Origin: Flavobacteriales bacterium
GTDB taxonomy: Bacteria > Bacteroidota > Bacteroidia > Flavobacteriales_D > CAJJDF01
DNA: 34,603 nt
Direction: 5' to 3'
NCBI GenBank assembly: GCA_020630395.1
Contig: JAHDBM010000016.1
Location: 23,654 to 58,256 of the forward strand
Part shown: one piece after another, positions 1 through 34,603 of the stretch
How the letters are laid out: the number at the start of each line of letters is the position of its first letter
Numbering within the stretch: position 1 is the first letter of the stretch
The notes under the pieces: generated by a model
Told to the model about the DNA's origin: nothing
Databases searched by the model: none
The model's input: only the letters and a program-made list of their open reading frames with translations
Made by a program: the position numbers and the translations under genes

Positions 1-1103
1 CCAACAACATTCATTCCGTCCATTAAAGGACCTTCAATTACTTCGATTGGTTTTTCAAACATTTGACGACACTCTTCTGCGTCTTCTTCAATAAAATCGG
101 TAATACCTTTTACTAATGAATGAGTTATTCTTTCTCTTACAGGATTGCTTCTCCATTCGAGTGTTACTTCTTTTTTCTTTCCAGTTCCTTTAACACTTTC
201 AGCATAATCTAGTAATACCTCAGTTGCATTATCATGTCTATTTAATAGAACATCTTCAACTTTATCGAGTAACTCTTTAGGAATTTCATCATAAATCTCG
301 AGCATTGTTGGGTTAACAATTCCCATGTCCATTCCGTTTTTAATGGCATGGTATAAGAACGCACTGTGCATAGCTTCACGAACCACATTATTACCTCTAA
401 AAGAGAACGAAACATTACTAACACCTCCACTAATTTTTGCTCCAGGAAGGTTTTCTTTTATCCATTTTGTGGCATTAAAAAAGTCAACTGCATAATTATT
501 ATGCTCCTCAATACCAGTGGCTACAGGAAATATATTAGGGTCAAAAATAATATCAGAAGCAGGAAATCCAACTTCATTTACCAAAATATCATACGATCGT
601 TTACAAATTTCAATTCTTCTATCGTAAGTATCTGCCTGCCCATCTTCATCAAAAGCCATTACAATAATAGCAGCTCCGTACATTTTTACTTTTGTAGCTT
701 GCTCTACAAAATTTTCTTTACCTTCTTTAAGGCTTATAGAGTTTACTACTCCTTTACCTTGAATACACTTTAATCCAGCCTCAATTACTTCCCATTTAGA
801 AGAATCAATCATAACAGGAATACGAGAAATATCGGGTTCGGCAGCAATAAGATTAAGAAACTTTACCATAGCTTCTTTACCATCTAGCATCCCTTCATCC
901 ATATTTACATCAAGGATTTGGGCTCCACCTTCTACTTGATCACGAGCAACAGACAAGGCTTCATCATATTTATCTTCTTTTATTAAGCGAAGAAACTTAC
1001 GAGAACCTGTAACATTTGTACGTTCACCAATATTAACAAAGTTTGTATGCTCGGTTATTACTAATGGTTCTAGACCTGATAATTTAAGGGTGTGTTTTGA
1101 CAT
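1..1103 (-). CDS. metH: Methionine synthase MetH, folate-binding part (truncated by window edge)
   Basis: My translation of the minus strand starts with [14 protein letters not shown] at 1103 and stays open for 367 codons to the left edge, so the 3' part is missing. The early motif [14 protein letters not shown] and the later segments [18 protein letters not shown] and [13 protein letters not shown] are those of the pterin-binding (methyltetrahydrofolate) TIM barrel of cobalamin-dependent methionine synthase. The last residues, around [13 protein letters not shown] and the following helices, enter the cap region that precedes the B12-binding domain. The homocysteine-binding domain is absent here and is encoded separately at 1919-2932, so MetH is split into two proteins. 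Known role of the family: transfer of the methyl group of 5-methyl-THF via cobalamin to homocysteine. It is the last visible gene of the SAM-riboswitch operon. Confidence 0.95.
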
Positions 1104-1110
1104 TATTTGT

Positions 1111-1162
1111 TTAGATAATAGATGTTAGATAATTGGATTGTTAGATATTCGGATTTTTAGAT
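1111..1162. repeat. Degenerate tandem TTAGAT repeat
   Basis: TTAGAT recurs at 1111, 1125, 1141 and 1157, a spacing of 14, 16 and 16 bases. The two 16-base units at 1131-1146 and 1147-1162 agree at 13 of 16 positions. The array lies just upstream of the folate-binding metH start and abuts the stop of the small membrane gene. A degenerate inverted copy lies at about 1358-1380. Confidence 0.6.
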
Positions 1163-1342
1163 TTAATTAAACAGAATGTAACCTGCAGTAATTAATTTAT
1201 AAACTATGTAGATTAAAGAAATAATAAATATAAGAGTTGAAATAATGAACTTTTGTTTTGATTTTTTAGTGTTATTCCATATAAAGAGAATGATAACAAA
1301 TAATACAATTATAATTAGCGGAATAAAAAAAGTAATACTCAT
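1163..1342 (-). CDS. Small two-helix membrane protein (59 aa)
   Basis: The minus strand has an ATG at 1342 and a TAA at 1163-1165, giving 59 residues: MSITFFIPLI..., a first hydrophobic stretch (about residues 4-22), a basic turn NNTKKSKQK (23-31), and a second hydrophobic stretch (about 32-51), ending GYILFN. This is a plausible two-transmembrane-helix hairpin protein. I do not recognise a family. It fills most of the gap between the QueF-like gene and the folate-binding metH gene, in the same orientation, so it probably shares the SAM-controlled transcript. Degenerate copies of one repeat lie on both sides in opposite orientation. The low-complexity AT-rich composition means chance coding cannot be excluded. 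Confidence 0.5.
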   Translation of the reverse strand: MSITFFIPLIIIVLFVIILFIWNNTKKSKQKFIISTLIFIISLIYIVYKLITAGYILFN

Positions 1343-1355
1343 TTGTTAAAAGTCT

Positions 1356-1385
1356 AATAATCTATGATCTGAAAATCCGGCAATC
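1356..1385. repeat. Inverted degenerate copy of the TTAGAT repeat
   Basis: The stretch containing ATCTGAAAATCCGG matches the reverse complement of the repeat unit at 1147-1162 (ATCTAAAAATCCGAAT) at about 13 of 16 positions. It lies between the QueF-like gene and the 59-residue membrane gene, so related repeats flank that small gene in opposite orientation. Confidence 0.45.
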
Positions 1386-1392
1386 TTAAAAA

Positions 1393-1833
1393 CTACATTA
1401 AAACACTCCAATCATCAGCTGTAGCATTACTTCCAACCCAGTCTCTAAATTGTTCTTTTCCTCCTCTTACTTTCCAATCGCTATCAATTGCTAGTTTAGC
1501 AGAAATTCCACCTCTGGGATTACAAATCATGCTTAATCGTAATCTTTCTGGTTCGTATGTTTCCATTAAATGATCGTACATGATATTAATTAGTCTTTCA
1601 TACGATACAACAATATCTCTTAAATGAAAAGCATAGTGTTTTAATGATTTTAATTCAATTATTTTTTTACCAGGATACATGGTTAAGTATACTGTTGCAA
1701 AATCTGGTTGCTGTTTAACTCCAAGAAAAGTAAATTCTGGAATTTTAATTTTGATCTCGTAAGCTTCTTTAGAAGGATTGGGAATAGCTTCTAAAATTGA
1801 CTTATCGATTTCTTTGTAAAGTTTTATTGCCAT
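1393..1833 (-). CDS. QueF-like T-fold protein lacking the nitrile-reductase catalytic residues
   Basis: A 146-residue protein clearly homologous to preQ0 reductase QueF: PEFTFLGVKQQPDFATVY (residues 32-49) aligns with the QueF PEFTSLC...GQPDFATIY block, IELKSLKHY with VESKSLKLY, and NPRGGIS with TPRGGIS. In QueF, a Cys in FTSLC forms the thioimide with the nitrile, and an Asp and a His assist. Here the Cys position is Gly38/Val39 with one residue deleted nearby, and the FHED His-Glu pair reads SYER, so His becomes Tyr78 while Glu79 is kept; Asp44 is also kept. Substrate binding may therefore survive, but canonical preQ0 reduction looks impossible. The protein ends shortly after the PRGGIS block. 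It sits between the two halves of metH, so a pterin or folate ligand is an attractive inference (T-fold enzymes bind purines and pterins), unproven. Confidence 0.85.
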   Translation of the reverse strand: MAIKLYKEIDKSILEAIPNPSKEAYEIKIKIPEFTFLGVKQQPDFATVYLTMYPGKKIIELKSLKHYAFHLRDIVVSYERLINIMYDHLMETYEPERLRLSMICNPRGGISAKLAIDSDWKVRGGKEQFRDWVGSNATADDWSVLM

Positions 1834-1841
1834 TTCGTTTA

Positions 1842-1880
1842 GTTTTGAGTTCTTAGTTTTGAGTTTCGAATTCTCAAAAT
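1842..1880. repeat. Short direct and inverted repeats between metH and the queF-like gene
   Basis: AGTTTTGAGTT and AGTTTTGAGTTT occur in tandem, and TTTTGAG is repeated inverted as CTCAAAA around a TTTCGAATT centre. There is no T-run typical of a terminator. It could be a remnant of a small dispersed repeat or a weak processing hairpin. Confidence 0.35.
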
Positions 1881-1918
1881 GTAGATGCTCATTTATTATT
1901 GTTTTATAATTCTAGTTT

Positions 1919-2932
1919 CTATGCTTCTTCTGTTTGAAGCATGTTTTTATTTCTTGGTTCATATTGTGCAGCTACTTCTGCTATAGCCTTAATATGATCA
2001 GGAGATGTTCCACAGCATCCACCAACAATATTAAGAAGTCCTTCATCTAAGAAGACTTTTATTTGTTTGGCCATATCACTAGGAGATTCATCATATTCTC
2101 CAAATTCATTAGGTAAACCTGCATTTGGGTGAGCACTAACGTTAAAGTTAGACTTGCCAGATAACGTTTGCAAATACGGTCTTAGTTCTTTTGCACCCAA
2201 AGCACAGTTTAATCCTACAGATGTTACAGGTGCATGTTCAATAGAGATTAAAAATGCTTCGGTTGTTTGTCCAGATAATGTTCTTCCACTGGCATCAGTT
2301 ATTGTACCCGAAACCATTATAGGAAGCTTAATATTAAGCTCATTATATACTTCCTGGATGGCGAAAAGAGCCGCTTTAGCATTTAATGTGTCAAAAACAG
2401 TTTCTACAAGTAAAATATCAACCCCACCTTTTATTAATGCTTTTGCTTGATCTTTATATGCATCTACTAATTGATCATAAGTTATCGCTCTGAAACCAGG
2501 GTTGTTTACATCTGGAGAAAGAGAAGCAGTTCTGTTAGTCGGTCCCATTGAACCAGCCACAAATCTTGGTTTATGAGGTTCTTTGGTTGTAAATTCTTTT
2601 GCAACTTCTTTTGCAATTTTTGCAGATTCATAATTAATATCCCAAACTGCCGATTCAAGGTTATAATCAGCTTGTGCAATCCATGTTCCACTAAATGTAT
2701 TTGTTTCTACAATATCTGCACCAGCTTCGAAATATTTAGCGTGTATAGCTTTTATAATTTCAGGGTGAGTAAGTGATAACAAGTCGTTATTTCCTTTTAG
2801 AGGAGACTCATGATCATCAAACCAACCTTTACGAAAGTCTTCCTCTTCTAGCTTGTACTGTTGAATCATAGTACCCATTGCCCCATCTAGTACCAGAATA
2901 CGTTTATTTAATTCTTCTTCGAATAATGTCAT
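1919..2932 (-). CDS. metH: Methionine synthase MetH, homocysteine-binding part
   Basis: A 337-residue homocysteine S-methyltransferase domain. It begins with [20 protein letters not shown], and the typical [30 protein letters not shown] and [15 protein letters not shown] blocks follow. The zinc/thiolate ligands are visible as Cys243 in GLNCALG and Cys306-Cys307 in GGCCGT. The protein stops after this barrel, so it supplies only the homocysteine-activation module; the folate module is separate (1-1103). An upstream in-frame ATG at 2962 would add ten residues, but it lies inside the riboswitch terminator hairpin, so the ATG at 2932 is chosen. The gene is the first of the SAM-I-riboswitch operon. 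In other Bacteroidota the two parts are also commonly separate genes. Confidence 0.95.
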
Positions 2933-2941
2933 TTGTATACA

Positions 2942-2976
2942 ATAAAAAAACCCTTTTAACATTCGTTAAAAGGGTT
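2942..2976 (-). terminator. Intrinsic terminator of the SAM-I riboswitch
   Basis: On the minus strand AACCCTTTTAAC pairs with GTTAAAAGGGTT (12 bp) around a four-base loop, followed directly by seven T. It lies between the aptamer and the metH start. The CTTATA just before the stem (2976-2981) can pair with the 3' strand of aptamer helix P1, giving a mutually exclusive antiterminator. High SAM should therefore stop transcription before metH. Confidence 0.88.
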
Positions 2977-3004
2977 ATAAGTTATTATCAATTTAGTAGT
3001 TTTT

Positions 3005-3107
3005 CTTATAGCTCTTTAGAATATCTAAAGTAGGATTTAGCACCTTTTCTTTTCAAGCAGGTTGCTAAGGTATCATTGGGCCTATTCCCTCCACCTTTCA
3101 ATATAAG
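3005..3107 (-). ncRNA. SAM-I (S-box) riboswitch aptamer
   Basis: Read on the minus strand, helix P1 is CTTATA (3107-3102) with TATAAG (3010-3005). Between them are the S-box hallmarks: AGGTGGAGGGA, GGCCC followed by AATGATACC, TTAGCAACC, and GGTGCTAAATCC. Order and spacing match the class I SAM riboswitch consensus of about 100 nt. It lies directly upstream of the split metH operon, with a terminator in between. Known function: binding of S-adenosylmethionine stabilises P1 and frees the terminator, switching off methionine synthesis genes. Confidence 0.93.
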
Positions 3108-3112
3108 TAAGC

Positions 3113-3120
3113 CAAAAATA
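3113..3120 (-). promoter_or_regulatory. -7 promoter box of the metH riboswitch operon
   Basis: The minus strand reads TATTTTTG, a perfect match to the Bacteroidota -7 consensus TAnnTTTG. It is only five bases before helix P1 of the aptamer, so transcription would begin almost exactly at the riboswitch. No clear TTG -33 element is seen at the usual distance. Confidence 0.55.
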
Positions 3121-3157
3121 ATGGCTTAGGTAAGAACGATAACTAGTTAAAAACTAA

Positions 3158-3595
3158 TTAAATAATATTAGTGAAAAAATCTAAAATATTTGGTAGTTCA
3201 AAACCACTACCAGATACGACTTGATTTAAATCATCTGTACTGTTTTCATTATGAGAATCAGAATCCACATCACTGTTATTAACTGTTTCTTTAATATGAT
3301 ACTGATTATCATTCAATGATTCAACCATAGATTTAATCTCATCACCAGTTATGGTTTCATCATTAAAACTTATTGTAGCTAGTTTAGATTCAAAATCAAC
3401 AGATGATGTAGAAACACCATTCATTTTTGCTATTTTTTCTTCAATTCTGTTAGCACAACCAATTTCACATGTCATTCCATCTATTACAAATTGAACATTT
3501 GCATTAGCAACTACATTGTTATTAACATCAACAGATTTGCTTGAGCAACTGATAATGAGTGTAAAAACAACTATATATACAATAAATTCTTTCAT
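3158..3595 (-). CDS. Lipoprotein with heavy-metal-associated (HMA) domain
   Basis: A 145-residue protein. Residues 1-17 form a lipoprotein signal (MKEFIVYIVVFTLIISC; lipobox Cys17). Residues about 33-95 form an HMA ferredoxin-like domain: VIDGMTCEIGCANRIEE, then NGVSTSSVDFESKLATISF and the ITGDEIKSMVESL helix. The metal motif is CxxxC (Cys43, Cys47) instead of the classic CxxC, a variant common in Bacteroidota HMA lipoproteins as far as I recall. The C-terminal 50 residues are acidic, Asn/Ser-rich and probably disordered. Likely a periplasm-facing metal-binding protein. No copper exporter is adjacent, so the metal is unknown. The gene is upstream of, and in the same direction as, the metH operon, but the riboswitch promoter probably separates them. 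Confidence 0.85.
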   Translation of the reverse strand: MKEFIVYIVVFTLIISCSSKSVDVNNNVVANANVQFVIDGMTCEIGCANRIEEKIAKMNGVSTSSVDFESKLATISFNDETITGDEIKSMVESLNDNQYHIKETVNNSDVDSDSHNENSTDDLNQVVSGSGFELPNILDFFTNII

Positions 3596-3674
3596 GTTTG
3601 AATGTAATTAGTATATAAAAATAAGAAATTATATAGTATACTTGCTAAGATTAACAAAAATTATGAATGCTAAA

Positions 3675-3704
3675 TTTAATTTTCAGAAAGTTTTGAAAAT
3701 TAAA
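3675..3704. promoter_or_regulatory. Palindromic operator candidate upstream of the GbsR-like regulator
   Basis: TTTAATTTTCA (3675-3685) and TGAAAATTAAA (3694-3704) form a perfect 11-bp inverted repeat with an 8-base spacer, core TTTCA-N8-TGAAA. The right half includes a TTG (3693-3695) that lies 19 bases before TTTCTTTG (3715-3722), a one-mismatch version of the -7 box TAnnTTTG. A protein bound here would cover the -33 region of the regulator's own promoter. The same core occurs at 4266-4283. Confidence 0.6.
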
Positions 3705-3742
3705 AAAGTTTTTATTTCTTTGATAATAGATAATTAAAATAA

Positions 3743-4246
3743 GTGGATTTAGAACAAGCTAAATATAGATTTATACAAGAATGGGGTGTCTTAGGGAGCC
3801 AATGGGGAATAAATCGTGCTATGGCTCAAATTCAAGCATTACTATTATTATCTCCAAAATCATTAACCACTGATGAAATAATGGAGGAATTAAAAATGAG
3901 TAGAGGTAATGCTAACATGAATGTTAGAGCTCTTATTGATTGGGGACTTGTATTCAAAGAATATAAACCAGGAGAGCGTAAAGAGTTTTTTTACACAGAG
4001 AAAGATGTTTGGAAAATAACAAAACAGGTTGCTGCTGAAAGAAGAAAAAGAGAAATTTTACCAGTAAAACAAATGTTGAACGAGATGGTTGAATTAGATC
4101 TTGGAAAAAGCGAAGAGGAAAAAGAATTCATGAAAATATCTAAAGAGTTTAAAGGATTTGTAGACAAAATGGATGGTGCTTTAGAAAGCATGAGTAGAGG
4201 GGATAAAACTTGGTTTATGAAAGTTATGATGAAATTATTGAGTTAA
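3743..4246 (+). CDS. GbsR/MarR-family transcriptional regulator
   Basis: A 167-residue winged-helix protein. Residues about 1-95 contain MAQIQALLLLSPKSLTTDEIMEELKMSRGNANMNVRALIDWGLV, the recognition helix of the GbsR branch of the MarR superfamily, followed by the wing (EYKPGERKEFFYTEKDVW). The C-terminal part is a long charged helical region (ILPVKQMLNEMVELDL...), typical of dimerisation in this group. The start is GTG at 3743; the next in-frame ATG is at residue 26, inside the fold. It opens a plus-strand cluster of membrane, SDR, DCC and methyltransferase genes. Matching palindromes before it and before the next genes suggest autoregulation plus control of the cluster (inference). The known GbsR of Bacillus senses choline; the ligand here is unknown. 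Confidence 0.88.
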   Translation: MDLEQAKYRFIQEWGVLGSQWGINRAMAQIQALLLLSPKSLTTDEIMEELKMSRGNANMNVRALIDWGLVFKEYKPGERKEFFYTEKDVWKITKQVAAERRKREILPVKQMLNEMVELDLGKSEEEKEFMKISKEFKGFVDKMDGALESMSRGDKTWFMKVMMKLLS

Positions 4247-4262
4247 TATATTTTTTACCCTA

Positions 4263-4286
4263 AACTTTCAAAATTTATTGAAAGTT
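4263..4286. promoter_or_regulatory. Second palindromic operator candidate, between the regulator and its cluster
   Basis: AACTTTCAA (4263-4271) and TTGAAAGTT (4278-4286) form a perfect 9-bp inverted repeat with a 6-base centre. Its core is TTTCA-N8-TGAAA, identical in sequence and spacing to the core of the palindrome at 3675-3704. It follows the regulator stop by 16 bases and precedes an ATG at 4302 by 15. There is no T-run after it, so it is unlikely to be a terminator. Confidence 0.6.
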
Positions 4287-4405
4287 AGAAATATTCAGAA
4301 AATGAAAAAATTAATTAAATATATTTATTAAGCCTTTTATATGGAGGATTATTTAATGGGCTAATTATTGGCCTATTTAGTGGAGAACAATTTATTGAAT
4401 GGATA

Positions 4406-4693
4406 ATGTGGGGGTTTATATTGAGTAGTATTTATGCAGTACCAATTTCTATTATAGTCTATTTATTGAGTCTTGTAGGACTTTATATTGCAAGAAAAAC
4501 GAATGCTATTAGTGGAAAGCATTTTTTAGGTATAGGCTTTATAGTATTTAGTTTAATGTTGCTGTTAATATCACTTGTAGAAGGCAGTTTATCAATAATG
4601 TTTTTATTTATACCTTATTGGATTTCTGCTCTAATACTTCACAATAATAAATCAAATAAGAGTATCATATTTAATCAAAACCAAACATCATGA
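4406..4693 (+). CDS. Membrane protein, 5' end probably frameshifted
   Basis: The ATG-initiated frame gives 95 residues with at least two hydrophobic segments (VPISIIVYLLSLVGLYIA and the IGFIVFSLMLLLISLVEG region) plus a third around IMFLFIPYWISALIL. I do not recognise a named family. The same frame continues upstream as convincing membrane-protein sequence (SLLYGGLFNGLIIGLFSGE...) back to a stop at 4316 with no start codon. A separate ATG at 4302 gives MKKLIKYIY and then stops at 4329. One extra base near 4322-4330 would join the two into a protein of about 130 residues. So this is either a frameshifted gene, a base-calling error, or an unusual start. The last four bases overlap the next gene (ATGA), so the two are translationally coupled. 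Confidence 0.6.
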   Translation: MWGFILSSIYAVPISIIVYLLSLVGLYIARKTNAISGKHFLGIGFIVFSLMLLLISLVEGSLSIMFLFIPYWISALILHNNKSNKSIIFNQNQTS

Positions 4694-5091
4694 ATAATTT
4701 AACAATTGCTTACGGAATTTACATTGTATTAACAGCAGCTATTACCATTTGGGTAGCCAATTATTTATTTAAAAATGGTAAAATATTTTTATACAATGCC
4801 TTCAAAGGAAATGAAGCATTAGCAGATGCTATAAATAACCTCTTAAAAATGGGGTTTTATCTTGTGAATATTGGGTATGCTTTTAGTACAATTACAATCT
4901 CAAGTCATATATATGGAATAGATGATTTATTAAGAGTATTAGCCATTAAAATAGGGCTTATATTACTGATTTTAGGAGGTATGCATTTCTTTAATATGTT
5001 TATTTTATATAAGGTTGGAGCTTATATCAATAAAAGACAAGAAATGAAAGAGCTTAGAAAGTTAAAACGAATGCAATTAGACAAAAAATAG
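4690..5091 (+). CDS. Conserved-looking integral membrane protein
   Basis: A 133-residue protein with three likely transmembrane helices: about residues 5-27 (IAYGIYIVLTAAITIWVANY), 50-72 (MGFYLVNIGYAFSTITI) and 83-107 (VLAIKIGLILLILGGMHF). It ends in a strongly basic tail (KRQEMKELRKLKRMQLDKK) probably facing the cytoplasm. I cannot assign a family or function. It starts inside the stop of the upstream membrane gene (four-base overlap) and is followed six bases later by the TIGR01777 SDR gene. The tight spacing implies one transcript under the GbsR-like regulator. Confidence 0.8.
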   Translation: MNNLTIAYGIYIVLTAAITIWVANYLFKNGKIFLYNAFKGNEALADAINNLLKMGFYLVNIGYAFSTITISSHIYGIDDLLRVLAIKIGLILLILGGMHFFNMFILYKVGAYINKRQEMKELRKLKRMQLDKK

Positions 5092-5097
5092 CATGTT

Positions 5098-6015
5098 ATG
5101 AAAATTTTAATAGCAGGAGGTACAGGTTTTATAGGAAAAGAGTTAATATCATTTTTTTCAAAGAAAAATCATGAAATTCTTGTTCTTTCTAGATCGACTC
5201 CAAAACAAACTGCAAACGAAACCTATATTAAATGGGATAGTAAGACCCTTGGAGATTGGAAGTATATATTAAAAGATGTAGATGTACTTATAAATTTTGT
5301 GGGTAAAAGTGTAGATTGTCGGTATAACGAAAAGAATAAAAGAGAAATTTTAGATTCTAGAGTCCGTTCTGTTAAACTTTTAGAACAAGGATTTAAAGAC
5401 ATAAATCATCAACCAAAAGTTTGGATTAATTCCTCAACTGCAACAATATATAGGCATGAAACTTTCAAGCCAAATGATGAATACTCGACTAGAATAGGTG
5501 AAGGATTTTCAGTTAATGTAGCTAAGGCATGGGAAAAAGCTGTAGATGAAATTACATTAAATTGTAGAAAAGTTAAATTAAGAATTGCTATTGTGCTTGG
5601 AAACTCTGGAGGCGCATTTGTTCCATATAAAAAAATGGCCCAATTTGGTTTTGGAGGTAAACATGGTAATGGAGAACAATATTTTAGTTGGATTCATATT
5701 GCTGATTTGGTAAGTATTATTGATTTTTCTATTCATAACGAAAATGTTGAGGGAATAATAAATTGTGCTGCCCCTAAGCCAATAAAAAATAAAGCATTCA
5801 TGAACATACTACGAAAAAAAATGAGTGTTTCTATTGGTGTTTCATCTCCAAAATGGATATTAAAAGTTGGAGCGTTTTTATTAGGTACCGAAACAGAATT
5901 ATTATTGAAAAGTAGATGGGTTATTTCTGAAAGACTACCTAAATTAGGCTATAGTTTTATTTACCCAACACTTAAAGAAGCATTAAACAACCTAATTAAC
6001 AATGAAAGCGAATAA
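5098..6015 (+). CDS. TIGR01777-family SDR protein (NAD-dependent epimerase-like, YfcH type)
   Basis: A 305-residue extended short-chain dehydrogenase/reductase-like protein. The Rossmann nucleotide-binding motif GGTGFIG is at residues 7-13; the central VDVLINFVGKSVDCRYNEKNKREI block and INSSTATIYRH, with the active-site-like Tyr, are typical of the TIGR01777 (YfcH, DUF1731 C-terminus) family. FSWIHIADLV and the C-terminal sequence from about residue 250 (RWVISERLPKLGYSFIYP) match that family's end. Substrate is unknown for the family. In other bacteria these genes often sit near DCC-domain or photolyase genes; here the next gene overlaps by 14 bases and encodes a DCC protein. Length is normal for the family. 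Confidence 0.9.
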   Translation: MKILIAGGTGFIGKELISFFSKKNHEILVLSRSTPKQTANETYIKWDSKTLGDWKYILKDVDVLINFVGKSVDCRYNEKNKREILDSRVRSVKLLEQGFKDINHQPKVWINSSTATIYRHETFKPNDEYSTRIGEGFSVNVAKAWEKAVDEITLNCRKVKLRIAIVLGNSGGAFVPYKKMAQFGFGGKHGNGEQYFSWIHIADLVSIIDFSIHNENVEGIINCAAPKPIKNKAFMNILRKKMSVSIGVSSPKWILKVGAFLLGTETELLLKSRWVISERLPKLGYSFIYPTLKEALNNLINNESE

Positions 6016-6382
6016 CACAGTTCTTTTTGATGGAGATTGCTCTTTTTGTAACTTTTGGGTTCGCTTTATACTAAAAAGAGACAAGAAAAAACAGTTTTCG
6101 TTTCTATCTCTTCAATCTAAAGAAGGAATAGAGTTAAGGGAACAAAAAGGCATCAGTAAAGATTTGGACACCTTAATTTTTGTAAATGAAAAAGGAAAAT
6201 CATTTATAAAGTCTAGTGCTGCTCTTGGTATTGCTAGAAGATTACCTTTTCCTTGGTTTTTAGGATATATTTTCATCATTATTCCACCTTTTATTAGGCA
6301 TTGGTTATATGATATAATCGCTAGAAATAGGCATAAGATATTTAAACAAAAAGATAGGTGCGAAATCCCATTCGATAAGTAA
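6002..6382 (+). CDS. DCC-family thiol-disulfide oxidoreductase-like protein (DUF393)
   Basis: A 126-residue protein with the defining DUF393 start LFDGDCSFCNFWVRF: Asp12-Cys13-x-x-Cys16 is the DCC/CxxC redox motif. The rest (FLSLQS, ISKDLDTLIFVNEKGKSFIKSSAAL, LPFPWF...YDIIARNRHKIF) follows the family to its usual length. A hydrophobic stretch around residues 80-103 may associate with the membrane. The family is annotated as thioredoxin-like; actual redox partners are unknown. It overlaps the SDR gene by 14 bases, so the two are co-translated, and they often travel together in other genomes (family knowledge, from memory). Confidence 0.9.
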   Translation: MKANNTVLFDGDCSFCNFWVRFILKRDKKKQFSFLSLQSKEGIELREQKGISKDLDTLIFVNEKGKSFIKSSAALGIARRLPFPWFLGYIFIIIPPFIRHWLYDIIARNRHKIFKQKDRCEIPFDK

Positions 6383-6459
6383 TTAACATCTTCATTTTAT
6401 TACAAATAATAAAGTATTGTAAAATAGTAATACAGCTACCTCATACAAAAGTATTAAAT

Positions 6460-7305
6460 ATGGAAACTTCAAAAGAGAAAGTGATTGAGTATTACGAAGA
6501 AGCTACAAAAGATTATGAATTTTGGAGCAAGAATTATAACATGCATTTCGGATTAACAAGATGGAATATTTTCAATAGAGAAAAGATGCTTCAAAAAATG
6601 AACAAAGAAGTACTCAATAATGCTAATATGATAGATAATAATGGACATTTTTTAGATGTAGGTTGTGGATGTGGAGCTACTTTAAGGCAAGGATGTAAAT
6701 TAAACAGTTCAAGTAATTTTACAGGAGTAACTTTATCAAAATGGCAAGTTGAAAAAGGGATGTCATTAATGAATCAAGAAGGAATTAATAATGGAGTATT
6801 AGAAACTCAAGACTATCACAAGTTAAACTTTGCTAACACATCATTTAATGGTGCTTATGCACTAGAAAGTATTTGCCATAGTAATAATAGATTAAAGGTT
6901 CTTAAAGAAGTATCAAGAGTACTTAAGCCTCAATCTAAATTTGTAATAGCAGATGGTTTTATAAAAGTAAATCCTAATAATACCAATGCAATTTTTAAGC
7001 GATCATATAAGATGCTTTGTAATGGATGGGCTTTGCCAAACTTGCCTAATATATATGAGCTAAATAATCAATTAGGGTTGGTTGGTTTTGTGATTGATGA
7101 AGTAAAAGATATTTCTTGGCAAATAGCACCAAGTGTTTTTCATTCTCCAATGGTTATTATGAAATATTTATTATTTGCTGCTTTTGGCAAGGCTCCTTTG
7201 AAAAAACAAAACATTAATAACTTAAAAGGTTCTTTTGTAGCTTTATTTATGGGATTACAAAGAAGTAAGTTCTCTTATTATATGATTACGTGTACTAAGC
7301 AATAG
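6460..7305 (+). CDS. Class I SAM-dependent methyltransferase (sterol/tocopherol-methyltransferase-like)
   Basis: A 281-residue protein. Motif I is GHFLDVGCGCGATL at about residues 62-75, followed by GVTLSKWQVEKG and ALESICHS, the pattern of the cyclopropane-fatty-acid/sterol-24-C/tocopherol methyltransferase group, where TLS-xxQ and ES-xxH are typical. RVLKPQSKFVIADGF is motif III. The N-terminal region VIEYYEEATKDYEFW...MHFG also fits small-lipid methyltransferases. The substrate is probably a lipid or isoprenoid, not inferable from sequence alone. It starts 77 bases after the DCC gene, on the same strand, so it may be part of the GbsR cluster or have its own promoter. Its end overlaps the convergent gene by 11 bases. 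Confidence 0.88.
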   Translation: METSKEKVIEYYEEATKDYEFWSKNYNMHFGLTRWNIFNREKMLQKMNKEVLNNANMIDNNGHFLDVGCGCGATLRQGCKLNSSSNFTGVTLSKWQVEKGMSLMNQEGINNGVLETQDYHKLNFANTSFNGAYALESICHSNNRLKVLKEVSRVLKPQSKFVIADGFIKVNPNNTNAIFKRSYKMLCNGWALPNLPNIYELNNQLGLVGFVIDEVKDISWQIAPSVFHSPMVIMKYLLFAAFGKAPLKKQNINNLKGSFVALFMGLQRSKFSYYMITCTKQ

Positions 7306-7795
7306 ATTTTAATAATGAATTAGGATTAGTTTTGAAATTATCTTCAAGGCTTTCATTATAACCAAATGTTACATTATCATATTTTTTATAGAGTCGAGTT
7401 AATAAGAAATCACAATTAGTAGAAGGCACTTTAACATTATACTTTTTACCATCAATAGTGTTAATTTCTATGGTAGTTTTCTTTTTTGCTTCACAAGAGT
7501 CAACAATAACTTTATACATCCAAACTATGTAGTTGTTTCTATTGTTCTCCTTTATAGCATTAATTAATTTTGACTTTTTATTGTATTTAGGAAGTTCAAT
7601 AAAAAATATTACTAAGGAAGTTGCAATTAGAGTAACCCCAATTAAAGAAAAAATAAGCTGAATAATATTTTCTGAGTTAAGAATAAAAGGAATAATAATA
7701 AACGAAAGACCACTAAAAATCAAACTTATTGTTCCATATGTTAAGATGTTGTTTTGCCTCTTAATTTGTGATAATAATGTCTCTTTAGTACTCAT
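7295..7795 (-). CDS. Small two-helix membrane protein of unknown function
   Basis: A 166-residue protein from the ATG at 7795 (MSTKETLLSQIKRQN...). Two adjacent transmembrane helices lie at about residues 19-40 (TYGTISLIFSGLSFIIIPFI) and 46-66 (IIQLIFSLIGVTLIATSLVIFF). A basic hinge and a soluble C-terminal domain (about 75-166) follow. I do not recognise the domain. A longer start at a TTG (7816) is unlikely because that TTG is the end of a perfect promoter -7 box. The stop lies inside the end of the convergent methyltransferase gene. Confidence 0.78.
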   Translation of the reverse strand: MSTKETLLSQIKRQNNILTYGTISLIFSGLSFIIIPFILNSENIIQLIFSLIGVTLIATSLVIFFIELPKYNKKSKLINAIKENNRNNYIVWMYKVIVDSCEAKKKTTIEINTIDGKKYNVKVPSTNCDFLLTRLYKKYDNVTFGYNESLEDNFKTNPNSLLKSIA

Positions 7796-7813
7796 GTTTA
7801 TGTTGTTTGAGAT

Positions 7814-7844
7814 CAAAAATAACTTGAAGATCTTATGAATACAA
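7814..7844 (-). promoter_or_regulatory. Complete Bacteroidota-type promoter (TTG-N20-TAnnTTTG)
   Basis: On the minus strand TTG (7844-7842) is followed after exactly 20 bases by TATTTTTG (7821-7814), matching the -33/-7 consensus for the primary sigma factor of Bacteroidota. The start codon of the downstream membrane gene is 18 bases further on. The TTG of the -7 box is in frame with that gene and could be misread as its start. Confidence 0.75.
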
Positions 7845-7914
7845 GTTGATTTGGCAAGATGTAGAACATAATGATTGTATGGTAATACATAATTAGGGTG
7901 TGATTTTATATACC

Positions 7915-7922
7915 TACATTTG
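7915..7922 (+). promoter_or_regulatory. -7 promoter box before the gene at 7941
   Basis: TACATTTG fits TAnnTTTG and ends 18 bases before the ATG. No TTG is found at the proper -33 distance. Confidence 0.45.
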
Positions 7923-7940
7923 TAATAGAAAAGAAGTATT

Positions 7941-8279
7941 ATGGATTTTGAGTTTGATAAAAAATGGAGAGATTTAGTTGCGGAGTTATCTGCTTATCAA
8001 GATGAGCCATTAGATCTTCAGTCGGTATTATTTTTAATAGGAATACAAGAGTTAAACAAAGGATTTTTAAAACTAAATAAAGATCAAAAGTTAGAAGTAA
8101 TGCATATTGCTGTATGTACATTAATGGAACCTTATGGTTTTTATGAATATTCGGGGCATGATGATGACGGATGGCCTCATTATGAGGCAAAAAAAAATCT
8201 CCCGAATTTAAATTCGAGAGATCAAGAACGTTTTATGAAGCAAGCAATATTAGATTACTTCGATAAAGAAAAAGCTTAA
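7941..8279 (+). CDS. Conserved hypothetical cytosolic protein
   Basis: A 112-residue protein (MDFEFDKKWRDLVAELSAYQ...), predicted all-helical and soluble, with no signal peptide or transmembrane segment. The central block LFLIGIQELNKGF...KLEVMHIAVCTLMEPYGFYEYSGHDDDGWPHY looks highly conserved; I recall similar uncharacterised proteins across Flavobacteriia, but cannot name a function. The last third also carries, on the other strand, a strong intrinsic terminator for the convergent lipoprotein gene, so those codons (AKKNLPNLNSRDQ) serve two purposes. The stop overlaps the convergent stop by four bases. Confidence 0.8.
   Translation: MDFEFDKKWRDLVAELSAYQDEPLDLQSVLFLIGIQELNKGFLKLNKDQKLEVMHIAVCTLMEPYGFYEYSGHDDDGWPHYEAKKNLPNLNSRDQERFMKQAILDYFDKEKA
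8189..8222 (-). terminator. Intrinsic terminator embedded in the convergent gene
   Basis: On the minus strand ATCTC-T-CGAATTT pairs with AAATTCG-G-GAGAT (12 bp, one mismatch), followed by a run of about nine T counting the last stem base. It lies about 54 bases past the stop of the lipoprotein gene at 8276-8638 and entirely inside the coding sequence of the plus-strand gene at 7941-8279. Confidence 0.82.
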
Positions 8280-8638
8280 CATGTTTGGCAAACTATAGTT
8301 TGCTCGTTATCCTTTTCTTCTTCAATTTTTATAATTCCAGTAGCAGCACCACCATTAATATCTACATCTAAAACTGCAAATCCAGCTTGACCCAATTCGT
8401 ATAAATCATTAAAATTAAAAGATGCAACACCACTGCTGTTAGTAGTTTCGCTTACATCAATTCCTTCTCTAACTGGACCGTCAGCACTAGACACATACAA
8501 ACGAACTGTTGCGTTTGTTACAGGACTTTCACTAGAATCTACAACTGTTACAATTGCATTAGTATCTTTTTCTCTTCTACAACTTGATACACTTAACATC
8601 AATATTCCTCCTAATACAACAACTGCTAATTTTTTCAT
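8276..8638 (-). CDS. Small lipoprotein with carboxypeptidase-regulatory-like fold
   Basis: A 120-residue protein from the ATG at 8638. The signal MKKLAVVVLGGILMLSVSSC ends in lipobox Cys20. The mature part, AIVTVVDSSESPVTNATVRLYVSS...SETTNSSGVASFNFNDLYELG..VLDVDINGG, has the strand pattern and the 'value-passing' motif (SPVTNATVRLY...T-N-SSGVASF) of Ig-like, CarboxypepD_reg or transthyretin-like domains common in Bacteroidota surface lipoproteins. It ends with a paired Cys motif (VCQTC). A TTG at 8662 also opens the frame but is part of a promoter -7 box, so the ATG is preferred. It terminates inside the convergent gene. Confidence 0.8.
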   Translation of the reverse strand: MKKLAVVVLGGILMLSVSSCRREKDTNAIVTVVDSSESPVTNATVRLYVSSADGPVREGIDVSETTNSSGVASFNFNDLYELGQAGFAVLDVDINGGAATGIIKIEEEKDNEQTIVCQTC

Positions 8639-8659
8639 CTTTAAAATCTTTACTTTGTT

Positions 8660-8667
8660 CAAATATA
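8660..8667 (-). promoter_or_regulatory. -7 promoter box before the lipoprotein at 8276-8638
   Basis: The minus strand reads TATATTTG, a perfect TAnnTTTG, 21 bases before the ATG at 8638. Its TTG is in frame with the gene and mimics a start codon. No clear -33 TTG. Confidence 0.5.
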
Positions 8668-8857
8668 CTTAATTCAAATAAACTATGCTCAGCATAATCC
8701 ATAAACATGAGCTACTTATAATGATAACTTTGGTTAAACAACACTAATACTATCATTAAAACAATTTAATAGTGTAGAAAGTTACAAGACTATACATGTA
8801 CACAACAAAAATTACCTTATTTTTTATAGCTTTAGCTTTTAAAAAAGTTATATAATT

Positions 8858-9619
8858 ATGATTATAGTACGAAGCTTATTGGTTTTTGGTTGCGTTTTAA
8901 TGCTAATTGCATGCTCTGGAACTAAAAAAGTAGCAAAAAATGAAATTTTACCAGAGAATAAAATTATTAAAATGACGACTTCCAAAGGAGTTATGCTCAT
9001 TGAATTATATGATAAAACACCTAAACATAAAGCAAACTTTATAAAATTAGCAGAAGAGGGTTTTTATGATAGTTTATTGTTTCATAGAGTAATTAGTGGA
9101 TTTATGGTTCAGGGAGGTGACCCTAACTCTAAACATGCTAAAAAAAATCAAGGATTAGGTAACGGAGGTCCGGGATATACTGTTCCTGCAGAGTTTGATT
9201 CAACTCTTTTTCATAAAAAAGGAGCATTGTCTGCCGCAAGATTAGGAGATGCCGCTAATCCTAAAAAGGCTTCATCAGGCTCACAATTTTATATTGTACA
9301 AGGTAAAAAGTATAATGAAAATCAGATAAAAAATATGGAGGCTAATATTAGAAGATGTAACCCTAAATCAATAGGTTGCAATCCCAATTTTACTTATACT
9401 GAAGCCCAAAGAAAAACATATGGAGAAATTGGAGGAACACCATTTTTAGATGGCGGTTATACTGTTTTTGGAGAAGTTATTTACGGATTAGATGTTATCG
9501 ATAAAATAGCAGCTGTTAAAACAGCAAGAGGAGATAGACCATTAGAAGATGAGAGAATGAAGGTAGAGGTTGTGGATAGAAGAAATTTAGAAAAAATTAA
9601 AGCCGAATTGGCTGAATAA
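8858..9619 (+). CDS. Lipoprotein peptidyl-prolyl cis-trans isomerase (cyclophilin)
   Basis: A 253-residue protein with a lipoprotein signal (lipobox LIAC, Cys19) and a cyclophilin domain from about residue 38 to 245. Visible catalytic and core motifs are [15 protein letters not shown] (the catalytic Arg and Gln region), [22 protein letters not shown] and [18 protein letters not shown]. An insertion of about 40 residues with several Cys ([16 protein letters not shown]) separates the SGSQFYI strand from the final [10 protein letters not shown] part; such inserts are usual in Bacteroidota cyclophilins. It should assist folding of periplasmic or outer-membrane proteins. The gene is seven bases upstream of pheS and may share its transcript. 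Confidence 0.92.
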
Positions 9620-9626
9620 GTTTAAA

Positions 9627-10643
9627 ATGAAAGATAAAGTAATTGAACTGATAAAAGAGGCAGAAAGCTTTACATCAAAAGATGCGAATGAAATAGAACA
9701 ATTTCGTATTCGATTTTTAGGAAAAAAAGGAGTTTTAAAAGATTTATTTGCAGCTTTTAAAGAGGTTCCTAATGACCAAAAAAAAGAATTTGGTCAATTA
9801 TTAAATCAGCTTCAAGCTAAAGCTAAAGAAAGAATAGAAGAACTTAAAAATGCTTCTTCTTCTACTTCATCAACAGGTAAAGGAGATATTGATTTAACCT
9901 TACCTGTATTGAATGAAACATTAGGAGCTAGACATCCATTATCTTTAGTTAGAAATGAAATTATCGAGATTTTTGCTCGAATTGGCTATACTGTTTCCGA
10001 AGGACCAGAAATTGAAGATGACTGGCATAATTTTACCGCATTGAATTTTCCAGAAGAACATCCAGCAAGAGACATGCAGGATACGTTTTTTATAGATGAA
10101 AAACATGCACTTAGAACGCATACTTCGAGCGTACAGGTTAGAGTAATGGAAAACAGTACTCCGCCAATTAGAACTATTTCACCAGGAAGAGTTTTTAGAA
10201 ATGAAGCAATATCAGCAAGAGCACATTGTATTTTTCACCAGGTAGAAGGATTATATATTGATAAAGATGTTTCGTTTGCTGATTTAAAACAGACGCTTTT
10301 ATACTTTGCTAGAGAAATGTTTGGAGAAAAAACCCAAATACGTTTACGCCCTTCTTATTTCCCGTTTACCGAACCAAGTGCTGAGGTAGATGTGTCATGT
10401 AACATTTGTTCTGGAAAAGGATGTAATGTATGTAAGCACACTGGTTTTCTAGAGATATTAGGCTGCGGAATGGTAGATCCTAACGTGCTAAAGAATTGTG
10501 GTATTGATCCTGAAGTTTACACTGGTTTTGCATTTGGTATGGGAATAGAAAGAATAGCTATGTTAAAATATCAAATTAATGATTTGCGTTTATTCTTTGA
10601 AAACGACATGCGTTTTTTAAAACAATTTAAATCTACGATATAA
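9627..10643 (+). CDS. pheS: Phenylalanyl-tRNA synthetase alpha subunit
   Basis: A 338-residue PheS of normal length. The N-terminal coiled coil (about 1-85) contains [20 protein letters not shown], which contacts tRNA. The class II catalytic core begins near [19 protein letters not shown]; motif 2 is [26 protein letters not shown], and motif 3 is [24 protein letters not shown] near the C-terminus. A Cys cluster ([26 protein letters not shown]), found in the Bacteroidota form, is visible. It charges tRNA-Phe together with PheT, which is not in this window. The stop overlaps the next ATG by one base (TAATG). Confidence 0.97.
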
Positions 10644-11131
10644 TGAAGGCAAATATAATTTTTAAATACGGACTAATATTATTATCTATTCTGATGCTTT
10701 CTTGTAATGCTTACAAAGAAGTAGAAATGATAAGAGTTGGTGATTACTCAGTAGGTAACATGACCAATGAGAAAGTAGCTATAAATCTTAATATGGAGGT
10801 AAACAATCCAAATAGCTATAACATTAGAATAAAAAAAAGCACCCTCGATTTGTACTTAGAAGGAAAAAAAGTTGGTGAAACTCAAATGACCAATGATATA
10901 GTTTTAAAAAAGAAAACCCAAGCAGTATATCCATTTACCATAGAGGCCAATTATAAAGATATTGCAGGAGCAGCAATGAAATCGGTAAGTTCTTTATTTG
11001 GTAAAAAAGAAGTTACCCTTGGTATAAAAGGAAGGGTTAAAGCCAAGGCACTAGGGATAGGCAAAAAGTTTGATCTAGATGTTCAAGAAAAAATAAGCAT
11101 GACCGAACTCATGAAAATGGCAGGGATGTAA
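10643..11131 (+). CDS. LEA14-like (LEA type 2, WHy-domain) lipoprotein
   Basis: A 162-residue protein with signal [21 protein letters not shown] (lipobox Cys21). The mature part fits the water-stress/hypersensitive (WHy) immunoglobulin-like fold: VGDYSVGNMTNEKVAINLNMEVNNPNSYNIRIKKSTLDLYLEGKKVGETQ, in which the NMEVNNPNSYNI segment is the characteristic NPN motif. The C-terminal strands VTLGIKGRVKAKALGIGKKFDLDVQEKI complete the domain. Its role in bacteria is poorly defined; it is envelope-anchored. The start overlaps the pheS stop by one base, so it is translated from the same messenger. Confidence 0.85.
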   Translation: MKANIIFKYGLILLSILMLSCNAYKEVEMIRVGDYSVGNMTNEKVAINLNMEVNNPNSYNIRIKKSTLDLYLEGKKVGETQMTNDIVLKKKTQAVYPFTIEANYKDIAGAAMKSVSSLFGKKEVTLGIKGRVKAKALGIGKKFDLDVQEKISMTELMKMAGM

Positions 11132-11139
11132 CTCATAGT

Positions 11140-11343
11140 ATGAGAGGCGTTTTTTTTATATTTATTGTAGGCCAATTTATGGCTTTGTTTAATTCTTGTG
11201 GATTAGATAAAATTGAAGAAGATTTTATAGAACATTTAAATAATATAGATCAGCAAAATTACGATCCTGATTATTATAAACATGATAGTGTTTTTTGTCT
11301 TGACTTTTTAATCATTAATAGTGTCAATAGTATCTGTTCTTGA
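11140..11343 (+). CDS. Lipoprotein N-terminus, probably the 5' part of a frameshifted gene
   Basis: A 67-residue reading frame: hydrophobic signal MRGVFFIFIVGQFMALFNSC with lipobox-like Cys20, then acidic sequence GLDKIEEDFIEHLNN. The frame ends shortly after SVNSICS. The following frame at 11321-11983 overlaps it by 23 bases, carries 220 residues of soluble protein and lacks any signal peptide or ATG. A signal peptide with only about 45 mature residues followed at once by a signal-less body is the pattern of a one-base frameshift within 11312-11340. A real short lipoprotein cannot be ruled out. No family recognised. Confidence 0.5.
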   Translation: MRGVFFIFIVGQFMALFNSCGLDKIEEDFIEHLNNIDQQNYDPDYYKHDSVFCLDFLIINSVNSICS

Positions 11344-11983
11344 TGAATTTGAACGTAATAATGGAATTGATTCTAATATTCTTTTAATGGAAAAGGAGCT
11401 TAGATATATTCTTGATAAGGGGTTGTATTTGAATAATGAATATGAGAAGTATATAGCAAGAGTCGATAATTTAGTATATGGTGATTTTGATATAGAAAGT
11501 AACAGAGAGGCAATAATTTTTCTTTTGGACTACCTAAATCGATTTAAAAATGGAGATAAATCTACAAAATCTCAAATAGAATCATTGTTTAGAGATAAAC
11601 TAGAGTCTAGCCATCAATATTTTAGTAAAGATTGGTATTGTAGACCAACTATAGTCTTTAATAACCGGTTCATTTGGAAGTATTTTTCAGAAGTTGGTGT
11701 ATTTGATAATCAAATTAACATGGACTATTCAACCTATGATTCGATTTTTGATACTGCTTATTCTGAATATATAAATGAAAATTCGATTGAGAACCTAACA
11801 ATTGAAAGTGATGAATTCATTTATAAAATGAAACGAAGTGATATTGATCAAATAGAAGAAGTTTTAAGTAAAAAAAGAGTTCAGTTACTTGAAGAATACC
11901 CTTTTCAAATAGAGTTAATGGAATTTTTGGTAAAGAAATTCAAAGAAGGTAAATCAGTTTCTTATAGTCTACCAGAATATTAA
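11321..11983 (+). CDS. Uncharacterised protein, probably the 3' part of a frameshifted lipoprotein gene
   Basis: The open frame starts after a TAA at 11309-11311; the first possible start is GTG at 11321 (SIVSVLDEFERNNGIDS...). It gives 220 residues, highly charged, rich in Tyr, Asp and Glu, mostly helical, with no transmembrane segment. The frame contains DKGLYLNNEYEKYIARVDNL and DYLNRFKNGDKSTKSQIESLF, but I recognise no domain. It ends four bases before the convergent dxs stop. If the upstream frame (11140-11343) is joined by removing one base between 11312 and 11340, the result is a single lipoprotein of about 280 residues, which I consider the likelier ancestral form. Confidence 0.6.
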   Translation: MSIVSVLDEFERNNGIDSNILLMEKELRYILDKGLYLNNEYEKYIARVDNLVYGDFDIESNREAIIFLLDYLNRFKNGDKSTKSQIESLFRDKLESSHQYFSKDWYCRPTIVFNNRFIWKYFSEVGVFDNQINMDYSTYDSIFDTAYSEYINENSIENLTIESDEFIYKMKRSDIDQIEEVLSKKRVQLLEEYPFQIELMEFLVKKFKEGKSVSYSLPEY

Positions 11984-11986
11984 TAT

Positions 11987-13927
11987 TTATCCAGCAATCA
12001 AATTTTTATCATCAGCTTGTTGCTTACCAACCATTTTCACAACTTCCTCAACAATACTGTCGGTATCATAGCCACACTCTTTGTATAACTCTTTTTGAGT
12101 ACCGTGTTCAATATATTTATCTGGAACACCCATTCGTTTAACTTTAGAAGAATACCCATTATCTGCCATAAACTCCACTACAGCAGTTCCTAGTCCACCT
12201 ACAATCGTTCCGTCTTCAACAGTAATAACGTTATCGAATTTGCTAAATACCTCATGAAGCATAATTTCATCTAAAGGCTTTAAAAATCGCATATCATAAT
12301 GAGCTATATCAATACCTTTTTCATTAGCTTGTTTAGCTACTTCTTCTATGAAACTGCCAACCCACCCAATAGTTACTATAGCAATATCAGATCCATTTCT
12401 TAATTTTCTACCCTGTCCAATTTTAAGTTTTTGGAAAGGTTTTTTCCAATCTAACGTAATACCATTTCCTCTTGGGTAGCGAATAGAAAACGGGCCATTA
12501 TTTTCTGCTTGAGCAGTATACATTAAGTTTCTTAGCTCTATTTCATCCATAGGAGCCGACACAATCATATTAGGGATGCACCTAAAATAAGCTAAATCAT
12601 AAGCGCCATGGTGTGTTGGGCCATCTGCACCAACCAACCCTCCTCTGTCTAGGCAAAATATAACGGGTAAATTTTGTATAGCCACATCATGTACCACTTG
12701 ATCATAAGCCCTTTGCATAAAAGAAGAATAGATATTACAAAAAGGAATTAATCCTTGTGTTGCTAATCCAGCCGAAAAAGTAACAGCATGCTGTTCAGCA
12801 ATACCTACATCAAAAGCGCGATCGGGCATAGCTTTCATCATAATATTAAGGGAACAACCAGTTGGCATTGCAGGTGTTATACCAACAATTTTTTCATTTT
12901 TTTCAGCTAATTCTACAATGGTATGACCGAATACATCTTGAAATTTAGGAGGTTTAGGTGACTTAGGTACAACCTTAACAATTTCACCTGTGTCTTTATT
13001 AAAGATACCCGGAGCATGCCATTGAGTGGTGTTTCCATCTTCTGCAGGTTTGTACCCTTTTCCTTTAACCGTTAAACAATGTAAAATTTTAGGACCAGGT
13101 AAATCTTTAAGTTCATCAAGTATTTTAACTAATCCATCAACATCATGTCCGTCTACGGGTCCAAAGTAACGAAAGTTTAAACTTTCGAACATATTACTTT
13201 GTTTAAATATACTTCCTTTAAGCGCATCACTTACTTTCTGTACAATACCTTGTGCACTTGTTCCAAAACTACTTAGTTTACCTAATAAGTTCCATACATC
13301 ATCTTTTACTTTATTGTAAGTAGAAGAAGCTGTTAACTCTGTTAAATATTCTTTTAAAGCTCCAACATTTGGGTCAATACTCATGCAGTTATCATTAAGT
13401 ATAACTAACATATTAGAGTTTTCGATACCTGCATGGTTTAATCCTTCGAAAGCTAAGCCAGCTGTCATAGATCCATCACCAATAACAGCAATATGTTTGG
13501 TGTCATTATTACCTTGGAGTCTATTTGCTACCGCCATACCCAAAGCACCAGATATAGAAGTAGAGGAGTGACCTACACCAAACGTGTCGTATTCACTTTC
13601 ATCTCGTTTAGGGAACCCACTTATACCTTTATATTTTCTGTTGGTATGAAAAAGATCTTTTCTTCCAGTTAAAATTTTATGTCCATAAGCTTGATGTCCA
13701 ACATCCCAAACTAACTGATCTTTTGGTGTGTCGAATATGTAGTGTAAAGCAACAGTAAGTTCTACAACACCTAAACTTGCTCCAAAGTGTCCTCCTTTTT
13801 CTGAAACAATATCCACAATAAACTGTCTAAGTTCATCACACAAAGCAGGCAAATCCTCTTTATTTACCTTTTTAAGGTCATAAGGAGAATTTATATCAGC
13901 AAGAATTTTTCCAGGTATGTAGGCCAT
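11987..13927 (-). CDS. dxs: 1-deoxy-D-xylulose-5-phosphate synthase
   Basis: A 646-residue enzyme of normal length. It condenses pyruvate and glyceraldehyde-3-phosphate, the first step of the MEP pathway for isoprenoids and also the source of DXP for thiamin and pyridoxal. Visible landmarks: LVWDVGHQAYGHKILTGR (His for TPP), VIGDGSMTAGLAFEGLNHAG (TPP/Mg binding GDG...N), FRYFGPVDGHDVDGL, the pyrimidine domain GITPAMPTG...DVGIAEQHAVTFSAGLA with the catalytic Glu, and FCLDRGGLVGADGPTHHGAYDLAYFR. The C-terminal transketolase domain ends VEEVVKMVGKQQ plus a short tail. It is transcribed alone, facing away from the T9SS protein at 14155. Confidence 0.97.
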   Translation of the reverse strand: MAYIPGKILADINSPYDLKKVNKEDLPALCDELRQFIVDIVSEKGGHFGASLGVVELTVALHYIFDTPKDQLVWDVGHQAYGHKILTGRKDLFHTNRKYKGISGFPKRDESEYDTFGVGHSSTSISGALGMAVANRLQGNNDTKHIAVIGDGSMTAGLAFEGLNHAGIENSNMLVILNDNCMSIDPNVGALKEYLTELTASSTYNKVKDDVWNLLGKLSSFGTSAQGIVQKVSDALKGSIFKQSNMFESLNFRYFGPVDGHDVDGLVKILDELKDLPGPKILHCLTVKGKGYKPAEDGNTTQWHAPGIFNKDTGEIVKVVPKSPKPPKFQDVFGHTIVELAEKNEKIVGITPAMPTGCSLNIMMKAMPDRAFDVGIAEQHAVTFSAGLATQGLIPFCNIYSSFMQRAYDQVVHDVAIQNLPVIFCLDRGGLVGADGPTHHGAYDLAYFRCIPNMIVSAPMDEIELRNLMYTAQAENNGPFSIRYPRGNGITLDWKKPFQKLKIGQGRKLRNGSDIAIVTIGWVGSFIEEVAKQANEKGIDIAHYDMRFLKPLDEIMLHEVFSKFDNVITVEDGTIVGGLGTAVVEFMADNGYSSKVKRMGVPDKYIEHGTQKELYKECGYDTDSIVEEVVKMVGKQQADDKNLIAG

Positions 13928-14154
13928 CTATAAATGTTTAGATCACATAACTAAGATACAATTTTTTTATTGCAGAACGGCATATTTGATTAACATAGAT
14001 TAACGAAATAGGAAACATATTTAATCTAATTGTCGTATAAAAAATCTGAGTAAATAGAATTTTTCTAGAAATTACATGTTAAATACTATTTTTTGCATGT
14101 GATATATTTAGTAAAAGGACTACATTTAAACTATTAAGATTAAAAAAAACTAAT

Positions 14155-14982
14155 ATGAATAAAAAAATTACAATTATTACAGCAAGTTTACTTGTTGGAT
14201 TTGGTTTATTAATGACTAATGGAGAAACACTTATTGCTAACAATGGAGGACCTGGTGGAGGTAATTCAAGTTCTGGAGGTGACAGTGGAAGCTCTTGTGG
14301 TCAAGGAGGTTGTCATGGAGGTGGACATATTGCAGGTAATAGTTACATTGTAACTGATATACCAGCAGGAGGATATGTTCCAGGAACTGAGTATAATGTT
14401 ACGTTATCGGGTAGTGACAGAGGAAAAAGTAAATTTGGTTTTGAGTTTGCTGCAGAAGATGCATCAAATGCAACTGCCGGGACATTAGCTCCAGGTGCAT
14501 CACCAGTAGCAAGAGAACAATTAAGAGGAAATGGACATTTAGTGCATACGGCTAGTGGTACAACAGGAACTGCAGGATCATTTGGATGGCAATTTAAATG
14601 GACAGCTCCTTCAGCAGGAACAGGTTCAGTAACTTTTTCGACAGCTGTTTTATTTGCTAATGGAAATGGAAATAATGGAGGTGATAGTACTAGAATATCT
14701 TCTTTAACAGTTAATGAAGATTTATCAGTAGGTCTTAATGAATTAACGAAGTTAGAAGTAAAAACGTATCCTAACCCAGTTGTAAATGAATTAAATATAA
14801 GCTTAGAAAAAGCTGACAATGGTGTTATTAATATTTTTGATGCATCAGGTAAGTCAGTTAAAAATATAAACATTAATTCTAATACTCTATTGGTTGATGT
14901 TTCTGATTTAATTGCGGGTAATTATGTGTTACAAGTATCTCAAAATGGATTAATACATAATGAGATTTTAATAAAAAAATAA
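14155..14982 (+). CDS. T9SS-secreted choice-of-anchor V (reelin-like) protein
   Basis: A 275-residue exported protein. The N-terminus MNKKITIITASLLVGFGLLM is a signal peptide; a Gly/Ser-rich stretch (about 30-60) contains CGQGGCHGGGH. Residues about 65-185 (DIPAGGYVPGTEYNVTLSGSDRGKSKFGFEFAAED...FGWQFKWTAPSAGTGSVTFSTAVLFANGNG) match the choice-of-anchor V / Reeler-like domain. The end, VKTYPNPVVNELNISLE...GKSVKNININ...LVDVSDLIAGNYVLQVSQNG, is a type A T9SS sorting domain, so the protein should be anchored or released at the cell surface. In family members a CxxCH heme-like motif precedes the domain; here the spacing is CX4CH (Cys48, Cys53-His54). A strong terminator follows. Confidence 0.88.
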   Translation: MNKKITIITASLLVGFGLLMTNGETLIANNGGPGGGNSSSGGDSGSSCGQGGCHGGGHIAGNSYIVTDIPAGGYVPGTEYNVTLSGSDRGKSKFGFEFAAEDASNATAGTLAPGASPVAREQLRGNGHLVHTASGTTGTAGSFGWQFKWTAPSAGTGSVTFSTAVLFANGNGNNGGDSTRISSLTVNEDLSVGLNELTKLEVKTYPNPVVNELNISLEKADNGVINIFDASGKSVKNININSNTLLVDVSDLIAGNYVLQVSQNGLIHNEILIKK

Positions 14983-15006
14983 AGAATAAAACCCATTAAT
15001 TGTACA

Positions 15007-15036
15007 AGCACATTGATTAATCAATGTGCTTTTTTC
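15007..15036 (+). terminator. Intrinsic terminator after the choice-of-anchor V gene
   Basis: AGCACATTGA and TCAATGTGCT form a perfect 10-bp stem around TTAA, followed by a T-run (TTTTTC). It starts 25 bases after the stop and insulates the following sensor gene. Confidence 0.92.
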
Positions 15037-15074
15037 TTTACAGGTTGTTTAAAAAGGGTTAATTTAAAGGATAA

Positions 15075-18000
15075 TTGAAAAAAGAAGTCTTGAAAAAAGC
15101 CTTAGTTCACATACTCATTTTTCTTACTTTAGTAACTGTTGGATTTTCTCAAGATGAAACACCAATACGCTTTCAACACTTAGGAATTCAAGAAGGACTA
15201 TCTCAGTCTTCTGTTTTTGATGTCGTTCAAGATCATTATGGTTTTGTATGGATAGCAACTCAAGATGGCCTTAACAAATATGACGGTAAAAACATCACCA
15301 CTTTTTATCATGCTCAATTTGATAGTAATACAATACTTTCTAACACGATAAACTGTTTATTAGTAGACGAAAAAAGAGATCTTTTGTGGGTTGGTACTGA
15401 AAGAGGGTTAAACACTATTGATTTTAAATCTAATAAAATCAGTAGTTTATTATTTGGTAATCATAAATATGGAGCAATTGAAGCTATTGTAAAAGATAGT
15501 ATAGGTAATATATGGATTAATGCTAAAAATAAAGGGGTTGTAAAATATACTGATGATGGAGTTAAAACGGTTATTAAAAGTAATCCTACTTCAATTATTA
15601 TATATAAAAATGAATTAATAGCTTCATTTAATAACCAATCATTTTCTATTGATATTCAAACAGATAGTGTAATTACTAAGCGTGAGTATAAAAACTTATT
15701 ATATGTAGCTGAAAGTAAGTTTGGTGTTTTTTATTTAAGTAATAATAGCATTCTATTTTCTTACAAACATAAAACACCAATAGATTTAGTAAAACGATTT
15801 AAATTACTCGAAAATAAAACATTTACAAAAATTTTGGTAGATGGTAATCATTGTTGGATTGGTACTGAGCAACACGGCTTATTCCATTATGATATTCAAG
15901 CCAATAATGTAGAGAATTACCAATACAAAGAAAATATTAAATACACTATTTCAGATAATTATATACGATCAATTTATAAGGATTATGCAGGTACTATATG
16001 GATAGGAACTGATAATGGAGGGATTAGCTTTTTTGACTTTACTAAACAAAACATAAAATATTTAGGCAAAGGAGATAATGGTCTTTCGAGTAAAATAGTA
16101 TGGGCAATTGAGGGAGATGAATATGGAAATGTTTTTATTGGAACGAATACAGGGTTAGATATTTATAATCAATTTAAACAAACGATATCTAATTATACCA
16201 TCAATGATGGTAAGTCTTCTACTGTAAGATCTGTTATTGCTAAAGATCAGTTATTGGTAGGTACAGACGAAAGCTTCTATAAAGTAAATATTAATGGATC
16301 AAAACTATTGTTTATAGACCTTTTTAAGGGAATAAAAGACTCCTTACTTCAAGATATTGCAATTTATACGATTACTCCATATAAAAAAAATGAATATTGG
16401 CTTGGTACTAGCAAAGGCCTTATACGATTTGATACTAAAAATAAATCGTACACATGTTTTAATCGAAAAACATCTAATATTTCAAATGAAGTTGTTAGAG
16501 CGATATATAAATCAGAAAAAGGGGATTGGTGGATTGGTACCGAAGGAGGTTTAAATAGAATGTTTGTTGTTAATGATACTGTTAGTACTTTTTCTTCTTT
16601 TTTACCAGGAAATAACCCTAATACAATTAGCGGCTCAATAGTAACTACTATTATAGAAGATGATAGTAATTTTATATGGGTAGGCACTTATGATGGAGCA
16701 TTAAATAGATACAACCCGGTTAATAGAACATTTAAAAACTACTCTGTTAAAGATGGTCTATCTAATAATGCGGTATATGGTATTTTAAAAACAGATTCTT
16801 TATTATGGGTTAGTACAAACAGAGGTATTTCATCTTTAAACTTAAATACCAAAGAGTTTAGGAACTTTTACGAATCTGATGGATTACAAAGTAATGAGTT
16901 TAATACAGGAGCATTTTATAAGACTAAATACGGAGAATTATTTTTTGGAGGAATTAACGGAGTTAGTAATTTTTATCCTACAGATTTAAAAAAGAACAAG
17001 CAGTCTCCATTAATGGGGCTAACTAAAATTTTAGTAAACAATAAACCGCTAAATACCTTAAGTAATTACGAGAATAAAAGTTTAAACGGAATTGAAGTAG
17101 TTGAATTTAACTACACACAAAACAACATTAATATCCATTTTGCTAGTTTACATTATACGAATACGCAGAATAATAAATACCGTTATTTTATAAGAGAACT
17201 TCAAGACACCTCATTAATAATAGATAAAATAGGTGTTGCCAATTACTCTGCTTTATCTCCAGGAGAATATAATCTAGTTGTTTATGGAAGTAATTCTGAT
17301 GGGGTTTGGAGTGAGCAACCGCTAACATTAAAAATTATTATTCATCCACCATTTTGGGGCACATGGTTATTTAGAATATTTGTAATAGGGCTTATAGGTT
17401 TAATTGTGTTTTTTATTATTCGTTTTCGAATTAGATCGGTAAAAAAGAGTAAAGCGTTACTTGAATCATTGGTTAAAAGAAGAACAGAGACTATTTTTAA
17501 GCAAAAGGAACAAATAGAAAAACAGAATAAAGATTTAGAGAAAGAGAAAGAGAAGGCAGACAATGTTTTACATAAAATTTTTCCAGATAAAATTGCTCAA
17601 AAATTAAAAAATAAAGGAAAAGTAAAGGCAGAACATTATCAACAAGCTACTATTATGTTTGCCGATTTCGTTTCTTTTTCTTCTATATCGAGTAAGCTTA
17701 AGCCAGAGGAAACGGTAAGTCAATTAAACCGATATTTTAAAGAATTCGATAAGATTATCATTAGAAATAATTTAGTTCAAATTAAAACTATTGGCGATTC
17801 GTATATGACAGCTGCAGGTATTCCAAAAAGTAATAATACTAATGCTATTGATTCTGTTCTTGCAGGTTTGCAAATACAATCTTACATGCAAAATTTGTAT
17901 GAAGAAGATAATACGAATTGGAGGTTAAGAGTAGGAATTAATACAGGAGAGTTAGTAGCAGGTGTCTTAGAAACCAAAAGGCCACTATATGACATTTGGG

Positions 18001-18827
18001 GGAGCTCAGTTAACATTGCAAGCCGAGTTCAAGATGAAGGAAAACCAGGAAAAGTTAATATATCTGAACATACCTACAGAATTATAAAACCATTTTTTAA
18101 TTGCTCTGCAAGAGGAGGCATAATGACAAAGAATGTTGGTGTAATTAGCATGTATTTTGTAGATGGAATTAGATCAGAATTATCTCAAGATGGTGAAGGT
18201 AAATTTCCGAATAGAAGATTTTGGAGTTATGTTAAAACATATCTAGAAAGTGAATTAAGATATAATGAGTTAGAGCATGATTTCATTAAGTATTTAAGAG
18301 ATAATTTAGATAAAAATTTACATTACCATTCATTACATCATACTATTGATGTTATTGATGCTGCGGAAAGAATTGCCTTAGCTGAAGGTGTTTTTGATGA
18401 ACGTATGTTATTGATTAAAACAGCAGCACTTATTCATGATGCTGGTTTTATTAAGCAGTATAACAACAATGAACCTGTAGGGGTTGAGTATGCTAAAGAA
18501 TGGCTTCCAAAATATGGCTATAGTGCTAAACAAATAGATAAAGTGTCAGAATTAATTTTAGCCACTAATGTAAGCCACAAGCCTAAAAACAAACTGCAAA
18601 GAATTATTAAAGATGCTGATTTAGATTATTTAGGCAGAGATGACTTCGAATCTATAAGCGATAAACTTTTTATGGAGTTACAAGAAAGGGGTATAGTTGA
18701 AACCAAAGAAGAATGGGATAAAATGCAGGTGAAGTTTTTTAACACCCATCAGTTTTATACAGCATACTCTAAAGATCGAAGGGCAAAAAAAAAAGAATTA
18801 AATAAGCCTTTTTTAGCTAATGTCTAA
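15075..18827 (+). CDS. Propeller sensor fused to adenylate cyclase and HD phosphodiesterase-like domain
   Basis: A 1250-residue membrane protein. Signal peptide about 1-25. Residues about 30-660 carry some eleven propeller motifs of the two-component-regulator type (WIATQDGLNKYDG, WVGTERGLN, WIGTEQHGLFHYD, WLGTSKGLIRF, WIGTEGGLNRM ...), then a Y_Y_Y domain to about 757. One transmembrane helix follows (about 763-784), then a charged coiled coil to about 840. The class III cyclase domain (about 855-1000) has metal Asp864 (FADF) and Asp908 (IGDSY), adenine-specifying Lys904 (KTIGD) and Asp973 (YDIWG), and Asn980/Arg984 (VNIASR), so adenylate cyclase activity is predicted. The last 180 residues hold an HD domain: H1085-x3-H1089 (YHSLHHTIDV), H1121-D1122 (ALIHD), Asp1182. 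The start is TTG at 15075 after AAAGGA, immediately behind an in-frame TAA; there is no ATG nearby. A typical histidine kinase core is absent. Confidence 0.93.
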   Translation: MKKEVLKKALVHILIFLTLVTVGFSQDETPIRFQHLGIQEGLSQSSVFDVVQDHYGFVWIATQDGLNKYDGKNITTFYHAQFDSNTILSNTINCLLVDEKRDLLWVGTERGLNTIDFKSNKISSLLFGNHKYGAIEAIVKDSIGNIWINAKNKGVVKYTDDGVKTVIKSNPTSIIIYKNELIASFNNQSFSIDIQTDSVITKREYKNLLYVAESKFGVFYLSNNSILFSYKHKTPIDLVKRFKLLENKTFTKILVDGNHCWIGTEQHGLFHYDIQANNVENYQYKENIKYTISDNYIRSIYKDYAGTIWIGTDNGGISFFDFTKQNIKYLGKGDNGLSSKIVWAIEGDEYGNVFIGTNTGLDIYNQFKQTISNYTINDGKSSTVRSVIAKDQLLVGTDESFYKVNINGSKLLFIDLFKGIKDSLLQDIAIYTITPYKKNEYWLGTSKGLIRFDTKNKSYTCFNRKTSNISNEVVRAIYKSEKGDWWIGTEGGLNRMFVVNDTVSTFSSFLPGNNPNTISGSIVTTIIEDDSNFIWVGTYDGALNRYNPVNRTFKNYSVKDGLSNNAVYGILKTDSLLWVSTNRGISSLNLNTKEFRNFYESDGLQSNEFNTGAFYKTKYGELFFGGINGVSNFYPTDLKKNKQSPLMGLTKILVNNKPLNTLSNYENKSLNGIEVVEFNYTQNNINIHFASLHYTNTQNNKYRYFIRELQDTSLIIDKIGVANYSALSPGEYNLVVYGSNSDGVWSEQPLTLKIIIHPPFWGTWLFRIFVIGLIGLIVFFIIRFRIRSVKKSKALLESLVKRRTETIFKQKEQIEKQNKDLEKEKEKADNVLHKIFPDKIAQKLKNKGKVKAEHYQQATIMFADFVSFSSISSKLKPEETVSQLNRYFKEFDKIIIRNNLVQIKTIGDSYMTAAGIPKSNNTNAIDSVLAGLQIQSYMQNLYEEDNTNWRLRVGINTGELVAGVLETKRPLYDIWGSSVNIASRVQDEGKPGKVNISEHTYRIIKPFFNCSARGGIMTKNVGVISMYFVDGIRSELSQDGEGKFPNRRFWSYVKTYLESELRYNELEHDFIKYLRDNLDKNLHYHSLHHTIDVIDAAERIALAEGVFDERMLLIKTAALIHDAGFIKQYNNNEPVGVEYAKEWLPKYGYSAKQIDKVSELILATNVSHKPKNKLQRIIKDADLDYLGRDDFESISDKLFMELQERGIVETKEEWDKMQVKFFNTHQFYTAYSKDRRAKKKELNKPFLANV

Positions 18828-19623
18828 ACAGTTAAACATCATTCAAGAGCAAGCATTTTTAGAAAGTGAAAGCATATTGAACGATAATTTATTTAGTTAT
18901 ACATTATTTCCATTTAAGAATAAGTTGTCTCCAACTGAGATAGACAATACGGCTACTCTTCTTGGTAAAAGAATGGAAGTTTTTTTTCATCATTATTTAA
19001 CTTATCATGAACAATATGAAATAATAAACCATTCAATTCAACTAATTGATAATAAAGTAACCATTGGAGAATTAGATTTTATTGTTAAAAACGAAGAAAG
19101 ATTTCTACACATAGAACTTGCGTATAAGTTTTATCTATTTGATCCTTCCATTTTATCAAAGGATAACATGGGGAAGTGGATTGGCCCAAATAGAAATGAT
19201 TCTTTAGTTAAAAAGTTAACAAAACTAAAAGAAAAGCAATTTCCTTTATTATACAGTAAAGAAGGAAAAGCGTTTTTAAACAATCATCATATTTCTATAG
19301 ATAGTGTAGACCAAGAATTATTACTGTTGGGTAAATTATACTTACCATATAATTATAAAGAGCATAATTGGATGCTTAACAAAGCATGTTTTGATGGTTT
19401 ATGGATGCGGTTTAATCTATTTAAACACATAGAACATGTTGATGTGGAGTTTTTTATACCTAGAAAATTTAATTGGCACATAAACCCAACTCATCATAAT
19501 ATTTGGCTAAGCAAAGAACATATTTTAGTTCAAATTAATGAACAAATGATGGCAAAAAAATCTGTTTTAGTTTGGCTAAAGCAGAATGATAAATACGAAA
19601 AACTATTTATTGTTTGGTGGTGA
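18820..19623 (+). CDS. DUF1853-family, PD-(D/E)XK nuclease-like protein
   Basis: A 267-residue soluble protein. The segment TIGELDFIVKNEERFLHIELAYKFYL (about residues 86-111) resembles the core of DUF1853, with the GELD Asp and the HIELAxK Glu-x-x-x-Lys pattern of a PD-(D/E)XK nuclease fold. GPNRNDSLVKKLTKLKEKQFPLL follows, as in the family. No nuclease activity has been established for this family to my knowledge. The ATG overlaps the end of the cyclase/HD sensor by eight bases, indicating translational coupling and perhaps a functional link. Its own end overlaps the convergent bestrophin gene by 21 bases. An intrinsic terminator follows inside that gene. Confidence 0.82.
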   Translation: MSKQLNIIQEQAFLESESILNDNLFSYTLFPFKNKLSPTEIDNTATLLGKRMEVFFHHYLTYHEQYEIINHSIQLIDNKVTIGELDFIVKNEERFLHIELAYKFYLFDPSILSKDNMGKWIGPNRNDSLVKKLTKLKEKQFPLLYSKEGKAFLNNHHISIDSVDQELLLLGKLYLPYNYKEHNWMLNKACFDGLWMRFNLFKHIEHVDVEFFIPRKFNWHINPTHHNIWLSKEHILVQINEQMMAKKSVLVWLKQNDKYEKLFIVWW

Positions 19624-20493
19624 TTGATAAGCTAATATTTCATGAACATTAGCTTTAATTTTTCCGCATAATTCATCAGTAGGTAAGTCATTATCATCAT
19701 CTCCAAAAGGATCTTCAATTTCTTCTGCTAGTATTTCCATACTCACTAACACATAAAATACAAACGTAGTAATAAGTATAGACCAGTACCCAAAACTAGA
19801 AACAAAGGCCAATGGCATTGTTGTAACATAAATAAAAATGAATTTTTTAAGAAATAAACTATAAGAATATGGTATAGGTGTATTCTTTATACGCTCACAT
19901 GCTCCAGTAATATCTGAAAAAGTTTTAAGGTTTACATCTAAAGAAAGGTATTCTATATCAGTAATTTCGTTTTTTTCTCTTAGTAATTGTAATTCATTAT
20001 ACAATTGTTTTGCAATGTAACTTGTTTTATGATCGATTACTTCTATTTCTTTTCGTTCAGTTTCCGTTAAATCAAGTTCATCTAATATTACTCCACTTCT
20101 AAGGTGTTCTTTCATGGCATAAGCATAATTAGGAATCATTCTCGCAAAAAATGCTTTAAATTCTTTGTTATGAGTAGTTGAGGCAACTTTTATAGCTAAA
20201 TTTCGAGTGTTGTTTACTAACTCTCCCCATTTTTTTCTTCCTTCCCACCATCTGTCGTAACCGGTATTTGTTCTAAAGACTAATAAAAGAGATAACACAA
20301 AACCAACTAAAGAATATACTTGCATAAGGTTAGTTCCCCATTCGGCATCTCCAAGGTATTTTATTTCCAAATAGGTGATACCGGTAGTTAAAAGAGCAAT
20401 AAACAAAAGTTCTTTCCAAAGAATACGAACCGTATCGCTTTTATGAATAGATAGAATGTGAAAAAACCAACTTTTAGGATTATACTTAATCAT
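19603..20493 (-). CDS. Bestrophin-family ion channel protein
   Basis: A 296-residue protein of the bacterial bestrophin (UPF0187) family. Signature segments: VFRTNTGYDRWWEGRKKWGELVNNTRNLA (about 72-100), which holds the conserved RTNxxYxRWWEGR motif, then MKEHLRSG, and PIPYSYSLFLKKFIFIYVTTMPLAF near the third helix. Transmembrane segments lie near residues 25-45, 55-75, 215-235 and 238-258. Bacterial homologues form pentameric channels; some are cation-selective. The C-terminus (EEIEDPFGDDDNDLP) carries the acidic EDPFG-DxxDL motif of the family. Divergent from the yebC gene and convergent with the DUF1853 gene. Its 3' end also encodes the partner's terminator on the other strand. Confidence 0.92.
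   Translation of the reverse strand: MIKYNPKSWFFHILSIHKSDTVRILWKELLFIALLTTGITYLEIKYLGDAEWGTNLMQVYSLVGFVLSLLLVFRTNTGYDRWWEGRKKWGELVNNTRNLAIKVASTTHNKEFKAFFARMIPNYAYAMKEHLRSGVILDELDLTETERKEIEVIDHKTSYIAKQLYNELQLLREKNEITDIEYLSLDVNLKTFSDITGACERIKNTPIPYSYSLFLKKFIFIYVTTMPLAFVSSFGYWSILITTFVFYVLVSMEILAEEIEDPFGDDDNDLPTDELCGKIKANVHEILAYQSPPNNK
19629..19663 (+). terminator. Intrinsic terminator for the DUF1853 gene, inside the bestrophin gene
   Basis: AAGCTAAT (19629-19636) pairs with ATTAGCTT (19648-19655) around an 11-base loop, followed by TAATTTTT. It starts six bases after the DUF1853 stop and lies in the last codons of the convergent bestrophin gene. Confidence 0.6.
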
Positions 20494-20594
20494 GTTACTA
20501 TTAATTTAGATATTAAAGGTATAAAATTCATTTTTTAGTGATAAAAGAATAAAAAGATAAGATTAAGTATATTTAAGGATAATTAGTATTAGAT

Positions 20595-21302
20595 ATGGGA
20601 AGAGCATTTGAATTTAGGAAGGAAAGAAAGATGAAAAGATGGTCGGCTATGAGTAAAACATTTACTCGTATTGGTAAGGAAATTACCATGGCTGCGAAAG
20701 AAGGTGGAGGTAACCCTGATAATAATATTAGGTTAAGAATGGCAATTCAAAATGCGAAGGCGGCTAATATGCCTAAAGATAATGTTGCCAGAGCAATAAA
20801 AAAAGCTACCGATAAAGATACAAGTGATTATAAAGAAGTTACTTACGAAGGATACGGGCCGCACGGAATAGCCATTTTTGTTGAAACAGCTACTGATAAT
20901 CATGTTAGAACAGTAGCGAATGTAAGGAGTTATTTTAACAAACATGACGGTAGTTTAGGAACAACTGGTTCAGTAGAGTTTTTATTTGAACGAAAGTGTC
21001 ATTTTAAAATTTCAAAAGAAGCTAGAGATATTGAAGAGCTAGAGTTAGAATTAATTGATTTTGGAGTAGAAGAATTATTTGAAGAGGACGATCATATTAT
21101 GATATATGGTGACTTCCCTGAGTTTGGTAACATCCAAAAAGGATTAGATGATATGGGAATCGAAATCATAGAAAGTGGCTACGAACGAATTCCATTAAAC
21201 ACCAAAAGCATAACAGAAGAGCAACAACAAGATCTTGAAAAATTACTCCAAAAACTAGAGGAAGATGATGATGTACAAAATGTATATCACACTATGGCTT
21301 AA
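20595..21302 (+). CDS. YebC/PmpR-family protein
   Basis: A 235-residue YebC-family protein. Conserved blocks: MGRAFEFRKERKMKRWSAMSKTFTRIGKEI, MAAKEGGGNPDNNIRLRMAIQNAKAANMPKDNVARAIKKA and YEGYGPHGIAIFVETATDNHVRTVANVRSYFNKHDGSLGTTGSVEFLF, then the acidic C-terminal domain. Members are classically annotated as transcriptional regulators; more recent work assigns a role in translation of stall-prone (proline-rich) sequences. The start GRAFEFRK replaces the AGHSKWANIKH of many homologues and is usual in Bacteroidota. The gene is divergent from bestrophin. Its stop overlaps the convergent SDR gene by four bases. Confidence 0.95.
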   Translation: MGRAFEFRKERKMKRWSAMSKTFTRIGKEITMAAKEGGGNPDNNIRLRMAIQNAKAANMPKDNVARAIKKATDKDTSDYKEVTYEGYGPHGIAIFVETATDNHVRTVANVRSYFNKHDGSLGTTGSVEFLFERKCHFKISKEARDIEELELELIDFGVEELFEEDDHIMIYGDFPEFGNIQKGLDDMGIEIIESGYERIPLNTKSITEEQQQDLEKLLQKLEEDDDVQNVYHTMA

Positions 21303-21997
21303 GGATTAGTAGCCCAAACGCTAACTTCAGGTATAAAACCTCTATTATCCATTTTTAAGGTAAACACAATAGTATCGGCAATTTCTTTAGGAGATAATTT
21401 TGTGGGTTCTAATTTACGTTCTTCTCTTGATTCTACATTAAAAGCTGTTGGGACTTCACTAGGATTAATTTGAATAACCCTTACATTATGTTTTCTTAGT
21501 TCTGCTTGCCAACATTGTGTTAAGCCTCTTAATGCAAATTTACTAGCGGCATAAACCGATCCGAATGCAAAACCCTTTGTAGCTGCAGTAGAAGCTATAT
21601 TAATAATATTACCCGTGTTTTGTTGCTTAAAGTCCTTTACAATCTCTTTAGTTAACATTGTAAGTCCAAAAACATTGGTAGAAAATACACGCTCAAATGA
21701 TTCGATAGATACTTCGTCAACAAGGGCAAACTCACCAATACCGGCATTATTTATTAATACATCAATACCGCCAAGAGTAGATTTTATTTTTTGATAAACA
21801 GAAGGGATATTATCATAATCGGCCATATCTAGTTGAAATGGAATTGCGCCAATCTCTTTTGCCACAGCATTTAACTTTTCTTTATTACGACCTGTAATAA
21901 TAACTTTTGCCCCTTCTTTTATTAAGGAAATGGCTGTTGCTTTACCAATACCTGAACTACCGCCTGTTAGCAGTACTTTTTTATCTTTTAAATTCAT
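21299..21997 (-). CDS. Short-chain dehydrogenase/reductase
   Basis: A 232-residue classical SDR. TGGSSGIGKA (residues 11-20) is the nucleotide-binding TGxxxGIG motif, NNAG is at about 84-87, and the catalytic Ser/Tyr/Lys are in NIASTAATKGF and the YAASK motif. The closest general class is ketoacyl-ACP reductase-like; substrate unknown. Arg at the end of the second strand (ITGRNKEK) suggests NADPH preference (inference). The ATG follows directly the stop of the upstream 940-residue repeat protein (TAAATG), so the two are transcribed together, although their functions look unrelated. Confidence 0.92.
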   Translation of the reverse strand: MNLKDKKVLLTGGSSGIGKATAISLIKEGAKVIITGRNKEKLNAVAKEIGAIPFQLDMADYDNIPSVYQKIKSTLGGIDVLINNAGIGEFALVDEVSIESFERVFSTNVFGLTMLTKEIVKDFKQQNTGNIINIASTAATKGFAFGSVYAASKFALRGLTQCWQAELRKHNVRVIQINPSEVPTAFNVESREERKLEPTKLSPKEIADTIVFTLKMDNRGFIPEVSVWATNP

Positions 21998-24820
21998 TTA
22001 CTGCTTAATTAATTTAATAGTAGTTTGCTTCCCGTTTTTTGTTGTTAGCATCATGATATAAAGGCCATCATTACCATTTATAGAAATAGGTAATATCTGT
22101 TCATTAGTTCTGTTTTTTTCAAAGACAATGCTGCCTTTTAAATCTAAAATCTTTATGTTGATTGGTTCTTGTAATTCATTAAAATCAAGGATAAAAACAT
22201 CATTACTTGGGTTAGGGTATACACGCACAATATTATCTAGTAAAGACTCATTTAAACCAACACATTGAATAATATCAATATCAACAGAATCTCTTGCGAT
22301 ACAACCTGTAGATGTTTGTCCAACTTCAACCCAATATGTATAATTACCCAAACCTAATATATTGGCATCTACTAAAATTGAGCTAGAAATATCTCCAGTA
22401 TTCCAAACATAATTATCGTAAGTTCCTGCTAGTAATATAATAGAGTCATTTTGACAAATTGAAATATCTGGGCCTAAGGTTAAAGCAGGCAATATTGAGG
22501 TGGTTATGATTGTATAGGTAGTTACACTATCACAGCCAGTATTGCTTGGTAAAGTGTCATTAAAAACAGTATCACTATAATACCATGTTCCGGCTATTAA
22601 TGTACTATCTCCATGACAAAAAGTTACAGAGTCGATATAAAAACTACTATAATTTACTGTTATTTCATATTGCAATATAGAGTCACAACCGTTAGCTGTA
22701 CCCAATGTATCGTAATAGGTGCCAGAGGTATTATAGGTGTTACCTGCAATTATTATACTGTCACAAACAGTATCGGTAATGGTGTCGATAAAAGAGTTAT
22801 AAACCGTTAAATTTAATGTAATCACTGAATCACAACCATTAGTATTTTGCAATGTGTCCCTGTAAGTTCCAGAAGTATATTCCGTATTACCAAAAACTAA
22901 AGCGCTATCACAAACAGTGTCAAAAATAATAGTATCAGTTGCATTATAAATAATAATCTCGTATACAATTATAGAATCACAACCTTTATTAGTTGTTAAT
23001 GTGTCGTAATAAGTTCCCGAATTTGTAAGGGTATTTCCGGCAATAATAATACTGTCACACAGAGTATCTGTAATAGTATCGATACTACTATTATGAATGG
23101 TTAATTCATACCTAGTTATAGAATCACATCCAGATGTTGTGAGGAGTGTATCATAATAATTACCCGAAATCATATATGTATTTCCATTTATAACAATGCT
23201 ATCACAAGCTGTATCGACAATCGTATCTAATGTACTTTGATTAACAATTAGCTCGTAAATAATGATAGAATCACAACTGTTTGTCGTTTGTATTGTATCT
23301 CTATAAGAACCAGATGAATATCTCATTATGCCAAAAATAATAGTGCTGTCACAAACTGTATCAAAAAGAGTGGTGTCATCAGCATAATGTACAGTTAAAT
23401 TAATAACATAAGCTGTATCAGATAAGGTATCGTAATAAGTTCCTGTAGTATACCAAGTATAAGTTCCTGATAAACTAACTAAACTATCACAAGTTGTATC
23501 GCTGATAGTACTATCATAAAAGCTACTTAAACTCCATAATTCAGATCCATTTGTTCCGTCATCTGCAGAAAAATAAATAGTAGCATTATAATTTACAAAA
23601 CTAATGATGTTAGAAGATGCTGATCCAGGATTAATGTCTTCTACCAATGAAGCAATTGTGCCATTGTATTTCCATAGTTCAGTTCCATTAATTCCATTAT
23701 CTGCTTCAAAATAAAGTTCGTTACTGTAAACAAAGAAGTTATCAATATTAGAAGATGCAGGACCTACATTTATATCTTGCACAAGGGATATAGTAGTTCC
23801 ATCAAAAACACATAATTCACTTCCAACTCCTGTTGAATTAGCAATGAAATAGATATTTCCCGCATATTCTATAGCATTATTTGGATTAGCACTTGCTGCA
23901 CCAATAAAGAAGTCTTGAACTAAAAAAGTGGATGTACCATCATATCCCCATAATTCATTACCACTACTACCATCATTAGCAACAAAATATAAACTACCAT
24001 TAAATTTGAAAAAGTTTTTTGGATAAGAATTTCCTGCCCCAGGATTAATATCGAATACTAATGTAATGGTGTCCCCATCATATTTATATAACTCAAAACC
24101 ACTGCTACCATCAGTTGCAGTAAAATAAATATTTCCTAAATATGAAATAGGTTCTTGAGGACCAGAACCAGAAAGCCCTACAAATAAATCTTGAACTAAT
24201 GATACAGATGTATCGTTATAAGTAAAAAACTCATTTCCGCTTGTATCATTTCTAGCATTAAAATATAGATTACTATCAATGGCTTTCATATAAAAAGGGT
24301 TTGAACCTGGAGCACCAGGTCTAATATCAAATAATGTTAAACTATCTCTATTATATTTCCATAATTCACCACCATCAATACCATTGTTTGCAGTAAAATA
24401 TAGCCCATCTTTATATACTACAAAAGGTTGTGTAGATGAAAAAGAAGAATTAAAACCGGTTCTAATATCTTCAATTAACGAAATAGAGTCACCATTAAAC
24501 ATCCAAAGTTCTTCTCCTACACTAGGTTCATTAGCTCTAAAGTACAAGTTACTATCATAAGTAATTAAATAATTAGGGTTAGAACTACTACTACCGGTTA
24601 CTAAATCTTGAACTAATGTTGAGGTATCGTTATTAAATTTCCATAATTCTTGTCCGGATAATCCATCATTTGCAACAAAATACAGGGAATCGTTATAAAC
24701 ATGAAAATTAAAAGGAAAAGAACCTGAAGAACCTGAGTTTATATCACTTACTAATTTTAAATGTTGACTATTAACTGATAAGCAACTAATAATGATAACA
24801 AGAGTAAAAAGCTTTTTCAT
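21998..24820 (-). CDS. Repeat-rich T9SS surface protein (ELWK repeats and CDS repeats)
   Basis: A 940-residue secreted protein. Signal peptide about 1-18 (MKKLFTLVIIISCLSVNS). Residues about 20-435 are nine repeats of roughly 45 residues with the theme LYFVANDG-x-x-G-x-ELWKYN followed by a VQDI-NPGSSSSNP-like linker, probably a beta-propeller or similar. Residues about 440-780 are seven repeats of about 49 residues with theme CDSIIIAGNTYxxSGTYYDTLxTxxGCDSI-x-x-YEL, each with two Cys that could form a disulfide. An Ig-like segment (LTLGPDISICQNDSIIL...WNTGDISSSI) and a type A T9SS sorting domain (RVYPNPSNDVFILDF...GLYIMMLTTKNGK) end the protein. Function probably adhesive or structural. A -7 box precedes the ATG. 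Confidence 0.9.
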   Translation of the reverse strand: MKKLFTLVIIISCLSVNSQHLKLVSDINSGSSGSFPFNFHVYNDSLYFVANDGLSGQELWKFNNDTSTLVQDLVTGSSSSNPNYLITYDSNLYFRANEPSVGEELWMFNGDSISLIEDIRTGFNSSFSSTQPFVVYKDGLYFTANNGIDGGELWKYNRDSLTLFDIRPGAPGSNPFYMKAIDSNLYFNARNDTSGNEFFTYNDTSVSLVQDLFVGLSGSGPQEPISYLGNIYFTATDGSSGFELYKYDGDTITLVFDINPGAGNSYPKNFFKFNGSLYFVANDGSSGNELWGYDGTSTFLVQDFFIGAASANPNNAIEYAGNIYFIANSTGVGSELCVFDGTTISLVQDINVGPASSNIDNFFVYSNELYFEADNGINGTELWKYNGTIASLVEDINPGSASSNIISFVNYNATIYFSADDGTNGSELWSLSSFYDSTISDTTCDSLVSLSGTYTWYTTGTYYDTLSDTAYVINLTVHYADDTTLFDTVCDSTIIFGIMRYSSGSYRDTIQTTNSCDSIIIYELIVNQSTLDTIVDTACDSIVINGNTYMISGNYYDTLLTTSGCDSITRYELTIHNSSIDTITDTLCDSIIIAGNTLTNSGTYYDTLTTNKGCDSIIVYEIIIYNATDTIIFDTVCDSALVFGNTEYTSGTYRDTLQNTNGCDSVITLNLTVYNSFIDTITDTVCDSIIIAGNTYNTSGTYYDTLGTANGCDSILQYEITVNYSSFYIDSVTFCHGDSTLIAGTWYYSDTVFNDTLPSNTGCDSVTTYTIITTSILPALTLGPDISICQNDSIILLAGTYDNYVWNTGDISSSILVDANILGLGNYTYWVEVGQTSTGCIARDSVDIDIIQCVGLNESLLDNIVRVYPNPSNDVFILDFNELQEPINIKILDLKGSIVFEKNRTNEQILPISINGNDGLYIMMLTTKNGKQTTIKLIKQ
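22500..23505 (-). repeat. Seven tandem 147-bp coding repeats
   Basis: Coding units of about 49 codons repeat seven times. They diverge at the DNA level but keep the pattern CDS...SGTYYDTL...GCDSI. The unit length is a multiple of three, so gain or loss of units keeps the frame. The first unit is shorter in its second half and lacks the GCDS motif; the seventh begins CHGDST. Confidence 0.85.
23530..24760 (-). repeat. Nine coding repeats of the ELWK type
   Basis: Units of about 45 codons with motif LYF-x-A-x-(D/N)G-x-x-G-x-ELWKYN occur nine times in the N-terminal half of the 940-residue protein. The fourth (NEFFTYN) and seventh (SELCVFD) are the most divergent. Confidence 0.85.
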
Positions 24821-24838
24821 TGACCTTATTGATTTTTA

Positions 24839-24846
24839 CAAAGGTA
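24839..24846 (-). promoter_or_regulatory. -7 promoter box before the 940-residue T9SS gene
   Basis: The minus strand reads TACCTTTG, a perfect TAnnTTTG, 18 bases before the ATG at 24820. It would leave a very short leader. Confidence 0.5.
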
Positions 24847-24917
24847 ATCAATTATTAATCCTCACGTTATTTTGATGTTGGCACTTAATAAATTGTATTA
24901 CTATAGTTTAGTTTTTT

Positions 24918-27900
24918 TTAAAAGAATGCTCTCATTTCAATAGTTCCAGAGTGTATAGTTTTTATGCCTTCTGGTTTTCTTCCATTATAGTTTAACGTTA
25001 AACTAAGGTTTTTAGCGATTTTTTTATTTAATAGAATTTCCCAAGTAAAATTATTTCCTTTTTTTAAACCATTAAGTATTTCATACTCAAGCGAAGAATT
25101 TTCAGATCCATTATATACAATGTTAAGATAATTTAAGCGAGTATTAAGGTTTACGTTATTAATGATGTTGTAGGTTGCTTCTGCACCAAGAGTATGAATG
25201 ACAGCAAAATCTAGTCCTAAGGTGTTTTTTTTCTCTTCGTAGGTGTAATTAAGACTAAAAAATTGATTTTGATCTTTTTGAAACGTACTATTGAAAAACG
25301 ACTTTAAATATGCTATACTGTAGTTTCTAGAAGATAAAAAATCAGAGATTAATGATTTGTTTCCTATTCGATTATCCCAGTTAAACAGAAGTTTTTTTAC
25401 TTTATATCTACTAGTTACTTCATGATAAATATTAGCTCTCGAATCAAATCCATTCGATAATAATGTTTTACCTCTTGTATCTTGAAAATTATAACTTATT
25501 CCATATTTATAACCTGTTCGGTTAAAGAAAACTGAAGCCAAAACTTGTTTGTTAATGGATAATAAATTTGTGTCGGATATACCATCAATAAAAGGATTTA
25601 AACTTTCTTCAAATTTTTCTTGAGTTGTTTTTCTATCCACTTTATAAGCTGTTAAGGTAGAAAACTTAGCTAAACCTTTTAAAAATTTACTTTTCGATTT
25701 TCGAAACAATTGCTTTGGGTTTATTCGAATAGATTGGCTAAACTTATTGGTATATGCGGTTATATAATTGTTACTCTGTGTAAATACCCGTATATAATCC
25801 GCTTGATCTTGATAAATGGCTATTTCAAATTCGTTTAGTTCTTTTACACCATTTTCATTATAATCAATCCAAGCATAGTTACCTTGTCCAGAGTTTACCT
25901 GTATGTAAATAAATTCTCTTTTTTGTTCTAAACCTGATCCTATTTCGTAATAGGTATTCCATTGTATTAATCTTTTAAAGATTGATGTAGAAAAATCAGT
26001 TTGACTAATAAACGTATTATCGGGAGCTTTGCCTAAAGTAGAGTCTATTATGGTTAATTTTCTGTAGGCAGTATTTCCCGTCAATTTTGTTTTTTTATTT
26101 TTACTAAGGATGGTGTAAGAAAGTCCTAAGTCATTAGAAAAAGCCGATCGACTTAAGGATTTGGAAGAGCTGTTTTTTTCTTCTCTAAACCTAGCATATA
26201 ATTTATAGTTTGCTTTTGAACTATCACCATTTGCAATATAAGCCATTCCATCATAAAATTGATAACTTCTTGGTATTAGACTATCTCCAATCTTAAATAA
26301 ATTTCGCTCAGTTTCATCTTCATAACCAATTTTAAACCTACCAATGTTTTGTTCAACTTTAGCTATATGGCGATAAAAAGAGGTTTGTTCATTAGATTGA
26401 GTAGATAAGTAACTCCCGTTATAATTAATAAGTGTTTTTTTTAGCTTGAAATTAGACACTACCTCATGTTTTATACCTTGGTAAAAAGTAGCGATATCTA
26501 ACAGGTTTATGGCATATTTGATTGAACCAATAGATGATTTAGACAAACCGAATTGTGAATTACCAACTAATTGAGGCGCATTAAATGTTTGTGACAATAT
26601 ATTCCAATTTCTAGAAAACTCAACTGGTCTGTATCGTTCAACAGGCTGAAAATCGATACTTATAAATTCGATATTGGTATTATTAGATAGTACCCATGGG
26701 TTTTTCTTTTGTTGCAACTGCTTTTTTGCTTTTAAGCCAAAACGAGTTCCTAAACCTATGTCATTTTGTTCATCAAGTTTAGAAAAAGTATTAATATCAT
26801 TATTCGACATGGCAACATCAGCAAGTAAGGTTAAGTTATCATTTATTTCCCATGTATTTTCAAAAGAGATGAGTTGTTTTGTTTTGGGTGCAATTAATAA
26901 TATAACAGGTTCATGATCTCCTCTTTTAATAATTTGACCGTTAATCGTATCAGGCTTAACCCACCTGTATACTCTACCAAATGCGCTAAAGCCATCTTGA
27001 ATATAATTTCCATTTCCTGCTCCAACAAAAGAAAACCTTAATCGAAATAAGTTTGAATCACTTTTTTGAGAAAATTCAAAAATGGAGTAACCAAGAGAAT
27101 CTTTTTTATTGTATAAGACTGTATTTTCTTCAAACCCAACACTGTCATCTCGATAAATAAAAGCTGCCTGTATATCATCTCCGGCATTAAATAATACTTG
27201 TTTTTCAGGATCATTTAGCTCTTGTTGTAAGGGTTGATTTTTATGATCTTGTTCAGAGTAAAAATTGAATGTGCTTTTCCATTTTTTGTTTGTAAATGTG
27301 GCTTGTACGTTTGCTAAAGAACGTACATAATTTTTATCACTGTATTGAAATTGAATTACAATTCGTTTGTTTTTAGTTATAAGTTGTTGTGGGGTAAAAA
27401 TTATTTCGGCTGTATTATAATCAATCGTATAATCTTGATCGGCTCCTCTTTTTAATAACCTTCCATCAATAAAAACTTGTTCAGTTCCTGATAGTACAAT
27501 AATAGTTTGTTCTCCTTCAGATCCAATTAATTTATATGGGCCTTGATTTCCTTCAATACCTTGAACAGTATTGGTTGCAAATTTACCCCTAGAAATAGCT
27601 AAATCTGTTTTTGTATATAACTGACTAGAATCATTAAAGTTAAACCCTTTTTCAAAAGAAATTCCTTTAGCTTTTTTTTGAAAACGCATAAAATAAGAGT
27701 CGTTTCTAGCTGTGATAAAGTCTCCGGCAATCAGTTTCCACTTATCTTCATTGTATAATTGAATAAACACTTGGTCAAAATCTTGCAATTGTTGTGTATT
27801 TCCATCAGGTTGTATGGGGATATTGTTATCGGTAATAGATGCCATAATGGAGATGTCATCAGCAATTTTTCCTGATAATTGAAGGTTAAAACTAGAATTT

Positions 27901-28373
27901 ACAGCTAAATTTTGATTATTACCTACGGTAAGCCCTCTTGAAATACTACCCGATTTATTTAATCCTCCAAGTCCAAGTACGTCAACAGAGGTTTCTTCTT
28001 TTTCATCTATTCTAAATGGGTTTTTATAGACATATCGTTCTTGAATAAGATTGGTGTCTTTTAATTGAGTTCTAAAACTTAAGTTGGCAGAAAAAGTTCG
28101 ATATTCAATTCGTAAATTTACGGGTAAATCTGATTTCCATAATAAGGAGGCTGACGAAAAATCTAGATCATATAGTTCGTTTTTTGCTGTGTCGTTACCT
28201 TTAAAAACAATAAAGCTTGAAGGGATTATACTTAATGAGTCTAATACGGTAATAGAATCAGTAATACGTATTTTTTTTATTTGGATATCTGGGTTAGATT
28301 GTCCATTAGCATAGTCACAAAAGACTAGAAGAAAAGTTAGTATTAATAATCGTTTTACTACAATCACTATCAA
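24918..28373 (-). CDS. Giant outer-membrane protein related to the SprA family
   Basis: A protein of about 1150 residues with a signal peptide (VKRLLILTFLLVFCDYANGQ). The segment GSISRGLTVGNNQNLAVNSSFNLQLSGKIADDISIMASITDNNIPIQPDGNTQQLQDFDQVFIQLYNEDKWKLIAGDF (about residues 160-240, shown in parts here as evidence) closely resembles a conserved block of the SprA translocon proteins: ITDNNIPIQPDGN, TQQLQDFDQVFIQL, LIAGDF. The following long run of alternating aromatic strands and the terminal IEMRAFF with final Phe suggest a large beta-barrel. It is much shorter than SprA (over 2000 residues), so it is a paralogue, not SprA. No ATG starts the frame: TTG at 28373 or GTG at 28367 are possible. 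The TTG is part of a TAGTTTTG promoter-like box, which favours GTG. Confidence 0.82.
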   Translation of the reverse strand: MIVIVVKRLLILTFLLVFCDYANGQSNPDIQIKKIRITDSITVLDSLSIIPSSFIVFKGNDTAKNELYDLDFSSASLLWKSDLPVNLRIEYRTFSANLSFRTQLKDTNLIQERYVYKNPFRIDEKEETSVDVLGLGGLNKSGSISRGLTVGNNQNLAVNSSFNLQLSGKIADDISIMASITDNNIPIQPDGNTQQLQDFDQVFIQLYNEDKWKLIAGDFITARNDSYFMRFQKKAKGISFEKGFNFNDSSQLYTKTDLAISRGKFATNTVQGIEGNQGPYKLIGSEGEQTIIVLSGTEQVFIDGRLLKRGADQDYTIDYNTAEIIFTPQQLITKNKRIVIQFQYSDKNYVRSLANVQATFTNKKWKSTFNFYSEQDHKNQPLQQELNDPEKQVLFNAGDDIQAAFIYRDDSVGFEENTVLYNKKDSLGYSIFEFSQKSDSNLFRLRFSFVGAGNGNYIQDGFSAFGRVYRWVKPDTINGQIIKRGDHEPVILLIAPKTKQLISFENTWEINDNLTLLADVAMSNNDINTFSKLDEQNDIGLGTRFGLKAKKQLQQKKNPWVLSNNTNIEFISIDFQPVERYRPVEFSRNWNILSQTFNAPQLVGNSQFGLSKSSIGSIKYAINLLDIATFYQGIKHEVVSNFKLKKTLINYNGSYLSTQSNEQTSFYRHIAKVEQNIGRFKIGYEDETERNLFKIGDSLIPRSYQFYDGMAYIANGDSSKANYKLYARFREEKNSSSKSLSRSAFSNDLGLSYTILSKNKKTKLTGNTAYRKLTIIDSTLGKAPDNTFISQTDFSTSIFKRLIQWNTYYEIGSGLEQKREFIYIQVNSGQGNYAWIDYNENGVKELNEFEIAIYQDQADYIRVFTQSNNYITAYTNKFSQSIRINPKQLFRKSKSKFLKGLAKFSTLTAYKVDRKTTQEKFEESLNPFIDGISDTNLLSINKQVLASVFFNRTGYKYGISYNFQDTRGKTLLSNGFDSRANIYHEVTSRYKVKKLLFNWDNRIGNKSLISDFLSSRNYSIAYLKSFFNSTFQKDQNQFFSLNYTYEEKKNTLGLDFAVIHTLGAEATYNIINNVNLNTRLNYLNIVYNGSENSSLEYEILNGLKKGNNFTWEILLNKKIAKNLSLTLNYNGRKPEGIKTIHSGTIEMRAFF

Positions 28374-28535
28374 AACTACGATTAAAGCAATAATTTGTTG
28401 TTTATGATACCGAATATTCTTGTAGATTGTAATTCTTATTAATACTAAAAATAATTTATAGGTACATGTAACATATCTTAAATAACATTTTGTCTATTAA
28501 GTTAAATTAAACTTATGTTTTGATATATAAGTTTT

Positions 28536-28543
28536 TACATTTG
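28536..28543 (+). promoter_or_regulatory. -7 promoter box before the lipoprotein at 28575
   Basis: TACATTTG matches TAnnTTTG, 31 bases before the ATG. A TTTTG lies 13 bases upstream (28518-28522), closer than the usual 17-23. Confidence 0.45.
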
Positions 28544-28574
28544 TTGAAGTACAAACATTATAAAATTAAAAACA

Positions 28575-29072
28575 ATGAAAAAAGTATTATTTGTAGTAGC
28601 GATTTTAACATCAACAGTTTTAACATCATGTGGTGGAGGAGCATATGCTGATAGTTCGGATGGAGTAAAGCAATTAGCAGCAGACCTTAATACTACTAAA
28701 GAGATGACTTTATTAAATAGTTTAAAGCCAACCGAAGCAGATTGTAAAGCAATTTTTAAAGATGAAGCAGATGCAAATGCTGCTTTAGAAATGATTAATG
28801 CTCAATATGAAGAATTAAGTAATATGGAAGAAAATCCTATTCATGCTAAAGATGGTCAAACAGAAATTTTAGTAAAGACAGGTAAAGTAGGAGGTGATTT
28901 ATCATCTGTTTCTGGTGGTTTTGAGCGTATTGCGGATAAACTAGTAGAAGGAACAACTATTTATGAAATTAAGTATGTTGAGCCAGGTAAAGAACTTGGA
29001 ATGAAATTTTCAGCATTTATATATGTAAATGGAGCATGGAAATTCTTTGGTAAGTTATACAGAGCATTTTAA
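28575..29072 (+). CDS. Lipoprotein of unknown function
   Basis: A 165-residue protein with a clear lipoprotein signal MKKVLFVVAILTSTVLTSC (Cys19), then GGGAYADSSDG. The mature domain (about 30-165) is alpha/beta: helices around VKQLAADLNTTKEMTLLNSLKPTEADCKAIFKDEADANAALEMI, followed by strands in TTIYEIKYVEPGKELGMKFSAFIYVNGAWKFFGKLYRAF. The C-terminal part resembles the NTF2-like or 'FIYVNGxWKFFGK' ending of many small secreted Bacteroidota proteins, but I cannot name a family with confidence. It is followed two bases later by a membrane-protein gene on the same transcript. Confidence 0.8.
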   Translation: MKKVLFVVAILTSTVLTSCGGGAYADSSDGVKQLAADLNTTKEMTLLNSLKPTEADCKAIFKDEADANAALEMINAQYEELSNMEENPIHAKDGQTEILVKTGKVGGDLSSVSGGFERIADKLVEGTTIYEIKYVEPGKELGMKFSAFIYVNGAWKFFGKLYRAF

Positions 29073-29074
29073 AT

Positions 29075-29554
29075 ATGAGATTTTTAAACATATCAGGGAT
29101 AGTATTATCTGTAGTTTTATTTATTACAACAATTATTTTATTAGAAGAAGTATCCAGAGCATTGTGGAGTGATTGGGATTATAATAGTTATTCAAGCTAC
29201 GGAACAAACTATGCTTACAGAGAAATGACTTTCATAGCTAATGTAACAGTGTTATTATTTACCTTATTTTTTACAACATTGTATATTGTTAATTTAATAA
29301 AAGTCAAAACAGTTACTACTAAAGTATTATCTATAATAGGATTATCTATCTCATTTATTTACCTATTAGCTAGTATTGGGTTATTGTTTGATGACGCTTT
29401 TGGAGATATAGGCGGTATATGGTGTTTTTACGCTATGCTAGGATTAGCACTTTCTATTGTGTTTCTAGTTCAAACAATAAAATTTCAAAATAAAGGGAGG
29501 ATAGTTAATCTTAACAAAGAAGAGGATTTATTAGATGAAATGTTAATGGATTAA
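29075..29554 (+). CDS. Four-helix membrane protein of unknown function
   Basis: A 159-residue protein with four predicted transmembrane helices: about 5-25 (ISGIVLSVVLFITTIILLEE), 52-75 (TFIANVTVLLFTLFFTTLYIVN), 83-103 (VLSIIGLSISFIYLLASIGLL) and 111-133 (GGIWCFYAMLGLALSIVFLV). The loop between helices 1 and 2 is rich in Tyr and Ser (DWDYNSYSSYGTNYAYRE). It ends in an acidic tail (NKEEDLLDEMLMD). No family recognised. It starts two bases after the lipoprotein stop and is followed by a terminator, so the pair is a two-gene unit. Confidence 0.8.
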   Translation: MRFLNISGIVLSVVLFITTIILLEEVSRALWSDWDYNSYSSYGTNYAYREMTFIANVTVLLFTLFFTTLYIVNLIKVKTVTTKVLSIIGLSISFIYLLASIGLLFDDAFGDIGGIWCFYAMLGLALSIVFLVQTIKFQNKGRIVNLNKEEDLLDEMLMD

Positions 29555-29578
29555 GATAATATATTAAATCTTACTAGT

Positions 29579-29606
29579 AAAAGACGGAGCATTTGTTCCG
29601 TCTTTT
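29579..29606 (+). terminator. Intrinsic terminator after the two-gene envelope unit
   Basis: AAAAGACGGA and TCCGTCTTTT pair over 10 bp with a small loop (the GC/GT inner bases may extend it), followed by CTTATTTTT. It lies 24 bases after the membrane-protein stop and only 14 before the GTG of phhA, so phhA must start transcription inside or just past it, or rely on readthrough. Confidence 0.7.
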
Positions 29607-29620
29607 CTTATTTTTACCAA

Positions 29621-30340
29621 GTGATACAAGAATACAATAATTATACTCAAGAAGATTTTGAAGTTTGGCGATTGCTTTTCGAAAGACAAGAACAAAACCT
29701 CCAAAATAAGGCTTGTAAGCGATACTTAGCTTGTATAAACGAAATGAGCGAAGTAATGCGAGCTAATGAAGTACCTAATTTCGAAAAAATAAACAAGGTA
29801 CTACTAGCTAAGAGTGGTTGGAGTATCCATGTAGTGCCTGGCTTAATACCAGTAGAAGGTTTTTTTCAGTTACTAGCAAAAAAGAAGTTTAGTGCTTCTA
29901 CTTGGTTACGTAAAAAGTCTCAATTAGATTATTTAGAAGAGCCAGATATGTTTCATGATGTATTTGGACATATCCCATTATTAATGGATAAGGAGTATAG
30001 TGCTTTTGCACAAAAACTAGGAGAAGTTGGAGTGAAATACATTGATAATCCAGAAATTGTGCTACAACTACAAAGATTATATTGGTTTACCATAGAGTTT
30101 GGTCTTAAAGCGGGAGAAACCCAAACAGATATATATGGTGCAGGTATTCTATCTAGTTATGGAGAATCGAAGGGCATTTACACTACAAACCCTGAAATAA
30201 AACCCTATAATTTTAGTTCTATTATTAATCAACCGTTTCGAACGGATCAAATTCAAACGCTTTACTTTGAGATTGAATCGTATGAGCAATTATACGATTC
30301 ATTAAATGAATTTGATAGAAACATGCAACAACAAGGTTAA
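29621..30340 (+). CDS. phhA: Phenylalanine 4-monooxygenase
   Basis: A 239-residue aromatic amino-acid hydroxylase. The iron ligands are visible: His112 and His117 in FHDVFGHIPLL, and Glu159 in YWFTIEFGL. GWSIHVVPGLIPVEGFFQLLA precedes them, and GAGILSSYGE follows, all typical of bacterial phenylalanine hydroxylase, which makes tyrosine from phenylalanine with tetrahydropterin and oxygen. It has only the catalytic domain (no ACT domain), normal for bacteria. The start is GTG at 29621; the next in-frame ATG is at residue 42 and too late. The stop is one base before the ATG of the Rieske-like lipoprotein gene. Confidence 0.95.
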   Translation: MIQEYNNYTQEDFEVWRLLFERQEQNLQNKACKRYLACINEMSEVMRANEVPNFEKINKVLLAKSGWSIHVVPGLIPVEGFFQLLAKKKFSASTWLRKKSQLDYLEEPDMFHDVFGHIPLLMDKEYSAFAQKLGEVGVKYIDNPEIVLQLQRLYWFTIEFGLKAGETQTDIYGAGILSSYGESKGIYTTNPEIKPYNFSSIINQPFRTDQIQTLYFEIESYEQLYDSLNEFDRNMQQQG

Positions 30341-30341
30341 C

Positions 30342-30767
30342 ATGAAAAATATTTTAATTGTTTTATTACTATCAATAACTGTTTTATTTTCTTGTAGAAA
30401 GAATAATAATCAAGACAATGCTCCTTATGTTCCAGTAGATACGTATGTAAACATTACATTACCCCAAAACCAAGGGTTATTAGTACCAGGAGGTTGGGCA
30501 TATGCTATAGGAGGTATTAAAGGGTTAATTGTGTATAGAAGAGGACCAGACGAATTTGTAGCATTTGATAGAAACTGTACCTATAATGAAGAAAACTCTT
30601 GTGGCACTGCTGAGGTAGATTCTAGCAATGTATTGATTAATTGTGACTGTGATGGCTCTGTTTATAATATTTATGATGGTAGCGTAAATCAAGGGCCTGC
30701 AACTTTACCACTTAGAACGTATAATGCTTCTTATGATGGGAATAATACCGTTCATATTTTTAATTAG
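30342..30767 (+). CDS. Rieske-like lipoprotein without histidine ligands
   Basis: A 141-residue protein from the ATG at 30342; an in-frame start 36 bases earlier would lie inside phhA and spoil the signal. The signal MKNILIVLLLSITVLFSC ends in lipobox Cys18. The mature part has Rieske-like layout: GLIVYRRGPDEFVAFDRNCTYNEENSC then NCDCDGSVYNIYDGSVNQGPATLPLRTY. In true Rieske proteins the two clusters are CxH and CxxH (CTH...CPCHGS...G.V..GPA..PL); here the His positions are Tyr81 and Asp104, and four Cys remain (79, 87, 101, 103). Either it no longer binds a 2Fe-2S cluster, or it uses Cys ligands or a disulfide. It directly follows phhA. Confidence 0.8.
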   Translation: MKNILIVLLLSITVLFSCRKNNNQDNAPYVPVDTYVNITLPQNQGLLVPGGWAYAIGGIKGLIVYRRGPDEFVAFDRNCTYNEENSCGTAEVDSSNVLINCDCDGSVYNIYDGSVNQGPATLPLRTYNASYDGNNTVHIFN

Positions 30768-30782
30768 ATATCAATTGTAATA

Positions 30783-31202
30783 ATGTCTATTAAACTTTTT
30801 GGTTCAATTTTCTTATTGATATTCCTGTTATCATGCGGAAGCAGAAATACAAATAAAGAAATAAAATTAAAATCGCTAGTTGCTCTTGAAAAGCTAGAAA
30901 AAGTAACAATAACTAATAATTATGGAACTCATATTTTAGATGATAATCAGGTTAAAACAATTAAAGCTCAATTATCAGATATGACATATGAACCAGATAT
31001 AGCTGTGAAAGTTGGAGCTATTCATATAGAATTAATAATTGATGGGGAAAAGCATAATATATTGACTGCTACACACGGAAATTATATTGAAGTTCATAAA
31101 GACATTGTAGGTAAGAATCATGATTTGATTGAATCATCTGATTGGTTATATTTCAATACAGGAGGAGTGAATTTTGACAATTACAAAAAGGAAGAGAATT
31201 AG
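30783..31202 (+). CDS. Lipoprotein of unknown function
   Basis: A 139-residue protein with lipoprotein signal MSIKLFGSIFLLIFLLSC (Cys18). The mature domain contains LEKLEKVTITNNYGTHILDDNQVKTIKAQLSDMTYEP and GAIHIELIIDGEKHNILTATHGNYIEVHKDIV, an alpha/beta pattern that looks like a small periplasmic binding or inhibitor domain; I do not recognise it. It starts 15 bases after the Rieske-like gene and probably shares the phhA transcript. Its end overlaps the convergent VOC gene by four bases. Confidence 0.75.
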   Translation: MSIKLFGSIFLLIFLLSCGSRNTNKEIKLKSLVALEKLEKVTITNNYGTHILDDNQVKTIKAQLSDMTYEPDIAVKVGAIHIELIIDGEKHNILTATHGNYIEVHKDIVGKNHDLIESSDWLYFNTGGVNFDNYKKEEN

Positions 31203-31573
31203 ATTTTTTGCTTTGATATGATAACAACTAATCCATCAGGATCTTTTATAGCTATTCCATTTTTTACCCAATAAGGGTTATGAGGTTTAATTTCAGGGAT
31301 TTTATGCTTGGAAATAGCATCAAGAATTAACTGATGATCTTTTAAGGTATTGGGGTAGAACACTAAATAGTCATCTTCATTAAAATGATGATTTACTTTA
31401 TTATGGTTAGTTGTAAATTCTAAATGCCAGTTTTCATTTTCTTTCCCTAAAAATATTCCATCATACCCATCATGATCGTTAAATTCACCTAAAACATCAA
31501 GCTGTATTATAGTAGAATAAAATGTTTTTATAGCATTTAAATCATTTGTATGTCTTGCGTACCTTAAAATCAT
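31199..31573 (-). CDS. VOC-family (glyoxalase/dioxygenase-fold) protein
   Basis: A 124-residue protein with the vicinal-oxygen-chelate fold: RYARHTNDLNAIKTFYSTIIQLDVLGEF (first beta-alpha-beta module, His8 as possible metal ligand), GYDGIFLGKENENWHLEFTTN (His-x-Glu, a typical metal pair), DYLVFYPNTLKDHQ and WVKNGIAIKDPDGLVVIISKQKI (the final DPDG...V strand). Similar small single-VOC proteins are often called YycE-like or glyoxalase-like; the substrate is unknown. It ends inside the convergent lipoprotein gene and is followed upstream by the palindromic intergenic element. Confidence 0.88.
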   Translation of the reverse strand: MILRYARHTNDLNAIKTFYSTIIQLDVLGEFNDHDGYDGIFLGKENENWHLEFTTNHNKVNHHFNEDDYLVFYPNTLKDHQLILDAISKHKIPEIKPHNPYWVKNGIAIKDPDGLVVIISKQKI

Positions 31574-31589
31574 ATTAACCTGTTTATTA

Positions 31590-31690
31590 TATCGAGTGTT
31601 TTTAATGGAAATTAGAAATGTATCGAGGTATTCATATTAAATTAATTTGTTCTCGATACTATTTTGGTTCCATAAACCAAAATAACTCGA
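31590..31690. repeat. Intergenic palindromic element (TCGA-hairpin)
   Basis: TATTTTGGTT (31660-31669) and AACCAAAATA (31675-31684) form a perfect 10-bp stem around CCATA. Flanking TCGA boxes (31653-31656 and 31687-31690) extend it after a short internal loop. TATCGAG occurs at 31590 and 31621 and again inverted as CTCGATA at 31652. No T-run follows, so it is not a normal terminator. It resembles the general layout of dispersed REP-like intergenic palindromes. The 225-base gap (31574-31798) also holds a G+C-richer stretch (about 31715-31800) with no gene that I can support. Confidence 0.6.
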
Positions 31691-31798
31691 ACTGACAGTT
31701 AAAAAACCCAAATGAAGCTCCCTGGCCCCATGATTGTCAAGTATACACATATTTATCTAATCGAATCAAGAGTTGGGGAATTAGATATCCCTCAGGGA

Positions 31799-32908
31799 TT
31801 AAATATATTTTGTGATAATTTCTTCTACTCCTTTACCATTTACAAAGTTCTTGTTGTATTGATTCATCTCTTTAATAGTAAAATCAAACACACCTTCTTT
31901 TCTCATTTCTTGAATTCGCAGTTTTTCACGAGTAGATAGTTGTCCATCAAGGATAAAGCCAAGAGCAATTATTAATAAACACACTTCTTTTTGTTCTTTA
32001 TCAGCTACTTGGAGTCGTTTTAAATAAATTTTCTTTTTGCACTTTCCTTGATTTGGTTCTATGTTATAGAGTTCGAAAAGATGCTTAGCAAGTAAGTAGT
32101 GATTTTGATGAAAGTCTCGTTTACTAATAGCAACAAATCGTAACGTTTGGTATAATAAAGATTTAAAATCTTCTGTTGCATCTTGATCTGCTTTAATTCT
32201 TCTAGCTAGATCGGCAATAACATTTTCTCCCATTATAATAACACGAGATTCTCTAAGTATTTTCTTTGTTCCAAATGCATTCCATAAAGCAAAAATGGGT
32301 ATACCAGCAAAATCTTGAATAAGTTGAATAGACTTTATTGGGAAACGAATAAGCACCCTTTGAATAATAAATTTAAAAACCATGTTGCTTAATGTTGCCT
32401 TAAGTATAATCATAACATTCCACGCAAGCAGGGCACTTTTATTTAATCCTTGATAAGGGTTAATACCATAATTGAGTAAATCTTTACTTTTTTTATCAAG
32501 GCTTATGTTGAGTAAAAGATTTGTTTTTTCTTTGGTGTTTTTAGAAGTAGCATCTATATAGCCTGTAACAGTTGCAACCTCATGTGTACACCAAATATTT
32601 AAAAGTGTTAATAGTAGAATTTCTATAGCAACTATAACAACTGTATAGCATAAAAATACTACTGGTACATCTACTGTATTATCGAATAGCGTAATAGGCA
32701 CATTAGGAAACCAATCAGGTAATAGATAATAAGGAACATAAAGGAGTATAACACCCATTACCCCAAAAAAGGCAGCTAACCAAATAGCTGTTCTTTCTTT
32801 CTTTTTAATGGCAGTAATTTCTTCATCAGTAAGAATAACGAGTTTACTGTCGTTAATGGATTTTTTTACAGGAAGTCTTTTATAAAAGTATTGATAAAAC
32901 CACCTCAT
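31799..32908 (-). CDS. Large membrane protein of unknown function with TerB-like helical tail
   Basis: A 369-residue protein. Two transmembrane segments lie at about 42-62 (AIWLAAFFGVMGVILLYVPYY) and 82-106 (PVVFLCYTVVIVAIEILLLTLL), and a further hydrophobic helix may occur around 164-182 (ALLAWNVMIILKATLSNMVFK). The region QRVLIRFPIKSIQLIQDFAGIPIFALWNAFGTKKILRESRVIIMGENV looks conserved. It resembles the poorly described LBF_2804-type family, but I am not certain. The C-terminal third is soluble and helical and ends EQKEVCLLIIALGFILDGQLSTREKLRIQEM, which recalls TerB-like domains. It begins three bases after the helicase stop, so the two share one transcript. Confidence 0.7.
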   Translation of the reverse strand: MRWFYQYFYKRLPVKKSINDSKLVILTDEEITAIKKKERTAIWLAAFFGVMGVILLYVPYYLLPDWFPNVPITLFDNTVDVPVVFLCYTVVIVAIEILLLTLLNIWCTHEVATVTGYIDATSKNTKEKTNLLLNISLDKKSKDLLNYGINPYQGLNKSALLAWNVMIILKATLSNMVFKFIIQRVLIRFPIKSIQLIQDFAGIPIFALWNAFGTKKILRESRVIIMGENVIADLARRIKADQDATEDFKSLLYQTLRFVAISKRDFHQNHYLLAKHLFELYNIEPNQGKCKKKIYLKRLQVADKEQKEVCLLIIALGFILDGQLSTREKLRIQEMRKEGVFDFTIKEMNQYNKNFVNGKGVEEIITKYI

Positions 32909-32911
32909 GAT

Positions 32912-34279
32912 TTACCCTTTATTGTTGTTGCGTCTTCTAGCTTTTTTAGCCTTTTGTTTTTGCTGATTTCTATTCTTTTTTGCTTTGTTTTCAGGATGAT
33001 TTTTAATTCGTTTAGAATTTACTTTTGTGTTTTTAGCCTTTTTTTCTTGAGTTGCAGCTCCTTTTTCTTTATCAGCTTTATATGGTTTTCGATAATTTAC
33101 ATTACCAAGCTTTAGTTTTTCTTCGTCCAGATATTGGTCTGATACTTCAACTTCTTCTGGAAAGTCTAAAAATGGTACTTCTTGTTCCATTAATGCTTCA
33201 ATTTGCTTGAAATATGGAGTTTCAATTTCATTAACAAATGATAATGCAATACCTTCTTTTTCTGCACGACCGGTTCTACCAATTCTATGTATATAGGTTT
33301 CGGGAGTTTGCGGTAAATTAAAATTAATTACGTGGGTAACATCAGCAATATCAACCCCACGCGCAATTAAATCGGTTGCAATAAGCACACGAACTTCACC
33401 TTTGGCAAACATTTTTACTGATCTAATCCTAAAATTTTGAGATTTACTCGTATGTATTACCCTAAGTGTTCCTGGCTCTAATCTTTGATCTAATAATCTA
33501 AATAATAACTCAGCAATATTTTTGTTTTTTACAAACACCATTACTTTGTCCATACTTTCATCTGTTGTTAACAGATGCTCTAGTAAGTTGGTTTTTGTAT
33601 AAAAATTATCGACTGAATAAGCACTTTGCGTAATGGTATCTAAAGGAATTCCTGATCGCTCAATTTCAATCATTTGTGGACGATTAAAATAGGTTTTAAT
33701 CATTTCCTCTACATCATAACTAAAGGTTGCAGAAAATAGTAAGCTTTGCCTTTTTTCAGGTATATGGTCAAACAAATTAATTAACTGGTGCCTTAACCCA
33801 AGGTTAAGCATTTCATCAGCCTCATCTATTACTAATTTTTTTACTGCCTTTAAGTTAATAGCTCCCGCCATTACTAAATCGAATAACCTACCTGGTGTAG
33901 ACACACAAATATCCATCCCTTCTAATGCTCTATGTCCTTGTGTTTTGATATTTGCTCCACCATAAAACCCTTGAACTACCATATTAGTGTAGTGTATAAG
34001 TTGTTCTATATGTTCTACAACTTGAAAAACAAGTTCTCTTGTAGGAACTAACACGAGTATTCTAGGTTTTCTTTCTGCACTAAACGGTAGGCTTCTTAAT
34101 AATGGAAGCATATAGGCAATTGTTTTACCTGTACCTGTTTGTGCAACACCAATTAAGTCTTTTCCCGACATTACAATAGGAAATGCTTGCTCTTGAATAG
34201 GAGTAGGTGTTTCATACCCTAAATCATCTAGTGCATTAAGAAAAGGTTTGGTGATATTTAAATCTCTAAATGTTGCCAT
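32912..34279 (-). CDS. RhlE-like DEAD-box RNA helicase
   Basis: A 455-residue protein from ATG 34279. Helicase motifs in order: Q motif TPIQEQAFP, I AQTGTGKT, Ia PTRELV, GG/TPGR, II VIDEADEML, III LFSATF, then the second RecA domain with VMVFVKNKN, V ATDLIARGVD and VI HRIGRTGR. The last 65 residues are strongly basic (KKNRNQQKQKAKKARRRNN), an RNA-binding tail usual in bacterial RhlE/CsdA-type helicases. A longer start from the TTG at 34288 is rejected because that TTG belongs to a TATCTTTG -7 box. With that box only six bases ahead, the messenger should be almost leaderless. Confidence 0.95.
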   Translation of the reverse strand: MATFRDLNITKPFLNALDDLGYETPTPIQEQAFPIVMSGKDLIGVAQTGTGKTIAYMLPLLRSLPFSAERKPRILVLVPTRELVFQVVEHIEQLIHYTNMVVQGFYGGANIKTQGHRALEGMDICVSTPGRLFDLVMAGAINLKAVKKLVIDEADEMLNLGLRHQLINLFDHIPEKRQSLLFSATFSYDVEEMIKTYFNRPQMIEIERSGIPLDTITQSAYSVDNFYTKTNLLEHLLTTDESMDKVMVFVKNKNIAELLFRLLDQRLEPGTLRVIHTSKSQNFRIRSVKMFAKGEVRVLIATDLIARGVDIADVTHVINFNLPQTPETYIHRIGRTGRAEKEGIALSFVNEIETPYFKQIEALMEQEVPFLDFPEEVEVSDQYLDEEKLKLGNVNYRKPYKADKEKGAATQEKKAKNTKVNSKRIKNHPENKAKKNRNQQKQKAKKARRRNNNKG

Positions 34280-34294
34280 GAGTGGCAAAGATAA
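34271..34294 (-). promoter_or_regulatory. -7 box and palindrome spanning the helicase start codon
   Basis: The minus strand reads TATCTTTG (34293-34286), a perfect TAnnTTTG, then CCACTC, then the ATG. The inverted repeat TTGCCA-CTCA-TGGCAA covers the last bases of the -7 box and the start codon. RNA polymerase would start within about three bases of the ATG. The palindrome could be an operator or a start-site hairpin. Confidence 0.5.
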
Positions 34295-34325
34295 GCATTC
34301 GTGCGAATAAAACGATTAGTGTATA

Positions 34326-34571
34326 TTATTCGCTTACTTGCTCTGTAGGATTATCCTCTTTTTCTTCGTTAGTAGCTTCAACAACCAGAAAAGCAATAAG
34401 CACCAATAACAAGATTAAAAACAAGTATTTTGGATCTTTGTACATGGGTTTTTTAGGTCTTTTGGTAACGTTTTCATATTCATGAAATAATTTTCCAAAA
34501 TCCTGTTGCTTCATGATGTTTTCATCAGAAGGGAGTTCTTGTTTTTCTTTATGTACAGTATATTTTTTCAT
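34326..34571 (-). CDS. Small single-pass membrane protein
   Basis: An 81-residue protein: a charged, probably cytoplasmic N-terminus (MKKYTVHKEKQELPSDENIMKQQDFGKLFHEYENVTKRPKKPMYKDPKYLF), one transmembrane helix at about 51-65 (LILLLVLIAFLVVEA), and an acidic C-terminal tail (TNEEKEDNPTEQVSE). Similar small proteins are frequent in Bacteroidota and have no known function. It lies 46 bases upstream of the helicase gene in the same orientation, but the helicase has its own promoter box in between. Confidence 0.78.
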   Translation of the reverse strand: MKKYTVHKEKQELPSDENIMKQQDFGKLFHEYENVTKRPKKPMYKDPKYLFLILLLVLIAFLVVEATNEEKEDNPTEQVSE

Positions 34572-34603
34572 TCTATGCTTGCTACTTATGGTGTAGTAAG
34601 TTG

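Follow-up and report, generated by a model that had tools for sequence, protein, structure and literature searches.

Between the two halves of a methionine synthase gene (metH) in a Flavobacteriales genome lies a short gene whose product resembles QueF, the preQ0 reductase of queuosine synthesis, and lacks the cysteine on which that enzyme depends. What such a protein does in this position is the question raised by the window analyzed here, that is, the whole stretch of 34,603 nucleotides (GenBank assembly GCA_020630395.1, contig JAHDBM010000016.1, positions 23,654 to 58,256). The initial annotation, made from the sequence alone, took the protein for a repurposed QueF paralogue with a role in folate or pterin handling or in MetH function, outside queuosine synthesis.

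The QueF-like protein and its operon

The QueF-like protein is real, as judged from its open reading frame (Table 1) and from its matches to the Pfam QueF profile (PF14489; 57 bits, cut-off 27.3) and to NCBIfam QueF-II (TIGR03139; 85.3 bits, slightly below the 86.9 cut-off). Only QueF models matched it; the MetF/MTHFR profile (PF02219) did not. In the alignment with B. subtilis QueF, Cys55 is replaced by Gly38 and Gly59 is deleted, and Asp62 (D44), Glu78 (E60), Lys83 (K65), Arg90 (R72) and Glu97 (E79) are kept, bearing out the initial description of a replaced catalytic cysteine with one residue lost nearby and of a retained acid and base-recognition residue. In QueF, Glu97 anchors preQ0, and the thioimide-forming cysteine is the defining residue, such that sequences without it are excluded from QueF (PMC5372742). 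The window protein therefore falls outside QueF by the catalytic Cys55 and agrees with it in Asp62, Glu97, the NADPH motif with Glu78 and the T-fold. The loss of a histidine, also singled out at first as telling, carries no weight because the 26 canonical Bacteroidota QueFs compared here have Phe (17) or Tyr (9) at the position of His96, and His in none; it was rejected as a mark of the family, and His96 is not among the residues that define QueF (PMC5372742).

An AlphaFold2 model of the protein, of moderate confidence and for the monomer only (pLDDT 73.7, pTM 0.72), is a T-fold that Foldseek matches to the QueF-preQ0 complex 4fgc at 2e-10. By structural comparison (VIA Z), QueF 4fgc (15.3) is closer than the archaeosine synthase QueF-Like (13.9) and FolE (13.3).

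The gene order, SAM riboswitch, metH-N, QueF-like gene, metH-C, upholds the reading of a SAM-regulated methionine operon with the gene between the MetH halves (Table 1), and a SAM riboswitch leader also precedes all seven further metH-type loci examined. The metH-C gene runs past the window end, and its B12-binding and activation domains lie in flanking sequence that includes a masked run of N.

Table 1. Features of the metH operon and of the QueF-like gene in the window
Feature	Position	Strand	Basis
SAM riboswitch (RF00162) at the head of the operon metH-N / QueF-like / metH-C	3003..3109	minus	85.6 bits
metH N-terminal half: homocysteine S-methyltransferase domain (PF02574)	1919..2962	minus	domain search
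Cys-less QueF-family (T-fold) protein, 146 aa; candidate T-fold 5,10-methylenetetrahydrofolate reductase	1393..1833	minus	ORF, profile matches, alignment, model
Codon for D44 (Asp62 in B. subtilis QueF), candidate general acid	1702..1704	minus	invariant 55/55; counted from start codon at 1833
QueF/NADPH motif ELKSLKHY (E60-Y67)	1633..1656	minus	alignment; motif as defined in PMC5372742
Codon of E79 (= QueF Glu97), proposed 2-amino-4-oxo ring anchor	1597..1599	minus	invariant 55/55; counted from start codon at 1833
metH C-terminal half, gene start (Pterin_bind PF00809, B12-binding_2)	1..1103	minus	domain search

Elsewhere in the window, two genes were noted by eye: a 1250-aa protein (15075-18827, plus strand) that seems to combine, in an unusual way, a beta-propeller sensor with a nucleotide-cyclase-like domain and, at its C terminus, an HD-like domain, and an ORF resembling pterin-dependent phenylalanine 4-hydroxylase (29621-30340, plus strand).

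The host genome contains MetH and DHFR, and profile searches of it found no canonical QueF, QueC, MetF or MetE. The term paralogue had to be dropped, the QueF-like gene being the sole QueF homologue of its host. A weaker PF14489 match (24.5 bits) in the host, to a 210-aa ORF (G000:C28), is read as a putative GTP cyclohydrolase I.

Conservation and genomic neighbours of the family

Scanning of genome contigs yielded 55 homologous loci, 51-87% identical, in Bacteroidota (Crocinitomicaceae, Cyclobacteriaceae/Flammeovirgaceae, Chitinophagaceae, and genomes labelled Saprospiraceae and Marinilabiliaceae) and further in Syntrophorhabdus-like "Deltaproteobacteria", Marinimicrobia, and single bins labelled Chlorobiota and Saccharospirillaceae; these names are partly labels of metagenome-assembled genomes and may be wrong. 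Crocinitomix algicola is among the organisms with a homologue (L044), and two identical copies (L082, L083) occur on separate contigs of Anaerophaga thermohalophila DSM 12881. The position of the QueF cysteine is Gly in all 55 homologues, compared with Cys in 26/26 canonical Bacteroidota QueFs. D44 and E79 are invariant (55/55), the motif E60-LKSLK is invariant or nearly so, and the family has invariant residues of its own (A24, E26, K28, F36, G38, Y53, S77, Y78, R80, R97, R99), along with a peculiar C-terminal motif, DSDWxxRGG. A tree separates the Cys-less variant from canonical QueF at 100/100. When the family profile was run against 392 Bacteroidota genomes of high completeness, the two members there scored 273 and 265 bits, and canonical QueF no more than 78. 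The Cys-less proteins thus form a discrete, highly conserved family, and such strong conservation in the absence of the cysteine points to a working protein with a different job.

Compared with unimodular QueF (TIGR03139; B. subtilis, PDB 4f8b/4fgc), the family shares the T-fold, the motif E(S/L)K(S/A)hK, the equivalents of Glu97 and Asp62 and the PRGGIS segment, and differs not only in the residues and motif described above but also in its methionine/folate operons and in its hosts, most of which lack QueC.

The expectation that Cys-less homologues would always adjoin metH or metF holds in part: a split metH is the setting of 34 of the 55 loci, and 10 more are found at other folate or methionine genes, but 7 adjoin mnmH and 4 lie next to none of the neighbour genes examined. 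At the six "delta" loci, thyX is directly 5' of the QueF-like gene (gap 18-31 bp), and at L080 and L085 the gene adjoins methyl-THF:corrinoid methyltransferases. In Paraflavitalea (L077), the QueF-like gene has a cystathionine-synthase-like gene on one side, homoserine dehydrogenase on the other and a SAM riboswitch of its own upstream; the same two neighbours recur in another genome (G400, L103). At L079, a cobalamin riboswitch (7932-8151) separates the QueF-like gene from the adjacent metE; another cobalamin riboswitch (4967-5179) stands 5' of an anaerobic-ribonucleotide-reductase-like gene (by eye) that directly precedes the QueF-like gene. Because two such riboswitches flank the neighbourhood of this gene, B12 control of the L079 member is suggested. 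The metE, thyX and corrinoid-methyltransferase contexts are all without a neighbouring metH, and methylene-THF and methyl-THF are the theme common to the folate-related neighbours.

At L081-L084, L069, L076 and L078, which are loci of Marinilabiliaceae-type genomes and of a single Chlorobiota-labelled bin, the mnmH gene (tRNA 2-selenouridine synthase) is located 3' of the QueF-like gene.

Absence and decay of metF in carriers

MetF (PF02219) was not found in any of the eight carriers of the QueF-like gene among 100 related genomes. When the comparison is restricted to the 84 MetH-positive relatives, MetF is present in 0/8 carriers versus 73/76 non-carriers (Fisher p 4e-9) and, counted by genus, in 0/4 versus 39/39 (p 8e-6); G002 and G003 were scored as MetH-positive since the metH-C of each runs off its contig. 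The three MetH-positive non-carriers without MetF (G018, G022, G080) are fragmented assemblies, and one of the carriers (G099) lacks MetF in a single-contig, 99%-complete genome. MetE was found in none of the 100 relatives.

Among non-carriers, loss of MetF usually extends to MetH, which is also missing from 13 of the 16 MetF-less relatives and from 11 of 13 in a wider sample. Carriers keep it, in 8/8 cases among the relatives (two cut by contig ends) and in 22 of 24 further MetF-less carriers. The two exceptions in the wider sample, G521 and G347, are high-completeness Bacteroidota with MetH matches and with neither MetF nor the QueF-like gene, and possibly harbour further MetF replacements, are auxotrophs or have decaying pathways. 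In the 392-genome Bacteroidota sample, the base rate of genomes without MetF is 14/392, and the two carriers are too few for statistics within that sample.

Searches of 50 carrier genomes found 27 without a MetF match and 3 with a metF bearing several stops or frameshifts, the rest having an intact gene or a divergent homologue. The three pseudogenes (L099, L100, L101) represent successive stages of decay, and at L060 just a C-terminal stump of metF is left between metH-C and an HMG-CoA-lyase-like gene (named by eye), at a position where L068 has an intact metF. The divergent homologues belong to the six "delta" carriers (131-140 bits). Intact metF persists in 13 carriers (Bacteroidota and one Chlorobiota-labelled bin), Marinoscillum pacificum being one carrier with a retained metF, and the QueF-like gene is therefore not always a metF substitute. 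The metH-C tree calls for four or more changes of metF state, or for about nine losses if metF was never regained, a hand count made less certain by forks of the tree that are unresolved; because carriers are related, independent losses are fewer than genomes. A folate-dependent methionine synthase maintained without MetF is what a functional MTHFR should allow, and both the MetF distribution and the pseudogenes display this pattern. Co-occurrence and decay alike agree with the QueF-like gene making metF dispensable.

Proposed reaction and alternative explanations

We propose, with good though not full confidence, that the Cys-less QueF-like protein is a flavin-independent, NADPH-dependent T-fold 5,10-methylenetetrahydrofolate reductase, an activity that we infer from conserved residues and genomic context. 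It would supply 5-methyl-THF to the methionine synthase encoded on both its sides. In the proposed mechanism, E79 would grip the 2-amino-4-oxo-pyrimidine of the pterin much as Glu97 holds preQ0 in QueF, D44 would act as the general acid that opens the imidazolidine ring and so yields the 5-iminium ion, and NADPH bound at the kept ELKSLK motif would deliver a hydride to the exocyclic methylene on N5 of the folate. Judged from the chemical structures, the carbon that QueF reduces in preQ0 is attached to C7 and peri to O6, whereas in the folate N5 carries the methylene, which is peri to O4; these positions are equivalent relative to the anchored pyrimidine ring, so that one pocket could place both reactive carbons. 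Loss of the cysteine would be expected, because QueF needs its cysteine to convert the nitrile to a thioimide that can be reduced, and an iminium ion already accepts hydride.

Parts of this scheme have counterparts in known systems. In the T-fold pterin enzymes FolE and FolB, a carboxylate anchors the pterin ring; their identity to the Cys-less family is low (about 8-17%), their reactions are others and they have no NADPH motif. MetF/MTHFR, Mfr and Mer would share with the family the reaction, the substrate and the place in methionine operons, but they are (beta-alpha)8 barrels whereas the T-fold protein is half as long, and no sequence relation was detected. All three barrel enzymes protonate their substrate to the 5-iminium ion before hydride transfer, a carboxylate of E. 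coli MTHFR binds N3 and the 2-amino group, and Mfr, known from mycobacteria only, reduces methylene-THF without flavin by direct hydride transfer from NAD(P)H (PMC11094777). QueF-Like (PDB 5jyx) is likewise a repurposed QueF-family T-fold; it retains the cysteine and the thioimide and acts on preQ0-tRNA (PMC5485725), whereas the Cys-less family has no cysteine at that position.

The original idea of folate or pterin handling or MetH function stands as far as a folate/methionine role is concerned, as does that of a repurposed QueF; specific replacement of MetF is favoured over general pterin handling or help to MetH. One could still picture an accessory, non-catalytic folate- or pterin-binding protein that serves MetH by methyl-THF delivery, protection or channelling between the halves, with another MTHFR behind the MetF losses. 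The constant position between the MetH halves would suit such a protein, loss of a nucleophile often means loss of catalysis, and some carriers do keep MetF. We consider it unlikely, as loss of MetF tracks the gene, members stand beside metE, thyX or methyl-THF methyltransferases with no metH adjacent, the conserved NADPH motif, Asp and Glu would be superfluous for mere binding, and a second, undiscovered gene would be needed. The pairing with ThyX raises a different prospect, some other oxidoreductase or enzyme of C1-folates, for example a dihydrofolate or dihydropterin reductase. The six "delta" genomes (G129, G130, G131, G132, G138, G140) have QueC, no canonical QueF and no FolA, with thyX directly upstream of the gene, and FolA is missing from all examined genomes of these tightly linked loci. 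As a general role, substitution for DHFR was rejected since 40 of 53 carriers, the host included, have FolA, and any such folate enzyme is improbable for a gene that tracks metF loss and adjoins users of methyl-THF.

Least probable, in our estimate, is a divergent, Cys-independent preQ0 reductase that serves queuosine synthesis in tRNA, with preQ0 either salvaged or made by the cell itself. Membership of the QueF family by both sequence and fold would favour it, as would the presence of Tgt in 24 of 25 carriers examined, through which salvaged preQ0 could in principle serve as substrate; and in the six "delta" carriers, QueC-positive and without another QueF found, a preQ0 role is possible. 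But the residue that defines the thioimide chemistry (PMC5372742) is Gly throughout the family, and QueC, present in "delta", Marinilabiliaceae and Chlorobiota-labelled carriers, is missing from 39 of 53, including the host and all nine with quality figures. The four carriers with a second, longer QueF are all QueC-positive, and the operons are methionine/folate operons led by SAM riboswitches. The initial placement of the protein outside queuosine synthesis is thereby upheld.

Returning to methylenetetrahydrofolate reduction, the QueF-like protein probably replaces MetF in carriers and would have displaced it in several lineages, a reading that draws support from co-occurrence and pseudogenes, from the operon context in several phyla, and from riboswitch control and conserved chemistry. 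It also appears likely that the family represents a further, non-homologous class of MTHFR, flavin-free, built on the T-fold through loss of the QueF cysteine, distributed over several phyla, read as preQ1 synthase and repeatedly permitting the loss of metF. A literature search, with preprints and most subscription journals outside its scope, showed among the matches listed no earlier report linking the QueF family to this reaction. If the proposal is true, an essential C1 reaction gains a new fold and the T-fold superfamily an activity, a likely misannotation as preQ1 synthase is corrected, and it becomes clear how a QueF could lose its cysteine and yet be highly conserved across phyla. MetH without MetF is a hole in the methionine pathway, and in the cases found here the QueF-like gene would fill it.

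Follow-up and report, generated by a model that had tools for sequence, protein, structure and literature searches.

A 34,603-nucleotide stretch of DNA from a Flavobacteriales bacterium (the window) encodes a membrane receptor that is probably bifunctional, a class III adenylate cyclase and a putative cAMP phosphodiesterase in one chain that would set the local level of cAMP from both sides. We place the probability of this reading at about two in three. That one receptor makes and destroys cAMP was proposed in the original prediction, which was made from the DNA alone, and the proposal is now favored by comparative evidence and by a predicted fold. It is supported by the co-occurrence of the C-terminal HD domain family with class III cyclases, the adjacency of their genes, their recurrent fusion, the fusion of the HD domain to cNMP-binding domains, and a modeled fold that resembles class I phosphodiesterases (PDEs). 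The features of the receptor are included in Table 1.

Table 1. Coordinates in the window of the receptor, its segments and the downstream gene.
Feature	Position	Strand	Details and basis
Propeller - Y_Y_Y - TM - class III cyclase - HD receptor	15075..18827	+	1250 aa; frame open over 1250 codons, TTG start
Putative signal peptide, ~residues 1-26, KKALVHILIFLTLVTVGFSQ	15075..15152	+	read from sequence
Two beta-propellers, 12-13 Reg_prop-type blade motifs	15171..17144	+	Reg_prop 1.6e-28; 4a2l 1.4e-93; regular expression
Y_Y_Y domain, residues 694-757	17154..17345	+	Pfam 1.7e-9
Single transmembrane helix, ~residues 765-784	17367..17426	+	sequence reading
Signaling coiled coil / cyclase-transducing segment, residues 785-848	17427..17618	+	HNOBA-type match 809-844; AlphaFold2 long helix
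Class III nucleotidyl cyclase domain, residues 850-1030	17622..18164	+	Guanylate_cyc 8.6e-47
HD hydrolase domain, residues 1062-1245	18258..18809	+	PF01966 at residues 1088-1182, 5.7e-8; conservation; AlphaFold2 model; class I PDE-like predicted fold; residues listed: H1085, H1089, H1121, D1122, E1133, T1164, D1182, E1201, Q1218, F1221
DUF1853 gene, downstream	18820..19623	+	overlaps last 8 bases of the receptor gene

All of the Pfam domain calls on the receptor lie above their curated cut-offs. The arrangement predicted earlier, with propellers and Y_Y_Y outside, one membrane helix, a cyclase and a C-terminal HD domain, is borne out by Pfam, by the match of the ectodomain to the solved HTCS sensor 4a2l and by reading of the sequence. 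The number of propeller motifs had been given as about eleven; the propellers themselves are confirmed, and the count is 12 by regular expression and 13 by eye. The Bacteroides HTCS sensors (4a2l/4a2m) have the same ectodomain of two propellers and Y_Y_Y, whereas their output consists of histidine kinase, receiver and DNA-binding domains and that of the receptor is a cyclase-HD pair. Neither HisKA nor HATPase was found by Pfam in the 1250-residue protein. The expectation that propeller and Y_Y_Y sensors normally drive histidine kinases has to be qualified, as in Bacteroidia they commonly drive class III cyclases too, with or without an HD domain. In an AlphaFold2 monomer model of residues 785-1250, one long helix enters the cyclase and a mostly helical link connects the cyclase to the HD domain, which is consistent with a signal that may reach both domains alike.

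The cyclase domain scores 159.5 bits with PF00211 against a curated cut-off of 21.9. The six catalytic residues named in advance were all found at the predicted positions: D864 and D908 for metal binding, K904 and D973 in the purine site, and N980 and R984. These residues are kept in 46-48 of the 48 fused cyclase-HD relatives, and the K904/D973 pair, the established ATP-type pair of class III cyclases, is present in 47 of them. From its sequence, the domain appears to be a class III adenylate cyclase with an intact ATP-type site that should make cAMP, and it is the only class III cyclase in the source genome. A separate observation concerns a fused cyclase-HD protein of 459 residues (L102:1931-3307), in which the cyclase site has decayed (IEIQGH, YTLTG) and the HD domain is intact.

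The HD domain carries the metal ligands H1085, H1089, H1121-D1122 and D1182. The HD residues named in the original prediction, including D1182, are in place, and the ligands are nearly invariant when 101 HD domains are aligned. H1085, H1089, H1121, D1122, G1124, T1164, D1180 and E1201 are invariant in this alignment, D1182 is found in 100 of the 101 domains, and Q1218 and F1221 are found in 96/100 and 99/100, respectively. In the fused relatives, H1085, H1089, H1121 and D1122 are conserved in 49/49 and D1182 in 48/49. The HD-GYP signature (HHExxDGxGYP) is absent from the receptor sequence. The assignment to class I PDEs had originally been drawn from the match of HSLHHTIDV to HNxxHAxDV. The match exists, and its use as a class I PDE diagnostic was rejected, as HxxxHxxxV together with HD is common to many HD hydrolases, 2pq7 and YedJ among them.

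The structure of the HD domain, modeled by AlphaFold2 from an 83-sequence alignment (pLDDT 90.9), was compared with class I PDEs and other HD hydrolases as had been suggested. Judging by titles and numbering, the best 50 VIA-align entries are class I PDEs, with Z values of 16.6-17.7 over 189-206 residues on a scale where, according to the tool's note, a Z of ~14 is attainable by helical models without clear relatives. The values are 17.7 for PDE10A (192 residues, rmsd 2.7 Å), 17.2 for PDE7A and ~16.7 for PDE2A and PDE5A, and the match extends beyond the HD core into the C-terminal helices. Foldseek places YpgQ first, followed by 2pq7 and then PDE4 and PDE5, all near an E of 1e-3, with a TM of ~0.55 to the class I PDE fold. 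In a profile search the nearest solved structures are of the YpgQ/YedJ type, such as 2pq7 (7e-9), and the PDEs follow at an E of ~0.02. There is no Pfam match of PDEase_I (PF00233) to the HD domain of the receptor; 15 of the 83 family members match it weakly, below the cut-off (best E 1.3e-4). With hhalign, Q1218xxF1221 is paired with the Gln/Phe clamp of the PDEs, at a score that is equaled or exceeded in 26 of 100 column shuffles.

Taken from sequence and model, the HD domain likely works like a class I PDE. It is not filed as a member of PF00233 because PDEase_I is not reached, YedJ/YpgQ-type proteins come first by profile and the QxxF alignment is non-significant. Class I PDEs (PDE10A, PDE7A, PDE5A, PDE4D) share the predicted fold over 192-204 residues, an initial HxxxHxxDV motif and the metal-binding residues (H, HD, D), but they have long insertions that are missing from the HD domain, which lies below the Pfam PDEase_I cut-off. 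The YpgQ/YedJ-type hydrolases (5dqv, 3gw7, 2pq7) have the same HD superfamily core and are closest by sequence, yet none of them is among the best 50 VIA-align entries. We know of no linkage of these hydrolases to cyclases.

The association of the HD family with cyclases was determined in 295 Bacteroidia genomes, with genome sampling and phylogeny partly controlled. HD homologues were found in 191 genomes, with a strong match in 152, and class III cyclases in 179. Of the 152 genomes in which the HD match is strong, 150 have a class III cyclase, as against 8 of the 104 that have no HD match. When one genome per family is used, the median Fisher p for the co-occurrence is 4e-13, and within seven families the HD domain and the cyclase were gained or lost jointly, with no case of opposite moves. 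Fused genes inflate co-occurrence, hence the genomes whose best HD domain is standalone were counted separately, and a cyclase was found in 65 of these 67. This count, together with gene adjacency, led us to reject co-occurrence as a trivial product of fused genes. A cyclase lies within 5 kb of 11 of 40 standalone HD loci, which include related species, compared with 0.47 expected, and the ends of several of these neighboring genes overlap or nearly touch. On the HD tree the label fused or separate changes 6-7 times, at least two of the changes being forced by well-supported branches, and therefore fusion or fission recurred. The HD domain is also fused to cNMP_binding followed by a SpoIIE phosphatase (L087, L095) or by a histidine kinase/HisKA (L098). 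The linkage to cyclases is evidence of a common pathway, not of what the HD domain catalyzes.

A search for the same architecture, also suggested at the outset, found the full propeller-cyclase-HD arrangement in ~20 further full-length genes across Bacteroidia (~1260-1354 aa), a recurrence that goes far beyond what chance would give. Some of the relatives that have all of these domains are from Flavobacteriales MAGs (L038, L039). The cyclase-HD pair is also found after TPR repeats (L116, ~907 aa) and after short membrane or soluble N-termini (~460-630 aa). Of 20 long cyclases examined, 13 have a propeller and none has an HD domain. The propeller-cyclase receptors that lack it (L132-L139, L142, L146, L148, L150, L151) stop at or just past the cyclase, and several genomes with such receptors (e.g. 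G128, G159, G091) contain a standalone HD domain. The source genome has a distant standalone HD paralogue (L008, 193 aa, 27% identity, very long branch) and ten cNMP_binding matches. In two other proteins of 860-880 residues (L093 and L094) an HD family member is C-terminal. L093 contains TPR repeats and an N-terminus that resembles a TIR-type domain, which Pfam did not confirm, and a class III cyclase gene adjoins it.

Tandem Usp genes adjoin 16 of the 40 standalone HD genes (L043-L045, L051, L052, L054-L058, L061, L062, L064, L067, L075, L078) as well as several fused cyclase-HD genes (L112, L114, L116, L118, L120), and at L062 the cyclase, HD and Usp genes stand in one row. Usp is an established cAMP binder in mycobacteria (PMC11107214). 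The cAMP-binding universal stress protein Rv1636 (PMC11107214) is a Usp-family partner in a cAMP circuit; the candidate partners proposed here are Usp proteins with tandem domains, encoded next to an HD gene or a receptor gene. Tandem Usp proteins are a possible cAMP-binding partner of the cyclase-HD module.

The annotated neighbors of the receptor gene are dxs, a T9SS Reeler protein, DUF1853, bestrophin, yebC and SDR. The suggestion that a polysaccharide is sensed found no support, as neither SusC/SusD nor a CAZyme was seen among the annotated neighbors, and dxs, the T9SS Reeler protein, DUF1853, bestrophin and yebC give no hint of the ligand. The DUF1853 gene is probably co-transcribed with the receptor; as a conserved partner it was rejected, since it is not beside the receptor relatives examined. 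Elsewhere in the window, a 1151-aa open reading frame (24918-28373) has no Pfam or NCBIfam match and is adjoined by a T9SS protein with ELWxxDGT repeats (21998-24820).

Several other roles can be envisaged for the HD domain and the cyclase. The HD domain could hydrolyze a related nucleotide (AMP, dNTPs or pyrophosphate-bearing nucleotides, as is known of YpgQ-like proteins) and so clean up around the cyclase, as would suit the YpgQ/YedJ-type proteins being closest among solved sequences and YpgQ being first in Foldseek. This is unlikely in light of the near-exclusive linkage to class III cyclases, the cNMP-binding fusions, the adjacency of Usp genes and the PDE-like extended fold. The HD domain could also be a sensor of cAMP, non-catalytic or allosteric, that feeds back on the cyclase; its position on the output side of the cyclase and the mostly helical connection in the model would fit this. 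A pure sensor is expected to lose some of its metal ligands, but these are kept in essentially all copies, including the standalone ones, and L102 keeps an intact HD domain beside a decayed cyclase, so that we consider a sensor highly improbable.

The degenerate cyclase of L102 could instead be taken to mean that only one half works in the window protein as well, and GGDEF-EAL proteins with one dead half are a precedent for this. As the catalytic residues of both halves are all present in the window protein, a dead half is quite improbable. It is also conceivable that the messenger is not cAMP, either because the cyclase makes cGMP or because the HD domain acts on cyclic dinucleotides like PgpH/HD-GYP, and HD families with the latter activity do exist. 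With an ATP-type K904/D973 pair in nearly every fused relative, no HD-GYP signature and an HD linkage that is to class III cyclases, another messenger would be most surprising.

A fusion of this kind has been described in Marchantia and other streptophytes, where both activities of CAPE (combined adenylyl cyclase with phosphodiesterase) were measured (PMC5159850). CAPE combines a class III adenylyl cyclase with an HD-type phosphodiesterase in one membrane protein (PMC5159850), as does the receptor if the reading given here is correct. In CAPE the PDE is N-terminal and two TM helices lie between the domains, whereas the receptor has the reverse order and a single TM helix before the cyclase. 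CAPE contains a true class I PDE and has no extracellular propeller sensor, unlike the receptor, in which a propeller sensor is present. Being eukaryotic, CAPE is presumably an independent fusion. In the open-access papers searched, no bacterial HD-type cAMP phosphodiesterase, no cyclase-HD fusion and no account of this HD family was found.

For the bifunctional receptor, the following mechanism is proposed. Ligand binding to the periplasmic double propeller and Y_Y_Y domain would cause a change that the single TM helix and a parallel coiled coil pass on to the cyclase. The homodimeric class III adenylate cyclase, with its intact ATP-type residues, would convert ATP to cAMP, and the C-terminal HD domain would act as a metal-dependent phosphodiesterase that converts 3',5'-cAMP to AMP. 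The output of the receptor would then depend on the ratio of the two activities and stay local. The pulse of cAMP that was originally envisaged is unsupported, and an enzyme pair that holds a set-point, maintains an insulated local pool or is regulated in opposite directions would suit the sequence just as well. Elsewhere in Bacteroidia, the HD domain may act as a separate protein beside cyclases and Usp or fused to cAMP-binding domains.

We know of no account of how Bacteroidia switch cAMP off. A clear PDEase_II was seen in 3 of 99 Bacteroidia genomes, and in none of 148 genomes of the phylum (Bacteroidota) does PDEase_I exceed the cut-off; class I and II PDEs are nearly absent from Bacteroidia, with CpdA-type class III enzymes outside the comparison. 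The HD family is a good candidate for a cAMP off-switch of Bacteroidia that has so far been overlooked, and an HD family that tracks cyclases so closely is a direct and testable answer to the question. A wider proposal, which we advance tentatively and at somewhat less than even odds, is that the family is a hitherto undescribed class of cAMP phosphodiesterases in bacteria, related in minimal form to the class I fold of eukaryotes, that it is the principal means by which Bacteroidia switch off cAMP, and that cyclase, HD and Usp form a conserved signaling module. If true, the HD family would fill the PDE gap in Bacteroidia as far as classes I and II are concerned, and it would provide, in bacteria, a relative of the class I PDE fold, to which important drug targets belong. 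The receptor would be a compact natural example of the synthesis and degradation of one messenger in one chain, and the window protein would represent the version of the cyclase/HD/Usp module that is sensor, maker and destroyer.
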